Assembly: GCA_022843825.1 (NCBI GenBank) | Contig: JALHMX010000003.1 | Coordinates: 62,001-126,000 of the forward strand | DNA length: 64,000 bases | DNA from: Pseudobdellovibrionaceae bacterium | GTDB lineage: Bacteria; Bdellovibrionota; Bdellovibrionia; Bdellovibrionales; Bdellovibrionaceae | Reading direction: 5' to 3' | Shown here: positions 1-64,000 of the stretch, one piece after another | Position numbering within the stretch: position 1 is the stretch's first letter | How the letters are laid out: every line of letters begins with the position of its first letter | The notes under the pieces: model-generated | Database searches by the model: none | What the model saw: the letters and a program-made list of their open reading frames with translations, nothing else | What the model was told of the DNA's origin: nothing | Position numbers and translations under genes: made by a program

Positions 1-1346
1 TCTATCTGTAAATCTTTAGCTGTTTTTTCTTTAACTCCATGGTTTAGCTCTAATACATGTTGAACATACTTATTAACTAATTCTTCTACTGTTAGAATCT
101 TAGATTGATTACTCATAGGAAACTTAAATCCTACTTCTTCTTGAGCTTGCTCAGTTTTCTGAATAAGAGTTACCACGTCATCCAAACGTATAATTTCACT
201 GCTTGATAATACAATTGCACGCTCAATCGTGTTTTCTAATTCGCGAACATTCCCAGTCCATGTGTTTTTCATTAGGTACTCAAGCGCCTCTTTGCTAAAC
301 TGCTTCACTCGCGTGTTGTTCAAAGCACAGAACTTTCTCATGAAAAACTCAGCCAACGGCAAAATGTCTTCTTTACGCTCTCTTAAAGGTGGAATCCATA
401 TTGGAATCACATTTAAGCGAAAGAACAGATCTTCACGAAACTTTTTGTCTTGGATCTCTTGTCTTAAGTTTTTATGCGTAGCTGACAGTATTCTAACATT
501 TACAGGGCGAAGTTGATTTTCACCTATTCTTTTAATTTTCTTTTCTTGCAAGACCCTTAATAGCTTAGCTTGTAAAGCCAAACTTAAGTCACCAATTTCA
601 TCTAGAAACAAAGTCCCGCCCTCGGCCTCTTCAAACAAACCCACTTTTTTATCGGCGGCACCAGTGAATGCGCCTTTAGCATGTCCAAACAGTTCTGATT
701 CAAGTAAATTTTCAGGAATAGCTGAACAGTTAATAGCAATAAAGGGCGCTTTTTTCTTACCACTCATTGTATGTATCGCTTTAGCGATGACCTCTTTACC
801 CGTACCACTCTCACCAGTAATTAAGATATTTGCAGAAGACTTGGCTACTCGACGCGCTAAATCTAAAGCATTTTTAATCCCTGGACTTTTCCCAACAACG
901 CCCTCAAGGCTAGTGGGACCCTCTTGAAGTCGAACAACTTCTTTTAAGGCGTGGTTTTCCTCTTTGACAGAAGTTAAATATAAGGCTCTTTCCACAGACA
1001 CTAATAGTTGTGGAAAGTGCAAGGGCTTTACGACAAAGTCGTAGGCGCCAGCTTGGATTGCATCGACTGCCACTTCCACTTTCTTGTTCGCTGTGATTAA
1101 TATGATAGGCACCATGTTGCCTAAAGTTTTCATTCGCTGAGTAAACTCAATTCCTGAAATTCCTGGCAACATTAAATCAGTTATGATGACATCACACTCT
1201 ACCTTATTATTAGTTAAATCCTCTAGCGCCTTCTGAGCATCATCGTAAGGAACAACATCATAATTTCTCATTCTAAAAAAACTAGTAACCATCTCTTGTA
1301 TATCATGATCATCATCAATAACTAAAATTTTTGCTTTTTTTGACAT
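1..1346 (-). CDS. Sigma-54-dependent response regulator, NtrC family (3' end outside window)
   Basis: Phosphorylation-controlled activator of sigma-54 RNA polymerase. I translated the minus strand from the ATG at 1346, which has AGAAGGGTG just upstream; the frame stays open to base 1, so the C-terminus is missing. A receiver domain (residues 1-120) has the acidic pocket IDDDHD, phospho-acceptor D57 in ITDLMLPG and K107. The AAA+ domain follows with Walker A GESGTGKE, the sigma-54 contact loop GAFTGA and Walker B GGTLFLDEIGD. The Fis-type DNA-binding helix is only just entered at the edge. No sensor kinase is adjacent here. The -24/-12 elements in front of the next small genes make them candidate targets (inference). 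Confidence 0.96.
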   Translation of the reverse strand, partial: MSKKAKILVIDDDHDIQEMVTSFFRMRNYDVVPYDDAQKALEDLTNNKVECDVIITDLMLPGISGIEFTQRMKTLGNMVPIILITANKKVEVAVDAIQAGAYDFVVKPLHFPQLLVSVERALYLTSVKEENHALKEVVRLQEGPTSLEGVVGKSPGIKNALDLARRVAKSSANILITGESGTGKEVIAKAIHTMSGKKKAPFIAINCSAIPENLLESELFGHAKGAFTGAADKKVGLFEEAEGGTLFLDEIGDLSLALQAKLLRVLQEKKIKRIGENQLRPVNVRILSATHKNLRQEIQDKKFREDLFFRLNVIPIWIPPLRERKEDILPLAEFFMRKFCALNNTRVKQFSKEALEYLMKNTWTGNVRELENTIERAIVLSSSEIIRLDDVVTLIQKTEQAQEEVGFKFPMSNQSKILTVEELVNKYVQHVLELNHGVKEKTAKDLQI

Positions 1347-1661
1347 GCTGGACACCCTTCTTGTAGATTTTTGACCCGTAAATAGTGTAGCATTTTTACA
1401 CTCAAAGGCAATTATTTTTTATAATTTAATGCGATGCTATTTTTATTATTACTTAAACTACAAAGTTAAACGGGAAGAGTAGATGTCTACAACTTCCCGT
1501 TCTATTCAAAAAGCAGTTAGGCGCCATTCAACTCAAATCCAATGTCTATGCGGCTTTCAGGCTAGTGAACGCTACGCGCTTCACAGATATTTTTAATTAC
1601 ATAAAAATTTATTGTGTAAAACGCAGCTTCTTCTTAACCAGCTCATTGAATATTTTTTGAA
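1347..1661. other. Intergenic region with a strong hairpin
   Basis: No gene is visible in these 315 bases. They hold the leader of the NtrC-family gene and, at 1469-1501, an inverted repeat with 9-base arms (AACGGGAAG and CTTCCCGTT) enclosing a second small palindrome (GTAG...CTAC). It lacks a clear T-tract on either strand, so a terminator is uncertain. A second, imperfect repeat around GTGAACGC...GCGCTTCAC lies near 1565-1583. A small RNA cannot be ruled out. Confidence 0.4.
1384..1411 (-). promoter_or_regulatory. Possible sigma-70-type promoter of the NtrC-family gene
   Basis: On the minus strand TTGCCT, a 16-base spacer and TACACT preceded by TGC (extended -10) lie about 40 bases before the start codon at 1346. 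The -10 box is one arm of the short palindrome AGTGTA...TACACT (1384-1402), so a repressor or autoregulation is possible. The match to consensus is only partial. Confidence 0.4.
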
Positions 1662-1934
1662 CTATTTTCTTTTTAAATCATTTTTTATATTTTCAGTAGT
1701 ATCCGCGGCAGTCTGCTTTACGTTTTCGGTCTTATTATTAAAGCGTGCCATGATATTATTAAGTTTAAGCGATACGTCTTCTTTTTTTTGACCGTATTTT
1801 TGCTGAATAAGTCCTGATATAGATGTTAAGTTTCCTTTTGATTGCTCTAACTCATCTCCGGTAATGTCTCCCCATACTTTACGCACTTCCCCTTTAAACT
1901 CTTTCCATTTACCCTGCATGATATCGCTGTTCAT
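1662..1934 (-). CDS. CsbD-like stress protein
   Basis: Small hydrophilic protein of 90 residues. The N-terminal part (MNSDIMQGKWKEFKGEVR..WGDITGDE) matches the CsbD family, general-stress proteins of unknown biochemical role. The C-terminal third is Asn/Lys-rich and extends beyond the usual core of about 60 residues. The ATG at 1934 is chosen because AAAGGAG precedes it; an in-frame upstream start (2000) would add a segment without family similarity. A sigma-54-like element lies about 50 bases upstream, back to back with the promoter of the 2223/2423 pair, so both may answer to one activator. Confidence 0.85.
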   Translation of the reverse strand: MNSDIMQGKWKEFKGEVRKVWGDITGDELEQSKGNLTSISGLIQQKYGQKKEDVSLKLNNIMARFNNKTENVKQTAADTTENIKNDLKRK

Positions 1935-1983
1935 CACAATCTCCTTTTGTAGTTGTAATTTAAAATACTTGCACAGCAAATAC

Positions 1984-1999
1984 AGCAAAGCAGGAACCA
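1984..1999 (-). promoter_or_regulatory. Sigma-54-type promoter (CsbD-like gene)
   Basis: Minus strand TGGTTC-N5-TTGCT against consensus TGGCAC-N5-TTGCW. The -24 GG and -12 GC are correctly spaced, and it sits about 50 bases before the start codon at 1934. The -24 box matches 4 of 6 and the -12 box is perfect. Confidence 0.6.
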
Positions 2000-2047
2000 C
2001 ACCTGTTTCGCAATATATTACATTATAGTCTCAAAATAACTGTAAAA

Positions 2048-2076
2048 TTGCCTCATTTTGAATATAAATGGGGCAA
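2048..2076. promoter_or_regulatory. Candidate enhancer (activator) site between two divergent sigma-54 promoters
   Basis: Inverted repeat TTGCCTCATTT-N7-AAATGGGGCAA, 10 of 11 bases paired. It lies midway between the two divergent -24/-12 elements (1984-1999 and 2154-2169), about 50-80 bases from each, where dimeric NtrC-type activators usually bind. A partly similar string (TTTTTGAAAAAAATGTGGC) occurs near 3700-3716. Function is inferred. Confidence 0.45.
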
Positions 2077-2153
2077 ATATGTATAGATTGTTAATATCAA
2101 TTAATGCGCGATGAGTTCATCTTTTACTCTTATAATTAATTATTTTTATTAAA

Positions 2154-2169
2154 TGGCACTTATGTTGCT
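2154..2169 (+). promoter_or_regulatory. Sigma-54 promoter, perfect consensus
   Basis: TGGCAC-TTATG-TTGCT matches the -24/-12 consensus at every fixed position. It lies about 55 bases before the small gene at 2223, which is followed by the ElaB/YqjD-like gene. A chance match of this quality is unlikely. Confidence 0.85.
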
Positions 2170-2222
2170 ACTTATGTTGATTTAGTAACAACATATTCAT
2201 CCACTAGATCGGAGATTATTAA

Positions 2223-2393
2223 ATGGAAAAGAAACACCAAACGCCACAACCAGGCCCCCAGACAGAGGATAAAAAAAATCTATCGAAAGTTCCATCGGAA
2301 CAACCTGAAAAAGTGCCTGGACAGGATGATCGAAAAAATTATCCAAATGAAATATATGAAGAGATCTTGCCCCCAGACCCAAGACTTAATTAA
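2223..2393 (+). CDS. Small hydrophilic Pro/Lys-rich protein, unknown
   Basis: A 56-residue frame. The ATG has GGAG eight bases upstream and the frame lies directly behind a consensus sigma-54 promoter. The product is highly charged and proline-rich (starts MEKKHQTPQPGP, ends PPDPRLN), with no signal peptide or membrane segment, and is probably disordered. I do not recognise a family. It ends 29 bases before the ElaB/YqjD-like gene and is probably co-transcribed with it. That it is translated is supported by the ribosome-binding site and position only. Confidence 0.6.
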   Translation: MEKKHQTPQPGPQTEDKKNLSKVPSEQPEKVPGQDDRKNYPNEIYEEILPPDPRLN

Positions 2394-2422
2394 AGAACCA
2401 ACAAACCCAAAAGGAGAAAAAA

Positions 2423-2722
2423 ATGGAAATTAACTCAACAAAAGCATCTAAGGAAAATTATCAAGGTGTTGCTCGCGCAGCAGATCAAGCAGCTAACAAG
2501 GCCGATCGCGTTGTAGACAGAGTAAAAACTGGCGCCCATGAAATCATGAATCGAGCAGAAGACTTTGATTTGGCAGCTCGCTACAATGCCATTAAAGACT
2601 CCGCAGCAGAAGGATATGATACAGCAATACGTACTGTAAAAAAATATCCTCTTTATGCGGTCGGTGGCGCCGCTGCCATCGGAGTTCTAGCAGGTTTACT
2701 TTTATCTCGTCGCAGACACTAA
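2423..2722 (+). CDS. ElaB/YqjD/DUF883-like membrane-anchored stress protein
   Basis: 99 residues. An amphipathic, Ala-rich helical part (about residues 10-70) is followed by a C-terminal membrane segment (YAVGGAAAIGVLAGLLL) and the positive tail SRRRH. This layout is typical of the DUF883 family (ElaB, YqjD), whose E. coli members are inner-membrane proteins linked to stationary phase and ribosome binding. AGGAG precedes the ATG. It is the second gene behind the sigma-54 promoter at 2154 and ends at a strong bidirectional terminator. Confidence 0.85.
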   Translation: MEINSTKASKENYQGVARAADQAANKADRVVDRVKTGAHEIMNRAEDFDLAARYNAIKDSAAEGYDTAIRTVKKYPLYAVGGAAAIGVLAGLLLSRRRH

Positions 2723-2731
2723 TCATCCAGC

Positions 2732-2759
2732 GCGGCGCTACTTAATTAGTTAGCGCCGC
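2732..2759. terminator. Bidirectional terminator hairpin
   Basis: GCGGCGCTA and TAGCGCCGC form a perfect 9-bp GC-rich stem around a 10-base AT loop, between converging genes. The stop codon of the minus-strand gene (2746-2748) lies in the loop, so the hairpin overlaps that gene's end. Confidence 0.7.
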
Positions 2760-3084
2760 TTCCTTGACTTTGAAGCGTTTTACAAAAGAAATCTCGCAAG
2801 CCGTCATCCAAATCACTCATCTGCAAAATTTTCTCTTTTAACTGGATGGCATCATACTGTGCCCCATTATCTTTGTTCTTAAAAAAGTCTTCCCACGTTC
2901 GATTCGTCGTCAGCCGAATCTGAAAAATTAAGTCTTGAACTGGATTTTGCCCACCATATGGCGATGAGACCCAGTCTTGCTTCTCTAACCACTCAGCAGC
3001 AAGCTTAAGTATAATCAACCGAGCCATTTGTTGATGTTTTTCATCTGTATCTAATAATGTATTTTCATTTAATGCTCTGTTCAT
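2746..3084 (-). CDS. Unknown soluble protein, 112 residues, linked to a receiver protein
   Basis: Starts at the ATG at 3084 (MNRALNENT), which has AAAGGAG in front; the longer in-frame start (3108) would overlap the upstream gene. The product is predicted helical and charged, without signal peptide. It holds a central segment (MARLIILKLAAEWLEKQDW) and ends in DGLRDFFCKTLQSQGSGAN. I recognise no family. The start is only 10 bases after the stop of the receiver-domain gene, so the two are one operon and the protein may be its partner or output (inference). Confidence 0.7.
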   Translation of the reverse strand: MNRALNENTLLDTDEKHQQMARLIILKLAAEWLEKQDWVSSPYGGQNPVQDLIFQIRLTTNRTWEDFFKNKDNGAQYDAIQLKEKILQMSDLDDGLRDFFCKTLQSQGSGAN

Positions 3085-3094
3085 ATGCACTCCT

Positions 3095-3568
3095 TTACTT
3101 TCTAACATCGCTTAAGATCTCTTGAATTTTCTTTTTACATTCTGAAAATAAGAATGGTTTTTTCAAATATGTAACATTATCTTTTTTTTGTCCCTGCAGC
3201 GCCTCATTGACCTGTTCCGATGGGAGCGAGGAAATAACTAAAAAGGGAACATTAGGATGTGTGTGGCTGATAACCTTAAACAGATCTAATCCTGTGCCTT
3301 TGCCTTCTAAAAAAATATCTGCAATAATCAGATCATACGGAGTTTTTTGACTTATATCTGTATTCTGAATGAGATGCGTAAATGCTTGCTCTAAACTCGT
3401 CGCCCATTGAATTTCGATATCATTTGATGCTCCTAGTAAAGCTTTACCCAAAAGCACAGTCATGTTCTTATCGTCTTCAACAACCAAAACTTTTCTGGGC
3501 TGCAGATGTTTGTCTGTTTGAAAAATCATTGAATTAGTCGTGTTACTTGATAAAGATGCTGCATCCAT
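3095..3568 (-). CDS. Stand-alone response-regulator receiver protein
   Basis: 157 residues from the ATG at 3568, which follows an unusually strong ribosome-binding site (GGAGGAGGAGG). A single CheY-type receiver domain occupies about residues 20-150: acidic pair in VLVVEDDKNM, phospho-acceptor Asp in DLIIADIFLEG, Ser/Thr switch in FLVISS, conserved Lys in TYLKKPF. There is no output domain, so it must act through a partner, perhaps the 112-residue protein behind it. The HPt gene is divergently encoded 275 bases away, which suggests a phosphorelay whose kinase is elsewhere. Confidence 0.9.
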   Translation of the reverse strand: MDAASLSSNTTNSMIFQTDKHLQPRKVLVVEDDKNMTVLLGKALLGASNDIEIQWATSLEQAFTHLIQNTDISQKTPYDLIIADIFLEGKGTGLDLFKVISHTHPNVPFLVISSLPSEQVNEALQGQKKDNVTYLKKPFLFSECKKKIQEILSDVRK

Positions 3569-3616
3569 AAGCCTCCTCCTCCATGTGTGTCTTCGTAGTC
3601 TTACATACAAAGAATA

Positions 3617-3632
3617 CGCAAAACTTAGACCA
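3617..3632 (-). promoter_or_regulatory. Possible sigma-54-type promoter (receiver gene)
   Basis: Minus strand TGGTCT-N5-TTGCG has correctly spaced GG and GC about 50 bases before the start codon at 3568. Outside TGG and TTGC the match is weak. The evidence is mainly position and the similar elements nearby. Confidence 0.45.
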
Positions 3633-3693
3633 TCTAAATTCCGTTTTAATATTGTGTTTTAACCAGTATGGGGATATTTTCCGGTTCCAAATC

Positions 3694-3727
3694 GGGTATT
3701 TTTGAAAAAAATGTGGCGTAAATACCC
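3694..3727. promoter_or_regulatory. Inverted repeat, candidate activator site
   Basis: GGGTATTT and AAATACCC, spaced 18 bases, lie in the divergent region between the receiver and HPt genes. The enclosed stretch resembles the palindrome at 2048-2076. Binding function is a guess. Confidence 0.3.
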
Positions 3728-3740
3728 ACATTAAAGCTTT

Positions 3741-3773
3741 GTGCTTGAGTCAAAAGCCTTTTAACTCAAGCAC
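3741..3773. promoter_or_regulatory. 33-base near-perfect palindrome
   Basis: GTGCTTGAGT pairs with ACTCAAGCAC, and inside it AAAAG pairs with CTTTT; only one internal pair is mismatched. It sits between divergent genes, where a terminator is not expected, and its right arm runs into the -24 region of the HPt promoter candidate. An operator or activator site is more likely than a terminator. Confidence 0.45.
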
Positions 3774-3783
3774 ACTATTTGCA
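3768..3783 (+). promoter_or_regulatory. Weak sigma-54-like element (HPt gene)
   Basis: AAGCAC-N5-TTGCA about 60 bases before the ATG at 3844. Spacing and the -12 half are right, but the -24 GG is AG, so this is the weakest of the set. A sigma-70 -10 (TATAAT at 3787-3792) overlaps it as an alternative. Confidence 0.35.
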
Positions 3784-3843
3784 TTTATATAATAGACTAT
3801 TTACAGAATAGATTATGACAAAATGCTCTAAGGAAGGAGTTTT

Positions 3844-4170
3844 ATGAACGAAAATAATTTTAACTACAAAATGAGTGAAACCGTACCCGTCGAGCAAATG
3901 CTCAGCGATCTAATACCTACTTTTATCAATAACAAGTTTGAGGACCTAAAATATATTAACGAAATGTTTGATAAGAAAGATTATAAACAGATAAAAAAAA
4001 TTGGTCATAACTGGAAAGGCGCATGCCCAAGTTATGGATTTTTTTATTTAGGGGAAGTTGGAAAGCAATTTGAGATATTAGTAGATAATCAAAACTATGA
4101 TGAACTGCACAGATTGATCCAGACCTTGCCTACTTACCTGGATAATATAAACATTGAATATAACCAATAG
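3844..4170 (+). CDS. Stand-alone histidine phosphotransfer (HPt) protein
   Basis: 108 residues. The segment IGHNWKGACPSYGFFYLGEVGKQFE carries the HPt signature H-x-x-KG followed by a Gly-rich turn and the L/F of the next helix; H55 would be phosphorylated. Flanking regions are helical, fitting a four-helix bundle. GGAAGGAG precedes the ATG. No kinase or receiver is fused. With the divergent receiver protein it probably forms part of a multistep phosphorelay (inference). Confidence 0.75.
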   Translation: MNENNFNYKMSETVPVEQMLSDLIPTFINNKFEDLKYINEMFDKKDYKQIKKIGHNWKGACPSYGFFYLGEVGKQFEILVDNQNYDELHRLIQTLPTYLDNINIEYNQ

Positions 4171-4255
4171 TACACACGCAGTCCGTTATAACCCCGCCTT
4201 ATATCCAGAACAGGACATATTTACCTACTAGGTCCCATTTTATCTATTTACGCTG

Positions 4256-4271
4256 CGGCATTCATATTGCT
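4256..4271 (+). promoter_or_regulatory. Sigma-54-type promoter (gene at 4320)
   Basis: CGGCAT-TCATA-TTGCT: -24 GGCA and a perfect -12 box with correct spacing, 49 bases before the start codon at 4320. Confidence 0.6.
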
Positions 4272-4319
4272 TTTATATAAAGTCACTACTAGCCGCTGGC
4301 TAAATAAAAGGAGTATCAA

Positions 4320-4598
4320 ATGAGAAAAATGAAACTATTTACTGCGTGTATTTTTGCAGCTTCAATGGGCGTATCTTTTGTAGCCGCTGCAAATGAAACG
4401 ACTGGCGAGAAAATCCAAACAGGGGCCAACAAAGCAGGAGATTCAGTTAAAGAAACATACAGAAATGCTAAAGGCGAACTTTGTGAATTGGTTAATGGTA
4501 AAATGGAGTGCGCTGCAAAACAAATGAAGTACAAAGCCCAAAATACAATGGATAGAACGAAAACTAAAGCTAAAGAACTAAAGAATAAAGTCGACTAG
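4320..4598 (+). CDS. Small exported protein, late-embryogenesis/YtxH-like helical type
   Basis: 92 residues. A signal peptide (MRKMKLFTACIFAASMGVSFVAAA) is followed by a basic, Ala/Lys-rich, probably helical mature part with one Cys pair (GELCELVNGKMECAAK). The repeat-like KxxA/TKxKAKELK pattern resembles LEA/YtxH-type stress proteins, but no firm family is claimed. AAAGGAG precedes the ATG. A -24/-12 element lies upstream and a strong terminator downstream, so it is a single-gene unit. Confidence 0.75.
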   Translation: MRKMKLFTACIFAASMGVSFVAAANETTGEKIQTGANKAGDSVKETYRNAKGELCELVNGKMECAAKQMKYKAQNTMDRTKTKAKELKNKVD

Positions 4599-4623
4599 TC
4601 ACCGATTTTATATCCCCGTGTGT

Positions 4624-4651
4624 AATACCGCTTTGGAAACAAAGCGGTATT
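4624..4651 (+). terminator. Intrinsic terminator with GAAA tetraloop
   Basis: AATACCGCTTTG and its exact complement form a 12-bp stem closed by GAAA and followed by a run of T. It ends the transcript of the gene at 4320. Confidence 0.9.
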
Positions 4652-4664
4652 TTTTATCTCAAAA

Positions 4665-5387
4665 CTAAATACAAGCCTTACCCCAAGTATTGGCTGCCGT
4701 ATCCCCAACACCCAAATGTAACCCTGTCCCTGAATAATAACCTAATGCTCTTAAGCGTCCCTGTTTGCGGTATTTGCAAAGTAAAGAATGAGCTTTATTT
4801 TGCTGAGTCTTATTAACAAATCGCACATCCACTGAAGTTCCCAACGGGTGTCTGCCGGCAGCACCACCTACATTGGCATTATACGGTTCAGGTCTCCACC
4901 AGTTATATATCATATCTACGCCGACGCCATTTCGTTGTAGATCTTGCACCAGTTTAACTGCAGCAATCGCATGTTTCCAGGTGCTTTCGGTGGGATGAAC
5001 AAAATAGTGGGGCTGAGAGCTGGAGTAGGTGCAGAAAAATGTTGATCGACTACTTGGATTTGGACGTGCAACCTGATCACACCACTTCTTAGAATTGGTC
5101 TCGCGATAACAACGAGTTAAAAACTGATCCAATTTTTTTAAACCTTGGTTCACTATCGACAACTGCGCCGAAGTCGCTTTTCTACAGCTCACCAGTTCTT
5201 GAACAAAGTCACCTGCGACATCATGATTATGATCGTTGTGAATATGTTCTGATTCTGCATCATCTTGTAGAATCGGAGAGTGAGGCGCTAAGTCCACTGT
5301 GTTTTGCACTTCGTATTGAGATTGCCCTTGGCACGCACTGAATGCAATTGATGAGAAAGCTAGTATTATAATTTTTTTTGCGTGCAT
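4665..5387 (-). CDS. Peptidase M15-family (D,D-peptidase-like) lipoprotein
   Basis: 240 residues. A lipoprotein signal with lipobox FSAC (C19) anchors it in the envelope. A His/Asp-rich stretch (residues 48-56) may bind metal. The C-terminal domain has the M15 zinc motifs: H180 and D187 in RHPLGTSVDVRF and H224 in GLHLGVG, with a preceding NWWRPEPYN segment typical of M15A/DUF882-type peptidases. Likely substrate is peptidoglycan cross-links or stem peptides, its own or those of prey. It lies just behind three exported paralogues. The start codon is inside an RNA hairpin (separate entry). Confidence 0.8.
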   Translation of the reverse strand: MHAKKIIILAFSSIAFSACQGQSQYEVQNTVDLAPHSPILQDDAESEHIHNDHNHDVAGDFVQELVSCRKATSAQLSIVNQGLKKLDQFLTRCYRETNSKKWCDQVARPNPSSRSTFFCTYSSSQPHYFVHPTESTWKHAIAAVKLVQDLQRNGVGVDMIYNWWRPEPYNANVGGAAGRHPLGTSVDVRFVNKTQQNKAHSLLCKYRKQGRLRALGYYSGTGLHLGVGDTAANTWGKACI

Positions 5388-5411
5388 AGACAGAGTTTCC
5401 TTTGTCTATGC
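5384..5411 (-). promoter_or_regulatory. Hairpin enclosing ribosome-binding site and start codon of the M15 gene
   Basis: In the mRNA GCAUAGACA pairs perfectly with UGUCUAUGC. The loop holds AAGGAAAC (the ribosome-binding site) and the AUG (5387-5385) is inside the 3' arm. The structure would limit initiation unless opened by heat, a protein or ribosomes. Pairing is read directly; function is inferred. Confidence 0.55.
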
Positions 5412-5412
5412 G

Positions 5413-5472
5413 TATCGGATTTTACAGATCAAAAATAATCAGCCTCAGGTCTAGATTCATATAATTTAATAC
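5413..5472. repeat. 60-base direct repeat, copy A
   Basis: Shares about three quarters of its bases with copy B at 6972-7033: both start TATCGGATTTT, contain AGGTCTAGAT and end TTTAATAC. Copy A is the upstream region of the M15 gene and also covers the last bases of the paralogue ending at 5466. Probably a duplicated promoter region; on the minus strand AT-rich -10-like boxes precede ATCTAGACCT. Confidence 0.55.
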
Positions 5473-6944
5473 GGAGATATCTCATCCTTCATGCGATCTA
5501 ATGTAGTTTTTCCTAAAGGTCGCGAAGCATCCTCTCGAAAAATAAAGACAACGGGAACTCGCTCTTGAGTCGAGCGTGTAAGAAAATTATAAAGTACCCA
5601 ACCTGGGTTGGCCCATTCACCACGATCTAACCCTTCGGCTTTTTTATCGCCGACCACAGACCATAACTGCTCGCGACCTTTTAACTGTAACCACACCATT
5701 CGGGCCAGTCGATGCACTCTGGATTTCGTACCAATCTCTTCAATGGAACTGTGCGAATTAAATACGTTATATTCCCCGACCGGTTTAGTTCTTAACCCCC
5801 TTGTCTGGTCAGCGTAATCACTGTATTGATCCACATAACCAGGTACTGAATACGTATCCACTAGCTTATCACCCAATGGCATTTCACCAATCCAATGGGT
5901 ACAACTGCTGTATCCGCCTGTGCGACAGTACTCTTGCATTTCTTGAGTTTGTTCATCACGTTTTTTTAGACCCCAAGGATACTTCGCATATTTGTTATCA
6001 AGTGAGCCTAATGTAAAATAATTGATAGCTTGACTGGCCTCAGTACTACTTAATGGCACGACTGGAATAATGGAATTACTTCCATCCTCATCCCATTGAA
6101 AAGCAGAGGAGAAATCTGCTTTACTATCATATTTTGCATAGGTAATTGATTGCCCATGATGACGCATTTCTAAGGTCCCCTGCCCTGAATCATGATTATG
6201 CATGAGCAAATGGGGATTGTCTGAAATAATTTTTTCCAAAATAGGAGCTGTTCTTTTATCAACTGAAATAAATAACTTTTCTCCTCCGCGACCGCGATAA
6301 TTTGGCCCCTTAGAGAATGTACCAACATGCGTATCAATCTTTATCCCTTGTTGCCGAGCGGCTTCAATATATCTTGAAACTAGGCTATCACCCTGCAAAT
6401 TACGAATTCCACCCGTTCCAATTAAGGCCTCTAAGCTTTCTTGAAAAGTCATACGTCCTAATGCATTCATCATAACTTCTTTAGTTATTTTAGTTCTGTT
6501 TAAAAGTCGAACGCGCAGTTTAGCCTTATCCTCCGGCATATATTTAACGATTTCTTCATGCACTTTGTTTTTAAATTCCGTAATAATATTTGCAGGCTTA
6601 GACTTATGAATATGTGCAAATATTTTGCTGAGCACGATGTGAAACGAAGATAACGACTCATCCTTTAAAACACTTAAAATTCCATTATGCAATGGAGTAC
6701 CATTAAGTTCAGGATAACTTTCTATAATTTTCTTATATATTTTATAGGCCGCTACATTATGACTAATGTACTTAGCCCTAACCTGAGCATCCAGGTCAGA
6801 ATCTCCTAGTGGGTTATAAGATAAAATCTCATTCGCTGCAGTTGCAGAGTTTTCATTAAAAACATCTGTGCAGCGTGAAGCTGCTAAGCTTTGGACTGAA
6901 ACCAACACTAAAACAATAACTAAACTTTTTAAAATTTTATGCAT
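5466..6944 (-). CDS. Exported protein, paralogue 1 of a three-member family (unknown, possible Cys/His enzyme)
   Basis: 492 residues with a signal peptide (to about residue 22). I recognise no family. The N-terminal 200 residues are helical; the C-terminal half is strongly conserved among the three local copies: HLLMHNH (H249, H251), EYCRTGGYSSCTHWIGEMPLG (C348, H350), HRLARMVWLQ (H411), GEWANPGWVLYNFL, and the shared C-terminus ISPY. A conserved CTHW with distal His could be a Cys-His catalytic centre, as in papain/CHAP-like folds, but this is a guess. Related copies are at 7910-9388 and 10366-11904. Direct repeats A and B flank this copy. Confidence 0.75.
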   Translation of the reverse strand: MHKILKSLVIVLVLVSVQSLAASRCTDVFNENSATAANEILSYNPLGDSDLDAQVRAKYISHNVAAYKIYKKIIESYPELNGTPLHNGILSVLKDESLSSFHIVLSKIFAHIHKSKPANIITEFKNKVHEEIVKYMPEDKAKLRVRLLNRTKITKEVMMNALGRMTFQESLEALIGTGGIRNLQGDSLVSRYIEAARQQGIKIDTHVGTFSKGPNYRGRGGEKLFISVDKRTAPILEKIISDNPHLLMHNHDSGQGTLEMRHHGQSITYAKYDSKADFSSAFQWDEDGSNSIIPVVPLSSTEASQAINYFTLGSLDNKYAKYPWGLKKRDEQTQEMQEYCRTGGYSSCTHWIGEMPLGDKLVDTYSVPGYVDQYSDYADQTRGLRTKPVGEYNVFNSHSSIEEIGTKSRVHRLARMVWLQLKGREQLWSVVGDKKAEGLDRGEWANPGWVLYNFLTRSTQERVPVVFIFREDASRPLGKTTLDRMKDEISPY

Positions 6945-6971
6945 ATTTTTAGTCTCTTCATATATTTGATT

Positions 6972-7033
6972 TATCGGATTTTTTAGCCAAAAAAACGATA
7001 CTGCTTAGGTCTAGATCGTATATATTTTAATAC
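6972..7033. repeat. 62-base direct repeat, copy B
   Basis: Copy of 5413-5472, located in the upstream region of paralogue 1 (start 6944). As both copies lie at the same place relative to a minus-strand start codon, a shared promoter or regulator site is likely. Confidence 0.55.
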
Positions 7034-7091
7034 ATAAAAATATATATTTTACAGTCTATACAAACAGGCTTTTTATGTTAAGGTCCTGGCT

Positions 7092-7907
7092 ATGAAAAAC
7101 ATAACATTATCCCTCATTTTCTTAATTTTTTCAGTTACAGCCCTTTCACAATTAATTATCAAAGAAAAACCACTGGCTTTGGTCTATAGCGGCCCTGGCA
7201 GCTGTGAGTCTTGGGGAGAAATCCCAGGATGTTCAGAAGCGGCAGCCTACGTCGCTGAAAAAGCTGGATACCAGGTCGAGTTTATCGGCCCAAATGATTC
7301 GATCACCTATCGCATGACAACGGCCAAACTATGGATGCAACCTGGTGGACGCGCTCGCATTCAAGCAGAAAAAATGTCTCCGGAACTTAAAACTTGGATT
7401 AAAAATTTTGTTAAGCACGGCGGAAGTTATGTGGGCTTTTGTGCCGGTGGATTTATGGCTACAGAAAAGTTTGGCTGGATGACTAAAAATGAACAAGAGG
7501 ATGAAATTCCGTTTGAAGCCGATGGATTAGGTTTTCTTCCAGGTAAAAGTTGGTACTACAAAGAATACAATGAAGAGCTAGAAAAAGAAAAAAGACCGGC
7601 TAAAATAATTTCAACCGTTTGGTCAGGTCAAAGCCGACAAGTCTATTGGGAGCTGGGTCCGTACTTTCTTGCAGAGTCACTAACACCAGATTCAAAAGTT
7701 ATTTCCTATTACCCGCAAAAAGATGGCTCTGATGATCTCAAAAATATTATGACCATTTATTCCAAATACGGCCAAGGTAAAATTGCCATCACTGCTGTCC
7801 ACCCCGAAGCTCCACAAGGTTGGAGAGATTACTATAAAATAGTCGACACTGATGAGCTGGATATCGACTTAGCGGTTGATATGGTTAAGTGGACGACTGA
7901 GAAGTAA
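7092..7907 (+). CDS. Exported BPL_N-type glutamine-amidotransferase-like protein
   Basis: 271 residues with an N-terminal signal peptide (cut near residue 20). The body matches the biotin-protein-ligase N-terminal-like family (BPL_N, class I glutamine amidotransferase fold): VYSGPGSCESW, WMQPGGRA and the nucleophile elbow YVGFCAGGFMA with C117. Exported members are common but their substrate is unknown; no ligase or biotin domain is present. It is the only plus-strand gene among the three minus-strand paralogues and converges on paralogue 2 with 2 bases between stops. An amide-hydrolysing role would fit the neighbours (inference). Confidence 0.8.
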   Translation: MKNITLSLIFLIFSVTALSQLIIKEKPLALVYSGPGSCESWGEIPGCSEAAAYVAEKAGYQVEFIGPNDSITYRMTTAKLWMQPGGRARIQAEKMSPELKTWIKNFVKHGGSYVGFCAGGFMATEKFGWMTKNEQEDEIPFEADGLGFLPGKSWYYKEYNEELEKEKRPAKIISTVWSGQSRQVYWELGPYFLAESLTPDSKVISYYPQKDGSDDLKNIMTIYSKYGQGKIAITAVHPEAPQGWRDYYKIVDTDELDIDLAVDMVKWTTEK

Positions 7908-7909
7908 TC

Positions 7910-9388
7910 TTAATAAGGGCTGATAAAACTTGTCATCTGATCAAGAATTGCTTGATCCAATGGTGCTGTGGCAGAATTTCTAACCACGAAAACCACCGGC
8001 ACACGCTGCTGAGTTGTGCGCGTTAGAAAATTATAAAGTACCCAGCCTGGGTTCGCCCATTCGCCACGATCTAAGCCTTCAGCTTTTTTATCTCCCACCA
8101 CAGACCATAACTGCTCGCGACCTTTTCCTTGCAGCCATACCATTCTTGCAAGACGATGCGTTCTGGATTCCGTGCCGATACTTTCGGTCGAACTATTCGA
8201 ATTAAACACATTAAATTCGCCAACCGCTTTAGTTCTTAAACCCCTTGTAGTGTCAGTTGCATCACTGTATGCATCCACATAGCCTGGCACCGAATAATTA
8301 TCTACGAGCTTATCACCCAAAGGCATTTCACCAATCCAATGGGTACAGCTGCTGTAACCCCCTGAGCGGCAGTACTCTTGCATTTCTTGGGTTTGTTCAT
8401 CACGTTTTTTAAAGCCCCAAGGATACTTAGCGTATTTATAATCAAACGAACCTAAAGTGAAATAATTCTTAACTTGGCTGGCTTCTGTGCTACTTAATGG
8501 GATGACAGGAATTATGCTGCCCGCCCAAACACTGTTAAGTGAACTTTGATAGTCGTATCGCGCATAAGTTATCGACTGTGCTGAATGGTACATTTGTAAA
8601 GTGCCCTGACCAGAAGTATGATTGTGCATCAACAAATGAGGATTTGCTCCTATTACTTGCTCTAAAAATTGGCCAGTATTTCTATCTACTGAAACATACA
8701 ATTTTTTTCCACCACGGCCTTGATAGCCTGGGCCTTTTTGGAATTCACCGACAAATGTCGTTACATCATATCCGGCATCTTTCGCGGCTTTTAAGTATCG
8801 CCCTACTAAACTGTCAGAAGAAATTCTGTTGATACCGCCAGATCCAATTAGGGCGTCGACACTTTCGTCGAATGTCATATGCCCCAACGCCCGCATCATA
8901 TCGGTTTTGGTGATCTTACGCTGGTCTAAAATTTTTAGGCGTTTATCAGCATTAAACTTCGACATGATTTTAGAAACTTTTTCATTCGTTTTATTTTTGA
9001 AACTGGTCATTATATTTTCATGTTGAGTCTGCGTGAGCTCGGAAAATATTTCTTTTAGCATATCGTGAAATGACGATAATGATTCATCTTTTAAAATGTC
9101 CATAATCGCAAAGTTCATACTTGATTGGGCTAAAGCTGGATAGGCATTTTTAAGTTGGTTGTATAGTCGATAAGCCTCGATATTTGGACTACTGTAATTG
9201 TTGTCCATCTGAGCTTCTAGATCGGAATTTCCTAATGGATTAAACGTGGCAATATCTTCGACTTTTTTAATTTGATTTTTAACATTGGTTTTTTGATTAA
9301 AAACATCAGCACAGACTGCATTGGCAAAAACACTCAACGGAGCCAATACGCTGATGGCACAGATTGTAATACAATTTTTTATACTCAT
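7910..9388 (-). CDS. Exported protein, paralogue 2 of the three-member family
   Basis: 492 residues, signal peptide (MSIKNCITICAISVLAPLSVFA). It is closest to paralogue 1: the segment from NYFTLGS to the C-terminus is nearly identical, including SSCTHWIGEMPLGDKLVD, THRLARMVWLQ, LWSVVGDKKAEGLDRGEWAN and the terminal ISPY. The N-terminal 200 residues diverge far more, so selection acts on the C-terminal half. The nucleotide identity in the same region suggests recent duplication or gene conversion. Function unknown. It follows the P1 peptidase gene with a 69-base gap. Confidence 0.75.
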   Translation of the reverse strand: MSIKNCITICAISVLAPLSVFANAVCADVFNQKTNVKNQIKKVEDIATFNPLGNSDLEAQMDNNYSSPNIEAYRLYNQLKNAYPALAQSSMNFAIMDILKDESLSSFHDMLKEIFSELTQTQHENIMTSFKNKTNEKVSKIMSKFNADKRLKILDQRKITKTDMMRALGHMTFDESVDALIGSGGINRISSDSLVGRYLKAAKDAGYDVTTFVGEFQKGPGYQGRGGKKLYVSVDRNTGQFLEQVIGANPHLLMHNHTSGQGTLQMYHSAQSITYARYDYQSSLNSVWAGSIIPVIPLSSTEASQVKNYFTLGSFDYKYAKYPWGFKKRDEQTQEMQEYCRSGGYSSCTHWIGEMPLGDKLVDNYSVPGYVDAYSDATDTTRGLRTKAVGEFNVFNSNSSTESIGTESRTHRLARMVWLQGKGREQLWSVVGDKKAEGLDRGEWANPGWVLYNFLTRTTQQRVPVVFVVRNSATAPLDQAILDQMTSFISPY

Positions 9389-9457
9389 AAGCTAAAGAAT
9401 ATCAGCCCCATGTGCCGTGGAAAATAGCTATAACCCGTCTGAACTATTTACCGGACT

Positions 9458-10354
9458 TTAGACTGATGAAAGTACAGCTTTTTGCATCGCTAGGCTACTG
9501 GTGCAAGCTAAGCTCATAAAGTCAAGGACTTCAACCTGCTGGCCATTAGGGACTACTGCATACAAAACGTCGCCATCATAGGGTGTGTGAAAGGGTGCTA
9601 TCACTCGGGCCATCGAAGTGTGAACCATCACTGCCAGTCGATGAAGATCGGTTCGTGATAGCTTTGCATTTGTGATTAAACAAGAAATTGTAGTATTTCC
9701 TTTTTCCGCTGATAGCGACAAGTTTTCTTGAGTGATTGGCTTTCGAGTTCCATCTGGATGCAGACTTCCTTTTAAAACTTGACCATCTAAGCTAAGAATA
9801 TTTCCCAAGGCATTAACCACAGTAATAGCTAGAACCGAACACCCATTCACTTCCGTAAAATAGGCCCCAACACCCGCTTTTTCCGGTGAGCAGTCTTTAA
9901 GAATTTTTCCAACAAAAGTATTCGTACCGCCACCGACAGCACCAATGTCGACATGGCTATTTTGTAATTTCTCAAAAGCCAATCGCCCCATAGAGATATC
10001 AGGATAGGTCGATGTCTTACGATTTCTAAAATCATACACACAGGCTGAGGGCACACAGGGAATGTCATTAAAGGTTGTGGCGTGATTTCTTTTTTCTGAA
10101 ATTTTTTGCATCACCCCACAGGCCGCTTCAAGACCGTAGGTCGATCCACCCGAAAGCACGATCGCATCCACCCACGCTTGTAAATTAAGAAGACTGATCG
10201 AGGCATCTTCGCGAGTTGCAGCAGCACCTCCGCGGACATCCACTGTGGCAATGCCACCATCGGGAAAATAAATCAACGTACAGCCGGTTTCAGTTTTCTC
10301 ATCAGAGACCGAGCTGGTGAACAAGTTCTTCATATTGTGAGAAATTTTTTTCAT
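9458..10354 (-). CDS. P1-family peptidase (DmpA/NylC-type N-terminal-nucleophile hydrolase)
   Basis: 298 residues, no signal peptide. Typical P1 (S58) motifs in order: VRGGAAATRE, IVLSGGSTYGLEAACGVM, PCVPSACVYD, GAVGGGTNTFVGK, AITVVNALGNI, then the autocleavage site GN/TT (N220/T221) in GNTTISCLITNAKL, and AFFHTPYDGD-like IAPFHTPYDGDVLYAV. Family members cleave themselves and then act as beta-aminopeptidases or amide (nylon oligomer) hydrolases; Thr after cleavage fits the NylC branch. It lies 11 bases behind paralogue 3 and is probably co-transcribed with it. Confidence 0.88.
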   Translation of the reverse strand: MKKISHNMKNLFTSSVSDEKTETGCTLIYFPDGGIATVDVRGGAAATREDASISLLNLQAWVDAIVLSGGSTYGLEAACGVMQKISEKRNHATTFNDIPCVPSACVYDFRNRKTSTYPDISMGRLAFEKLQNSHVDIGAVGGGTNTFVGKILKDCSPEKAGVGAYFTEVNGCSVLAITVVNALGNILSLDGQVLKGSLHPDGTRKPITQENLSLSAEKGNTTISCLITNAKLSRTDLHRLAVMVHTSMARVIAPFHTPYDGDVLYAVVPNGQQVEVLDFMSLACTSSLAMQKAVLSSV

Positions 10355-10365
10355 GATATTATGCC

Positions 10366-11904
10366 TTAGTAGGGACTAATCGCACGCGCTGCGATTCTGT
10401 CTAGCTCGGCTTCATTCAACGGGGCTTGGCTGTCTTCGCGAATAATAAATACCACGGGTACACGGTCTTGCTTCGTACGGCTTAAAAAAGAATACAAAAC
10501 CCACCCCGGATTGGCCCACTCACCTTTTGACAGCGCACGCGCATTTTTATCTCCGACGACTGACCATAATTGCTCGTGTCCTTGACCTTCTAACCACACT
10601 AAACGCGCTAAGCGATGAGGTCGTTTTGTATTTCCTATCGCCTCAGTGACAGAATTAGAAGTAAAATAGTTATACTTTCCAACGTCTTGCGTTCTTAACT
10701 CTTTAGAAGTGTCACCTGAACCATAGGCATGCTCATCGGCTTGACCCGGCACAGAGTAGCTATCAACCAGTTTTTCACCAACGGGCATTTCGCCGATCCA
10801 ATGAGTACAACTGCTATAACCACCCGCTTTACAATACGATTCAATTTCTTTGGTGCTACGATCTTTATATTTAAATCCCCACGGGTACTTCGCAAATTTA
10901 TTTTCAAGAGCTCCGAGCTGAAAGTAGTTATTTACATTACTAGCTTCTACTCCACTCAAAACCATTGCTGGAATTATGGTATTTACAGAATTATTATAAT
11001 CATGCATACCTCTAGGACTCATATCAAACTTGGTCTCAGAACCGTAACGAGCATAACTGTTCATGCGACCTTTATAGCGCATATATAAAGTGCCTTGATT
11101 TGGAGTATGTTGGTGCATAAAAAGATGTGGATTCGCACCAATGACTTTTTCTAAACTACTAATCGTGTTTCTATCTACTGAAACAAAAAGCTTTTCTTCT
11201 CCGCGCCGTTTATGATTAGGCCCCTGCTTGAAAGTTCCCACAAAGGTCGAAACTGTTATACCTTTTGCTAATGCCAAATCCAAATATCTTTTAACTAAAG
11301 AGTCGCCTGTTAAATTATGAATTCCCGTGGGACCGACCAAGGCCACTAAGCTTTCTTCGGCTGTCATATGGCCTAAAATGCGAAGCATTTTTTCTTTATT
11401 GATATGATTTTCACTCAGTAGGTTGACTCGCTGTGAGGCCGAATCAGCAGACATTATTTTTTTTAGTTCGGCCTTAAGAGCTGTTTTAAATTTCGTCATT
11501 AAATTACTTGATGAACTATTGGCAGGAAGATTCATTTTTCCTAAAACTCTAGAAATAAGCTCGTGAAAAGTGGATAAAGACTCGTCAACTAATACTTCTG
11601 ACAAACCTTGTATGACGAATGAGTTTTCCAAAAATTGAGGTTGATTTTCCGTTAAAGCCTTTACCTGACTATAAGCCTTAACATGTGGACTATCATAACC
11701 TTTTTCGACCAATTTTTCTAGAGACTTAACAACAAAAGAACTTTTATTACTTTGCTTACTTTTGACCTGTTCATCAAATATGCCTTCGCAAGTTAATGAG
11801 GACATCGATCTTACATTTGAAGGTGATGAAAGCTGGGATGTCGTCGTTATATGACTGCAGGAGTATAAGATTGTGATCATAGACAAAGTTAAGATAATTC
11901 TCAT
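10366..11904 (-). CDS. Exported lipoprotein-like protein, paralogue 3 of the three-member family
   Basis: 512 residues. The N-terminus has a possible lipobox (TILYSC at residues 11-16), unlike the cleavable signals of copies 1 and 2, so this copy may be membrane-anchored. It keeps the family core: HLFMHQHTPNQGTL, AGGYSSCTHWIGEMPVG, HRLARLVWLEGQ, GEWANPGWVLYSFL and terminal ISPY. It is the most divergent of the three. It is first in a probable operon with the P1 peptidase and perhaps paralogue 2. Function unknown; the invariant Cys and His residues are candidates for catalysis. Confidence 0.75.
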   Translation of the reverse strand: MRIILTLSMITILYSCSHITTTSQLSSPSNVRSMSSLTCEGIFDEQVKSKQSNKSSFVVKSLEKLVEKGYDSPHVKAYSQVKALTENQPQFLENSFVIQGLSEVLVDESLSTFHELISRVLGKMNLPANSSSSNLMTKFKTALKAELKKIMSADSASQRVNLLSENHINKEKMLRILGHMTAEESLVALVGPTGIHNLTGDSLVKRYLDLALAKGITVSTFVGTFKQGPNHKRRGEEKLFVSVDRNTISSLEKVIGANPHLFMHQHTPNQGTLYMRYKGRMNSYARYGSETKFDMSPRGMHDYNNSVNTIIPAMVLSGVEASNVNNYFQLGALENKFAKYPWGFKYKDRSTKEIESYCKAGGYSSCTHWIGEMPVGEKLVDSYSVPGQADEHAYGSGDTSKELRTQDVGKYNYFTSNSVTEAIGNTKRPHRLARLVWLEGQGHEQLWSVVGDKNARALSKGEWANPGWVLYSFLSRTKQDRVPVVFIIREDSQAPLNEAELDRIAARAISPY

Positions 11905-12070
11905 AGGATACTCTACGGCTATTCCTCTTTTAAAATTGAATTTTATTTATTAAATCAGTCCTTTAGGCGGCTACCCTTTTTTGGAGGGTGTCAAAACATT
12001 CGACATAAAAAACAGCCAAATCTATTTTATAGCCTAATAGTCGGCGATTAACTTGCAAAATAGTAAAATT

Positions 12071-13519
12071 ATGAAACTAAAAGTTATGTTATCTACAAAT
12101 CTCTTATTATTAGGACTATTAGCAAGTTCAACTGCTTACAGTGCTCCATCATGTCAGTCTCTTTTTGATACACCTTCCGTTGCAGGGACTCAAACTGATC
12201 GCATCTATGCCAAGGGTATTGATAAGAACAAAACCCCGGATGGTCACTTTCAAATTTCTTATGAGTCCGAATATTTATTTTCTGAATCAGGCGTTCTCCT
12301 TCGTGATTACGCTCCGGCAGAAGACATTATTTCTCGATCAAAATGGCAAGCCTTAACGGATGAGCAACGTATTGATTGGGTTAAAAGCAAATTTGGAGAC
12401 AAACCTGAATACGCAACAGCTGCAGGCTTAAAAAGAATTATTGAGGTTGATTTTTTACCAGAAGAACTGATCGTAGATTCTACAGGAAATTTAGAGATCG
12501 TAATAAATCCACCATTAGACTCGTACAAACAATGGGAAAAAGTCGTAGACTATATCGTCAATAAATATGGAGCAGGTTCTCAGCAAGCTATGATTTCTAA
12601 ACCGCGCGAAGCGGCCTTCAGTCCATCTCGCTTTAATTTAGATATGGAACATCAGCACTTGGGGTGGCTAAACTTCACAAACTTATATGACATGTTTGAA
12701 AAACTTGATAATGGATACACACGTTATTTAAAGGATCCTACAAAGTTAACAGCACAATTTTTTGATCATCCTTTCTTAGGGCCAATGACTAAAATTAAGC
12801 GCGATACCTTAGAACAATACCTTTTAGGTAATAATAAGCTTGAATTCTATGACGATGATTCAAAACAATATGTCAGGAAAAGTGATGCTTCCTTTAAATA
12901 TACGGGCGGACCTGCTTACAGACCAGATATTGCAGGGCCGATTCGTTGGGCCTGGGAAATTCGTAATGCACATAAAGATACTGCAGGCTTAAAAGCAAAA
13001 GTTCTACGTGATCTTGAAGCTCATAAACAAGGCTTAGAAGACTATAAAATATTCTCTACGGTTCCGGCATTTGATGCTTTAAAAGAATTTGAACGACTTC
13101 CTTTATACGTTCGCAACTCTTTAGTCGAAATTTTTCCATCAAAAGCCGATCCAAGATTTCAATATGGCGCAAAAGAAAAACTTTCTCTTGAGACTTACAG
13201 AAACTTTGCAATGCCCCTTATGGATATGGATATTCTCGTCGCCGCGCTATCAGATACATATGACACTAAAGAGTTAAATCGCAATTTGTATAGCGTTCGA
13301 AAGGCTCGTCTTGATTATATTCACGATGTAAATGTGGTCTCAGAAGAATATAGAAGTAAACGCATCACTAAAGATATGGCAAAAGCAAAAATTATGGGAT
13401 TAATTGGAAAGTGGGCAGTAAATTCTCGCTTGTTTGAACTTTTTAAAAAAGTAGCAAATCGTTTAGGACATGATCAACGAAATATTGAAAATATAAATAC
13501 ATTAAGAAAAATAGACTAA
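12071..13519 (+). CDS. Exported probable amidoligase (glutamine-synthetase-fold, Amidoligase_2-like)
   Basis: 482 residues with a signal peptide (cut near residue 25, SAPSC). The start is the ATG at 12071; a TTG at 12053 is in frame but without a ribosome-binding site. The motif order resembles the Amidoligase_2 family: paired Glu in SYESEYLF (E65, E67), DSTGNLEIVINPPL (E142), MEHQHLGWL (H194, H196) and RWAWEIRNAH (E296, R298), equivalents of the GS-fold metal and ATP ligands. It is followed after 17 bases by an exported nitrilase-family protein, and such ligases are often paired with amide hydrolases. An exported ATP user would make sense only where ATP is available, such as prey cytoplasm (inference). 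Assignment is by motif, not by search. Confidence 0.5.
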   Translation: MKLKVMLSTNLLLLGLLASSTAYSAPSCQSLFDTPSVAGTQTDRIYAKGIDKNKTPDGHFQISYESEYLFSESGVLLRDYAPAEDIISRSKWQALTDEQRIDWVKSKFGDKPEYATAAGLKRIIEVDFLPEELIVDSTGNLEIVINPPLDSYKQWEKVVDYIVNKYGAGSQQAMISKPREAAFSPSRFNLDMEHQHLGWLNFTNLYDMFEKLDNGYTRYLKDPTKLTAQFFDHPFLGPMTKIKRDTLEQYLLGNNKLEFYDDDSKQYVRKSDASFKYTGGPAYRPDIAGPIRWAWEIRNAHKDTAGLKAKVLRDLEAHKQGLEDYKIFSTVPAFDALKEFERLPLYVRNSLVEIFPSKADPRFQYGAKEKLSLETYRNFAMPLMDMDILVAALSDTYDTKELNRNLYSVRKARLDYIHDVNVVSEEYRSKRITKDMAKAKIMGLIGKWAVNSRLFELFKKVANRLGHDQRNIENINTLRKID

Positions 13520-13536
13520 TTTACGAAAGGATATTT

Positions 13537-14451
13537 ATGAAAACTTTAAAAATCGTACAAACTTTAGCAGCAGGATTATTGTGTCTTGGCAGTATCTCTG
13601 CTTTGGCGCAATCAAAAACGCCACTGAAGCCGATCAAAGAGGTGTTTTCACCGGCTACTCCGCAGAATCCAGCAGACTATATAAAAGTCGCTGCTGTACA
13701 GTGGAACCCTTATCAAGATGCTCCTGTAGGCGCCAGCAAAGCCGAGATTAAAGCGTATTTAAATTCAAATCGTAAGACCATGGCAGAAAAAATCGCCGAA
13801 GCGGCCACTAATGGTGCGCAGTTTATCGTACTTAGTGAATTTGCTGTTGTGGGATATCCTGATATCCCTGAGCTTCCACCAGAAGAAGATGAATTCAGAA
13901 GTCGGGAAGATATTAAAGATTTTGTTGATACTATTCCAGGGGATTCGACTGCGTTTTTTACCAAAGTGGCTTTAAAACATAAAGTATGGATTCAGTTTGG
14001 TATGGCAGAATTAGAGCAAAAAACGAATAAATATTTTAATACCGCCGTAGTCATTAACGACAAGGGTCAAATGGTTGCGACGTTTAGAAAAAATAATTTG
14101 TATGAAGGAGAAACTCACTTTCTTTCCCCAGGAAGCAAGCTAACAACTTTTGAGTCTCCAATGGGTAAAGTTGGCTTAGTGATCTGCGCGGATATCTATG
14201 ACTATGATTTACTTCACAAATATAAAGCAATGGGCGTAAAAGTCCTAAGCTTAAGTACAAGCTGGGCACAAATGAATTCAGGCATGGGCTATTTTCAACG
14301 TGCTGCCGAGTACAACAAGGCGTATGTTATTGCGGCTAACCAAACTTACTTTCCGGACTCTGGTGTTATTAATCCAGATGGCAGTAAGCAATCACACGTT
14401 CGTCAATCTCGCGATGTGATTGCCTACGGTTTTATTCCAAAGGCAAAATAA
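13537..14451 (+). CDS. Exported carbon-nitrogen hydrolase (nitrilase superfamily)
   Basis: 304 residues. A signal peptide (to SALAQ) precedes a complete nitrilase fold with the catalytic triad E101 (VLSEFAVVGYPD), K185 (TFRKNNLYEGETHF) and C217 (VGLVICADIYDYD). The family hydrolyses or condenses amides and nitriles; export recalls the vanin/biotinidase branch. AAAGGA precedes the ATG, 17 bases after the amidoligase-like gene, so one operon. The pair may build and break the same amide bond. It ends 3 bases before the converging lipoprotein gene. Confidence 0.88.
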   Translation: MKTLKIVQTLAAGLLCLGSISALAQSKTPLKPIKEVFSPATPQNPADYIKVAAVQWNPYQDAPVGASKAEIKAYLNSNRKTMAEKIAEAATNGAQFIVLSEFAVVGYPDIPELPPEEDEFRSREDIKDFVDTIPGDSTAFFTKVALKHKVWIQFGMAELEQKTNKYFNTAVVINDKGQMVATFRKNNLYEGETHFLSPGSKLTTFESPMGKVGLVICADIYDYDLLHKYKAMGVKVLSLSTSWAQMNSGMGYFQRAAEYNKAYVIAANQTYFPDSGVINPDGSKQSHVRQSRDVIAYGFIPKAK

Positions 14452-14454
14452 GTA

Positions 14455-17349
14455 TTACATCCCGCAGTCTGGCTGCTCAAGCACTCTGCGGGTATTCTCA
14501 ATCATTTGCTGACGGATAAATTCAACTTTTGAATCCACCACTTTTTGCATCATTTGATTGAAGAAAGTTCGTCGGCGACTGTCTGCCGGTATTAAAAAGG
14601 TCTCAACATTTTTTTGTAAATGCGGATGTCCATTCAGTACATCAACAAAAGCCTGAGCAAATTCTGTATCGTTAACCACTTTGTTCCATATTACTTCGTT
14701 AGCTTTTTGTTTCAGCGTCGCTACTAAACTTGCATCGAATCGATTTTGAATAAAATCTAAATTCCCGCCAGTCGTACTTGGTTGCTGAGATTGAGCCGCT
14801 TGTGCCTGAGTAGCAGCTTTAGTTTGCTGTGCCTGTTGGGCTGCAGCTTCTTTATTAATTTTTGCTTGTTGCTCTTGGTTTTCTTTAAGTTTACTTTCAA
14901 TGAATTTTTTAGATTCAGGCGACATGCTTACAGTATCTGCTCGGCTTAAAAGAGCATTCTGTTGTGCTATAAGTTGCTGTCTATAAGTGACAAAAGCTGG
15001 ATCTTGGCGAGTACTTTTTGCTGCTGTAGCCATTTGTCTCTCTAAGATCATGATTGGAACAAGAATCCTTTCAGCAGTTTGGGCTGCAGTAGCTGCATCT
15101 TTAGAATCTTGAACTTTCATCATGGCAAAAAGGCTGGCCACTTGACCGACTTCACTTTCGATAGCAGCAGCTTGTAGATCATTAGCACGCTGTAAAGTGA
15201 TTTGGAAACCACCACCGAAAGTACCGCCAACAACTCCTCCCCAAAAAGCTTGCATCTCTTCAGGAGAAATAAACAGAGTATTTCTTTTAGGGTCATAGGT
15301 CATCTTGGCGACTAAACTATTAATTCTTTCCTGAGTAAGTTCTGTCACACCTTCAGTAATTTGACCCACTAAAATCTTTGACCCATACTGCATCATCTGA
15401 CGTGCGACTATACCTTTTGTAATTCCTAAGGCCACTTCCGATCCCACTTGCCGTTCAAGACCTGTAAATGTAGAACCTATAAATGTTTTCCACATTGTAC
15501 TTCTCAATGCCGGCGTTTTTACTGCCCCAAAAAATCTTCCCATAGGAAGAATATCAATTAAACCGGTCATAGCACCGACACGGGCTGCTATCAATCGGTG
15601 TTGCTCACTGGCATTGGCCGCAACTGCTGCTTTGTAGGTCTCCGTACCACTTTGTGCGACACCCATACCAACGCTAGTCATCGTACCTATAATCGCAGAC
15701 CCACCACCTGTAATTAGACCCGCACCGATTTGAACAGTCATTTGCGAAATAACTTGCGGCGCAACGGCTACCCAAAACTCTTCATTAAAGTCAGTATTTT
15801 CAGGTCTTGAGTTTTTTACGAACTCATGGATAGCTTCATTGGCCTTATAGAAATTTCCGTCTTTAGCCACGAATTTTTGGCCCGTGATTTTGTTGTAATA
15901 ATCTATGGGAGTTAATGGAACTGGCGAAATTTCGCGGGCAACATCGACAAAAGCGATGGCGTTTCCGATTGTTCGAGGAATTCCTTCAAAAAAGCGAAAC
16001 ATTCTTTCCGCTGCGCGTGCATTGGGTCTATACTTGTATTTTTCTTCCACGCCTTTTAAAAACTCTTCATATTTCTTTATAGAACCATAAGTATTTATAA
16101 CGCGAGCAACTTCATCTTTAGCGTATCTTTCCGGAGAATCAAACATCACCGGTATACTTACACCGACGTAATCTTTAGTGGCTAGACGTGCACCGACTTG
16201 CCAAACAGAGTGAGCAATATTATACATACCGGAGGCAAAAGCGGCACTCCATCCATTTTTTGTCTCATTATATAATTTATCTGTAGCTGCTTTTTCTTCA
16301 TTAAATTTAGCTCTATATTCACTATCACTTAAGTAACCCATGTCTTTTTCAGCTTGGATCTTAGCCAACGTTGTGGTCATGGTTAAAATATGTTTTTCGT
16401 AGATATTGTTGAAAGCCTTACCTTGGCGATAAGCTTCTTTATAAGTTGGGTTGTTCTCATCTTTGGCCGCTGCAATTTCTGCGGCACCAAAGCCGTTGGC
16501 TATAAGTACTTTTTCAAGTTTTTCATCAATGATAGCTCCGCGCTTGATCATATCCACTAAAATTTTGCTGCGCTCATTAACTAAGATTCCAGAAAAAGTT
16601 TTAATCCGTTCAATTTCGGCCGCTGTTAATTCGACATAATCTCTACCTTGAGAGCCATAATCTCTATATCTTAAGTGTAAATCACTTGGATGGATTTTTT
16701 TACCGGTGACTAAGCTTCTAAAACCAAATGTTTTAAAATAGAATACTGTATCTTCAAAGTTTATACCTTGCTTTTGTAAAGCTGTCGCCACATCGGCCGC
16801 AATCCAGTATGTTACTCCAACTGAAGACGGCTTCCCACGAGTTACATTGATTCGAGTTCCCTTAGCAGTTTTAGTTGCAACCTGCTGACTTCTTTTAAAA
16901 AGGTCTCTTCTGACTTTTGATGTCGACTGAGTCGCCTTTTTCGAATTTGCCAGTTGTAATCTGTATTGTGGTGAATTCTCTAGGTAGTTGATCTCAACAT
17001 CAGAAAGTGGTTTTAATGGCAAAGTATAAAAACGAGTTCTGACCTCTAAGGTATCCGTTAAGCCAAAAGTTGAAATAAACTGAAGATACATTCTTTCGTA
17101 TTCACGATCGAATACAATCATTTTTTCATTCTTTTTTCCCTCTTTAATATTCGGTGTTTTCAATTCTAACCAAATAAGCTCATCTTGATTAATTTCATTT
17201 TGCACATTAGGTGATTTAAATTTTTGCGCATCGCTGACCTGTGCTGGTTCACGCGTAGCAGATCTTTCACCAGTAAATACACAGGATGTTAATGCCAAAA
17301 TAAGCGAAGTGATGATTAACGATTTATTGATTTTAAATATTTTATTCAT
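14455..17349 (-). CDS. Large lipoprotein (964 residues) with a phage-polyvalent-protein-like glycine-rich domain
   Basis: The ATG at 17349 has GAGGGG upstream; a GTG five codons earlier is less likely. Lipobox ALTSC (C23). The N-terminal half is helical and charged. Around residues 540-730 there is a Gly/Ala-rich, membrane-like stretch (IGAGLITGGGSAIIGTM, WGGVVGGTFGGGFQ) with the motif QITEGVTELTQERINSL, which resembles the E-xx-TE-xx-QE pattern of large polyvalent and internal virion proteins of phages. A Gln/Ala-rich linker (near 835-865) precedes a helical tail. Possibly a membrane-penetrating effector; no enzymatic motif seen. Co-transcribed with the Cys-rich protein (1-base gap). Confidence 0.7.
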   Translation of the reverse strand: MNKIFKINKSLIITSLILALTSCVFTGERSATREPAQVSDAQKFKSPNVQNEINQDELIWLELKTPNIKEGKKNEKMIVFDREYERMYLQFISTFGLTDTLEVRTRFYTLPLKPLSDVEINYLENSPQYRLQLANSKKATQSTSKVRRDLFKRSQQVATKTAKGTRINVTRGKPSSVGVTYWIAADVATALQKQGINFEDTVFYFKTFGFRSLVTGKKIHPSDLHLRYRDYGSQGRDYVELTAAEIERIKTFSGILVNERSKILVDMIKRGAIIDEKLEKVLIANGFGAAEIAAAKDENNPTYKEAYRQGKAFNNIYEKHILTMTTTLAKIQAEKDMGYLSDSEYRAKFNEEKAATDKLYNETKNGWSAAFASGMYNIAHSVWQVGARLATKDYVGVSIPVMFDSPERYAKDEVARVINTYGSIKKYEEFLKGVEEKYKYRPNARAAERMFRFFEGIPRTIGNAIAFVDVAREISPVPLTPIDYYNKITGQKFVAKDGNFYKANEAIHEFVKNSRPENTDFNEEFWVAVAPQVISQMTVQIGAGLITGGGSAIIGTMTSVGMGVAQSGTETYKAAVAANASEQHRLIAARVGAMTGLIDILPMGRFFGAVKTPALRSTMWKTFIGSTFTGLERQVGSEVALGITKGIVARQMMQYGSKILVGQITEGVTELTQERINSLVAKMTYDPKRNTLFISPEEMQAFWGGVVGGTFGGGFQITLQRANDLQAAAIESEVGQVASLFAMMKVQDSKDAATAAQTAERILVPIMILERQMATAAKSTRQDPAFVTYRQQLIAQQNALLSRADTVSMSPESKKFIESKLKENQEQQAKINKEAAAQQAQQTKAATQAQAAQSQQPSTTGGNLDFIQNRFDASLVATLKQKANEVIWNKVVNDTEFAQAFVDVLNGHPHLQKNVETFLIPADSRRRTFFNQMMQKVVDSKVEFIRQQMIENTRRVLEQPDCGM

Positions 17350-17350
17350 A

Positions 17351-17851
17351 TTAGTACCCCTCACCTGTTCCTAAACCACCGCTGTAAGATGGTTGACCTG
17401 TTCCTGTTCCAGATCCGCTGCCTTTAGCCGTTGCAGCACCAAATCCACCACCTGCAGGCTTAGTTGGTTGCACAACTTTTTCTTGAGTTGGACTGACGCT
17501 CATATTTACACCTTCCACCACAAACTGGGCCGGACACTTAGTGTTTTTGATACATTCTGCATTGTTATTACATTTTTTCGCAATATCCTTGCGGCAATCA
17601 CTCTGCACTGACGTACAACTTGAGATAAAGTGCTGTCGACAGTTTCCAACCTTTACACAGGTTTGATCTGCTTTCCATGACCTTGTAGCTACTGTAGTAC
17701 AGTTAATAGCCAAGGTGTTCGGGGCATAATACTGACAGGCTTTTTGTTTGGGAAAATAGGTCCACCCTGCAGGACAAGCTGCTGCTTGCGCCAAGTAGCC
17801 TGCACTAAAAACTAAAGAAAAAACAACAAATTTACAAAGCAATGATTGCAT
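17351..17851 (-). CDS. Secreted Cys-rich protein with Gly-rich tail
   Basis: 166 residues from the ATG at 17851 (AAAGG upstream; a GTG at 17869 is in frame). Signal peptide ends at AQAAA. The mature part holds about 12 Cys in roughly 90 residues (CPAGW, CQYY, NCTT, QTCVKVGNCRQH, SSCTS, DCRKDIAKKC, ECIKNTKC), suggesting several disulfides, followed by a Gly/Ser/Thr low-complexity tail (GSGSGTGTGQPSYSGGLGTGEGY in pieces). No family recognised. It lies directly before the large lipoprotein gene and may be its partner. Confidence 0.75.
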   Translation of the reverse strand: MQSLLCKFVVFSLVFSAGYLAQAAACPAGWTYFPKQKACQYYAPNTLAINCTTVATRSWKADQTCVKVGNCRQHFISSCTSVQSDCRKDIAKKCNNNAECIKNTKCPAQFVVEGVNMSVSPTQEKVVQPTKPAGGGFGAATAKGSGSGTGTGQPSYSGGLGTGEGY

Positions 17852-17986
17852 ATCTAAATAGCCTTTCACTGAATAATTTTATGATTCCATTTATATAGTA
17901 GTAGTACTTTTGAAGATAATCGATAGCTCAAAAGTTTAAGATAAAAAAACTGGACTTAAAGCGCACAAGACCTATGTCTATTAACC

Positions 17987-19159
17987 CTAAAGCGTAGGAC
18001 GTAAATTTATATATTCTGAGAGCGCATTGATAATGTGATAGAGTGAACTGGCTTTTGCATTCTGATTTTCAAAAGATCCACTTGTAGACATTGAATCAAA
18101 CCAAAGACCAGGAACTGGCGTGTTCAAATAGCTAAATAGACCTTCAAAAGCTAAATCTGCAGCCTGGATATAATAAGCTTTTTTTGCGTCATCAACACAA
18201 ATCGCTAAAGACAACGCAGCCTTGATGCGTTCACTTTGTGGCCAAAACCTGGCGCTGCTTTTATGAATACTATAATCACTCCATACCTCATCAAATGCAT
18301 ATTTTTTATCTGCACTTATGCCATGACTTTCTGCGCATAAAAAAAGTTTTTCTGAAACATCTATCAGGTTTTCATTGGTTAATTGTTGATACTGTAGATG
18401 AAGCCAGGCCCACTCGTAGTGATGTCCAGGTTCAAATATGAAACGACCGTTATTCATAACAGGAGACCATGGTGTTTCAAAGTGTTCCGCTAAAATTCCC
18501 GTTTTTTTGTCTATAAACTTATTTAAACAGAGTTCCTTAATTTTTTGTGTGCTGACAAACCAACGCGAATCTTTATCGACCTTTACCCACTCCAGCAAGG
18601 CCTCATATAAATGCATGTGGGGATTGCTTTGAAACAAAGTCTTACCTGATTTTATTTCTGTGTATCCACCTTCCGCTAAAGTCCTCTGTCGATCAAGATG
18701 CTCCATTAAATTTAAGGCTTCTAATTTTATTTCTTTAGTGTTTAAAAGTTCATAGGCGCGCGCCATTGCAAAAAGAACAAAGGCCTGAGTATAAAGATCT
18801 ACATCGGAATTAGAAATTTGCAGTTTTGAATTCACAGCATGAGCAAATCCGCCTTCCGGCAATTTGTATTTTTCAATTATAAATTTTATATTTTTAGCAA
18901 CGATCTCCCGGGCAGTCGAATCACTTAATAATCCTAATTTGTTCGCCTCAGTCACCGCGTAAAGCTGACGTGCTTGCACCATCGCTCGGCGATCTAGTAG
19001 ATCTAACGGCTCTGCTTGTGCAGTCATGGCCTCTACAAAAGATCCAGATGCAGAATCGTAACCACGGGTAAACCATAACGGTATGACAGATTCGGTTAAC
19101 CACTTTTTAGCTTTATGTATGTTTTGCTCGCTCACAGTATATATACTGGACACTGACAT
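17987..19159 (-). CDS. AGE-family sugar epimerase/isomerase
   Basis: 390 residues, cytoplasmic. Motifs of the N-acylglucosamine 2-epimerase / mannose isomerase superfamily with its (alpha/alpha)6 barrel: RRAMVQARQLYAV, GGFAHAV, SNPHMHLYEALLEW, FEPGHHYEWAWLHLQYQ and SARFWPQSERIKAAL, which carry the conserved His and Glu residues. Members interconvert mannose and fructose (or their phosphates) or GlcNAc and ManNAc; the exact substrate cannot be told. Last gene of the arginase-OlsB-M14-hydrolase operon, 16 bases after the previous stop. No clear ribosome-binding site before the ATG. Confidence 0.85.
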   Translation of the reverse strand: MSVSSIYTVSEQNIHKAKKWLTESVIPLWFTRGYDSASGSFVEAMTAQAEPLDLLDRRAMVQARQLYAVTEANKLGLLSDSTAREIVAKNIKFIIEKYKLPEGGFAHAVNSKLQISNSDVDLYTQAFVLFAMARAYELLNTKEIKLEALNLMEHLDRQRTLAEGGYTEIKSGKTLFQSNPHMHLYEALLEWVKVDKDSRWFVSTQKIKELCLNKFIDKKTGILAEHFETPWSPVMNNGRFIFEPGHHYEWAWLHLQYQQLTNENLIDVSEKLFLCAESHGISADKKYAFDEVWSDYSIHKSSARFWPQSERIKAALSLAICVDDAKKAYYIQAADLAFEGLFSYLNTPVPGLWFDSMSTSGSFENQNAKASSLYHIINALSEYINLRPTL

Positions 19160-19175
19160 TATTTAAAGTCAACTG

Positions 19176-19940
19176 CTAGTATTTGACGATCAGTTGCGAT
19201 AACCACTCCCCATCGTCCAGTGGTAGGTCATGCCCCGCATAATTATTAATATGAATCTCACAATTAAAAACCTTAGCGATGGCCTGAGAACATTTTGCAC
19301 TGACCAATCTGTCATTTTGACTGCAGACGATGATCACGCGAGCCGCTAAAGGTATACTGATCCTAATCCGAAAAGCTAAAATCAATTGTCTAAAAAAATT
19401 TATTACCCTAAAACTATGTGTTTTTTCTGACGAAATGAATTGTGGTAAATGGCTTTTAGTTAAACTATAGTAGTTTGAGGTTATTCTTAAAATCCCTTCT
19501 TCTCTCTCACGTATGTCATCAAATAAAATCATTTTCACTATTTTAAGGTAATTTCTTGGCAAGAGGCGTTCAGACAACGGAGACAACTGTTTAAGACTGG
19601 AATTTACTACAAAAACGTTTTCAACTTCCTCTGGAAATAACTCCGCCCATTTCAGAGCGATCATTCCCCCTAAAGACAAAGCAACTAAGTTTACTTTTAC
19701 ATTATCATCAAATCCTAATGCCTTTACTCTGTTTTTACACTGTTGGCGAAGATCTTTGATGACGTCTTCTGGGTTCATAGATGAAGTCTCTATGGCCCTT
19801 TCTCCGTTACCGGCCATTTCCAAAGGTATGAAAAGTGAGTTGTTATTCTGTCGCTTCAGAATATCCGAAAAATCTCCCCAGTGAACATTCCCACGTGCAA
19901 GCCCTCGCAGCCCAATAAATATTTTAATACCAGCGCTCAT
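19176..19940 (-). CDS. Alpha/beta hydrolase
   Basis: 254 residues, no signal peptide. Nucleophile elbow VALSLGGMIALKW (Ser) in the first half, a C-terminal Asp-containing stretch VIVCSQNDRLVSAKC and catalytic His in YAGHDLPLDDGEWL complete a triad. The usual HG oxyanion motif is replaced by IFIGLRGLARG near the N-terminus. The substrate is unknown; esterase or acylase activity on products of the preceding acyltransferase is possible. The start overlaps the M14 gene by 17 bases, showing translational coupling. Confidence 0.85.
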   Translation of the reverse strand: MSAGIKIFIGLRGLARGNVHWGDFSDILKRQNNNSLFIPLEMAGNGERAIETSSMNPEDVIKDLRQQCKNRVKALGFDDNVKVNLVALSLGGMIALKWAELFPEEVENVFVVNSSLKQLSPLSERLLPRNYLKIVKMILFDDIREREEGILRITSNYYSLTKSHLPQFISSEKTHSFRVINFFRQLILAFRIRISIPLAARVIIVCSQNDRLVSAKCSQAIAKVFNCEIHINNYAGHDLPLDDGEWLSQLIVKY

Positions 19941-20934
19941 GTGCTAAACTTTCATGTTTGTAGTGTAAGGATTTGTCTAAATCCGTCCAACTCGAATGAG
20001 ACAATAAGGCATGCATAATAAAGTCTAACAACAAATGATGGCGTCTAAGTGTTCGCCTTTTTCTATGATCCTTAATTGGATTAAACAGCCCCGCTTTGGA
20101 CATAAACAACTGCAATGGATTTTTTTTAATCCAATTCCAAGAACCCATTTCTAAGGTTAAAGGAATAAACACTTTTGAATTTTTCATTTTAAAATTTAAA
20201 TATAAATAGTCCCATATATCTCCGTGTATATGGTAAACATGACTTTGAGGTTCTATTTTATAAATGTGGTAGGGATAAGTTTTTTCAAATAACGTGGTTA
20301 ACGCATGCAAATGGGGCAAATGTAAAAATGGCGTTTTGGTGTAAGAATGTGGAAACCAAAGCTGATCTTTTAATCCAAATCCTGAATGCAAATCCAAAGC
20401 AACTAAACACTCAGACTGTATACAATTTTCATTAAATATTTTTATTAAAACTTGATTTTCGATTTCAATTTGGTTTTCAATACCTCTGTACCACGGAAGT
20501 CTATTAGAAAACCTATGGCCTCCTAAAAGAAAGGGAACTTTTTCAATCGATTCGATTGGAGCGTTACGCATAAGATCTACCCCGTTACCATTACATCTGG
20601 TGTAATGCGTATAACCCACTGGATTTAACAACGGCACAAAAACTATACGTATTTTTTTTAATACATCTCTAAGGGCGCCATCCCACACAATGCGGTCGAC
20701 GAGGTGCTTTAGATATATAGAGCAAAGCTGTGCGCCGATGCGCTCTAAACCGTGAACGCCTCCCACGAGTAAAAAAGTAGGAGCCTGAGGCTCACTCGTT
20801 CCCATAACAAAAGAATGTATGGTATACATTTGGTTTTTGTATTCAATCTTTGCCGGTTCGTTTATTTTTATATAATCGTTATATATTTCACTTTTCTCTA
20901 TGCTTTGAACTAGCTTTTCGATTTCAGCGATCAT
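19924..20934 (-). CDS. M14-family zinc carboxypeptidase / aminoacylase-like protein
   Basis: 336 residues, no signal peptide. Zinc ligands GGVHGLERIG (H-xx-E) and LDLHSGFG (His); the segment LLNPVGYTHYTRCNGNGVDLMRN holds the substrate-binding Arg/Asn; catalytic Glu in PLTLEMGSW. This set fits the M14 family including succinylglutamate desuccinylase/aspartoacylase-type members. In an operon with arginase and an OlsB-type acyltransferase, cleavage of an acylated amino acid is a reasonable guess. The ATG follows the OlsB-like stop by 1 base and the gene overlaps the next by 17. Confidence 0.85.
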   Translation of the reverse strand: MIAEIEKLVQSIEKSEIYNDYIKINEPAKIEYKNQMYTIHSFVMGTSEPQAPTFLLVGGVHGLERIGAQLCSIYLKHLVDRIVWDGALRDVLKKIRIVFVPLLNPVGYTHYTRCNGNGVDLMRNAPIESIEKVPFLLGGHRFSNRLPWYRGIENQIEIENQVLIKIFNENCIQSECLVALDLHSGFGLKDQLWFPHSYTKTPFLHLPHLHALTTLFEKTYPYHIYKIEPQSHVYHIHGDIWDYLYLNFKMKNSKVFIPLTLEMGSWNWIKKNPLQLFMSKAGLFNPIKDHRKRRTLRRHHLLLDFIMHALLSHSSWTDLDKSLHYKHESLAHERWY

Positions 20935-20935
20935 T

Positions 20936-21778
20936 TTATCTTATACGCAATTTTTTAGCTAAGGCATCATCAAGGTCTTCACTTCGCATAAGCGTTAAGA
21001 AATCAATACATTCGAAGTCTTTGTCATAGGCGGGTTCGCAAACAATTTTTGCTCCCATCCTTAAGTATGATTTTAAAAGTGATGGCACCAGTTGCTCCGC
21101 TTCAAGTTTATGTTGATCGTTATAGGTTCCTTTAAAATACTGGATCCAAGCCTCTAAGTCATCCATTAGAAAATTCTTTTGCGGTCGAGACATGCTACTG
21201 TTATCAAGATAATCATTCATCACCAAATCCTGATAGACCAAGGCCGCGTCTCTGGGATTATCTACTTTTACGCTGGAACACCCAAATAAAACCTGTGCCT
21301 GGCTTAACTTCATATACTCAGCTATTCCGCGCCACAACATAGACATCACTGATCCTTTGCGATGGGTTTTTTGTATGCAAGCTCGGCCTAGCTCAAGATA
21401 GGGTCCCTGAATTGAATCTAAGAATCCCAAATCAAACTCTAACTCTGTATATGAATTCTTAACCACTTCGTGCAATTTTAGTCGATAGGTTCCTACGATT
21501 TCAGATGTTTTAGTATCGACAATCAATAAATGATCAAAATGGGCATCAAAACGATCCACATCTAAAAGTTTATCTAATCCGCGAAATTCTTTATTAAACA
21601 CTTCATTTCGTAATTTAAAACTTTGCTTAAGTTCATCAACAGTCTCAGCTGTCTTAACAATATATGTCCCTTGTTCAAAAGAAAATTTCAACCTCGGCTT
21701 AAAGCGCCCTACACGATTCCATCGCAATGCCGTTTCATTTCGAATGTTAGACACTGTTTGCAGTATAGCTTCTTTCAT
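20936..21778 (-). CDS. olsB: OlsB-type acyl-ACP N-acyltransferase (ornithine lipid synthesis, hemolysin-like GNAT)
   Basis: 280 residues of the GNAT-fold OlsB family (Acetyltransf_5). Characteristic segments: SFKLRNEVFNKEF, DVDRFDAHFDHLLIVD, VGTYRLK, YLELGRACIQKTHRKG, MLWRGIAEYM, LFGCSSVK and the closing SLLKSYLRMGAKIVCEPAYDKDF. OlsB joins a 3-hydroxyacyl chain to the amino group of ornithine, giving lyso-ornithine lipid. The directly preceding arginase-family gene could supply ornithine and a PlsC/OlsA-like acyltransferase is divergent at 22792. The close relatives called hemolysins or lysine N-acyltransferases cannot be excluded. Overlaps the arginase-family gene by 32 bases. Confidence 0.75.
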   Translation of the reverse strand: MKEAILQTVSNIRNETALRWNRVGRFKPRLKFSFEQGTYIVKTAETVDELKQSFKLRNEVFNKEFRGLDKLLDVDRFDAHFDHLLIVDTKTSEIVGTYRLKLHEVVKNSYTELEFDLGFLDSIQGPYLELGRACIQKTHRKGSVMSMLWRGIAEYMKLSQAQVLFGCSSVKVDNPRDAALVYQDLVMNDYLDNSSMSRPQKNFLMDDLEAWIQYFKGTYNDQHKLEAEQLVPSLLKSYLRMGAKIVCEPAYDKDFECIDFLTLMRSEDLDDALAKKLRIR

Positions 21779-22679
21779 GAAAACTCCTTTTTTCTGTGAC
21801 GTACAGTTCTGTTAAAAATTCCAAAGCTAACGAAAACGTTTTTTCCAAATCCTCTTTACTTCCTAAAAGAGGATTGATTTCTACGATATCCAATGATTTA
21901 ACTTGAGCTGTTGATAGTTGCCGAGCGATGTAAAGAATTTCATTACGATCGAGTCCCCCCGGCACAGGTACTCCCGTACAGGGAGCATACATGGGGTCTA
22001 TAGAGTCTATATCAAAAGTAACATGAACAGGAGCTTCATTAACGTAAGCTTTAACCTCATCCATAATATATGACAGTCCTAATTCGCTTACACTCTTCAT
22101 CGAATAAACTTTTACCCCTAAGCAATAAATTAGATCTTCCTCGAAAGGATCCAAATCTCGAAGCCCAATGTAAATAAGTCTTTGAGGAGATAAAAAATGT
22201 TTTGTCCAAGGAATTTGACGTTGACCAATATTATCAATATTCAATAAAAAGGATGCTGGCGTCCCATGCAGGTTTCCTGTAAGAGAGCTTGCGGGTATGT
22301 TAATATCTGCATGGGCATCAATCCAAATAACATATCCTTCTGGAAAGTAATTTAGAAATGCTGTAACAGTCGCAATGGCTATACTATGATCGCCGCCCCA
22401 GTTAACCATGGGCTTGCACTCAGCATAAATAGTGTTTAATTGCTCAAAGGCACTTTGATAAAACTCCAGTTTAAAATTATTCAAATCTAACTCGGAATAA
22501 ACTTTTTTATAACTCCAGTGATCGGGTTCGTGATGACCTTTCTTAAACTTAAAATCTAATGAAGTATAAAGCGACGACTGATCTAAATATCTTTTAAAAT
22601 ACTCTGAGGAGTATTTTAAACCAGGATGCGTTTGGCCTCTTTCGTACGGTATGTCTAGAAAGTTAATCCTGTTTCCCAT
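21747..22679 (-). CDS. Arginase/agmatinase-family ureohydrolase
   Basis: 310 residues. All manganese-binding motifs are present: NWGGDHSIA, WIDAHADINIP and VTFDIDSIDPMYAPCTGVPVPGGL, then SLDIVEINPLLG. The enzyme would split arginine to ornithine and urea, or agmatine/formiminoglutamate in related members; arginase is favoured because the next gene is OlsB-like. First gene of a five-gene minus-strand operon with overlapping frames. No Shine-Dalgarno sequence is visible at the ATG (22679). Upstream, a 9-bp inverted repeat separates it from the divergent acyltransferase gene. Confidence 0.88.
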   Translation of the reverse strand: MGNRINFLDIPYERGQTHPGLKYSSEYFKRYLDQSSLYTSLDFKFKKGHHEPDHWSYKKVYSELDLNNFKLEFYQSAFEQLNTIYAECKPMVNWGGDHSIAIATVTAFLNYFPEGYVIWIDAHADINIPASSLTGNLHGTPASFLLNIDNIGQRQIPWTKHFLSPQRLIYIGLRDLDPFEEDLIYCLGVKVYSMKSVSELGLSYIMDEVKAYVNEAPVHVTFDIDSIDPMYAPCTGVPVPGGLDRNEILYIARQLSTAQVKSLDIVEINPLLGSKEDLEKTFSLALEFLTELYVTEKRSFHERSYTANSV

Positions 22680-22722
22680 TGACTATAAATTTGAAGCAAA
22701 CAGATCTTTCTGTCGTGTTAGG

Positions 22723-22752
22723 ATTTGGTTAGGCTAATAATCTTAACCAAAT
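22723..22752. promoter_or_regulatory. Inverted repeat in the divergent arginase/acyltransferase control region
   Basis: ATTTGGTTA and TAACCAAAT, spaced 12 bases, lie midway in the 112-base region between the two divergent operons. A dimeric regulator serving both sides is plausible. I found no two-half Pho box here. Confidence 0.35.
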
Positions 22753-22791
22753 TCAAACATAATTACGCAGAATTTCGTTTATACTTTATTT

Positions 22792-23508
22792 ATGATTAAC
22801 TGGACGTCTGCGTTTCGAGCCTTTAATATATTTCCAAGAACACTTTCTTATCTTTCAATGTCAAAAAACAAAAACTATGAAATTGAAGACCTAAAAACAC
22901 AGTGGGCTGATGAAATACTTCGTCGGTTAAATATTAAAACCTATATCATAGGGAAGCCTTCGCCTGAATCATCTTTAGTTTTTGTAGGCAATCACATCAG
23001 CTACCTAGATATTCCACTGCTCGTTAAAAGTGTGCCGAGATTATCTTTCGTCGCCAAAAAGGAAGTGAGTCGTTGGCCCATCATTGGATCTGCGGCCAGC
23101 ACCATTAATACCGTGTTTGTTGATCGCAATAATTCATATCAACGCCAAACCAGTCGCGAGACCATCGCGCATTCCCTCTTGCAAGGTCGTCGCGTGGCTA
23201 TTTTTCCTTCGGGGACAACCCGTGTTAATGAGGATCAAATATGGAAAAAAGGAGCTTTTGAAATTGCTCACCAGGGAAACTTTAAAATTCAACCCTTTAA
23301 AATTCACTATACTCCTTTGCGTACCGCGGCCTATATTGACAATGACACTCTACTTTTTCATCTGTTTAAACTTTCACAGCAGTCTATACCACTGGAAGCA
23401 TTTATTGAATTTGCTCCAGCTGTCAATGTGGAAAATCCACTGGCCGCAGCAGAAGCTTGGCGGCTATGGACACAAAATAAAGGACATCTGCTTGAAGCAC
23501 AAATGTGA
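22792..23508 (+). CDS. PlsC-family lysophospholipid/lyso-ornithine-lipid acyltransferase
   Basis: 238 residues. Acyltransferase motifs: GNHISYLDIP (H-x4-D), FVDRNNSYQRQ, and FPSGTTRVNEDQ (block III). The family acylates lysophosphatidic acid; the OlsA branch acylates lyso-ornithine lipid. Its position next to arginase and OlsB-like genes favours an OlsA role, but the motifs do not distinguish them. A TATACT box lies 7 bases before the ATG with no ribosome-binding site, so the message may be nearly leaderless. The 3' end overlaps the PHP gene by 17 bases. Confidence 0.82.
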   Translation: MINWTSAFRAFNIFPRTLSYLSMSKNKNYEIEDLKTQWADEILRRLNIKTYIIGKPSPESSLVFVGNHISYLDIPLLVKSVPRLSFVAKKEVSRWPIIGSAASTINTVFVDRNNSYQRQTSRETIAHSLLQGRRVAIFPSGTTRVNEDQIWKKGAFEIAHQGNFKIQPFKIHYTPLRTAAYIDNDTLLFHLFKLSQQSIPLEAFIEFAPAVNVENPLAAAEAWRLWTQNKGHLLEAQM

Positions 23509-24214
23509 TTTACATATTCACAGTAACTTCAGTGATGGAAAATTTAGTGTTTCTGAAATTGTTGATCTGTACGGACAAAATGGGTATTCAATTATATCCA
23601 TAACAGATCATCTCTGTGAAGATACTAACTTATTTGGTACGGCCTCTCACAAATTAGGACTAACATTAAATAAAAATAATTTTTCACTTTATATGGAAAC
23701 TTTGTCTTATGAAGCAGAGCGGGCAAAGAAACAATACAATATGCTTTTATTGCCAGGATATGAAATAACCAAAAACTCTATCGCCAACCATCGGTCAGCG
23801 CATTTTCTCATTATTGGAATGAGTCACTATCTTTGTCCAAATCAACCTGTTGATGAAATACTTTTTCAAGCTAAGGCCCATCAAGCTTTAACTATTGCAG
23901 CCCACCCTTTCCATACCGGTCATTTTGAATTCCAGTCTTATTATTTGTGGAATCGTCGTCATGAATTATCCGAAACTCTAATAGATGGGTGGGAGTTTAA
24001 TTTTAGGGTCAAAACCATTGCTCATGTTCTGAACTCTGGCTTACCTGTAGTTGCCAATAGTGATCTGCATAATAAAAATCACTTTCACTCGTGGAGAAGC
24101 CTGTTGGAAGGAGAGCAAAGTCTCTCTAATTTAACGCAGTCAATTAGATCAAAAAAGTTGCATTTTTTTCGAGAAAATCTTAACAGTAATCTAACAAACT
24201 TTCCTCAAATATAA
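23492..24214 (+). CDS. PHP-domain metal-dependent phosphoesterase
   Basis: 240 residues. The start is TTG at 23492 (MKHKCDLHIHS), chosen because AAAGGAC stands seven bases before it; ATG starts further upstream in this frame would run through the acyltransferase gene. PHP motifs: CDLHIHSNFSDG, ISITDH, LLPGYEI, AHPFHTG and VANSDLHNK supply the metal-binding His/Asp residues. Members hydrolyse small phosphates such as nucleotide 3',5'-bisphosphates or sugar phosphates. Phosphate release would fit the pho operon that follows after 14 bases. Confidence 0.82.
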   Translation: MKHKCDLHIHSNFSDGKFSVSEIVDLYGQNGYSIISITDHLCEDTNLFGTASHKLGLTLNKNNFSLYMETLSYEAERAKKQYNMLLLPGYEITKNSIANHRSAHFLIIGMSHYLCPNQPVDEILFQAKAHQALTIAAHPFHTGHFEFQSYYLWNRRHELSETLIDGWEFNFRVKTIAHVLNSGLPVVANSDLHNKNHFHSWRSLLEGEQSLSNLTQSIRSKKLHFFRENLNSNLTNFPQI

Positions 24215-24228
24215 CATAAGATACATCT

Positions 24229-24945
24229 ATGACTACATCGAATCCAAAACACAAAATTCTTGTCGTCGAAGATGAAGTCGAAATTAATCAACTGCTACAA
24301 ATAATTCTCAAAAATAAAGGCTATGAAGTAAGTGCTACCCTTGATGGCTTGGCTGCATTCGATCAGGTGCAAAGCGAAAACTTCGATCTTATTTTATTAG
24401 ACTGGATGCTGCCACAAATTAATGGACTAGATTTTATTAAACGCTTAAGAGAGAAAAATAATTTAACGCCGGTCATTTTTGTCACAGCTAAAACTCAGCC
24501 TGAAGATATAGTGCAGGGATTAGAGGCCGGAGCCGATGATTATTTGGTAAAGCCCTTTGATACTAATGTCCTATTGGCGCGCGTTGACTCCGTACTAAGA
24601 CGATATTCTTATTTAAGTAATACACCTTCAAAAAATTTTTCTAAGTTGAATTACCGCACTCTTTCTATCAACACCGATACCTATGAAGTTCAATTCGAGC
24701 AATCTCCACTGCATTTGACAAAGTCGGAGTTTCGCATCTTAACCGAACTGATTCAAAATTGTGAAAAAGTACTAACTCGAGATCAACTGGTTGAAAAAAC
24801 TCAAGGCGAAGGTGTTAATGTGACCAGCCGTACTATTGATACTCACGTTTTTGGTTTACGTAAAAAATTAGGCAGCCATGGTGATTGGATTGAAACGATC
24901 CGTGGCGTAGGTTATCGTCTTTTAGCTGAAGATAAAGTTCTTTAA
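24229..24945 (+). CDS. phoB: Phosphate regulon response regulator PhoB
   Basis: 238 residues, OmpR/PhoB type. Receiver domain with VVEDEVEIN, phospho-acceptor D58 in LILLDWMLP, VTAKTQ and DYLVKPFD; C-terminal winged helix with LTKSEFRIL, LTRDQLVEK, SRTIDTHVFGLRKKLG and IETIRGVGYRL. Placed before pstSCAB-phoR it is the transcriptional regulator of phosphate starvation genes. It follows the PHP gene by 14 bases, so it may share that transcript. No clear Pho box could be found directly upstream. Confidence 0.9.
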   Translation: MTTSNPKHKILVVEDEVEINQLLQIILKNKGYEVSATLDGLAAFDQVQSENFDLILLDWMLPQINGLDFIKRLREKNNLTPVIFVTAKTQPEDIVQGLEAGADDYLVKPFDTNVLLARVDSVLRRYSYLSNTPSKNFSKLNYRTLSINTDTYEVQFEQSPLHLTKSEFRILTELIQNCEKVLTRDQLVEKTQGEGVNVTSRTIDTHVFGLRKKLGSHGDWIETIRGVGYRLLAEDKVL

Positions 24946-24972
24946 GTCATTAATTTAATCACTGGAGGTTCT

Positions 24973-25986
24973 ATGAAAAAATATTTACTGCTTGCTACTT
25001 GCGTTCTTTTCAGCACTTGGTCTTCTGCAGCTCAGCTAATCAATGGGGCTGGTGCAACTTTTCCTGAGCCTATCTACATTAAATGGTTTTCGGAGTTGAA
25101 AAAAGTAGATCCCGCAACTTCGATTAACTACCAGGGTATAGGCAGTGGTGGTGGCATCAAGCAATTGACTGCGGGAACTGTCGATTTTGGAGCCACTGAC
25201 ATTCCAATGACTACTCAAGAAAGCGCATCCCTTAAATCCCCGGTAATACACATTCCTACAGTACTTGGCGCCGTAGTTGTCAGTTATAATTTAAAGCTTG
25301 ATAAGCCACTAAAACTTACTCCAGATGTGGTGGCTGATATTTTTTCTGGGAAAATCACTAAATGGAATGATGAACGCATTACTAAAATTAATACTGATCA
25401 AATTTTGCCGAATAAAAATATAATCGTAGCCACTCGTGCCGATGGCTCAGGAACAACGGCTGTGTTTTCTGACTACCTGAGCAAAGTATCACCTGACTGG
25501 AAAAATAAAGCTGGTAAAACGGTGGATTGGTTTAGAGGGTCAATTGCTGCTAAAGGCAATGCTGGAGTCACAGGTCTTATTCGACAAAGCGATGGCGCCG
25601 TAGGTTATGTCGAGTTAGTTTATGCGCTTCAAAACAAACTTGCTTTTGCACATATCCAAAACAAAAGCGGTCAGTATATTGAAGCCAATACAAAATCTGT
25701 GTCCGCTGCGGCCACGGGAAAAGTAGCTCAAGACATGATTAAAAATGATTTTAAAATGTCCATAACCGATTCAGATGTCAAAACTGCTTATCCCATCTCA
25801 TCATTTACTTGGATACTGGTCGGCGAATCCTTACCCAAGAGCAAAGGAGAAAAAATAGTAAAAATGCTAGAATGGTCTTTAGGTAAAACAGGACAATCAA
25901 TGGCGGAAGAAATGCATTTTTCACCGCTACCTACAGAATTGCAAAAGGCTGTATTGGCTCGAGTTAAAAAAATTAAAATTCAGTAA
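24973..25986 (+). CDS. pstS: Periplasmic phosphate-binding protein PstS
   Basis: 337 residues with signal peptide (to SSAAQ). PstS motifs: NGAGATFPEPIY, QGIGSGGGIKQ, DFGATDIPM, KWNDERI, RADGSGTTAVFSDYL and GAVGYVELVYA, which form the phosphate-binding loops. CTGGAGG precedes the ATG. First gene of the Pst ABC importer; its stop overlaps the start of pstC. Confidence 0.95.
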   Translation: MKKYLLLATCVLFSTWSSAAQLINGAGATFPEPIYIKWFSELKKVDPATSINYQGIGSGGGIKQLTAGTVDFGATDIPMTTQESASLKSPVIHIPTVLGAVVVSYNLKLDKPLKLTPDVVADIFSGKITKWNDERITKINTDQILPNKNIIVATRADGSGTTAVFSDYLSKVSPDWKNKAGKTVDWFRGSIAAKGNAGVTGLIRQSDGAVGYVELVYALQNKLAFAHIQNKSGQYIEANTKSVSAAATGKVAQDMIKNDFKMSITDSDVKTAYPISSFTWILVGESLPKSKGEKIVKMLEWSLGKTGQSMAEEMHFSPLPTELQKAVLARVKKIKIQ

Positions 25987-26930
25987 TGTCTGAGTTTATT
26001 CATGCTAAATCTATAAAAAACAATGAGGTGCGTTTTTCCGACGCACTTTTTTATAATTTTTTACGACTGATCACCGTTTTAATAATTATTTTGTTTGCTT
26101 CAGTTTTTGTTTTTTTATATCGAAGTTCTGAGCCCCTGTTTTTAGAACAGGGCTGGAGCTTTTTTAAAGAAACGACATGGAGTCCCACCACCGACACATA
26201 CGGTGTTTTAGCCTTTGTCTATGGGACGTTAGTTTCTTCATTCATCGCTTTATTATTTGCCGTGCCGGTCTCAATGGGAAGTGCACTTTTCTTAACACAA
26301 CTTTGCCCCCGCTTTTTAGTCAGCCCCATTCGCTCTATCATTGAATTACTCGCCGCTATCCCCAGCGTTGTCTACGGCCTATGGGGAATATTTGTACTAG
26401 CTCCATTTATTAAAAACTATGTTCAACCTGTGCTCAGCGGACTCACACCAGGTTTACCTTTTTTTCAGGGGCCTCCTTTTGGTTTAGGTCTTTTTACTGC
26501 GGGTTTAATTCTAGCCATCATGATTATTCCTACGATAACCACTATTTCAATAGAGATTTTCCAAGCTGTTCCTAAACTCTATAAAGAGGGCGCAAAAGCT
26601 TTAGGAGCCACCGATTGGGAAGCTATAAAAATTGCTGTTATAAAACCCGGGATGGCTGGCGTGTTGGCCGCAATTACTTTGGGGTTAGGACGTGCCATGG
26701 GGGAAACGATGGCCGTCACTATGGTCATTGGTAATCGCGCCGATATTTCTTCATCTTTATTTTCACCGGCAGCGACCATGGCCAGTGTTATTGCTAATGA
26801 GTACGCTGAGGCCGGCTCTAATTTGCACAGCGCCAGTTTAACAGCGGTAGGTTTCACCCTATTACTTATTTCTATGTTAGTTAATTTTGGAGCTCGTTAT
26901 ATAATCAAAAAATTTAGAGGGCCCATTTAG
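25986..26930 (+). CDS. pstC: Phosphate ABC transporter permease PstC
   Basis: 314 residues, six predicted membrane helices, the first at about residues 28-50. The inner-membrane permease signature is EGAKALGATDWEAIKIAVIKPG, followed by GLGRAMGETMAVTMVIG, typical of PstC. The ATG shares a base with the pstS stop codon and the stop overlaps the pstA GTG start, indicating tight coupling. With PstA it forms the channel. Confidence 0.94.
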   Translation: MSEFIHAKSIKNNEVRFSDALFYNFLRLITVLIIILFASVFVFLYRSSEPLFLEQGWSFFKETTWSPTTDTYGVLAFVYGTLVSSFIALLFAVPVSMGSALFLTQLCPRFLVSPIRSIIELLAAIPSVVYGLWGIFVLAPFIKNYVQPVLSGLTPGLPFFQGPPFGLGLFTAGLILAIMIIPTITTISIEIFQAVPKLYKEGAKALGATDWEAIKIAVIKPGMAGVLAAITLGLGRAMGETMAVTMVIGNRADISSSLFSPAATMASVIANEYAEAGSNLHSASLTAVGFTLLLISMLVNFGARYIIKKFRGPI

Positions 26931-27796
26931 TGAAATCCCCTTATAATTTAACGGAGCAATCATTCAATAGAAAACTAAAAAATAAATTCATGAAATTTAT
27001 TTTTGCATTTCTAACTGTTTTAGCGCTTATTCCTTTATTTATTATTTTTCTACATGTGATTAAATCTGGCATAAATGCCATAAATTATGATTTTATAACT
27101 CAACTGCCCGCGCCTGCAGGGCAGCCCGGGGGCGGAATCGCGAATGCCATATTAGGCAGTATCACGATGGTGGCTTTAGCAGCTATTATAGCAGTTCCAC
27201 TTGGCGTCCTGGGGGGAACCTATCTTAGCGAGTACAAAGGTGGAAAACTGTCTTCAGTATTTAGATTTGTCGTCGATCTGATGACTAGTATTCCCAGTAT
27301 TATTGTGGGGCTATATATTTACTCAGTGATCGTGCTACCTATGAAGGGGTTTTCTGCCTATGCGGGCGCTCTGGCCTTAGCACTATTAATGTTTCCTATC
27401 GTGGTTAAATCAACAGAAGAAATTTTAAAACTGCTTCCAACCAATATTCGCGAGGCGGGGTTGGCTTTAGGCATTCCGCGTTGGCGCGTTATTGTGTCAA
27501 TTATTCTGCGAGGCAGTGTGCCTGGAATTACCACTGGAGTTTTATTAGCCATTGCTCGTGTTTCTGGAGAAACTGCGCCTCTTTTATTCACAGCATTTGG
27601 AAATCAGTTTTGGGCCAACAGCCTAAATCAGCCTACATCAAGTTTAACAGTACAAATATATACATACGCCATCAGCCCTTTTCAAGAATGGCATGAGCAA
27701 GCCTGGGGAGCTGCATTTATATTACTACTAACTATTTTTATTTTTAATTTAGTTGCGCGCTGGCTTCTCTTACGTAATAAAAATGAATACATGTGA
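26930..27796 (+). CDS. pstA: Phosphate ABC transporter permease PstA
   Basis: 288 residues, six predicted membrane helices. PstA signatures: [58 protein letters not shown] and [17 protein letters not shown]. The GTG start overlaps the pstC stop by one base and its stop overlaps the pstB start by four, as in translationally coupled operons. Confidence 0.94.
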
Positions 27797-28578
27797 GTAA
27801 CACTATGAATAAAGACTCTAAATCAAACATTCTAATTATTGATCAATTAACTGCTGGCTTCGGCAAAAGTGAGATCGTTAAAAAAATTTCTATGCAAGTT
27901 ACAGAAAAAGAAATTACCGCACTTATTGGGCCTTCCGGTTGTGGTAAATCTACATTTCTAAGATGTCTAAACCGACTTCATGAAGAAACACCGGACGCCT
28001 GGGTTCACGGCAAAGTTAATCTAAATAATAAAAATATATATGAGAAAGGTACTGATCCTGTTTTTGTTAGATCTCAGATCGGCATGGTATTTCAAAAACC
28101 CAATCCATTTCCTTCTATGTCTATTTACGACAATGTCGCAGCCGGCTTAACTATCCGTGGAATTAAGAAAAAAACCTATATTGCCGAAGCCGTTGAACGC
28201 AGTTTGATTCAAGCTGCACTTTGGACCGAAGTAAAAGACAAATTAAAATCCGCGGGTACTAGTTTATCCGGTGGACAACAGCAAAGACTGTGTATCGCGC
28301 GCGCTTTAGCTATTAGCCCCCCCGTTATTTTGATGGATGAGCCCACCAGCGCATTAGATCCAATTTCGACGGCCAAAATCGAAGAACTACTTCATCAATT
28401 AAAAAAAGAAGTAACAATTGTTATTGTTACTCATAATATGCAGCAAGCCGCAAGGGTCTCAGATCAGACGGCTTTTTTCCTTTTAGGTGAGTTGATTGAA
28501 ATGGACAGTACAAAAAAGTTTTTTACCAACCCCAAAGATCCTAGAAGTGAAAATTATATTACCGGACGTTTTGGATAG
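27793..28578 (+). CDS. pstB: Phosphate ABC transporter ATP-binding protein PstB
   Basis: 261 residues. Walker [10 protein letters not shown] (near residue 46), the PstB-specific [20 protein letters not shown], signature LSGGQQQR, Walker [14 protein letters not shown] and switch [17 protein letters not shown]. It energises uptake through PstC/PstA. The start is GTG at 27793 (overlap with pstA); an ATG at 27805 is an alternative. No phoU follows; the sensor kinase gene starts 4 bases after the stop. Confidence 0.95.
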
Positions 28579-28582
28579 TCTT

Positions 28583-30010
28583 ATGAAAAAATATTTCCCT
28601 TGGGCCTATTTTGGAAAACTTACTATCACCCTATTTGTTACCTTAGAAATAATGTGCATTAGTGTTGTTCTTTTTTTTCGCCAGACAATTAACTCCACCT
28701 CCATCGTACAACTTTTACTTCTAAGTCTACTGAATATTGCAATCTCTTTATTTATAGCCTATCGCTTCACCTTGCCATTAAAGAAGGTTATTTTTAAAGC
28801 CATGCGACTTGCTAATAAAAAGCTCTATTATCAACTCGGCGGCGATCAACTTTCTCAGGATTCAATCTATCAATCTGAGCCCATGGAGTTTTCAGAACTA
28901 GAAAGTTATTTAGACCAGATTAAAAACAAGCTTAAAAATAAAAGCGTACAAGCCGCCCAAGGATACGAAGAGTCCAAAACCCTAATGTCTGAAATTGAAG
29001 ATGCTGTTGTTAGCGTAGACCAAAATGGAGAGATTCTTTTTTTTAATGCGGCCTTCGCCTCTCAGTTTATAGACAAAAAAGCCCTGTCCTTATCGTTGAA
29101 CTCTAAATTAAAACTTTCTTTAGTCTTCAGAAAAGAAGAGCTGGTTAAGCTGTTTGAAGAAGCCTTTATAAATAAAAAAGCAGAAAAGGTCCAATTGCCT
29201 ATTTACACCTATTTAAATGAGGCCGAACGTGTGTTTTCTATTTCCATATCTCCGCTTAAAGACAAAAAGACCGATGAGGTCTTTGAGATTTTGGGAATTT
29301 TTCATGATATCTCAGAAATTAAATTAGCAGAAAGGCTAAGAACAGAATTTGTTGAAAATGCTTCGCATGAACTTCGCACCCCTTTAACTTCAATTATTGG
29401 CTATTTAGATATTATAAAAGCTGAACTAAAAAGTGGTCATACGCAATCAACACTCGATCATCTTCAAATCGTAGACAAAGGTACCGCTAAACTAAAAAGT
29501 TTAATTGATGATCTGCTGACTTTATCGCGATTAGAAAATAAAGAGCCCTTAAATCTTCAAAAACTTGATCCGCAAATGATCACAGAAGATGCGATCTCAA
29601 AACTGACTCCTTTAGCGCTAAAGAAAAATGTTACACTCAAATACTCAAGTCACAATGTCTCTGCGATCACAGCTGATGCGGCCAAAATAGATCAGGTCCT
29701 TACTAATCTTATTGAGAATGCTATAAAGTATAATCGCGACAATGGTTTAGTCGAAATTAATTGGTCTTTATCACAACATGGCAAAGGATTTCAGATTGCT
29801 GTAAAAGATAATGGATTCGGAATTGCGCCTGAACATCAGAAACGCTTATTTGAAAGATTTTATCGCGTTGATAAAGCTCGATCCAGAGACATCGGCGGAT
29901 CAGGTCTTGGACTTGCTATTGTTAAACATATCATGAATATGCACGGTGGCACTGTTTCGGTAAAATCAGATATGGGCCTGGGGACTGAATTTACCTGCAC
30001 CTTTCCCTAG
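28583..30010 (+). CDS. phoR: Phosphate regulon sensor kinase PhoR
   Basis: 475 residues from ATG 28583; longer in-frame starts would overlap pstB. Two membrane helices (about residues 10-32 and 42-62) without a large periplasmic loop, a HAMP/PAS-like region (residues 130-245, EIEDAVVSVDQNGEILFFN), then HisKA with H262 in NASHELRTPLTS and the ATPase boxes NLIENAIKYN, VKDNGFGIAPEH and GGSGLGLAIVKHI. This is the PhoR layout: no phosphate sensor domain of its own, so it reads the Pst state. It usually needs PhoU, which is absent from this operon. Confidence 0.92.
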   Translation: MKKYFPWAYFGKLTITLFVTLEIMCISVVLFFRQTINSTSIVQLLLLSLLNIAISLFIAYRFTLPLKKVIFKAMRLANKKLYYQLGGDQLSQDSIYQSEPMEFSELESYLDQIKNKLKNKSVQAAQGYEESKTLMSEIEDAVVSVDQNGEILFFNAAFASQFIDKKALSLSLNSKLKLSLVFRKEELVKLFEEAFINKKAEKVQLPIYTYLNEAERVFSISISPLKDKKTDEVFEILGIFHDISEIKLAERLRTEFVENASHELRTPLTSIIGYLDIIKAELKSGHTQSTLDHLQIVDKGTAKLKSLIDDLLTLSRLENKEPLNLQKLDPQMITEDAISKLTPLALKKNVTLKYSSHNVSAITADAAKIDQVLTNLIENAIKYNRDNGLVEINWSLSQHGKGFQIAVKDNGFGIAPEHQKRLFERFYRVDKARSRDIGGSGLGLAIVKHIMNMHGGTVSVKSDMGLGTEFTCTFP

Positions 30011-30091
30011 TAAAATAAAGTGTCTCTATTACTTTGTAGCCAGCTAATATCGTTTAGAGTAATAATGATTTAATAGGACCTAGAACAAGTT

Positions 30092-30841
30092 ATGATCTAT
30101 GGCAGTGAGTCCATCTCAAATTATAAAACAAGAAATGTCATCATATGGATGACTATGGCTTTTCAAGGCGGTTATTTGAACACTGCTGGCTTTCTAGCAT
30201 GCCATCGCTTTGTCTCGCATGTAACAGGATATGCAACTCTTTTCCCCTACGAACTGGGCGCCCACGGGATTACTGAAGGTTTAAAAGTTGCCTTGATTCC
30301 CTTAGTTTTTCTTTTTGGAGTTATGATCAGCGGCTATCTTGTGGATCTTCGTCTGCGCTTACGAAAACGACCCAAATACTACGTATCATTTGGACTAATT
30401 TGTATACTGCTCGCAGGCATTTTGATCTCTGGAGAATATGGTTATTTCGGAACCTTTGGAGAGCCCCTGGCGCTGACTCGCGATTACATTTTATTAGCTG
30501 TTCTGACATTTATATGCGGCTTGCAAAATGGGACTATTACAAGTGTGTCTAAATCCGTCATACGCACGACTCACTTAAGTGGAATCACCACGGATTTAGG
30601 AATTGGATTAGTCCGAACAATTTTTTACAAAAAAATTGCAGAGCAAATTCCTGATGAAGGCAAAGCAAATTTGATGCGTGTTGGTATCATTATGTTTTTT
30701 ACAGTGGGAGCCTTTGTCAGCTACTTTACGTTCACGAAAGTCGGCTATCTTGGCTTTCTTATTCCGTTAGTATCTTCAAGCTCATTGTTTTTTGCGATGA
30801 TCTATTTTGCAGTTGTTAATCCTAGCACAAAAAAAAGCTGA
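30092..30841 (+). CDS. DUF1275 (YoaK-like) membrane protein
   Basis: 249 residues with six or so membrane helices. Family segments: FQGGYLNTAGFLACHRFVSHVTGY near the N-terminus and LTFICGLQNGTITSVSKSVIRTTHLSGITTDLGIGL in the middle are diagnostic. The biochemical role of the family is unknown; transport is assumed. It follows phoR by 81 bases and could be a Pho target. Ends 2 bases before the converging gene, with no visible terminator between them. Confidence 0.85.
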   Translation: MIYGSESISNYKTRNVIIWMTMAFQGGYLNTAGFLACHRFVSHVTGYATLFPYELGAHGITEGLKVALIPLVFLFGVMISGYLVDLRLRLRKRPKYYVSFGLICILLAGILISGEYGYFGTFGEPLALTRDYILLAVLTFICGLQNGTITSVSKSVIRTTHLSGITTDLGIGLVRTIFYKKIAEQIPDEGKANLMRVGIIMFFTVGAFVSYFTFTKVGYLGFLIPLVSSSSLFFAMIYFAVVNPSTKKS

Positions 30842-30843
30842 GC

Positions 30844-31578
30844 CTACTTACACGACGACATATTCACTAATGCTTTTTTGATATTTTGAGGAGCTTGACT
30901 CAACTTACTGGCATGACCACTAGGTCTTAAAACATCCCAATATGATTTAGAACTAAAAATCTGACCTTCACGGTTCTTAATCTGTAAGTTCAACATGGAT
31001 AATGTGCATACACTGGCTTTTTCTGTACTGTAACCAGCGTTCTTCACACAGTGTTTGGCTGCTCCATCATAAATATCTTCTTTGCCTAAATGTAATTGAT
31101 AAAGTCCTATAAGTTTTCCATTAGGTCCTGATTTAATTTTCGTATTTTGATTACATGAGCTTTCAAAGTGGGCCATGGTTGCTAATAATAAAGTAATGAT
31201 TTCTGCCTTACCAGCATCACTCATTTTAGGAAATTTAGGACATAACTGCCCCAAAGAGCTGGCTGTCATTAACTCAGGATACTTAGTCTTCCCATTGGTC
31301 AAAACCTCATTGTAGATAAATTTACCTAGAGGCCCACGGACCATATCCTCATTCATAAACTTAGCGCACCCGTCACTTAAATTAACACCGTTAATTTTAA
31401 TATCCATTAACATCATATAATTTAATAATTGGACGTACTCCGTAATGCGTGACTGGCTATCCACTGTAATTAAACCGCGATCATGGCGTATTAAATGAAC
31501 CCCTCTAATATCTTCAGCTGTGGTAGTTAACGAAATAAATAAGATGACCAAAGTTAACACTATTCGATTTTTTCCCAT
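30844..31578 (-). CDS. Exported lysozyme/lytic-transglycosylase-like protein
   Basis: 244 residues from the ATG at 31578 (AAAGG upstream, signal peptide MGKNRIVLTLVILFISLTTTA). The central piece MAHFESSCNQNTKIKSGPNG followed by IGLYQLHLG resembles the SLT fold: catalytic Glu (E139) with SS after it, then GLYQL where transglycosylases have GLMQ. Five to six Cys may form disulfides. The match is short, so muramidase activity is a moderate guess. Peptidoglycan cleavage in predator or prey would be the expected role. Confidence 0.55.
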   Translation of the reverse strand: MGKNRIVLTLVILFISLTTTAEDIRGVHLIRHDRGLITVDSQSRITEYVQLLNYMMLMDIKINGVNLSDGCAKFMNEDMVRGPLGKFIYNEVLTNGKTKYPELMTASSLGQLCPKFPKMSDAGKAEIITLLLATMAHFESSCNQNTKIKSGPNGKLIGLYQLHLGKEDIYDGAAKHCVKNAGYSTEKASVCTLSMLNLQIKNREGQIFSSKSYWDVLRPSGHASKLSQAPQNIKKALVNMSSCK

Positions 31579-31762
31579 AACGTGCCTTTCATAAATGTTT
31601 ACACGCCCATTAAATAGCAATTATATCTCCGCCTCAAATCTAATATATTGGTTTATAGGCATAATAGGTGTCTAAGATCTTTTCAGATGACCAGCCATCG
31701 TCATTACCTCAATTTTTTATTTGATTTACAGAAAAGGACATGACAGGCTGGCTCAGTTATTA

Positions 31763-31841
31763 CCTGAGTATAAGTCGATAGTATGGTTCGACGTTTCTAC
31801 CGGGCACCCGCAGTGAAAGCTGCAATGCCTGACTACAGAGG
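31763..31841 (+). promoter_or_regulatory. Purine-class (guanine/2'-deoxyguanosine-type) riboswitch aptamer, variant with extra hairpin in L3
   Basis: Aligned by eye with the xpt guanine aptamer. P1 CCTGAGTA (31763-31770) against TACAGAGG (31834-31841) with a 2x2 internal loop; J1/2 TAA; P2 GTCGA/TCGAC (31774-31778, 31788-31792) with loop AGTATGG, which keeps the UAUGG of L2; J2/3 GTTTCTACC (31793-31801) identical to the canonical core, including U51; P3 GGGCA/TGCCT; J3/1 GACTA, with C at the position of C74 (31833), which specifies guanine-type ligands. L3 keeps CC and AA but between them has an inserted hairpin GCAGT-GAAA-GCTGC. The 3' strand of P1 contains the ribosome-binding site (AGAGGGG) of the endonuclease gene, and the 5' strand can instead pair with CTCAG at 31752-31756, so ligand binding should turn translation off. 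Confidence 0.85.
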
Positions 31842-31850
31842 GGATTTTAA

Positions 31851-32717
31851 ATGAAGAGGACGATTTTATTCGTTATCATAGGTTTAATCCAGCTAACGGT
31901 TTATGCCTTGCCTCCAGAGTCCAGAGTTCCCTATTATGGGAGCAATTTCCAAGGGGTTCACACCCAACTTAAAGATGATGATCTGATCCAAGAGCTTCAT
32001 AAAATCGTTAAAAATGCACATATCAAAACCGAAGAAGGTGCTGACAAAATTGTTCCATCTTGTTCCGTAGAAGCTGGCGAGTGTGCCAAACACACAGCTT
32101 ACGGTTATGATCGCGCTCGTAAATTTTTATTCGGCAAGTTCTACCTTGTTCAAACTAACAATGAAGGTGGGAATGGGATTAAAGAGATGTACTGCGATCG
32201 AGTTTATATTGGTAATGACTTTAATAAAGGGCCACGGCCTGGTACTAATGTTATACCCGACCATACAGTTATAAATGTTGAGCACACATGGCCACAATCC
32301 AAATTTAGTGGTCTGTATCCCAAGGATTTACAAAAATCTGATTTACACCATTTATTTCCCACAGACTCCTCTTTGAATTCTTTACGTGGAAATAATATGT
32401 TTGGTGAAGTTGAAGTCGATGAGAAGCAGACCAAATGTGGGGTCTCTCGATACGGCTATGGATCTGGTGGTACCCAACGAGTATTCGAGCCACCAGACAG
32501 CCACAAAGGAGTAGTGGCTCGAGCTTTATTTTACTTTTCAGTACGCTATGAAATTTCTATTCCTGAAGCCGAAGAGCGTATTTTAAAAATGTGGAATAAC
32601 GAGTTTCCAGTGGATGACGAAGAAATGACTCGTAATAATGAAATTGAAAAAGTTCAAATGAATCGTAATCCATTTATTGATTACCCAGAATTAGCAAATC
32701 AGATCGCTGATTTCTAA
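31851..32717 (+). CDS. Secreted endonuclease I family nuclease
   Basis: 288 residues with signal peptide (to VYALP). Endonuclease_1 (EndA/Vvn) motifs: NVEHTWPQSKF with catalytic H145, SDLHHLFPTDSSLNSLRGNNMFGEV and four Cys likely in disulfides. These Mg-dependent enzymes cut DNA and RNA outside the cytoplasm; here prey or environmental nucleic acid is the probable substrate. Translation is probably controlled by the purine riboswitch directly upstream, a sensible feedback from a breakdown product. Its stop overlaps the converging PIG-L gene by 4 bases. Confidence 0.92.
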   Translation: MKRTILFVIIGLIQLTVYALPPESRVPYYGSNFQGVHTQLKDDDLIQELHKIVKNAHIKTEEGADKIVPSCSVEAGECAKHTAYGYDRARKFLFGKFYLVQTNNEGGNGIKEMYCDRVYIGNDFNKGPRPGTNVIPDHTVINVEHTWPQSKFSGLYPKDLQKSDLHHLFPTDSSLNSLRGNNMFGEVEVDEKQTKCGVSRYGYGSGGTQRVFEPPDSHKGVVARALFYFSVRYEISIPEAEERILKMWNNEFPVDDEEMTRNNEIEKVQMNRNPFIDYPELANQIADF

Positions 32718-33637
32718 AACTTCCAGAAAAATTCATTCGCGCGAACAAAACGATATAAAAACTTATCGTGTTTTGTTTTCGACTTATGAAGATCAATGGC
32801 TAAGACCTTTAGGTTTCGCTTAGGATCTTTGATGGCCATAGGATAAGGAACTGGAATGCTTTCAATATCAGCCCATTTATAAGGGGAATTTTTAACAAAA
32901 GCAGGTTCAGTAAACATTAAGTCCGGACGATTGATCTCTCCAGGCCACACTAAATCTTCACCCGGGGCATGCACGATAGTTAAATGCAGGGTTGGACGAT
33001 ACGTTGGCAACGTGATTTTTATTTTTTCTAAAGCTTCAAATAAAAATAAAGTTCCCGCTCTATGATCCGGATGTGTATCTTCAGGAACTACGGCATAGAT
33101 ATCCGTCGGCTGCTCTCGGGTTAACAGTGCGATCATATCATTCAAAAAATTATTGCGGGTATAGGCTGCTGGCACTCCATGAATGGCTCTGTGATAGTCT
33201 GTTTTCTTATATCCATAAAAAGCTTCGGTCGCTTTTAACTTTGCCTGAGATGTTAAAACTTGATCAGGGTTATTTTTATTAAGGTACAAAGGATCCAACA
33301 ATTGATCGCCGTATCCAAAAATAAAAATATTATCTTCTTGAACATTTAATAGCTTTAAAGCGTCAACAGACTCTTTAGTTGCGATCTTTCCACGTTTGTA
33401 GCCAAAGGCATCGCCATTCGTTAGTATCGCAACTTGAGCTTTCTCCCCCACCTGTGTGGCGCGGTAAAGTATACCCGCTGCGATCAGTAGCTCATCATCG
33501 GGATGAGGTGCGATCACCATGTGAGAGCGCCCTGTAGTCTCGGGAATTAAAAACTCTACATTATTTAGATCAGTAGCATTCGCTGTTAATGTTGAAACTA
33601 AAACGATACTGCATAATATACTTTTCAAATAAACCAT
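32714..33637 (-). CDS. Exported PIG-L (LmbE-like) deacetylase
   Basis: 307 residues with a signal peptide (to ANA). PIG-L zinc motif MVIAPHPDDELLIAAG near residue 40 and the second His motif VVPEDTHPDHRAGTLFLFEAL. The family removes acetyl groups from N-acetylglucosaminyl substrates; a periplasmic member may act on peptidoglycan or surface glycans, as Bdellovibrio is known to deacetylate prey wall, though by a different enzyme family. Ends 4 bases into the converging nuclease gene. Confidence 0.88.
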   Translation of the reverse strand: MVYLKSILCSIVLVSTLTANATDLNNVEFLIPETTGRSHMVIAPHPDDELLIAAGILYRATQVGEKAQVAILTNGDAFGYKRGKIATKESVDALKLLNVQEDNIFIFGYGDQLLDPLYLNKNNPDQVLTSQAKLKATEAFYGYKKTDYHRAIHGVPAAYTRNNFLNDMIALLTREQPTDIYAVVPEDTHPDHRAGTLFLFEALEKIKITLPTYRPTLHLTIVHAPGEDLVWPGEINRPDLMFTEPAFVKNSPYKWADIESIPVPYPMAIKDPKRNLKVLAIDLHKSKTKHDKFLYRFVRANEFFWKF

Positions 33638-33659
33638 TTTTAACTCCCGACGGCTTTAA

Positions 33660-34445
33660 TTATCTTTGACCAAAAATTTGAATTTGACCATATGTACCTG
33701 GCCCAACTCGTGGCGAAGACAAGTACAAATCAATATTTAAAGTACGTGACCAGTGACAAGGGTTAGAAAATGCAGCACCACCTCCATAAGAAGAAGATAT
33801 TGGCACGTTACGGTACTCACTGCCCCCAGAACAACGAATCGTCAGCTTTCCACTGACCGGAGAGTAATAATCAGAGGCTCTGATAGTAAAGCGACTGTAG
33901 CCACTTGCCAAATATTGACTACCTACCGCCATGTAACCTTGTGCTGGATAAAATCGGCTGTAATCAATTGTTGATACTAGATCTCCTGAAACTGGTGGAT
34001 AACCCGGCGGATGAGTAGGAGGTGTCGGTGGTAAATATCCCACGCCGTAAACACGAACATTGTCGTAAGTTCCCGCCATGTTTGTTGATAAATATATATC
34101 AAAGTTAAACTGATTTTCCGCCAAACAAGGGTTGCGAACTGTAGATCCCTGATAACCAGAAGCTACTAGCCCCACGTTTCTATACTCGCGTCCTCCGCGA
34201 CAACGAATTGTTAAATTGCCGGAAAGTGATCGGCCTGAATCTGCACGAAAAACAATCGTCTGAAATCCTGCAGGTAAATTTTGATTTCCTAGAGCTGAGG
34301 GATAACCACTCGCTGGATAAAATTGTTGTGCACTAATCGTTAGTAGCAAGTTTGATTGCGCCCAAGCTGTCGTAGATGAAATGACCACCCCCGCAAGCAC
34401 CAGACCGAATTTTTTCAAAATGGTAGCATAATGACTTTGTTTCAT
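33660..34445 (-). CDS. Secreted protein with two tandem copies of an unknown domain
   Basis: 261 residues from the ATG at 34445 (AAAGGAG upstream), signal peptide to AWAQS. Two copies of about 95 residues: the first from LLLTISAQQFYPASGY to DNVRVYGVG, the second from LVSTIDYSRFYPAQGY to GQIQIFGQR, joined by a Pro-rich linker (PPTPPTHPPGYPP). Shared features per copy: FYPA.GY, SG.LTIRC.GG.EYRNV, NPC and a D.YLS segment; one Cys pair per copy. Probably a beta-sandwich adhesin or carbohydrate-binding domain; no family recognised. Preceded by a sigma-54 promoter. Confidence 0.78.
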   Translation of the reverse strand: MKQSHYATILKKFGLVLAGVVISSTTAWAQSNLLLTISAQQFYPASGYPSALGNQNLPAGFQTIVFRADSGRSLSGNLTIRCRGGREYRNVGLVASGYQGSTVRNPCLAENQFNFDIYLSTNMAGTYDNVRVYGVGYLPPTPPTHPPGYPPVSGDLVSTIDYSRFYPAQGYMAVGSQYLASGYSRFTIRASDYYSPVSGKLTIRCSGGSEYRNVPISSSYGGGAAFSNPCHWSRTLNIDLYLSSPRVGPGTYGQIQIFGQR

Positions 34446-34473
34446 AGTTTCTCCTTTGTATGTCGCTAGCAAA

Positions 34474-34489
34474 AGCACGATGCGTGCCA
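34474..34489 (-). promoter_or_regulatory. Sigma-54-type promoter (tandem-domain protein gene)
   Basis: Minus strand TGGCAC-GCATC-GTGCT: perfect -24 box followed by G, and GC of the -12 box at the right spacing. About 30 bases before the start codon, so the leader is short. Confidence 0.7.
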
Positions 34490-34548
34490 TTCACTACAGA
34501 CTCAACTTTTAGCCTGAAGCAAAATAAGACGCAAGCAACTCGACCACT

Positions 34549-34565
34549 GGGGCATATATGGCCCC
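34549..34565. promoter_or_regulatory. Small palindrome between divergent sigma-54 promoters
   Basis: GGGGC-ATATATG-GCCCC lies 36 bases from one -24 box (34601) and 60 from the other (34489). The TGGGGCA(T/A)ATATG string also occurs in the palindrome at 2048-2076, supporting a shared activator site. Confidence 0.4.
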
Positions 34566-34600
34566 GCACAATGTGAGCTTAATTTAAAGGCATTTGAAAA

Positions 34601-34616
34601 CGGTTCATATATTGCT
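34601..34616 (+). promoter_or_regulatory. Sigma-54-type promoter (gene at 34656)
   Basis: CGGTTC-ATATA-TTGCT: GG and GC correctly spaced, perfect -12 box, 40 bases before the ATG. The -24 box resembles TGGTTC of the CsbD-gene promoter. Confidence 0.6.
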
Positions 34617-34655
34617 TAGAAAATAGTGAGCACTAGAATTTACAAGGAGTTTATT

Positions 34656-34844
34656 ATGATGCCAGTACAAAAGGTAGTTAATGTCTACAAAGCATCCATG
34701 AGTTTTAAATCTCAGTCGCAGTCATCTTATCATTTTAGTCAAAAAAATGAGAGTTCCACAAAAGAAAACTCAAAAGAAAATTTCGAAACAATTTTAAAAA
34801 AAGCATTAAAAAATAAAAGGCCAGATGATCTGGCCTTTTATTGA
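34656..34844 (+). CDS. Small unknown protein, C-terminus encoded by a terminator hairpin
   Basis: 62 residues from the first of two adjacent ATGs, with AAGGAG upstream; a GTG ten codons earlier is in frame but lacks a site. Polar, Ser/Lys/Glu-rich, no signal peptide, no family. The last ten or so codons (KNKRPDDLAFY) are formed by a 14-bp hairpin that looks like the transcript's terminator. Expressed from a sigma-54 element. Whether translation reads through the hairpin before termination is unclear. Confidence 0.65.
   Translation: MMPVQKVVNVYKASMSFKSQSQSSYHFSQKNESSTKENSKENFETILKKALKNKRPDDLAFY
34812..34842 (+). terminator. Terminator-like hairpin inside the end of the 34656 gene
   Basis: AATAAAAGGCCAGA and its exact complement form a 14-bp stem with a TGA loop, ending in TTTTATT. 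The stop codon (34842-34844) lies at the very end of the hairpin. The same hairpin could work on the minus strand for the gene ending at 34870. Confidence 0.7.
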
Positions 34845-34869
34845 TATTGAAATTATCTAACATTTAAAA

Positions 34870-35073
34870 CTAAAAATCAGTGTCTTGCTCTTCACTGGTT
34901 CGACTAGTTCTTTCTTTACTTGTAGGTTTATTTAGCTCCTGACCCGTTCTTCCAGGTGTCTGAGAAAATTGCCCCTGATGCTGTCCGCCGACTACTCCAC
35001 TTTTTTGTTGTATAGGTGCCTGTTGAGCTTGCGTTGCTGGTGGCTGTTTGCCTTTAATTCCTTGGTTGTTCAT
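34870..35073 (-). CDS. Small Gln/Thr-rich low-complexity protein
   Basis: 67 residues, AAAGGAG before the ATG. The composition is Gln, Pro, Thr, Gly and Ser (QQAPIQQKSG, QGQFSQTPGRTGQ), almost certainly disordered; no signal peptide or family. A -24/-12 element lies upstream, which groups it with the stress-type small genes of this window. Converges on the small gene at 34656. Confidence 0.65.
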   Translation of the reverse strand: MNNQGIKGKQPPATQAQQAPIQQKSGVVGGQHQGQFSQTPGRTGQELNKPTSKERTSRTSEEQDTDF

Positions 35074-35106
35074 GACTTCTCCTTTGTGATGTGCATTTTA
35101 AAGGAA

Positions 35107-35122
35107 TGCAACCAGTAGGCCA
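35107..35122 (-). promoter_or_regulatory. Sigma-54-type promoter (gene at 35073)
   Basis: Minus strand TGGCCT-ACTGG-TTGCA: four of six in the -24 box and a perfect -12 box, about 35 bases before the start codon. Confidence 0.6.
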
Positions 35123-35169
35123 TCTTAAAACCTCACTCCATTTGATCTTAATAAAATAAACTACGTACA

Positions 35170-35802
35170 CTAAGGAATTATTCCCCCTTCGTCAGATCCC
35201 TGGAATAAATAACGAATTCCTATGCTGAGCCCATAATGATTCGATTTTTCATTTTCTTTAGATGTTAAAGAATAGGAATAGCGCGCTTCAGCAACCACAT
35301 CAAACTTTTCGTAGCTCGCTAACTGACTTTGAACAGCAAGATCTAACCCATACTCCGTCGTATCTGTAGCTGAGGTATCAACAGCTGTTCCTGGGGCGTA
35401 TTGTGTAAATTCAACAACGGGATCACCGAGCGAATAGGAAGAAAACAAACCTAGCGATGTCGAAAAGTAAGGACTAAACCACCAACGATATCCCATAGTA
35501 ATATGAACTCTTTCAATACTTTCTAACTGTGCTAAATTGTTTTCTTCTCTAAAGTAAACTCGAGGAGCATAAATCATGGCAACTTCTAAACTTCCCCAAG
35601 GCCCCGTATCCCCATTGGCTACAAGTGAAAAGCCAGTTAAAAGCGGTGAATAATTTTGAGTCTTACTGCTCGGGTAATCTGTTTTCGACCAGTATGGACT
35701 AAAAGTTCCGGTAATATTACCGGACTTTGGCGTATAGGCATTGCCACTCAATGTATTGATCAGCAAAAGAATAAAGACTACACTTGATTTGTAATGTGCC
35801 AT
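35170..35802 (-). CDS. Probable outer-membrane beta-barrel protein
   Basis: 210 residues with signal peptide (to SGNA). The mature part alternates polar and aromatic residues in short strands (MGYRWWFSPYFSTSLGLFSSYS, VVAEARYSYSLTS, YGLSIGIRYLF), the pattern of an 8- to 10-strand barrel, and ends near aromatic F. No specific family. The start is weakly supported (no clear ribosome-binding site) and lies only 16 bases from the divergent gene, so the two control regions must overlap each other's coding start. Confidence 0.65.
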   Translation of the reverse strand: MAHYKSSVVFILLLINTLSGNAYTPKSGNITGTFSPYWSKTDYPSSKTQNYSPLLTGFSLVANGDTGPWGSLEVAMIYAPRVYFREENNLAQLESIERVHITMGYRWWFSPYFSTSLGLFSSYSLGDPVVEFTQYAPGTAVDTSATDTTEYGLDLAVQSQLASYEKFDVVAEARYSYSLTSKENEKSNHYGLSIGIRYLFQGSDEGGIIP

Positions 35803-35817
35803 AGAGCGAGGTTAATT

Positions 35818-36792
35818 TTGATATTAGTGAAAGTCCATCGAAAAGCTCTTTGCATCTTGTTTTTACTATTACTGTTAGTAAATAATACGTCTGCGCTAGC
35901 TGCCATAAAAGAGCATGAAAGGGCTCCTAAAGAAGCTCCACCTTCAACACCTTTTCGAAAAAATTTGGTTGAAGATCACAAAACAATCTCAAAATTATTT
36001 GATAGTATCGCTGAAGGCTTGGATAGTTTTTTAGTCAGTCAACAGCAGCATAAAGAGGACAATAAAACTCGAGTGATCTTAATCAATACCCATGTTTTAA
36101 CTGAGGGCCAGGGCTATCAAAACGTGAACAACCTGGCCATTCATTTGCACTTACCAAATTTTGAAAAATACTGGCAACTTAAATTTACAAATTATGACGA
36201 GCAAACCACAGAGCGCGGTGTACGAGGATCATACCTTAGACAAAATCAAGGACCCCGTAATTACGGAGCGACAGTAGGATTTTTAAGACGTTTTAAAAGT
36301 GTAGAGTTCTCATTTACTCCTCGTATACTGCTGGAAGATCCATTAAATATATCTCATTCAATGAATTTCGAAACTAAACTTGAAACTAAGCTTCTGCATT
36401 TTAGCCCTAAAATAGAATTTTTTGCCACACCAGAAAAAGGAACTGGAATTTTCTTTGGGCTAAACTCCGGATTTTATTTCAGCGACGTTTACTCGCTATT
36501 TTTTATCAATGAAGGCGAGTACCAAGAAAAAGCTCATCTTTTTACAGCCACGCAAGGGGTGTCTCTTGGACAACGGCTGAATGACATATCTTCAATGTCA
36601 TACAATCTATTTTTTATATCTAATAATAGACCTAACTATCATTTGAATAACTATAGTATTTCGGTGGCTTACAACACTATATTATATAAAGATATCATCG
36701 ATACGCAGCTGATACCTGCTTTATCTTTTAGTGAAGAACGTAACTTTCTTGGAGTCTCTAGCTTCACTGTAAATTTTAATATCTATTTTTAG
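35818..36792 (+). CDS. Probable outer-membrane protein, unknown
   Basis: 324 residues. TTG at 35818 is chosen (GCGAGG seven bases before it); GTG at 35827 and ATG at 35794 are in-frame alternatives. Signal peptide IILFLLLLLVNN-like to SALAA. A short charged linker is followed by amphipathic strands (INTHVLTEGQGYQ, YWQLKFTNYDEQ, VEFSFTPRILL, SISVAYNTILY) and the C-terminal residue is Phe (NFNIYF), the classic outer-membrane barrel signature. No family named. Ends 4 bases into the converging membrane-protein gene. Confidence 0.65.
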   Translation: MILVKVHRKALCILFLLLLLVNNTSALAAIKEHERAPKEAPPSTPFRKNLVEDHKTISKLFDSIAEGLDSFLVSQQQHKEDNKTRVILINTHVLTEGQGYQNVNNLAIHLHLPNFEKYWQLKFTNYDEQTTERGVRGSYLRQNQGPRNYGATVGFLRRFKSVEFSFTPRILLEDPLNISHSMNFETKLETKLLHFSPKIEFFATPEKGTGIFFGLNSGFYFSDVYSLFFINEGEYQEKAHLFTATQGVSLGQRLNDISSMSYNLFFISNNRPNYHLNNYSISVAYNTILYKDIIDTQLIPALSFSEERNFLGVSSFTVNFNIYF

Positions 36793-37070
36793 TAAACTCC
36801 TAAAGCAATGGCGGTAACTACAAAAATGAATAGATGAAAAAAAGAAATAACGAAATAAAATAAATTCTTTCGTATAAAAGCTAAAACAAAATTCAAAATT
36901 GAGTTCAAAAACGCCAAAATTCCAAAAATAATCAATGAAAGTGCATAAGTACCAAAGCCGCCATCTTGCGGCCCCATGGTAAAATTATATATAACAAATA
37001 AAATAGTTGCGCCTAATACATAAAATAAAATGAGGGGTCGTAATAATCGTAGCTGAAAATCAAATCTCAT
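36789..37070 (-). CDS. Small inner-membrane protein, unknown
   Basis: 93 residues with three predicted membrane helices (about 10-30, 42-64 and 70-92) and no conserved polar motif. AGGAAAG precedes the ATG. Begins 3 bases after the stop of the large phosphodiesterase-type lipoprotein gene, so it is its operon partner. No family recognised. Confidence 0.7.
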   Translation of the reverse strand: MRFDFQLRLLRPLILFYVLGATILFVIYNFTMGPQDGGFGTYALSLIIFGILAFLNSILNFVLAFIRKNLFYFVISFFHLFIFVVTAIALGVY

Positions 37071-37073
37071 AGT

Positions 37074-39830
37074 CTACTTTCCTATGTGCAGCACATTTCC
37101 ATCCGGCTGACGATTTAAGTATCCATTAGGCGGTTCAAAATTTTGGTTGTCAATAAACTGAAACAGTCTTTTTAGGCGCGGTCTGATCGATCGAAGATCT
37201 ATCATGTTGTCCATTGAGGTTCCACGCACTTCGCTTTCAAAGCCCTTAATAAAATCATCTGTAAAGCTTTTACTTTGCTCTGCCTTCCAATTTTTCATAT
37301 GCCTAGCAAAATCACCATCCAAGATCATCTCATACAAAGAATCTCTGCCATATCCCAACCAAGCCAAAGCTGTAGGAGCAATATCTACCACAGTAGGTGA
37401 TGTTAAGTATGACGTCTGCTCCACGGTTTGAGTTCGGGGATTAACTCGAAAGCGGGCTTTGCTTTGTAGCACTCCGTTAGTCACGCCAGGCCCTGATGCC
37501 ATCATTAACGTCAACTTTTCTTCTCTGTGCACTCCACCGTGACCTCCGCCATTATCACCAAAATTCCATCCTGCTCGGTGCATGACGCTGATGTCTCCAA
37601 TATGTGGGTTATTTGAAAATAAATACGATCCCATACCAGCGACCACATTATGAAAGTAATGTTTCCGTTCTACAGATAGCTGATTCCATTCATCGTAAGT
37701 ACGATAGATAAGTTGACTTCCAGATGGTTGCGCTAGATCTCCATAATCTAAAGGATCTTTTTCACTTCCACGCTCATAGGCAAAAGACATAATAGAGTTT
37801 TTAGCATCTCTTTTAATATGTATGACACCAACATTATCCATAGCATCTAGAATGTATATTTGCGTCGTTTCTGGAGAAGGACGTGATGGATGAAATTTTT
37901 CATTGTTACCGCGAACAAAAATCAATCCCACACTTTCAATGTCCTGCAAAGCATCTATAACCGTTTTACGATTAGGCTGCTTAGGGTCACCAACAAGGGC
38001 TTCGAATATATACTGCCCGCTGGGACGCTCTCCCCATCCGTTTTCGCTAGGTAAAAAGAATTCAGCATTATTCAACGCGGCTCCGCCATAAACTAGCCTT
38101 ACATTTTGATCGAAGTATTTTTTAACAAACTTCGCTTCTTCATTAGAATAGCATTGAGGATTCACAGAGCATAAATCGCCTTGCAAATAAAGTGCAGTTA
38201 AAACCTTTATGACTTCTGACTTTATCGGCTCTGTAGACGCATGAACTTTGGGGTCAACAATTTTTGCCTTAAGAAAAAACAGCCACCAATAATTGGAGTA
38301 CTGTTTATTTTTTATCGCCTGCTGCACTTCCGTAAAAGTGGACTGGGCCCACAAACGAGCTTCCTGAACTTTAGCTCTAATCGCCGGCGATTGCCAACTG
38401 CTGTCTTCAAACGGATACTTTAACGGCTTAGGTAGTTTCGTATCATTAATACCAAACAGTCCTCGAGTATCTTGATCACCAGGTGTTTTTAGAAATACTC
38501 CTGCATTAACCAAATCCAGAAGCGTTTTGGATTGTGAAGAGTTTGAACGCCCATTAGAGCGATTGTACGCATTGTTCTCTGCCATCATATGCTTGGTGTC
38601 TACCATTCCATGATCGCCAGCAAATAAAAATAATGTATTTTCAAATAACGAGCCCTCAGCTGACTTGTTATTCATATAGCGGCTAATTCCTCGAGGATTT
38701 TTTTCACTGTAACAATGATTACCTTGTTCTAAACAAATAAACTGAATGCGTCGCATTTCATCGATCAATCGCCCTAGTTCCACATCGACTTGAATCATCC
38801 CTAAAATATACATAGGGTTGACCCACTGCTTGCGATAGATCCCAACGGTAGATGATGCATCAGCTGATGGTGGCTGATTTGAAACATCTACACCAAATCG
38901 ATCAATACAAAACTGATTAATCGATCCTGCGCCGAACATCCCCCCACGTTTAAAACTAGTGAAGTGCCGTTGTGGCATAACTATGCCTTCCATTTGTGGA
39001 TTCTCGAACATTTTAAATATAATTTCTGTCTTCGGATCCCCTCTATGAAAGCATGTGGTAGTGCCTTGTCCATTGTTAATATCAACTATCCCACGTAAAT
39101 GCCCCCATTCGTCTGCTGGCGCAAGCACCGAGGTTGTAAATTTCGGCAACGTTGTCGACGGATTTTTTCCTTTGCTCTTTAGAAGTTCGATAAAACTTCC
39201 CATGGTCGCGTGAGCTTGATCAAAATAAGTATGCTCACTGATTGATTTATATCCGATCGCAAAGTTTCGCGTGTAATTTCGTGCAGGCACACCTCTGCGA
39301 TGCAAGCTAAATCCCGCAGCTACTGAACTAGGTCCTGCCTTATAAGAAACTACATCATAAATTGTAGGTGCCGTCGGAAACATTAAACCGAGCTCGTAGT
39401 TAACGACTTCAGGTGGATCGATCCAATAATTTTTAAATTTAAATCTTGTTCGATCAAACTGCCACCACCCGGTAATAAAGGTATCCCTTCTTCCAGTCAA
39501 ATAGGATTCAATAACTTTAAAAGTTTCTGATTTATCAACTGTACTTGCTTCAAATGATATTTTCCCTCGTCCGAGTAAAAACTCAAAATGCGGTAAGCGT
39601 CCGTTTTCTAATAAAATTTTAAATACATCCGACCGAAAGCCATCCAGATGCATTAAATGAACATGCTTTCTTTCTGGATCTACTGGAGGCAGTGACTGCA
39701 TAAATACCGACGGAACTGATGCTGTTGATCTGGCGGGTTGATATGCAGAATCTTCAATTTTATTCGGGGATGTGCAAGCGGATATAAAAAATATGAGGAT
39801 CACATATTTAAACAGGCTTTTTCTGATCAT
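37074..39830 (-). CDS. Large lipoprotein of the alkaline phosphatase / type I phosphodiesterase superfamily
   Basis: 918 residues from the ATG at 39830 (AAGGAG upstream). Lipobox FFISAC. Metal-site motifs of the superfamily: HLMHLDGFRSDVF near residue 60 (Asp), a Thr/Ser nucleophile in the following STVDKSETFKVIESYLTGRR, LFLFAGDHGMVDTKHMM (Asp-His) and NGGGHGGVHREEKLTLMMASGPG (His). The two halves of the enzyme are separated by a long insert, giving an unusually large member. Probably hydrolyses phosphodiesters or modifies phospholipid heads in the envelope. It has its own membrane-protein partner gene. Confidence 0.8.
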   Translation of the reverse strand: MIRKSLFKYVILIFFISACTSPNKIEDSAYQPARSTASVPSVFMQSLPPVDPERKHVHLMHLDGFRSDVFKILLENGRLPHFEFLLGRGKISFEASTVDKSETFKVIESYLTGRRDTFITGWWQFDRTRFKFKNYWIDPPEVVNYELGLMFPTAPTIYDVVSYKAGPSSVAAGFSLHRRGVPARNYTRNFAIGYKSISEHTYFDQAHATMGSFIELLKSKGKNPSTTLPKFTTSVLAPADEWGHLRGIVDINNGQGTTTCFHRGDPKTEIIFKMFENPQMEGIVMPQRHFTSFKRGGMFGAGSINQFCIDRFGVDVSNQPPSADASSTVGIYRKQWVNPMYILGMIQVDVELGRLIDEMRRIQFICLEQGNHCYSEKNPRGISRYMNNKSAEGSLFENTLFLFAGDHGMVDTKHMMAENNAYNRSNGRSNSSQSKTLLDLVNAGVFLKTPGDQDTRGLFGINDTKLPKPLKYPFEDSSWQSPAIRAKVQEARLWAQSTFTEVQQAIKNKQYSNYWWLFFLKAKIVDPKVHASTEPIKSEVIKVLTALYLQGDLCSVNPQCYSNEEAKFVKKYFDQNVRLVYGGAALNNAEFFLPSENGWGERPSGQYIFEALVGDPKQPNRKTVIDALQDIESVGLIFVRGNNEKFHPSRPSPETTQIYILDAMDNVGVIHIKRDAKNSIMSFAYERGSEKDPLDYGDLAQPSGSQLIYRTYDEWNQLSVERKHYFHNVVAGMGSYLFSNNPHIGDISVMHRAGWNFGDNGGGHGGVHREEKLTLMMASGPGVTNGVLQSKARFRVNPRTQTVEQTSYLTSPTVVDIAPTALAWLGYGRDSLYEMILDGDFARHMKNWKAEQSKSFTDDFIKGFESEVRGTSMDNMIDLRSIRPRLKRLFQFIDNQNFEPPNGYLNRQPDGNVLHIGK

Positions 39831-39900
39831 TCTGACTCCTTGAAAAATCACACTTAAGCTTAACCCAAGAAGATCTTATGACAAGAAAAAAAATATATAC

Positions 39901-40734
39901 TTAACCCAACTTTTTTAAGTCTAAAGCTTTACACACAAGGTAATCGACGACGGCTGCAGGAAGCCATTGTGTCAGGTATCTATTGCGTATTTTGCGTGGA
40001 ATTGGCGCATATCTTCGACGTGGATACTTGGATAACGAAGCATGCATTATATCAGATACTACAACTGAAACGGGCAACGCATTTTGCTCTTCACTTGCAC
40101 CAAAGCTTAAAAACTTTTCAAAAGATGAGGCGAAGTCTGTATTGGAGTAGCCTTCTTGATTTCTACTAAAACCTTTGGACCAAATCGGAGTCTTAACAGA
40201 TCCTGGCCCGATGATAATAACTTTGATTCCATATACTTTCATTTCTCTTCGCAGTGACTCTGAAAAGCCCTCAATTGCATGCTTACTTGCGCAGTAGGCG
40301 GCCAAAAATGGAGTTCCTGTTTTTCCGCTCACAGAAGATATATTAATTATTCGACCCTGATTAGACTTTAAAAAAGGAGTTATAATTTGAGTAACCCGTA
40401 GAACGGCTAACACATTCACCTGGATCATGTTTTTTATTTCTTGAAAGTTTTGATGTTCAAATGGAGCTGCTCGTGCCACACCTGCATTATTTATTAAAAT
40501 ATCAATTTGATTAATTTGTCTGCTCTGTAGAAAGCCTGCAAGAGATTCAACCTGAACTTCACTAGATAAATCACATATCCATACAATAAACTGTTCCGGA
40601 TACTTCAGCTGAAGATCTTCGACGTCAGAAGACCGACGTGCTGATCCAATAACTTGCCACCCTAGCTCTAAAAATCTTTCCGCGGTTGCACGACCAATGC
40701 CAGTACTTATACCAGTAATAAAAGCCTTTTTCAC
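39901..40734 (-). CDS. Short-chain dehydrogenase/reductase
   Basis: 277 residues, GTG start at 40734. NAD(P)-binding GISTGIGRAT, NNAGVAR, catalytic Ser in NISSVSGKTG and Y-x3-K in AAYCASKHAIEGFSESLRREM. The C-terminal part is basic (SKYPRRRYAPIPRKIRNRYL), as in membrane-associated SDRs acting on lipids or retinoid-like substrates. Begins 7 bases after the M14 peptidase stop, so likely co-transcribed. Substrate unknown. Confidence 0.9.
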   Translation of the reverse strand: MKKAFITGISTGIGRATAERFLELGWQVIGSARRSSDVEDLQLKYPEQFIVWICDLSSEVQVESLAGFLQSRQINQIDILINNAGVARAAPFEHQNFQEIKNMIQVNVLAVLRVTQIITPFLKSNQGRIINISSVSGKTGTPFLAAYCASKHAIEGFSESLRREMKVYGIKVIIIGPGSVKTPIWSKGFSRNQEGYSNTDFASSFEKFLSFGASEEQNALPVSVVVSDIMHASLSKYPRRRYAPIPRKIRNRYLTQWLPAAVVDYLVCKALDLKKLG

Positions 40735-40741
40735 AATTATA

Positions 40742-41638
40742 CTACTCTAAAAAAATACGCTGTCGCTGAGTTCTAGTCCAATCACACTGACCTGTAAATG
40801 CAAAATTGGTCGCTCGCTGCTTAGGCGATTTTTCTAAAAACCTTTTTATCCCGGGATTATTAGCATTCACCATGTTCACCAAAGCTTGGGGATCTGGCGA
40901 ATGAGAAAATCCAATTTCAAACAATAACGACCAGATGCCATGCTTCCAGTAAGCATAATCTTCAAAAGTTCCGTCTGCCGCCTGCATAACCCCAGTCGTG
41001 TTTCCAGTGCGATACCCACTTTCAATAGTTGCTGCCTCAGTTAACATTTTAAACTCATTTTCATAGGGCGTAACTAAATCGTAAGTTGAAATCCCCCACG
41101 GGTAAACCACTGCAGGGAAAAATGTATGCAACGTCGCTGACGCGATAATATTTTTTTCTACGAGAAACTGCGCCAAAGTCGTTGTGGACCGTAAGGCAAA
41201 AGTTTTTCCCTTTTTACATGGACCGGGATAGTCACGATTTGAGTCCAATACATTCGTAGGACTGCGCTCATAGCGACTGTTTGTATTAAAACCAGAAATA
41301 TTCAGTACAGGAATAATATATACTGTCTGATCCGCAATCGGCGCAGCTGCCAAAAATTCTGCAAAACTTAATGCCACCACTGTTGACCCATATTCATTGC
41401 CATGATGAGTTGCTACTACTAACGAATTCATCGACCCATTTCCTACCTTTAAACCTTTGATTGGCAAACCTTGATCGTTGATCCCCATTGTGAAAACTTC
41501 AGCTCTACCCGAATGAGTTTGCGCAATTTTATCTAATCGAGAGAGCACCTCATTATAATTAACTGGACGAGATATCGCTTGAGCCATCACTGGCGGCACT
41601 GTCAGCATAATCAATAAAAAATAGAGATATGTTTTCAT
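40742..41638 (-). CDS. Exported M14-family zinc carboxypeptidase
   Basis: 298 residues with signal peptide (to PVMAQ). Zinc ligands in VATHHGNEYGS (H-xx-E) and SATLHTFFPAVVYPWG (His); substrate-binding DSNRDYPGP; catalytic Glu in LLFEIGFSHSP. Secreted M14 enzymes of this branch cleave C-terminal residues from peptides or peptidoglycan stem peptides (as Mpl/Csd4-like enzymes do). Upstream (41690-41715) the string CTAGACGATGGTCTAG forms a palindrome resembling ATCTAGACCT of the repeats at 5.4 and 7.0 kb. Confidence 0.85.
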   Translation of the reverse strand: MKTYLYFLLIMLTVPPVMAQAISRPVNYNEVLSRLDKIAQTHSGRAEVFTMGINDQGLPIKGLKVGNGSMNSLVVATHHGNEYGSTVVALSFAEFLAAAPIADQTVYIIPVLNISGFNTNSRYERSPTNVLDSNRDYPGPCKKGKTFALRSTTTLAQFLVEKNIIASATLHTFFPAVVYPWGISTYDLVTPYENEFKMLTEAATIESGYRTGNTTGVMQAADGTFEDYAYWKHGIWSLLFEIGFSHSPDPQALVNMVNANNPGIKRFLEKSPKQRATNFAFTGQCDWTRTQRQRIFLE

Positions 41639-41711
41639 GAGAAAATTATCTGCAGGAGCTGAAAGAAATGCGAGGATGAAAACTACATAATATCGCGATC
41701 TAGACGATGGT

Positions 41712-42089
41712 CTAGGTTAAAAATTGCTTCAAATCTTCCCAGGTTTTTCTTTTTAAATCTGGACGAACCAAGAGAACTCGTGGAGAAAAAGTTTCGTTCC
41801 CATTTCTAGGTTCATTCATAAGCAGAATAAATTTAGTCATTTTAGAAAATATCCGATCGCTCAATCCAGCTAAATCAAAAAGCTCCATCTCTGTAGATTC
41901 AATTTTTAAGGCGGCAATCATCTTATTTAATAATTCAGATTCATTATTATTATAGGATTTCAAATCTTCAACACCGATAGCATACTTAACACTGCTGCTT
42001 GCTTTAATGGCAGCGTCAGATACAATAGAGTTAATGCCCAGGGTATCGGTTAAATAGTTTTTAAAGTAGTTATGCAGCTCGCTATTCAT
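41712..42089 (-). CDS. Unknown protein, 125 residues
   Basis: Start placed at ATG 42089 (MNSELHNYFKNYL); the longer frame to 42167 would overlap the divergent desaturase start. No signal peptide. Helical N-terminal half; the C-terminus RVLLVRPDLKRKTWEDLKQFL is reminiscent of a short conserved piece seen near DNA polymerase III accessory or uracil-glycosylase-linked proteins, but this is too weak to name it. No neighbour suggests a role. Confidence 0.6.
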   Translation of the reverse strand: MNSELHNYFKNYLTDTLGINSIVSDAAIKASSSVKYAIGVEDLKSYNNNESELLNKMIAALKIESTEMELFDLAGLSDRIFSKMTKFILLMNEPRNGNETFSPRVLLVRPDLKRKTWEDLKQFLT

Positions 42090-42123
42090 AAATCTGTTCA
42101 ACTTATACACTATAAGGCGTAAA

Positions 42124-43254
42124 ATGAACATGCTTAATTTCAAAAAATTCACCCCAGGGAGAGTCATGGAACTTTTTAAGAAGCCCCTTCATCTTTTCGC
42201 GTTTATGATTTCAGCCTACACGGCAGCGGTGTTGACCATAACTTATTTTTTGGGGCCGCACAGTTTTCTTGGTTCTTTCTGGACTGAACACACAGCCATT
42301 AAAGTGATCGCATACGTTTGCATAATGACCCATTTGACGATCACCTGCATGAGCCTTTCCTTTCACCGATTTCATACCCATAAAGGAGTTCACTTTAATT
42401 GGCTCGTTGATGGTCTTATGCAAACGTGGTTATGGTTTGTAACAAGCATGAGTAAATTAGACTGGGTGTCTGTCCATATGTATCATCACCTCCACTCGGA
42501 TTTAGAAAATGATCCACATAGCCCTCGTCACAAGGGCTTAGCCCATGTTTTCTTTTTAGGATCTTTGGATTATACTCGCGCCAAAGAAAAGCCCGAGGTA
42601 TTAAAAATCAGACATCGACTTCCCGTTACTCCCTACGAGTTATTTATCTCGAAAAATCTTTTTGTTGGCCCCATGTTACTTGTAACATTAAACTTAGTCA
42701 TTTTTGGTGCCTTCTGGGGAACAATATTATCTGCAATCAATTTTTTAATTTCACCCGTTTTTGCAGTTGGAGGCGTTAATGCCATTGCTCACTGGATCGG
42801 TTACAAAAATCATAAAACGATCGACAACTCCCGCAACATTGGCTTTCTATTTCCTTTAAATTTTTTAATTTGTGGCGAGCTCGATCATAATAATCATCAT
42901 GCCCACCAAAGATCTTGTTCGTTTCGTCATAAATGGTATGAATTCGATATCGGATATGTTTACATTAAAATTCTTAACTTTTTTAAATTGGCAGATATTC
43001 GTACAGTCTATAACACCACAAAATTCAAAAAAGATTTAGCAGTGAAAGCTTTAGCTTTAATAGAAATGGAAAAACGCTTCCAAGATCGACTCAATGCTTT
43101 GTCCAAAGAAATGAATCAAAATGCAGCCGATCTTAAATTGCAAATTGCTTCATATCTTGAAGGTAAGAAATATGCTCTTGAAAAACCCGTTAAAGATTTT
43201 GCCAAAGAGCTTAAGTTTTACCTTCGGCAACAAGCCGCCTTGGCCCACGTTTAA
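42124..43254 (+). CDS. Membrane fatty acid desaturase
   Basis: 376 residues. Three His boxes of the di-iron acyl-lipid/acyl-CoA desaturase family: HRFHTH, HMYHHLH and DHNNHHAH, set among four membrane helices (HLFAFMISAYTAAVL, FWGTILSAINFL). Introduces a cis double bond into membrane fatty acids. The C-terminal 90 residues are a charged coiled coil (KRFQDRLNALSKEMNQNAADLK) not usual for the core enzyme. ATG 42124 has AAGG upstream; ATG 42166, with GGGAG, is an equally good start. Confidence 0.9.
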   Translation: MNMLNFKKFTPGRVMELFKKPLHLFAFMISAYTAAVLTITYFLGPHSFLGSFWTEHTAIKVIAYVCIMTHLTITCMSLSFHRFHTHKGVHFNWLVDGLMQTWLWFVTSMSKLDWVSVHMYHHLHSDLENDPHSPRHKGLAHVFFLGSLDYTRAKEKPEVLKIRHRLPVTPYELFISKNLFVGPMLLVTLNLVIFGAFWGTILSAINFLISPVFAVGGVNAIAHWIGYKNHKTIDNSRNIGFLFPLNFLICGELDHNNHHAHQRSCSFRHKWYEFDIGYVYIKILNFFKLADIRTVYNTTKFKKDLAVKALALIEMEKRFQDRLNALSKEMNQNAADLKLQIASYLEGKKYALEKPVKDFAKELKFYLRQQAALAHV

Positions 43255-43256
43255 GA

Positions 43257-44279
43257 GTGCAAGAGTTTATTCCGCACCCCTGGTTACGACATCCTCATTT
43301 ACAAACTATTCTAGCAGATCGATTTCCATCCATTCCTCAAATAGTTTCGAGACTTACTGACTTAAAAATTACTTTGTCTGATGGTGATACTTTAATGAAT
43401 GAGTATCTGCCCGGCAAATCACCTGTCGTCAGTATTTTATGTCATGGTCTAACAGGCGATAGTCGCTCAGCTTATATTCTGCGGTCAGCTTATCATCTCA
43501 ACCAGTTAGGTCATCACGTCGTGCTTATGAATCATCGCAACTGCGGAAAGGGTTTTGGCTTGGCCACTAAGCCCTATAACTCCGGTAGCGGGAAAGACAT
43601 TGGCGAAGTCATTCAATTTTGTCGTCAAAAATTTCCAGAATGCAGAGTTTTGACTTATGGCTTTTCCTTAAGTGCTAATGCACTCATGCGACTTCTTAGC
43701 GAACCCGCTCGTTGTTTGAAAGATATAGCCCCAGAGTCTTGGAATAGCTATTTTCCAGACAATGCTATGGCTGTAAATGCCCCTACTAATTTGAGTCGCA
43801 CATCAGATTTACTCAGCCAAGGCTTAAATAGAATTTATGAGAAAAATTTTATTTATGGTTTAAAACAAACAGTTCATAAATTGGCGCAATTAAATCTGCT
43901 CAGTGATCCGAACGTTAAAAAACTAATTCGTTTAAATATGAGAATTAAAGACTTTGATGATGTCTATACGGCGCGATTATCTGGGTATGAAAATGCTGAC
44001 GACTACTATTTTCAATGCTCAACTTACAATAAAATAGAAAATATCAAAATCCCTACCTTTATACTCACCAGTGATGATGATCCTTTTGTTGATGTAGAAG
44101 ATTTTAAAAAAATGCAACCCACATCTCAAGTTAAAATTAAAATCACTACCGGAGGAGGGCATCTAGGGTACATATCACGCGATAAAACAAGTTTAGGAAC
44201 TCACCGATGGCTCGATTACGCTGTCGTTGAATTCGCTAAAAGGTGCCAGGTTGAGTTTACGGACACAGTGCGTCCGTAA
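43257..44279 (+). CDS. YheT-family alpha/beta hydrolase (esterase)
   Basis: 340 residues, GTG start two bases after the desaturase stop. Family hallmarks: HPHLQTILADRF at the N-terminus, LCHGLTGDSRSAYI (oxyanion HG), NHRNCGKG, nucleophile Ser in TYGFSLSANALM, Asp in LTSDDDPFVD and His in GGGHLGYI. YheT/ABHD1-3 proteins hydrolyse lipid esters. Its last 14 codons, including the stop, are made of one arm of the long inverted repeat 44236-44300. Confidence 0.88.
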   Translation: MQEFIPHPWLRHPHLQTILADRFPSIPQIVSRLTDLKITLSDGDTLMNEYLPGKSPVVSILCHGLTGDSRSAYILRSAYHLNQLGHHVVLMNHRNCGKGFGLATKPYNSGSGKDIGEVIQFCRQKFPECRVLTYGFSLSANALMRLLSEPARCLKDIAPESWNSYFPDNAMAVNAPTNLSRTSDLLSQGLNRIYEKNFIYGLKQTVHKLAQLNLLSDPNVKKLIRLNMRIKDFDDVYTARLSGYENADDYYFQCSTYNKIENIKIPTFILTSDDDPFVDVEDFKKMQPTSQVKIKITTGGGHLGYISRDKTSLGTHRWLDYAVVEFAKRCQVEFTDTVRP

Positions 44280-44300
44280 ACTCAACCTGGCACCTTTTAG
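44236..44300. repeat. REP-like inverted repeat, 29-bp perfect stem
   Basis: Arms of 29 bases (44236-44264 and 44272-44300) pair perfectly around a 7-base loop. The core AAAAGGTGCCAGG is shared with the repeat at 54882-54944, so this is a dispersed element, not a private terminator. It holds the stop codons of both converging genes (YheT 44277-44279, rsh 44297-44299) and can terminate transcription both ways. Confidence 0.85.
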
Positions 44301-46516
44301 CCGCTCACGCGCTGAACGCCGATGATGCCTTTAATTTTTTGCAAAGCTAAGATGGCTGCGTTTAATTGAGAGGTATCTTTGACTGAAATCACAAACTGAC
44401 AAACAGCTTTTTTATCCCGTGTCGTGCGAATTTGAGCTGACTCGATATTGATACTTTGAATGGCGAAAGCCTCGGTCATAAGTTTTAACAATCCAGGAAT
44501 ATCTTGAGCCACAACTTCCAACTTTACTGGACGCTCTTGGCCATCTCCTGCTGATTTAGAGGTCCACTCGACTTCGATACGACGTATTTGATCCAGCTCA
44601 AATACTTTTGGACAACTTGAGGTATGAACGATAATTCCCTTACCTCGGCTAATAAAACCACTGATCGCATCGCCTGGAATAGGGTTACAACATTTTGCGA
44701 AATGCACCAACACATCGGTCATTCCATCCACAGTAACCAGTGAGTTCGTTTTTTTAAGCTTAGTTTTAACTGACTTGACAACTTTCTCCATAAAAGTTGC
44801 GGTCTCATCTTTCGGAAGGTCTTTCTTTAAGGCCTCAGGACTTAAATTATCTATCAGCAGCCTCGGTTCAAATTTTCCATAACCTACACGCACATATAAT
44901 TCTTCCAGATCAGAAATTCCACTATCACTCATGTACTTATCAAATTCAGGTCCTTTTAAATATTTTGAAGCTGCTAAGCCAAATTTTCTGAACTCTTTTT
45001 CCACCAGCTCTTTACCCATTGCCAATGAGTTTTTACGCTGTTCATCTTTTACAAACTGACGTATTTTTGATTTTGCTTTATTCGTAACTACAAACTTAAG
45101 CCAATCTTTAGACGGTACTTGAGTTTTCGATGTTAAAATTTCAACACGATCTCCATTTTGTAAAACATGTTTCAATGGAACCATGCGCCCGTTAACGCGT
45201 GCTCCGGTACAAGTAATTCCCAAGCTAGTGTGAATAGCAAAAGCCAAGTCGACCGGAGTAGACCCATCGGGCAACTCACGCACATCACCCTTTGGAGTAA
45301 AAACATAAATTTCTTTTTCAATTAAGTCGGTTTTGACTGTATCTAAAAATTCACCGGGAGCATCACTTTCCTGGTGAAGTGTTAATAGTTCTCGTAGCCA
45401 GTTCGCTTTTTGCATTTTATCAACAGTCATCTCGCCGCGCTCTTTATAGTTCCAATGAGCCGCAATCCCTTTTTCTGCAACTAAATGCATTTCCTCAGTA
45501 CGAATTTGAATTTCAATACGATCGCCACCTGGGCCAATCACAGTCGTGTGAAGCGATTGATAATTATTAGACTTAGGCATCGCAATGAAATCTTTAAATC
45601 GGCCAGGTATAGGTTTCCATATCGAGTGAATATATCCCAAAACGGCATAACACTCGACAACATTTTGTACGATAATTCTGAAGGCCAATATATCGTAGAT
45701 CTGATCATAAGATAAGTTTCTAGACATCATCTTTCGATAGATGGACCATAAATGTTTGGACCTGCCATAAATTTTATAGTCTTTAACACTTGTATTAGCT
45801 AAAACTTCTGAAATATTTTTATGAACTTCTTTAATATACTGATTCGTTTCCCCTTCGCTTTTGGCGATCAACTGGACTAATTCATAGTATTTATCTGGTC
45901 GTGAATACTTAAAACACAAATCCTCTAATTCAATCTTAACTGAACTAATCCCGATTCGTCCGGCTAAAGGACAATAAATTTCCAAGGTTTCCTGCGCAAT
46001 ACGCGCCTGTTTTTCATAAGGCATGTGATTTAAAGTTCGCATGTTGTGCAATCGATCACATAATTTAACCAGCACCACGCGAACATCTTTTCCCATGGCA
46101 ACGATCATCTTACGAATGTTTTCGCCTTGCTTATCAAAGCTATTGCGAAAATTCATTTGGCTAATTTTAGTTACACCATCAACTAATGCTGCAACTGTGT
46201 CTCCAAATTCGCGCTTAATATCTTCTAAGGTGACTGGCGTGTCTTCGACCGTGTCGTGCAACAAACCTGTAAGGATAGTGTCTAGATCTAGTTTCAGGTC
46301 AGCTAAGACCGCTGCAACATTTAATGGATGAGTAATATAAGGCTCACCTGATCTTCGCATCTGCCCTTGATGAGCTTTATCAGAGAATGCATAGGCCTTT
46401 TCAATAACTGAAACAGGAACTTGTGGATGGTAAGCTTGAATTTTTTCAATGAGCTCATCCACGCTCTTAATCGGTTTATTCGGTAATCGATCGTCTAAAA
46501 TTGCAGACTCTTGCAT
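44297..46516 (-). CDS. rsh: Bifunctional (p)ppGpp synthetase/hydrolase, RelA/SpoT homologue
   Basis: 739 residues, full-length family layout. HD hydrolase: EPYITHPLNVAAVLAD and LLHDTVEDT (HD pair). Synthetase: YDILAFRIIV, then GRFKDFIAMPKSNNYQSLHT with the RxKD motif of bifunctional enzymes, and IEIQIRTEEMH. TGS domain (YVFTPKGDVRELPDGSTPVDLAFAIHT), zinc-finger/helical part (HFAKCCNPIPGDAISGFISRGKG) and C-terminal ACT domain. Makes and degrades the stringent-response alarmone. Last gene of the gmk-rpoZ run, but an intrinsic terminator stands 20 bases before its ATG. Confidence 0.95.
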   Translation of the reverse strand: MQESAILDDRLPNKPIKSVDELIEKIQAYHPQVPVSVIEKAYAFSDKAHQGQMRRSGEPYITHPLNVAAVLADLKLDLDTILTGLLHDTVEDTPVTLEDIKREFGDTVAALVDGVTKISQMNFRNSFDKQGENIRKMIVAMGKDVRVVLVKLCDRLHNMRTLNHMPYEKQARIAQETLEIYCPLAGRIGISSVKIELEDLCFKYSRPDKYYELVQLIAKSEGETNQYIKEVHKNISEVLANTSVKDYKIYGRSKHLWSIYRKMMSRNLSYDQIYDILAFRIIVQNVVECYAVLGYIHSIWKPIPGRFKDFIAMPKSNNYQSLHTTVIGPGGDRIEIQIRTEEMHLVAEKGIAAHWNYKERGEMTVDKMQKANWLRELLTLHQESDAPGEFLDTVKTDLIEKEIYVFTPKGDVRELPDGSTPVDLAFAIHTSLGITCTGARVNGRMVPLKHVLQNGDRVEILTSKTQVPSKDWLKFVVTNKAKSKIRQFVKDEQRKNSLAMGKELVEKEFRKFGLAASKYLKGPEFDKYMSDSGISDLEELYVRVGYGKFEPRLLIDNLSPEALKKDLPKDETATFMEKVVKSVKTKLKKTNSLVTVDGMTDVLVHFAKCCNPIPGDAISGFISRGKGIIVHTSSCPKVFELDQIRRIEVEWTSKSAGDGQERPVKLEVVAQDIPGLLKLMTEAFAIQSINIESAQIRTTRDKKAVCQFVISVKDTSQLNAAILALQKIKGIIGVQRVSG

Positions 46517-46535
46517 GATTTACTTTAAAACGAAA

Positions 46536-46557
46536 AAACGAGCTTTTCAGCTCGTTT
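46536..46557 (-). terminator. Intrinsic terminator or attenuator between rpoZ and rsh
   Basis: On the minus strand AAACGAGCT pairs with AGCTCGTTT around a GAAA loop and is followed by TTTTTCGTTTT. The hairpin ends only 20 bases before the rsh start codon (46516), leaving no room for a full promoter after it, so rsh must be reached by read-through or from an overlapping promoter. Confidence 0.8.
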
Positions 46558-46606
46558 CTTATAAAAATCAAATTATAGACCTAAGGCTAATGCTATAGCG
46601 TAGTAC

Positions 46607-46846
46607 TTACTTATTAAGATCTCTTAACATGTCTGAAATCGCCGTTTCGCGATCTACTTTAGCATCAAAAATGACATTGCCAATGGCCACTTCTCGAAGC
46701 GAATTCACGATGTACTTATTATTTCGAGTCGATACTGTACACTCGCCACCCTTCAACAATTGTTTTGAGCGCTTAGAAACTAATAATACTAAAGCAAAAC
46801 GATTAGGTACTTTATCTAAACAATCTTCAACGGTTACTCGAGCCAC
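46607..46846 (-). CDS. rpoZ: RNA polymerase omega subunit
   Basis: 79 residues, GTG start at 46846 with GGAGG upstream. [29 protein letters not shown] is the typical omega N-terminus, followed by [12 protein letters not shown] and a short helical tail. Aids assembly of RNA polymerase and its ppGpp response. It lies between gmk and rsh, the classical gmk-rpoZ-spoT order. Confidence 0.93.
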
Positions 46847-46877
46847 AAAAACCTCCACACAAGGCGTGATAATAGCC

Positions 46878-47456
46878 TTAAGCTAGCCATTTCTCAATAG
46901 TTTTCTTAAATTCCTCAAAAGATCGATCGAAATCGTCATTAACGATTCTGACGTCGAACTCAGGGGCGCTGGCCATCTCTTTTTCGGCATTTTTCATGCG
47001 TATATCCAGATCATCAGGCGCTTTACCATCCCTTAGAATAACGCGACGCTTTAGCTCCTCTATGGAGGGCGGAAGAATAAAGACAGTTTTAGCGTCTGGA
47101 AACTTCGATTTAAAGGTGCGCACGCCTTGTATATCAATATCCATTATTGCGACTTTACCCAATCTCCAGGCACCATCTAGTTCAGCAAATGAGGTCCCGT
47201 AGTAGTTGGTGTGCACCTGAGCCCATTCTATAAAAAAATTCTCTTTCGACTTTCGGTGAAACTCTTCTTTGCTGATAAAATAATAGGGTTGTCCCGGCTT
47301 TTCATGGTGACGCATAGGCCTTGTTGTATAGGTGATCACATCGTGAAGCCGATTATCTATTTTAGTGATTTTATCAACAAAGCTGCTTTTGCCTGCTCCG
47401 CTTGGAGCTGCTACAACAATGAGTCGAGTTTTGTTAGATCGATTATCACTATCCAT
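46878..47456 (-). CDS. gmk: Guanylate kinase
   Basis: 192 residues. P-loop [18 protein letters not shown]-binding [41 protein letters not shown] and [13 protein letters not shown]. Phosphorylates GMP to GDP in purine metabolism. The ATG follows the yicC stop by 2 bases; the coding order yicC-gmk-rpoZ-rsh is common. Confidence 0.96.
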
Positions 47457-47458
47457 AA

Positions 47459-48343
47459 TTATTCTACGTTCTGTACTTGTTCTCGAAGTCGTTCAATTAA
47501 TGTTTTAGACTCGACTACGGCTTCAGTTATGCCTGTCACCTGGCTTTTTGATCCAATAGTATTTACTTCACGCAGTAATTCTTGGGAATAAAAATCTAAC
47601 TTCTTTCCTTCAACCACAGACATGTCGACAATTTTTTCAAAATTCTTTAGATGTTCATTAAGGCGTACAACTTCTTCACTGATATCCGCTTTTTCTAATT
47701 GAATAACAATTTCCTGCGCTATTCTCTGAGGATCAACGTTGGCTATTTCCTTAGGAATACGTGCCTTGATTTTAGCTTCGAACTTTTCCTGCAGCAACTT
47801 GTTGGCTTCATCTCTAAGTTTTGAAATTTTATGCACCAGCTTTTGCAAATCACGAATATTCTTAATCAAATCCTTTTTAAGAGCTTGCCCTTCGCGGATA
47901 CGCTCTACATCTAATTTTTTTAGCGCGGCTTCAAATGTTCGTTTTAAGGTTTGAGCCTCGTGAACATTAATGTTTTCTGGCTCTTCAAACTGAATTATGT
48001 CTGGCTGACGAGCAATCATTTCAAATCGAATATCATCTTTAATTTGAAGATCTCTGGATAGCCGTCGAAAAGACTTTAAGTACTCTTGAGCTAATTTTGA
48101 ATTAATAACAATACGGCCAGGCAAAGTCTGATTTCTAACTTTTCTAGAAATATAAATGTCTACCGTTCCGCGTTTAATAATTTCTGAAAGCTTTTTCTTC
48201 AGGTCAGACTCAAACCCGTAAAACGCCTTTGGTAAATGAAACCGATTTTCTAAAAATCGGCCATTGACGGCTCGGATACTAACTTCTACAGAAACATCTG
48301 CTGTTTGGCCGCGAGATAAACCATAACCTGTCATGCTTTTCAT
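47459..48343 (-). CDS. yicC: YicC/YloC-family endoribonuclease
   Basis: 294 residues. Family N-terminus MKSMTGYGLSRG, then VSIRAVNGRFLENRFHLP, the coiled-coil middle (LRDEANKLLQEKFEAKIK) and C-terminal EEVVRLNEHLKNF, GKKLDFYSQELLREVNTIGSKS, which is the DUF1732 part. The family cleaves RNA and helps degrade small RNAs. AGGAAG precedes the ATG. Co-transcribed with gmk. Confidence 0.92.
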   Translation of the reverse strand: MKSMTGYGLSRGQTADVSVEVSIRAVNGRFLENRFHLPKAFYGFESDLKKKLSEIIKRGTVDIYISRKVRNQTLPGRIVINSKLAQEYLKSFRRLSRDLQIKDDIRFEMIARQPDIIQFEEPENINVHEAQTLKRTFEAALKKLDVERIREGQALKKDLIKNIRDLQKLVHKISKLRDEANKLLQEKFEAKIKARIPKEIANVDPQRIAQEIVIQLEKADISEEVVRLNEHLKNFEKIVDMSVVEGKKLDFYSQELLREVNTIGSKSQVTGITEAVVESKTLIERLREQVQNVE

Positions 48344-48370
48344 AGCTGTAACTTCCTAACTCAATTATCC

Positions 48371-49750
48371 CTAATAACGATAATGGTCTGGTTTAAACGG
48401 ACCGCTTTCACTAAGATGCAAATACTTCGCTTGTTTACCCGTAAGCTTTGTCAGCTTCACACCGATTTGCTCAAGGTGTAGCGCGGCCACCTTTTCATCA
48501 AGCTCTTTTGGTAACCGATAAATTCCAACTGTTTTATATTTACTTGAGTTTGTATAAAGTTCTATCTGCGCCAAAACCTGATTTGTAAAAGAATTACTCA
48601 TTACAAATGAGGGATGACCAGTTCCGCATCCTAAATTAACTAAACGTCCTTTAGCTAAAACTATAATTTGTTTGCCGCTTTTTAATGTATGAATATCAAC
48701 TTGAGGTTTAACTTCACGAATTTTAGAGTTTTTATTTAACCACGCCATATCGATTTCAATATCAAAGTGGCCAATGTTACAGACAATGGCGTTATCTTTC
48801 ATTTTCGTAAAATGTTTCTCAGTGATAATGTCACAACAGCCCGTTGCTGTAACAAAAATATCCGCTAGCGGAGCGGCCTCTTCCATTGTTAGTACTTGAT
48901 ATCCTTCCATAGCTGCTTGTAGTGCGCATATAGGATCCACTTCAGTAATTAAAACGCGCGCGCCCAGTCCCCGCATAGATTGTGCCGAACCTTTACCGAC
49001 ATCACCATAACCAGCTACCACAACGACTTTACCCGCAACCATAACATCAGTAGCACGTTTGATTCCATCAGCTAAAGATTCTCGACAACCGTATAAATTA
49101 TCAAATTTTGACTTCGTTACAGAATCATTCACATTGATCGCAGGCACCTTTAACTTTTTATTTTTCAACATAACTTCAAGATTGTGTACACCGGTTGTGG
49201 TTTCTTCAGAAAGACCGATTATTTTTTTCATCATTGGTAAAAACTGCGGAGTATGCATCATATTTGTTAGATCGCCGCCATCATCTAGAATTAGATTGTA
49301 CCCTTCTTTACCCCAACCCGTTATAGTCTGTTCAATACACCAGTTAAATTCCTCTTCAGTTTCGCCCTTCCATGCAAATACCGGAATACCCGCTGCTGCA
49401 ATAGCGACCGCAGCATGATCTTGGGTTGAAAAGATATTACAAGACGACCAGCGAATTTCCGCTCCCAAATGAATTAGGGTTTCTATAAGTACAGCAGTTT
49501 GAATTGTCATATGCAGACAACCTGCGATACGAGCTCCTTTTAAAGGTTGTTTTTTACCAAATTCTTTTCTTAATGACATTAAGCCTGGCATTTCTTTCTC
49601 AGCTATTAAAATCTCTTCGCGACCCCATTTTGCTAGATCGGCAAATACCTTGGGATTATCCATGGCAGCCTTACATACTTTATAATCTCTGAAAGTTTTT
49701 TTAGTGTTTGAAGGTGTTGATTTGTTGTCTGCTGTTTTCATTTTATACAT
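48371..49750 (-). CDS. ahcY: Adenosylhomocysteinase
   Basis: 459 residues from the ATG at 49750 (AAAGGAAACGAC upstream). [18 protein letters not shown]-like [36 protein letters not shown], the NAD-binding [31 protein letters not shown] and the C-terminal PDHYRY with the invariant Lys-Tyr. Splits S-adenosylhomocysteine into adenosine and homocysteine, using bound NAD. The short gap to map (35 bases) leaves no room for an SAH riboswitch. Confidence 0.95.
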
Positions 49751-49785
49751 GTCGTTTCCTTTTCTTTTATAAATCACTTAATCAT

Positions 49786-50556
49786 TTACTCAATCGTAAG
49801 TATTTCATATCCAGTATCCGTAATTAACACTGTGTGCTCAAATTGCGCTGAAAGTTTTCTGTCTGTGGTTCTATAATATTTAACACTAGAGTTTGGAATA
49901 TCAAATTCATCGAAACTATCGACACCTTCGTTGACCATGGGCTCAACTGTAAAACAGGTCCACGGAATGATACGTTCTCCTCGACCTCGCTTGCCGAAAG
50001 CCGGCACAAACGGATCGCCGTGAAAAATTTTACCTATTCCATGACCGCCGATTTCCTTCACAGTCGTATAACCTTTTCGAGTCACAAATTTATTGGTTTC
50101 AAAACCAATGTCTCCGGTGTAGCCATTGGGAGTGATCGCTTCAATACCAATCATCATCGCCTTAAATGCCGTATCAACTAAGTCTGTGGCCAATGGAGAA
50201 ATAACTCCACAAGCAAATGTCTTAGAATTATCTCCGTAAAAACCATCTTTTTTTACTGTGACATCAATATTAAGTATGTCGCCAGTTTTAATTTTATACT
50301 CAGAGGGTAAACCATGGCAGACAACATCATTTACTGAAATACAAGTAGCCTTAGGATAGCCATGATAGCCAATACATGCTGAAGTTCCACCGATAGATTT
50401 TGTAAAGTCATCAGCAATTAAATCTAGTTCATTTGTTGTGATACCTTCTCGAACGAATTTTCCTGTGTGATTAAGTACGCGCGCAGCCATCTGACATACT
50501 GTACGCATTTTTTGGATTTCTTCAGGAGTAAGAGGGACAGGCTTGCGGCTCGACAT
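49786..50556 (-). CDS. map: Methionine aminopeptidase, type I
   Basis: 256 residues. Metal ligands: CHGLPSEYKIKTGDILNIDV (Asp), GFYGDNSKTF (Asp), GGHGIGKIFHG (His), FTVEPMVNEG (Glu) and QFEHTVLIT (Glu-His). Removes the initiator Met co-translationally. No zinc-finger extension, as in ordinary bacterial type I. Precedes ahcY by 35 bases on the same strand. Confidence 0.95.
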   Translation of the reverse strand: MSSRKPVPLTPEEIQKMRTVCQMAARVLNHTGKFVREGITTNELDLIADDFTKSIGGTSACIGYHGYPKATCISVNDVVCHGLPSEYKIKTGDILNIDVTVKKDGFYGDNSKTFACGVISPLATDLVDTAFKAMMIGIEAITPNGYTGDIGFETNKFVTRKGYTTVKEIGGHGIGKIFHGDPFVPAFGKRGRGERIIPWTCFTVEPMVNEGVDSFDEFDIPNSSVKYYRTTDRKLSAQFEHTVLITDTGYEILTIE

Positions 50557-50632
50557 AATGTCAGACAGATTATACTAAAATTCAGGCATAGGCCAGCCAT
50601 GAAGTGATTTTTTATGAATTATAGGCAAAATA

Positions 50633-50658
50633 AAAAGGCTAGCGTTAGCTAGCCTTTT
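50633..50658 (-). terminator. Intrinsic terminator of the SWIB-protein gene
   Basis: AAAAGGCTAGC and GCTAGCCTTTT form an 11-bp stem with a 4-base loop; read on the minus strand it is followed by TATTTTGCC. It lies 27 bases after the stop at 50685 and before map. Confidence 0.85.
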
Positions 50659-50684
50659 AAATACTCAATAAACGAGTCTAAAAA

Positions 50685-51041
50685 CTATTTTAAGTGCTTA
50701 GAAACAAGTTTAGTCATTTCGAACATTGAAACTGTATTTTTTCCAAAGATTGGTTTCAATTTGTCGTCAGCGTTGATGTTGCGACGATTCTTAGAATCTT
50801 GAAGACCATTCTTTTTGATATACTGCCAAAGTTTTTTAACAACTTCAGTACGTGGAATTGGAGTAGCACCAACTACTGCAGACAACATTGTAGAAGGAGT
50901 TAAAGCCCTCATGAAAGCTGCATTTGGTTTTCTTTTAGAAGCTGCTTTTTTTGGAGCCGCTTTTTTCGCTACTTTTTTCGCTTTTTTAGGAGCAGCTTTT
51001 TTTGCTTTTTTAGGAGCTGCTTTTTTCGTTTTCTTTGCCAT
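50685..51041 (-). CDS. Histone-like SWIB/MDM2-domain DNA-binding protein
   Basis: 118 residues, GGAGG before the ATG. Residues 1-38 are a histone-H1-like tail made of KKA/PKK repeats. Residues 40-118 form a SWIB domain (FMRALTPSTMLSAVVG, VKKLWQYIKKNGLQDSKNRRNI, LKPIFGKNTVSMFEMTKLVSKHL). Such fusions occur in Chlamydiae and Bdellovibrio relatives and probably compact or organise the nucleoid. Single-gene unit ending at a strong terminator. Confidence 0.9.
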   Translation of the reverse strand: MAKKTKKAAPKKAKKAAPKKAKKVAKKAAPKKAASKRKPNAAFMRALTPSTMLSAVVGATPIPRTEVVKKLWQYIKKNGLQDSKNRRNINADDKLKPIFGKNTVSMFEMTKLVSKHLK

Positions 51042-51279
51042 TGTTATTCCTCCGTTAAGGTTGTTAAGGCATTCGTTTTATAAGTGACTTACGTCAATAG
51101 AACCTAAGTCTAAGACCAGAGAATTCTATTTGTCGAGGGAAAAAAACAATTATTTTCATTATTTTTGACGCTTTTCCCTAGGTAAAACGTCTACTTTTCT
51201 TAAAAACCCATAAAAATTCCCTCTAGAACTGGGGTCTGACTCTCTAGAAAATACGCAGAACGACCGACTAATTGTACGC

Positions 51280-51690
51280 ATGATGAAGACATTTTCTGAA
51301 ATTCTAGCAGAGCACTTAGAACAATCAAAACCCTCTCCTTCCTCTTTTTTTCATAGGACCAGCGTGCTAGAACCTGATTGTATTCCATCACTTATGAGTG
51401 CTGGATTTAAAGTTACATTGAAACTCAAAGGCCGGTACACGCTCACAGATTCCCTAGAGCCGATTAACTATATACTCTGTGAAGCACAGCAGGCTGCTGC
51501 TATGTTTTTTAATCAACACTTAGCCTACAGCCAGCAGCTTAAGGGCCGATTCAGTAGAGAACGCCTTAAGCGCTGCTACCGCGTATTAGCGCGCAAATTT
51601 CACCCTGACCTTGGAGGAAATTCAGACCTCTTTCTTGTCCTTCAAGCCCAATATAAAATCCTTCTAGATTTCCTTAGCCCTATCAAGTAA
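51280..51690 (+). CDS. J-domain protein
   Basis: 136 residues. The C-terminal half is a truncated J domain: RFSRERLKRCYRVLARKFHPDLGGNSDLFLVLQAQYKIL with the essential HPD motif. The N-terminal 85 residues are unique, without signal peptide. J proteins stimulate DnaK; dnaK and dnaJ are about 6 kb away. No ribosome-binding site before the ATG. Ten bases separate it from the radical SAM gene, so probably one transcript. Confidence 0.8.
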   Translation: MMKTFSEILAEHLEQSKPSPSSFFHRTSVLEPDCIPSLMSAGFKVTLKLKGRYTLTDSLEPINYILCEAQQAAAMFFNQHLAYSQQLKGRFSRERLKRCYRVLARKFHPDLGGNSDLFLVLQAQYKILLDFLSPIK

Positions 51691-51700
51691 GGTGCGCCTT

Positions 51701-53233
51701 ATGGCGCGCAAAGATATTCTACTGTGTACATTGAACTCAACTTATCAGCATTCCTCATTTGGCTTGCGATATCTTTACGCCAATCTACAGGGCCTTCAAA
51801 GCCAAGCACAAATCTTAGAATGGACCATTAAAGAAAACCCTAGAAATATTGTCGAACAAATCCTTATGCATCAGCCCCGTATAGTCGGCTTTAGTATCTA
51901 TATATGGAACACGGAAGAGATGTTCGAAGTGTGTTCCATGCTAAAATCTGTTGCACCGGATATTGTTATCGTTTTGGGTGGACCGGAAATCTCCTTTGAG
52001 ACAGAAACTCAGCGGCTGTACCAATTGTGTGACTACATTATCACTGGTGAGGCTGATCACAGCTTTCGTGAGCTTTGCTCTAGCCTTCTGAATGGCTCCA
52101 CCCCAAAGGAGAAAATTATACGCAGTGTATTACCCGACATTAAATCTATCGAGCTTCCTTATCATTTGTATACTGCCGATGATATTCAAAATCGCGTAAT
52201 CTATGTTGAGGCCTCTCGGGGCTGCCCGTATAAATGTGAGTACTGTCTATCTTCTTTAGACAAATCGGTACGAAACTTTGATTTAGATCTTTTCATTAAA
52301 GAAGTTGATCAACTCATCGAACGTGGTGCTCGCACATTTAAATTTGTAGACCGCACTTTTAACTTAAGCCCTACCACTTCAACGACACTCCTTAAATACT
52401 TCCTTACAAAAATTGATCTCGGACTATTTCTTCATTTTGAGATGGTGCCAGATCGACTCCCTGCAGAGATTAAAAATCTTATTGTTCAGTTCCCTGAAGG
52501 TTCATTGCAGTTTGAGGTAGGAATACAAACCCTAAACCCGATCGTAGCGCAAAACGTTTCTCGTAAGAATGACCTTACTAAGGTAAAAGATAATTTTAAG
52601 TTTATTTTGGAACACACGAAAGTTCACACTCATGCAGATCTTATTGTTGGCTTGCCTGGAGAAACTTTAGAAAGTTTTGCCCAAGGATTCGATCAGCTGG
52701 CCACTTTTGCGCCCGATGAGATTCAAGTGGGTATTTTGAAGCGGCTAAAAGGCACACCAATTACGCGTCATGAAAAAGAATTTCAAATGATCTATCAAAA
52801 ATTTGCACCCTTCCAAATTATATCAACTAGCACGATGGATTACGCGACCCTTCAGCGTATGAATCGCTTCGCCAAGTTTTGGGATCTTTATGCCAATAGT
52901 GGGGAATTTAAAAACTTTATGCACTTTATGCGAAGTCAGCCCGGTTCATTTTTTTGGAACTTTATGGATTTCGTGGACTATTTGTCGTTGAAGTTTACTG
53001 ATACCCATTCAATTTCCATGATGTCGTTGGCTGAGCAGGCTTGGACTTATCTGGAACAAAGTGCTGAGGCTTCAGAATTAATTAAAAAAGACTTTTGCGA
53101 GGGACACAAGAAGCGCGATATCCCTCCGTTTTTGAAAACTCAAAATAGGAATCCAATTGCAAAAAACTTTAACGACAAAAGAAATCAGAGACAAAAAACA
53201 CATTTAGAGCAATCGCTCATTAAAAATAGCTAA
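51701..53233 (+). CDS. B12-binding-type radical SAM protein (DUF4080 class)
   Basis: 510 residues from ATG 51701 (AAGG upstream); GTG 51692 is in frame. N-terminal cobalamin-binding-like Rossmann part (about 1-135: STYQHSSFGLRYL, VLGGPEISFE, GEADHSFRELC) though the DxHxxG motif is not complete; radical SAM core with ASRGCPYKCEYC (C175, C179, C182); helical C-terminal domain (FMDFVDYLSLKF). Probably a methyl- or alkyl-modifying enzyme of unknown substrate. The 3' end overlaps the converging gene by 30 bases. Confidence 0.85.
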   Translation: MARKDILLCTLNSTYQHSSFGLRYLYANLQGLQSQAQILEWTIKENPRNIVEQILMHQPRIVGFSIYIWNTEEMFEVCSMLKSVAPDIVIVLGGPEISFETETQRLYQLCDYIITGEADHSFRELCSSLLNGSTPKEKIIRSVLPDIKSIELPYHLYTADDIQNRVIYVEASRGCPYKCEYCLSSLDKSVRNFDLDLFIKEVDQLIERGARTFKFVDRTFNLSPTTSTTLLKYFLTKIDLGLFLHFEMVPDRLPAEIKNLIVQFPEGSLQFEVGIQTLNPIVAQNVSRKNDLTKVKDNFKFILEHTKVHTHADLIVGLPGETLESFAQGFDQLATFAPDEIQVGILKRLKGTPITRHEKEFQMIYQKFAPFQIISTSTMDYATLQRMNRFAKFWDLYANSGEFKNFMHFMRSQPGSFFWNFMDFVDYLSLKFTDTHSISMMSLAEQAWTYLEQSAEASELIKKDFCEGHKKRDIPPFLKTQNRNPIAKNFNDKRNQRQKTHLEQSLIKNS

Positions 53234-53758
53234 ATTCAATTTCTCTTTCTTTCCCAAAAACATCGCATGGTCCGTATGATCTAAGATCTCGTTGCCACTT
53301 AAGGGATGAATTAAGATACTTAATCCATCACGATTTTCTTGCATAAAGTGAATCATCGCTAAAAAGTGCTCGCCTTTAAAATCGACTTCAAACATGGGAA
53401 ATGGATGCGGTCCTATGGGTTTATGAATCAATTTAGAAATTTGAATAGGTAAGCTCAGTTGGCTAAATTTCTTATGAAAATTTTCGGCTTTTACTATTTT
53501 ATTTTCGTCGAAGTAAATATGACTATGAAACGCCTTAAATTCTACAGGTGGCAAAACCAATTCAAACCGTGATATCCCATTGACCTTCTCTAAAAACATT
53601 TCTTTGGGACGCACCCATAATTGGGAAGTTTCATTTTGATATAAAGCTTCATAAACTACATATTCACGAAGTTCCTCACTATGGGTCGCCACATCTAAAA
53701 CTTTATACGGCTTATTTTTGTAGTGATTATAATATCCACCAATCAGAATGTCCTTCAT
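53204..53758 (-). CDS. Fusion of DUF1653 with a DOPA 4,5-dioxygenase-like domain
   Basis: 184 residues. Residues 1-68 match DUF1653 (GGYYNHYKNKPYKVLDVATHSEELREYVVYEALY...LWVRPKEMF). Residues 75-184 match the DOPA 4,5-dioxygenase family: FHSHIYFDE (H78, H80), KPIGPHPFPMFEV (H118), LIHPLSGNEILDHTDHAMFLG (H151, H161, H164). Family members bind a catalytic metal through such His residues and open catechol rings or act on related substrates. The combination is unusual in my knowledge; DUF1653 is normally stand-alone. Overlaps the radical SAM gene by 30 bases, converging. Confidence 0.8.
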   Translation of the reverse strand: MKDILIGGYYNHYKNKPYKVLDVATHSEELREYVVYEALYQNETSQLWVRPKEMFLEKVNGISRFELVLPPVEFKAFHSHIYFDENKIVKAENFHKKFSQLSLPIQISKLIHKPIGPHPFPMFEVDFKGEHFLAMIHFMQENRDGLSILIHPLSGNEILDHTDHAMFLGKKEKLNLAIFNERLL

Positions 53759-53765
53759 ATTTTCC

Positions 53766-54857
53766 TTACTGTCTTAATTCCGTCTGTTTATACATTATCT
53801 GCTCAGATTTAAAAAAATCATTCACATGATCTCGCAATTCATTCAAAGTTTGAGACCTATTGGACAACGCCATCAATCGATGACCGAACTGAAGCCACAC
53901 ATGATTTGTTCTGATGAAAAACTGAATTTTTCTTAGAACTAAATTTTCTTTTAAGCCGACTTTTTTTATAAAATACTCTTCACACAAATCAATAAACCTC
54001 AAAAGCATACGCCCATATTCTGCACCCTCTTCCACTTCTGTTTGAGGAGCCTTAAGCAAATCTTTACCTGATGGTGGGGCCATATTTAACTTTTCACCAA
54101 CTTGCCACATTAGCCATGGCCGAGCAGTTAAGGCACGGCCCGACATCACCTTGTCAGCTCCGGTTTCCTCCAACATACTAAAAATATCACTGGTGATCTG
54201 AATATCTCCATTGCCAATAATAGGTATTGGACTACGTGCTTTTAAGAATTTAATTTGATCCCAGTCAGCTTGTCCACGGCGTTTTTGATCAGCTGTGCGA
54301 GGATGCAAAGTTATCCAGCTCGCGCCCTTTTCTGCTAGCTTTTCAATAAAACGACATAACTCATCTGCAGACTTATCACTGCCTACAGCTCTTAGCTTAA
54401 CTGATATGGGAATATCCCTTTCGCATTCATCAGCCGCTTCCACGGCGTACTGTACCACCTGAGCTGCATAATCAAAATCTCCCATAAGGGACACACCATA
54501 ATTATGTTTTAGCGCCTTTTGCACCGGGCACCCCATATTAATATCAATGCCACTGAGGTCCCAATGTGTATTTAATTTTATAATACTATCTTTGATTTCT
54601 TGATTTTGATTACCCAACAGTTGTGGAACTAGATGTGTCTCTCCTTCATGAACATAGGTTTCAGAATTGCATCCTAGGATTTCTTGAGGTAATCGACGAG
54701 AATTTAACATTTCAGTCGGCCAAATCGTGGGTGAAATTTTATTGTCCTGAGTTGGCATATACTCTTGGATTACCGCCCGCAGTACCGCATGACTTAAGCC
54801 CACCATGGGCGCTAGACATACCGGAAAACTGTGTTTGTCAAAAAAAGGCGAATTCAT
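53766..54857 (-). CDS. dus: tRNA-dihydrouridine synthase
   Basis: 363 residues from ATG 54857 (MNSPFFDKHSFPVCLAPMVGLSH); an in-frame extension would run into the inverted repeat. TIM-barrel Dus motifs: APMVGLSHA, INMGCPVQKALKHNYGVSL with catalytic Cys, SVKLRAVG, LHPRTADQKRRGQADW, PIIGNGDI and ADKVMSGRALTARPW. Reduces uridine in tRNA with FMN and NADPH. It is 7 bases before the fusion protein gene, so co-transcribed. Confidence 0.9.
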   Translation of the reverse strand: MNSPFFDKHSFPVCLAPMVGLSHAVLRAVIQEYMPTQDNKISPTIWPTEMLNSRRLPQEILGCNSETYVHEGETHLVPQLLGNQNQEIKDSIIKLNTHWDLSGIDINMGCPVQKALKHNYGVSLMGDFDYAAQVVQYAVEAADECERDIPISVKLRAVGSDKSADELCRFIEKLAEKGASWITLHPRTADQKRRGQADWDQIKFLKARSPIPIIGNGDIQITSDIFSMLEETGADKVMSGRALTARPWLMWQVGEKLNMAPPSGKDLLKAPQTEVEEGAEYGRMLLRFIDLCEEYFIKKVGLKENLVLRKIQFFIRTNHVWLQFGHRLMALSNRSQTLNELRDHVNDFFKSEQIMYKQTELRQ

Positions 54858-54881
54858 ACCCCATGTTCTACTCGGAATCCT

Positions 54882-54944
54882 TAAAAGGTGCCAGGCTACA
54901 TTTCTATAAGCGGCGCGTCCCGAAAGGTAGCCTGGCACCTTTTA
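54882..54944. repeat. REP-like inverted repeat, 18-bp stem
   Basis: TAAAAGGTGCCAGGCTAC (54882-54899) pairs with its complement at 54927-54944; a GC-rich 27-base loop is between. It has the same core AAAAGGTGCCAGG as 44236-44300. It lies between two divergent genes (dus and the PurK-like gene), an unusual place for a terminator-type element. Confidence 0.8.
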
Positions 54945-54962
54945 TTAGTGTTGAATAGTGGA

Positions 54963-56087
54963 ATGGGATTAAAGAAAACTCAGGCTCCAATTCCAATCAA
55001 AAGTATCGGCATTATTGGCGCTAGCCAGTTGTCGCTTTATTTAACTCAAGCGGCGCGAAACTGCGGCTATACAGTTCTAGGTCTCTCGGACAAAAAAAAT
55101 GATCCCGCAGTTTCCTGGTTTAATCGTTGGATAAAAGGCAAATCCAGCAAAACAGAAAGCTTAAATAAATTTTCCAAAGCGACCTCTATCATTCTTTTTG
55201 AAAATAAAGCTAATCTCAGCACTAAAACCTCACAACAACTTCAAGTTAGTAATAAAAAGTTTTTTCCACAACTAGAAACACTACATAAAACCAATGATTT
55301 ATGGACTCTAAAAGAACTGCTTTACGACTATGAAATCCCTCAAGTTCCTTATTTTAAAATTAATGGCAAAGACGATTTGGACCAGGGCTTTCATTTTTTT
55401 AATCGTAAGGTAGTGATCAAAAATCGTTTTCCAGTAAAAGGAAAGGCCGATACGTTTATTATAGATAGTCTACAAAAATTAAATACATTTAAAAATACTA
55501 ACAAAGGCAAAGAAACTCACTTCATCATAGAAAAATTTTTAAATTATAAGTCCGAACATCGTATCGTCATGGCTAGAAATAAAAAAAATCAGTTCTCGGT
55601 TTATCCCCTATTGACGTTAGATCAGATTGGTAGCGACTATAGCCAAGTCTATACTGCGGCTCATGAACCGTCGGATTTTAAATCTATTGTCAAAAAATTA
55701 AAGGCCCTGCTTACGGCAATAGACTACGCCGGCGTCATCACTTTTACTTTATTTAATGATCAAAATAAGTTGTATGTGGACGAGGCAGATTGTCGACCTT
55801 GTAATACGGGTATGATCACTTTAGATGGATTTAATATTAATCAATTTGAGTTGCATATACGAGCGATCATAAACTTGGACCTTCCTGCAATCAAACAATA
55901 TACTAAAAAATTAGTCTGTAAATATTTGATCGCTGGTCGACGTGATCAGGTACAAATCAATAAAACTATGAACGAAAGATTTTTAAATCAATCTTTATCT
56001 CGCTATCCTAATGGAAAACTTTATTGGTACGGTAAAAAAGAAAAAAGGGCCCATCGCAAGCTAGGGCACATTAATTATACGCGATAG
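54963..56087 (+). CDS. PurK-like ATP-grasp protein (divergent)
   Basis: 374 residues from ATG 54963. N-terminal Rossmann part IKSIGIIGASQLSLYL, ATP-grasp core and the PurK C-terminus: DYAGVITFTLF, LYVDEADCRPCNTGMITLDGFNINQFELHIRAIINLDLP and YGKKEKRAHRKLGHINY. In true PurK the metal/substrate loop reads NE-x-APRPHNSGH; here it is DEADCRPCNTGM, with His lost and Asp for Asn/Glu, so the activity may be changed. No purE is adjacent. Ends 13 bases into the converging membrane-protein gene. Confidence 0.75.
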   Translation: MGLKKTQAPIPIKSIGIIGASQLSLYLTQAARNCGYTVLGLSDKKNDPAVSWFNRWIKGKSSKTESLNKFSKATSIILFENKANLSTKTSQQLQVSNKKFFPQLETLHKTNDLWTLKELLYDYEIPQVPYFKINGKDDLDQGFHFFNRKVVIKNRFPVKGKADTFIIDSLQKLNTFKNTNKGKETHFIIEKFLNYKSEHRIVMARNKKNQFSVYPLLTLDQIGSDYSQVYTAAHEPSDFKSIVKKLKALLTAIDYAGVITFTLFNDQNKLYVDEADCRPCNTGMITLDGFNINQFELHIRAIINLDLPAIKQYTKKLVCKYLIAGRRDQVQINKTMNERFLNQSLSRYPNGKLYWYGKKEKRAHRKLGHINYTR

Positions 56088-56593
56088 CTCATCTTCGCCA
56101 AAGGTAAGCGCACGACTGCGTAGAACATGACGAAAAATAAAACTGGAGTTAACAGCACATTCGACAGAATTTCATTTCTAAAGAAAGGGATGGCCATCTG
56201 GTAGCTAGTAACTAAGCCTGTTAGAGTCATTGGATAAAGCTGACCCGACACCCAAACACCAAAATTAGAAATTAAGAAAAATCCAATGCTTCCAAAAATA
56301 ACTGAACCAAATATTTTTTTAGTTGTCGTTTCTTGAGCTAAAGCCAAACCACAAAAAACCATAACTAAGTAGCCCGCATAAACGGCCCACATCGTGCTAT
56401 GAAATCCAATAACCGCATCGGATATTAACAGTGCTGTTAGTGGCACTGTTAATGCGAGCATGCGCGTGCGAATAAGTAACCCAGCCACCAGCGCAGATGC
56501 GCCCATGGCCGTAAAATTCCATTCGTGCGTTACTAATCGTGAAAAAACCGCAACCAAAACTAATGCTACTGCAATGATTAAGTCTTTTTTCAT
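56075..56593 (-). CDS. DUF6580-type membrane protein (putative transporter component)
   Basis: 172 residues with five predicted membrane helices. MKKDLIIAVALVLVAVFSRLV, HEWNFTAMGASALVAGLL, PLTALLISDAVIGFHSTMWAVYAGY and ISNFGVWVSGQLYPMT are typical of the DUF6580 family, which resembles S-components of ECF vitamin transporters. Ligand unknown. Directly follows dnaK (3 bases) on the same strand. Its end overlaps the PurK-like gene. Confidence 0.75.
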   Translation of the reverse strand: MKKDLIIAVALVLVAVFSRLVTHEWNFTAMGASALVAGLLIRTRMLALTVPLTALLISDAVIGFHSTMWAVYAGYLVMVFCGLALAQETTTKKIFGSVIFGSIGFFLISNFGVWVSGQLYPMTLTGLVTSYQMAIPFFRNEILSNVLLTPVLFFVMFYAVVRLPLAKMSYRV

Positions 56594-56596
56594 ATA

Positions 56597-58516
56597 TTAG
56601 TTCACATCTTTAAAGTCAGCGTCGATAACATCTTCACCATCTTTTTTCTCTTTAGCCTCAGCGTCTGTAGCCGCACCATCTGCACCATTACTTGCGCCCG
56701 GGGCAGCCCCCGCTTTATATAAAGCTTCTGTCACTTTATGAGAAGCGGTCTGAAGCTTATCAAAAGCCGATTGCAACTCAGCTTTTTCAGCGGATTTGTT
56801 TTCTAAAACTTTCTTAGCTTCTTCTGTTGCAGACTTAATCGTCTCTAAATCCGCAGCTTCTAATTTAGATCCACTTTCTGTGACTAACTTTTCAGTCTGA
56901 TACACTAAATTATCTAAATTATTTCGAGTTTGAATAGCTTCAACTTTTTCTTTGTCTGCTTCAGCTTGCATCTCTGCTTCCTTAATCGAACGCTTAATCT
57001 CTTCTTCCGTCAATCCTGACTGCGCAGTGATTTTAATTTGCTGAGATTTCCCCGTTGCATTGTCTTTAGCAGAAACACTTAAAATACCGCTGGCATCAAT
57101 GTCAAAAGTCACCTCAATTTGCGGAGTGCCCCGAGGAGCTGAAGGGATACCTGTTAATTCAAATCGACCTAAAGACTTATTGTCTGAAGCCATTTTTCTT
57201 TCACCCTGAAGAACGTGTATATCGACACCCGGCTGGTTATCTGCCGCCGTTGAAAAAATCTGTGATTTTTTAGACGGAATTGTCGTATTTCTTTCAATCA
57301 AGGTTGTCATTACACCACCTAAAGTTTCGATACCTAATGATAACGGAGTTACATCAAGTAATAATACATCTTTAACATCACCAGCTAGTACACCACCTTG
57401 TACGCCTGCGCCCAAAGCCACAACTTCGTCAGGATTTACTGATTTATTAGGTTCTTTACCAAAAAATTCCTTAACCGCTTTTTGGATAGCAGGAATACGC
57501 GTCGATCCTCCCACCAGAACCACTTCATCAATCTGCGCAGCCGTAAAGCCAGAGTCAGCCAAAGCTTTCTTACAAGGCTCGATTGAACGCTTAACAAGTT
57601 CCGCTGTCATTTGGTCAAACTTCGCGCGCGACAATTTAATTTGTAAATGTTTAGGGCCTGATTGATCAGCCGTGATAAATGGAAGATTTATATCAGTCTC
57701 TTGAGCACTTGATAATTCAATCTTTGCTTTTTCAGCGGCTTCTTTAAGGCGCTGTAAAGCCATTTTGTCACCCTTAAGATCAATACCTTGATCTTTTTTA
57801 AATTCAGAAATCAACCACTCTAAAATAATGGTATCAAAGTTATCTCCACCTAAATGTGTATCCCCATTGGTCGCTTTAACTTCCACGACACCATCACCAA
57901 CCTCAAGCACTGATACATCAAATGTACCACCGCCGAAATCATAAATAATAATTTTTTGATCTTTCTTTTTATCTAAACCATAGGCCAAAGCTGCAGCCGT
58001 AGGTTCATTGATAATACGTAAAACATTCAGACCTGCAATTTTACCAGCGTCTTTAGTTGCCTGTCGTTGAGCATCATTAAAATAAGCAGGTACGGTAATT
58101 ACTGCATCTTTAACTTCAGAACCTAAATAATCTTCAGCTACTTTTTTAAGTTTAGCTAATACTGCAGCTCCGACTTCTTCAGGGCTTACGGTTTTGTCGC
58201 CGATAATTTTGAAGGCACAGTCATTGCCATTATTTTTCGAAACAACTGTGTACGGCACTAGTTTTGTTTCTTCAGCTACTTCACTAAATTTTCGTCCCAC
58301 AAAGCGTTTTGATGAATAAATTGTATTTTCTGGGTTTGTAACAGCCTGACGTTTAGCAATTTGCCCGACCAAACGATCCCCATCTTTGGTGTAGGCCACG
58401 ACTGATGGTGTGGTACGCGCCCCTTCTTCATTAACTAATATCTTAGGCTCTCCACCTTCCATAATCGCAACACATGAATTTGTGGTCCCTAAGTCTATGC
58501 CGATAATTTTTCCCAT
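56597..58516 (-). CDS. dnaK: Chaperone DnaK (Hsp70)
   Basis: 639 residues. ATP-binding domain [67 protein letters not shown]-like [29 protein letters not shown]; substrate domain [19 protein letters not shown] and the acidic tail [12 protein letters not shown]. Folds proteins with DnaJ. dnaJ lies upstream, reverse of the usual dnaK-dnaJ order, and no grpE or CIRCE element (TTAGCACTC repeat) is seen in the 107-base gap. Confidence 0.97.
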
Positions 58517-58623
58517 TTAATGCTCCTTATATTCGTTTTTAAAAAATAAATAATTTAACTCAGACTTAAATGTGTGAATAAACTTGATTTCGTCAAGTCA
58601 GAGCCATCAAAACAAGTGGAAAA

Positions 58624-59742
58624 CTAGCGTCCAAAAAAGCCTTTTTTAGCGGCCTTAACCTGAACGCCTCGATCTGAGGCAATTTCCCGTAAACTTCTCT
58701 CCTCGATCTCACTCAGTTTGTCGGGAAAATCAACATTTATGGTGTAGTACAAGTCGCCACGACGTGAGCCCCGTAAAGATGGAACTCCGCGACCACTAAT
58801 TTTTATACGCTCTCCAGGGGCACTGCCGCGTGGGATTTCAATCTTTACGTCGCCATCTAAGCCCTCTACAGTCTCTTCCCCACCAAGTAAAAACTGTAAA
58901 TAATCGATATCTAATTGAGCGAACAAATGATCACCTTCGCGCTCAAAAACATCGTGCTCTTTGACCCGCATTTCAACGAACAAATCCCCATTGGGGCCGC
59001 CGCGATATCCGCCCTCACCCTCGCCGGTCACGCGCAGTCTTGTGCCGTTATCGACTCCTGCTGGTATTGTGACTTTAATTTTTCTTTTGGCCTTAACTCG
59101 TCCGTTTCCGCGACAAGTCTTACAAGGATTATCAATAGTCTCGCCTTGTCCAGAACATGCTGAACAGGTCGTCGCCATAGTGAAAAAACCTTGTTGACGT
59201 ATAACCTGTCCGCTTCCACGACAAGTCTTACAGGTGATCGGCTTAGAGCCTTTGGCTCCACCACTTCCTGAACAATCGCCGCATTCATCTTCAGAGTCAA
59301 AACTGATTTCTTTTTCTACGGCCTGTAAAACATCTTTCAATTCCATTTCGTATAAATATCTTAAATCCGCCCCACGTCGAGGAGCATTTCGATTCCGTGA
59401 GGAGCTTTGACGTCCGCCAAAGCCACCGCCGCCGCCGAATATATCGCCGAAAATATCCCCGAACTGAGAGAAGATATCTCCCATGTCTTGAAAACCACCA
59501 CCGCCCATACCCTGTTGGAAAGCGCTATGCCCGAATTGATTGTAACGATTTCTTTTATCTTCGTTGCTAAGTACATCGTAAGCCTCAGCAGCTTCCTTGA
59601 ACTTTTCTTCGGCTTCCTTGTTTCCTGGATTACGATCTGGATGATATTGCATCGCTAACTTACGATAAGCTTTTTTTATGGTATCGCCATCCGCCGTGCG
59701 CTCTACACCCAATATTTCGTAATAATCCATTTTTGTCGACAT
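58624..59742 (-). CDS. dnaJ: Chaperone DnaJ (Hsp40)
   Basis: 372 residues from ATG 59742 ([12 protein letters not shown]). J domain with HPD in [16 protein letters not shown], Gly/Phe region ([16 protein letters not shown]), zinc-finger domain with four CxxCxGxG repeats ([34 protein letters not shown]) and C-terminal substrate-binding domains. Delivers substrates to DnaK. No ribosome-binding site; a promoter-like pair ends just before the ATG, so the transcript may be leaderless. The toxin-antitoxin operon lies 53 bases upstream on the same strand. Confidence 0.96.
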
Positions 59743-59750
59743 AGCGTACA

Positions 59751-59778
59751 ACTATGATATTTTTTTAAAAAACGTCAA
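59751..59778 (-). promoter_or_regulatory. Promoter-like element directly before dnaJ
   Basis: Minus strand TTGACG, a 16-base spacer and CATAGT (4 of 6). The -10 box ends 8 bases before the ATG, so transcription would begin at or near the start codon. It may overlap read-through from the upstream toxin-antitoxin genes. Confidence 0.35.
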
Positions 59779-59795
59779 CTTAAATATCGTTCAAT

Positions 59796-60098
59796 TTACG
59801 CTGACTCCAGCTTAACCTCAAAATTAAATCCTTCTTTAATAAGTGAGTCTCTCAAAGCTAATTGAATCAATCCCATCACTGGCAACCCTAGTTTCTTCGC
59901 AATTTTTGCAGCTCTTGTTGCTGAAGGAATCCTCCTCCCTTTTTCAAGATCATTAAGATTTTGAACTGATAACCCTATTTTCTTAGCAAACGCCGTTTGA
60001 GTCATCTCTTCAGATTTTCGCCAAGCCACTATCATATTACCAAATGTAAGAATGCCATATTTTTTTTCTAGTTTTTCTGTATAAGATTTAGTAGTCAT
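59796..60098 (-). CDS. XRE-family HTH antitoxin (HigA-like)
   Basis: 100 residues from ATG 60098, with GGAGGTAC upstream. Helix-turn-helix: MTQTAFAKKIGLSVQNLNDLEKGRRIPSATRAAKIAKKLGLP; C-terminal tail ending in KVELES-like FEVKLESA. Partner of the toxin gene that ends inside its start (overlap 11 bases). Toxin before antitoxin is the higBA order. Probably represses the operon through the palindrome at 60380-60398. Confidence 0.88.
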   Translation of the reverse strand: MTTKSYTEKLEKKYGILTFGNMIVAWRKSEEMTQTAFAKKIGLSVQNLNDLEKGRRIPSATRAAKIAKKLGLPVMGLIQLALRDSLIKEGFNFEVKLESA

Positions 60099-60363
60099 GC
60101 TTATGTACCTCCAACAGCTCAATGTATATTCTATCTTCAATAATACGATAAATAAGCCGGTAAGCTTTATTCATACGCACAGATCTCTGTCCTATCCTAC
60201 CGCCTTTTAACGGCTCGTCGTGAAATCCAGGTCGCTTCATAACTTCCCATAGACCAAGTGATTCTACTAATGAAATCCAAAAAATCACTTTCCTTTGCAC
60301 ATGATCTGGAATCTTTCCAAGTTGTTTTTCGAATTGCTTCGTATAGTGAATTTTTGTTTTCAC
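60088..60363 (-). CDS. RelE/HigB-type toxin
   Basis: 91 residues, GTG start at 60363 with AGAAGGG upstream. RelE/ParE-superfamily fold: FEKQLGKIPDHVQRKVIFWISLVESLGLWEV, then GGRIGQRSVRMNKAYRLIYRI and ELLEVHKHDY. The C-terminal Arg and HKHDY residues fit ribosome-dependent mRNA cleavage of HigB/RelE toxins. Basic and small. Followed by its antitoxin; probably a stress or plasmid/phage-defence module. Confidence 0.85.
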   Translation of the reverse strand: MKTKIHYTKQFEKQLGKIPDHVQRKVIFWISLVESLGLWEVMKRPGFHDEPLKGGRIGQRSVRMNKAYRLIYRIIEDRIYIELLEVHKHDY

Positions 60364-60376
60364 TGTTCGCCCTTCT

Positions 60377-60405
60377 ATATTACTTCAATTTGAAGTAAAT
60401 TGCAA
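60377..60405 (-). promoter_or_regulatory. Toxin-antitoxin promoter with operator palindrome
   Basis: Minus strand TTGCAA, a 17-base spacer and TAATAT form a near-consensus sigma-70 promoter 14 bases before the toxin start codon. The palindrome TTACTTCAA-N-TTGAAGTAA (60380-60398) fills the spacer and overlaps the -10 box, as expected for antitoxin autorepression. Confidence 0.8.
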
Positions 60406-60500
60406 TAGTTTTAAGTTAAACTTGCAAAGAAGGCTTATCGATTAAAACAGTTTTAAATAAATTTGCGCCTTATTAATTCAGAACGCGAACTTTAAGCAGA

Positions 60501-61169
60501 TTACCGAGACTGCTGAGCTTCCATTTCAGCAATTTTTTTCTTCAGACGATTGATGATTAATTCATCTTGGTTGGTTTCAATCATTTCCTGTAAAATTTGG
60601 CGAGTGTATTCTAAATCACCCTCATCAGCGCGCAAACGACCAGCCAAGCTATATACCCAAGCTGGGGCGCCATGACGAGCCGCCATTTCATATAATTTCG
60701 CGGCCTTTAGCTTGTTTTTTTCTTCATACAAAGCATGGTAACCGGCCGCATAGTTTAATGGCCAATCCCGCGGGTGCTGTGCCACAGCTTTGTCAAAAAT
60801 AATTGAGGCCCCAGCATAATCAGAGATAACAATCGTTAGTGCCAGACCGGCGAAGCGATATCGTATAGCCTCAAAAACAGGATCTATCTCGGTCGCCACA
60901 TCCAATGTTTGAAAGAGCCAAGATTTTGATCGACATTCCACTTCATTAATTTTTTGATCACAATAATCAAAATCTTGAAGTGCGCGTAACCATAACAGGT
61001 CTGCCATTACATACTTCATGCCCACCGTTAAATTACGTATGGCCAGTGGCGGAGCAATATAATCTGAACGTTTTTTTTCTTTTGGTTTACTAACAGCAAA
61101 TAAAGTTAAACAAAAAAATAAAGCTGATCCTAAGATCAGCTTTATTGGAAGTAATGAAATTGTTTTCAT
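60501..61169 (-). CDS. Membrane-anchored TPR-like protein
   Basis: 222 residues. Hydrophobic N-terminus (LILGSALFFCLTLFAV) as uncleaved anchor or signal. The rest is helical with repeat-like segments (EIDPVFEAIRYRFAGL, PRDWPLNYAAGYHALYEEKNKLKAAKLYEMAARHGAP, WVYSLAGRLRADEGDLEYTRQILQEMIETN), consistent with TPR motifs. Directly behind pilA; TPR proteins often assist pilus assembly (inference). A terminator hairpin lies in codons 8-18. Confidence 0.75.
   Translation of the reverse strand: MKTISLLPIKLILGSALFFCLTLFAVSKPKEKKRSDYIAPPLAIRNLTVGMKYVMADLLWLRALQDFDYCDQKINEVECRSKSWLFQTLDVATEIDPVFEAIRYRFAGLALTIVISDYAGASIIFDKAVAQHPRDWPLNYAAGYHALYEEKNKLKAAKLYEMAARHGAPAWVYSLAGRLRADEGDLEYTRQILQEMIETNQDELIINRLKKKIAEMEAQQSR
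61117..61146 (-). terminator. Terminator of pilA inside the TPR gene
   Basis: AATAAAGCTGATC and its complement form a perfect 13-bp stem with a 4-base loop; the minus-strand tail is TTTTTTT-rich (after GATCAGCTTTA). It stands 36 bases after the pilA stop and within the first codons of the TPR gene, so read-through controls the latter. Confidence 0.8.
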
Positions 61170-61181
61170 TAACTTAAGAAA

Positions 61182-61814
61182 TTACAACCCGACTTGTACG
61201 TTACTAATAAGCTTATCTTGATTAATACTCCATACATCTTCTTCTCCTGCTACAACCGAAATTGTATTAAGTGGAGAACCAAAGGCAACCGCAGTAAAAA
61301 GTTTAGGTGCACCAACTGTGTTGTCACATACGACTGTGGCATCTGCAACTGTAGTATCATAAGCTGGAGGTGCAGCATCCTGCGTACCTGGAACTAAAGG
61401 TTGCGTTTCATCAGCCCAAGAAGGTGGCGTAGTTCCTGTAGAGTATATAGTAGCAATAGTACTTAAGTTGTTACCTGCTACTTCAGGAGGTGCAGGCGCA
61501 GCAACGTATGCTGTACAACCTGCAGACCCAGGAAATCCCGTTACATATCTTAACCCTGTTCCTTGAACGCCAAAACCAGCATTTTTTAGATCAATCGTGT
61601 ACTGATTCCATTCTCCAAAGAATCCCTGCTGGGCAGCATATAGACTGCTTAGTGCTCCGCGAGCCTCAGCTTGGCGAGATCTTGCTTGGAATTTAGCATA
61701 TTGTGGAATACCGATCGCTGCAAGAATTCCGATAATTGCAACGACAATCATTAACTCGACGAGCGAGAAACCCGCTTGGTCATGCCGCGTACGTACTGTG
61801 CGTTTGAAAATCAT
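61182..61814 (-). CDS. pilA: Type IV pilin, major subunit type
   Basis: 210 residues, AAGGGG before the ATG. Prepilin leader of 15 residues cut before F in AG/FSLVELMIVVAIIGILAAIGIPQY, with the conserved Glu at mature position 5. Hydrophobic helix followed by a globular head and a Cys pair near the C-terminus (GCTAYV, VVCDNT). Bdellovibrio needs type IV pili to invade prey. The leader contains a 9-bp inverted repeat (61840-61862). Confidence 0.92.
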   Translation of the reverse strand: MIFKRTVRTRHDQAGFSLVELMIVVAIIGILAAIGIPQYAKFQARSRQAEARGALSSLYAAQQGFFGEWNQYTIDLKNAGFGVQGTGLRYVTGFPGSAGCTAYVAAPAPPEVAGNNLSTIATIYSTGTTPPSWADETQPLVPGTQDAAPPAYDTTVADATVVCDNTVGAPKLFTAVAFGSPLNTISVVAGEEDVWSINQDKLISNVQVGL

Positions 61815-61839
61815 ATGTTCCCCTTATTGTGGTTATAAG

Positions 61840-61862
61840 GTTTTTTACTATAAGTAAAAAAC
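61840..61862 (-). promoter_or_regulatory. Inverted repeat in the pilA leader
   Basis: GTTTTTTAC-TATAA-GTAAAAAAC, 9-bp arms, 26-48 bases before the pilA start codon. It could be an operator or an mRNA stability hairpin. Confidence 0.35.
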
Positions 61863-61960
61863 TTGTTTAATTTTATATAGGTGTCTATTTATTTAACCGC
61901 CATTTTTTTAACTAGGCAAGACTTTATATTATTAGCAATTTAGGTCATAATATAAGAACT

Positions 61961-62278
61961 ATGAGTCGATCAAAACGCAACACTGAGACAGATTCAGATA
62001 TTTTGTATCAAGACGAGACTAAAGAGCCATCGATGTATCGCGTTATCATCCTTAACGACGACTACACACCTATGGATTTCGTTATTTTCGTTCTGAAAAA
62101 AATCTTTCACCACGACGATGGTCGAGCTGAAAAGATTATGCTGGATATTCACAAAAAGGGCGCCGGCCTAGCGGGAGTGTTCACGTTTGAAGTGGCAGAA
62201 ACCAAATCGATGCAAATGAACCAGCTTGCGAAAGAAAACAAGCATCCGTTAAAAAGCTTTACCGAGGAGGACGTTTAA
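61961..62278 (+). CDS. clpS: ATP-dependent Clp protease adaptor ClpS
   Basis: 105 residues. Core [24 protein letters not shown], then [19 protein letters not shown], the N-degron-binding ClpS signatures. Delivers N-end-rule substrates to ClpAP. The adjoining clpA starts 1 base after the stop, the usual clpS-clpA pairing. Confidence 0.95.
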
Positions 62279-62279
62279 G

Positions 62280-64000
62280 ATGATGACCAAAGAGTTAGAT
62301 AAGCGTTTAGGTAAGGCCATAGACTTGGCGACAAAAATGAAACACGAGTTTGTTTCCTTAGATCACATTTTATTTTGTCTGGTGGAGGCCCCCTCAATTA
62401 TCACAGTCATTGAGGGCTTAGGCTCTTCCCCCTCCGAAGTGAAATCAGAAATTAAAAAATTTATAAATCAAGTTAAGCCTTTAAAAAATATCGATGCTGA
62501 ATGGCGCCCAGACCTAACTGTAGGAGTCCATCGCGTTTTTGAACGTGCGGCCAATCAAATGCAAAATGCAGGACGCAACGAAGTTTCTGAAACGGCAGTT
62601 TTAATTGAAATGTTTGATGAGAAAAAATCTAACGCGGCCTATGTTTTAGAAAAATCAGGGCTCACACAATTTGATGTTATCCGTTACGTCAGTCATAGCA
62701 TAGGGTCCCCTGGTGTAGAGAGCAGTAAATCAGAAAAAAGCAGCCTTGGCACGGAAGCAGACCACTCCTCGGCCCTAGAAGATTTTTGCATAAATTTAAA
62801 CGCCAGCGTAACCAGTGATATATCCGGCCAGCGCCGTAATAATCTTATAGGGCGCGAAGATGTCTTGGAAAAAATGATTCAGACATTGGCGCGTAAACAG
62901 AAAAACAATCCCCTGCTTATTGGAGAATCCGGCGTTGGCAAGACTGCCATTGCTGAAGGCTTGGCTGAAAAAATAGTTCAGGGACAAGTTCCTGAGTTTT
63001 TAAAAAGTAAAATTATTTATTCCTTAGATTTAGGCTCTCTGTTGGCCGGAGCGCGCTATCGTGGCGACTTTGAAGGACGACTGAAGAAAATTCTTAAAGA
63101 GGCCGCCGCCAATAGAGAGATCATTTTATTTATAGATGAAATTCATAATATCGTTGGAGCCGGAGCGACTTCAGGTGGATCCATGGACGCGGGAAATCTT
63201 TTAAAGCCGGCCCTTTCCCGATCAGAAATTACTTGTATCGGCGCTACTACTTTCTCTGAATATCGACAGTATTTTGAAAAAGATCGCGCGCTTAATCGAC
63301 GCTTTCAAAAAATTGATATCAATGAGCCCAGTCGAGAAGACTGTTTAAAAATTTTAAATGGTCTTAAAGAAAAGTATGAAAAATTCCACGGCGTTACCTA
63401 TACTGAAGAGGCTATAAGCGCCTGCATTGATTTATCCTTAAAGTATAATCCTTCAGGAAAGCTGCCCGATAAGGCCATTGATTTAATGGATGAGGTCGGA
63501 AGTTTCAAGAAGCTCCAATCACCAACAACCAACAAACCCCTTGCCGTTGATCTTAACGATGTATCACTTATGGTCAGCAAAATGTCGGGCATACCCACCA
63601 CTCAGGTTTCCTCATCAGATTTAAACTCACTTAAAAATTTAGACATTAAGTTAAAATCTATAATCTTCGGACAAGATGAAGCTATCGATGCCTTAGTTAA
63701 ATCAATTAAATTTGCCCGCACTGGCCTAGAAAACAAAGAAAAACCATGGGGAAGCTTTTTGTTTGCCGGCCCGACCGGAGTCGGAAAAACTGAAGTGTGT
63801 AAACAAATTTCCAGGCTGCTTGGCATTACTTTTCATCGATTCGATATGAGTGAGTACATGGAGAAGCATTCGGTTTCAAGATTGATTGGAGCCCCTCCTG
63901 GCTATGTGGGCTTTGATCAAGGTGGGCAACTGGCTGAGGCCATTACTAAAACCCCGTTTAGCTTAGTGCTGTTGGATGAAATTGAAAAAGCGCATCCTGA
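62280..64000 (+). CDS. clpA: ATP-dependent Clp protease ATPase subunit ClpA (3' end outside window)
   Basis: 573 codons visible, the rest lies beyond the edge. GAGGAGGA precedes the ATG. N-domain (residues 1-140), first AAA+ module with Walker [20 protein letters not shown], Walker [20 protein letters not shown] and ALNRRFQKI; second module starts with [16 protein letters not shown] and [28 protein letters not shown]. Unfolds substrates for ClpP and is regulated by ClpS. Confidence 0.95.

Follow-up and report, generated by a model that had tools for sequence, protein, structure and literature searches.

The endonuclease I gene and its leader

The window, i.e. the whole 64-kb stretch of DNA that was analyzed, carries a gene of endonuclease I that is convergent with a gene for a PIG-L deacetylase-family protein (PF02585; 32714-33637, reverse strand). 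Slightly upstream, at 25986-30010 of the forward strand, there are apparent phosphate-transport genes (PstC, PstA and PstB-like) and a sensor kinase, named by eye from their translations.

A cmscan search with Rfam 15 produced a single match above any gathering score in the window, RF00167 (Purine) at 31746-31855 of the forward strand. The score was 42.9 bits compared to the gathering cut-off of 37, with E=9.6e-4 for the 64 kb against all 4227 Rfam families and E=8.6e-6 when RF00167 alone was searched in the whole genome. A model built from relatives (R1), whose training set includes the window sequence itself, gave 62.3 bits. The search with the Rfam purine model had been proposed in a first-pass annotation of this DNA, and its outcome bears out the purine-family aptamer placed there upstream of endonuclease I. 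The features of the leader and of the gene, all on the forward strand, are as follows.

31763-31770 (+): 5' strand of P1 (CCU GA GUA), two stretches of 3 bp separated by a 2x2 internal loop (GA/AG); from sequence, covariance model and fold
31770-31773 (+): A21 U22 A23 A24; sequence reading
31771-31773 (+): J1/2, U22 A23 A24; sequence and alignment of relatives
31774-31792 (+): P2-L2, with P2 formed by 31774-31778 and 31788-31792; covariance model, fold and covariation
31785-31786 (+): G37/G38 in L2, which reads UAUGG; sequence
31793-31800 (+): J2/3, GUUUCUAC (46-53), G46 UUU C50 U51 A52 C53, with U51 at 31798; sequence
31801-31831 (+): P3-L3, with P3 formed by 31801-31806 and 31826-31831; covariance model and fold
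31807-31808 (+): C60/C61, kissing partners of G37/G38; sequence
31810-31823 (+): extra L3 hairpin GCAGU-GAAA-GCUGC, peripheral and unconserved; fold and comparison of orthologues
31832-31833 (+): J3/1, A73 C74, with the guanine-type C74 at 31833; sequence and alignment
31832-31835 (+): A73 C74 U75 A76; sequence
31834-31841 (+): 3' strand of P1, overlapping the Shine-Dalgarno sequence; fold, comparison of leaders and covariation
31838-31843 (+): Shine-Dalgarno sequence GAGGGG; sequence, with the overlap with P1 kept in relatives
31851-32717 (+): endonuclease I, the putatively regulated gene, with a hydrophobic signal-like N-terminus; PF04231, 120.6 bits

The bases of the guanine pocket were all present, namely U22 (31771), U47 (31794), U51 (31798) and C74 (31833). 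In the minimum-energy fold of the leader, P1 had 3 bp on each side of the 2x2 loop, and P2, P3 and the GCAGU-GAAA-GCUGC hairpin were formed as well; both the internal loop of P1 and the extra hairpin in L3 had been noticed earlier and were reproduced in this fold. The folding energy itself was ordinary compared to shuffled sequences (z -0.74); therefore, it is the covariance model and the relatives, rather than stability, that support the aptamer. The start codon is situated 17 nt after U75, and a terminator-like site was not found at the leader. By every sequence feature tested, the window RNA is a member of the RF00167 class.

Conservation of the aptamer among relatives

We observed that U22, U47, U51 and C74 were invariant in 77 non-redundant aligned relatives, in agreement with the guanine-type pocket predicted in the first-pass annotation from C74 and U51. 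The kissing pairs of the window, G37-C61 and G38-C60, were both G-C in 77 of 77 relatives. The paired columns covaried with a score of 0.615 compared to 0.224 ± 0.010 for shuffled columns, and the slid controls were also far lower. Both the window RNA and the relatives lacked the U25-A45 pair found in the Rfam model, which makes P2 one pair shorter. Position 73, an A in the Rfam consensus, was U in about 36% of the nuclease-type members; no covariation was seen between positions 24 and 73.

The distance from U75 to the start codon was 12-16 nt in 106 of 115 nuclease leaders, a spacing that puts the Shine-Dalgarno sequence inside the 3' strand of P1. In the same 115 leaders, the 5' strand of P1 paired better with the Shine-Dalgarno strand of its own gene than with those of other genes (3.97 Shine-Dalgarno nucleotides paired with the own strand compared to 3.30 ± 0.08, with 0 of 500 shuffles as high), a result that is supportive, not conclusive, since related sequences share both P1 strands. 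The outer P1 pairs, those covering most of the Shine-Dalgarno sequence, were formed in only about 50-70% of the sequences. Purine-purine mismatches at the position of the P1 loop were common to five riboswitch-bearing endonuclease I orthologues of the genus.

The L3 hairpin, by which the RNA had been described as a variant aptamer, is present in the window but is not a feature of the class: it was absent from the genus orthologues and is scattered elsewhere, and we rejected it as a functional novelty. Comparable loop hairpins were seen in L3 at loci L135 and L136 (at L135, before an EndoU gene, as a long insertion) and in L2 at L054, L137 and L144, where the aptamers precede endonuclease I genes of one genus.

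Genes downstream of the aptamers in Bdellovibrionota

RF00167 was searched in 60 relatives and then in 242 genomes of the phylum, and the DNA around all matches was read for downstream genes. There were 131 aptamers in 81 Bdellovibrionota genomes from 13 families. Apparently secreted nuclease genes, representing five unrelated folds, were found downstream of 118 of the 131: HNH-like (69), endonuclease I (36, the comparison of homologues suggested in the first-pass annotation), PD-(D/E)xK-like (8), EEP, i.e. endonuclease/exonuclease/phosphatase-family (3), and EndoU (2). EamA transporters (10) and DUF3465 proteins (3) were the other types. The usual targets of the guanine class (purine synthesis, salvage, uptake) were not encountered, and the number of purine-pathway genes downstream of the 131 Bdellovibrionota aptamers was zero. 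The same guanine-type switch thus sits on genes of apparently secreted nucleases across the phylum, and the bacteria probably slow nucleic-acid digestion when purine is sufficient; the feedback on a secreted nuclease that had been proposed for this locus is strengthened by such recurrence before unrelated nucleases.

The source genome has exactly two RF00167 aptamers. It encodes one endonuclease I and one member of the HNH family, and both genes are under the riboswitch. The second copy (56.8 bits, on another contig) is located directly before the gene of the HNH-like protein, which has a signal-like N-terminus. Among 36 relatives, 9 of about 27 endonuclease I genes had the riboswitch, while the tailored R1 model detected no copies beyond the RF00167 matches in 38 relatives. 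In nine whole genomes with related endonuclease I genes (Myxococcus, a Comamonas-labelled record, Bacteriovoracaceae and a Bdellovibrionales MAG among them), the purine riboswitch was absent near the gene and genome-wide.

The source shares its family with the B. bacteriovorus strains HD100 and Tiberius, as expected for the predator lineage assumed earlier. HD100 has three endonuclease I genes, and only the third in genome order is preceded by the riboswitch. The Endonuclease_1 proteins of this strain are Bd0934, Bd1244 and Bd3507 (PMC3593177); therefore, by the order of locus tags, the gene with the riboswitch is Bd3507. The second HD100 aptamer precedes an HNH gene.

With respect to the identity of the products, endonuclease I, EndoU and the two scanned EEP proteins scored over the Pfam cut-offs. 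The HNH group matched Pfam HNH models below the cut-off, and the best PDB matches of its profile were to the HNH of Cas8f with a non-significant E of about 0.03; an AlphaFold2 model (pLDDT 95.5) had HNH nucleases as its best, weak, structural matches. In the PD-(D/E)xK-like group, the E...GELD...EVK pattern was invariant, and the members scanned had no Pfam or NCBIfam match over the cut-off. The top structural ranks for its model (pLDDT 90.4) were almost exclusively nucleases of the restriction-endonuclease fold; the structure matches of this group were weak, the best having E=1.1e-3 and probability 0.97. All full-length nuclease-type products had a hydrophobic N-terminal stretch as judged by a simple hydropathy rule, not by a dedicated signal-peptide predictor.

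Examples of the apparently secreted PD-(D/E)xK-like family are at L009:938-1510 (reverse strand) and L092:392-964 (forward strand), with six more. The EndoU-type RNases under the riboswitch, at L078:706-1509 (reverse) and L135:418-1224 (forward), are from one family of the phylum. DUF3465 proteins were seen at L037, L045 and possibly L015, where the assigned open reading frame begins only 184 nt downstream of the aptamer. For DUF3465, a domain with no assigned function, the other members of the regulon suggest a role in nucleic-acid digestion.

Of the ten aptamers before EamA-type transporters (L035, L056, L060, L112, L127, L128, L129, L133, L134 and L142), nine had the core GTCTCTAC, with C48 and not U48, and a leader of another kind, in which the start codon is situated beyond P1. 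Perhaps these aptamers make a separate purine transporter switch.

Comparison with known riboswitches

The aptamer class, RF00167, is already known. The window RNA shares with the guanine-I riboswitch (e.g. B. subtilis xpt-pbuX) the three-way junction, the L2-L3 kissing G-C pairs and U22/U47/U51/C74. Unlike in the xpt-pbuX type, P2 is one pair shorter, position 73 is often U, and P1 contains the Shine-Dalgarno sequence in place of a terminator. Also, guanine-I targets are genes of purine synthesis, salvage and uptake (PMC9295807), whereas here the targets are secreted nucleases. The adenine riboswitch needs U74, whereas the window has C74. Translational control by a purine-family aptamer is known for the V. 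vulnificus add adenine riboswitch; however, the latter is an ON switch with U74 and a separate sequester hairpin, in contrast to what is seen or predicted here.

For the general concept, there is an earlier example with another pocket: 2'-dG-II of Bacteroidetes already links a purine-family riboswitch to endonuclease I and is also found before other DNA-acting genes. In 2'-dG-II there are C51, a junction G-C pair and a two-nucleotide insertion in J3/1 (PMC8872408); the window RNA has none of these, its J3/1 being A73 C74 followed by U75 paired with A21. In 2'-dG-I, likewise, the equivalent of position 51 is C, compared to U51 in the window.

In riboswitches with direct occlusion, such as SAM-II/V, SAM-III, SAM-SAH and some preQ1-I/preQ1-II, the aptamer with its bound ligand includes the ribosome-binding site, and binding therefore blocks translation. 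The same arrangement is present, and conserved, in the RNA described here, where the Shine-Dalgarno sequence overlaps the 3' strand of P1; however, the folds of those examples are unrelated to the purine class. Purine riboswitches are not among the examples given in the review that describes the direct-occlusion group (PMC10907184). In the literature on Bdellovibrio, the purine riboswitch and nucleases, with coverage of earlier purine-riboswitch surveys being incomplete, we found no report of this regulon. As far as the accessible literature shows, the nuclease regulon, the clade-specific features of the aptamer and direct occlusion by the purine class are new.

Proposed mechanism and alternatives

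On the strength of the anatomy and conservation of the leader, we consider it likely that a purine-family riboswitch with a guanine-type pocket shuts off translation of the secreted endonuclease I at high levels of the ligand, which is most likely guanine. The leader would fold into the three-way junction, as indicated by the covariance model and by the covariation in relatives, and U22, U47, U51 and C74, the invariant pocket bases, would bind guanine. Bound guanine would stabilize P1, whose 3' strand overlaps the Shine-Dalgarno sequence, and the start of the ribosome would be blocked; the location of the ribosome-binding site in P1 and its predicted consequence for translation had been pointed out in the first-pass annotation. 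With no guanine, the weak P1 would open and the nuclease would be made. Digested nucleic acid would be salvaged, with a part of it converted to free guanine by purine nucleoside phosphorylase, and this guanine would close a negative feedback loop on the nuclease. A purine nucleoside phosphorylase specific for guanosine/inosine (TIGR01700, over the cut-off) is encoded in the source genome beside a pyrimidine-nucleoside phosphorylase; therefore, guanine can be obtained from nucleosides. Both DNA and RNA digestion have guanine in common, and this base would suit a set that includes DNases and EndoU RNases. The short P1 of the window with its internal loop, and the outer P1 pairs formed by only part of the sequences, speak against an off-switch. 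Bdellovibrio maybe mostly takes up intact nucleotides, in which case free guanine need not track digestion.

Selectivity of the pocket for guanine, as read from its bases, could differ with U73 and the missing U25-A45 pair. The same off-switch might then respond to a nucleoside (2'-deoxyguanosine or guanosine) or to hypoxanthine, with the pocket reshaped by the short P2 and the variable position 73. We regard this reading as unlikely. The variability of position 73 and the loss of U25-A45 across the clade are in its favor, as is the 2'-dG-II class reported before endonuclease I and ComEC genes of Bacteroidetes (PMC8872408); however, U51 is invariant, while it is C51 that gives the nucleoside preference in 2'-dG-I and 2'-dG-II, there is no insertion in J3/1, and the junction has A21-U75 instead of G-C. 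Moreover, a deoxyribonucleoside sensor would be ill-suited to a regulon in which two genes encode EndoU-type RNases. The specificity for deoxyguanosine, raised as an option in the first-pass annotation, was rejected, since the RNA has U51 and lacks the features of 2'-dG-II. We would likewise give little credit to the broader idea that the Bdellovibrionota nuclease riboswitches are a distinct functional clade of the purine family with the pocket shifted to another product of nucleic-acid breakdown.

The direction of control could also be the opposite, with the ligand freeing the ribosome-binding site or preventing termination, such that guanine of the prey induces the nuclease. It would make sense for material from the prey to act as an inducer, the translational purine switch known from V. 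vulnificus (add) works in the ON direction, and the bd3507 transcript rises within prey (PMC7925074). Still, the Shine-Dalgarno sequence overlaps P1, the very helix that the ligand stabilizes, and the 12-17 nt from U75 to the start codon are too few for either a terminator or a separate sequester hairpin, which makes an ON or transcriptional action very unlikely; transcription termination was rejected, given this spacing and the lack of a terminator-like site in the window leader. That the fold is merely inherited in this species and no longer responds to a ligand is extremely unlikely. The lower score of the window copy compared to its sister copy (42.9 and 56.8 bits, respectively), the internal loop in P1 and the L3 hairpin might be taken for decay, but the ligand-contacting and kissing bases are all intact, a similar P1 loop is seen in the genus orthologues, and the fold is under selection, as seen from the covariation among relatives.

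Implications for predation

For the proposed off-switch, several observations on B. bacteriovorus are of interest. Bd3507 is secreted into the prey compartment, and its transcript peaks at 1-2 h (PMC7925074). In the late phase of predation, the protein goes up about fivefold and a purine-synthesis enzyme declines (PMC12546842); this late rise fits an off-switch only if the guanine level has dropped by that time. The plasmid pEBF11 is composed of the bd3507 promoter, start codon and mCherry (PMC7925074). This construct should carry the riboswitch, and the idea should be testable with existing material.

Deletion of bd0934 and bd3507 raises extracellular DNase activity; the possible causes named by the authors include more translation of another nuclease or an unidentified nuclease, and the six genes that they assayed are not described as including an HNH gene (PMC7925074). 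An end-product brake would give a candidate reason for the raised activity, with the HNH gene under the second riboswitch of HD100 as a candidate nuclease. In B. bacteriovorus, breakdown of prey DNA to monomers reportedly proceeds at about the rate of predator DNA synthesis, which was credited to nucleases being made in sequence (Rosson and Rittenberg, as cited in PMC7925074). A brake on nuclease translation by the end product would help explain these matched rates.

If the pocket were in fact shifted in this clade, a phylum that includes classic predators would be metering nucleic-acid digestion with a sensor class of its own. Guanine riboswitches are textbook controllers of the cell's own purine metabolism. 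Here, a riboswitch of the guanine class appears to govern the secreted digestion of others.
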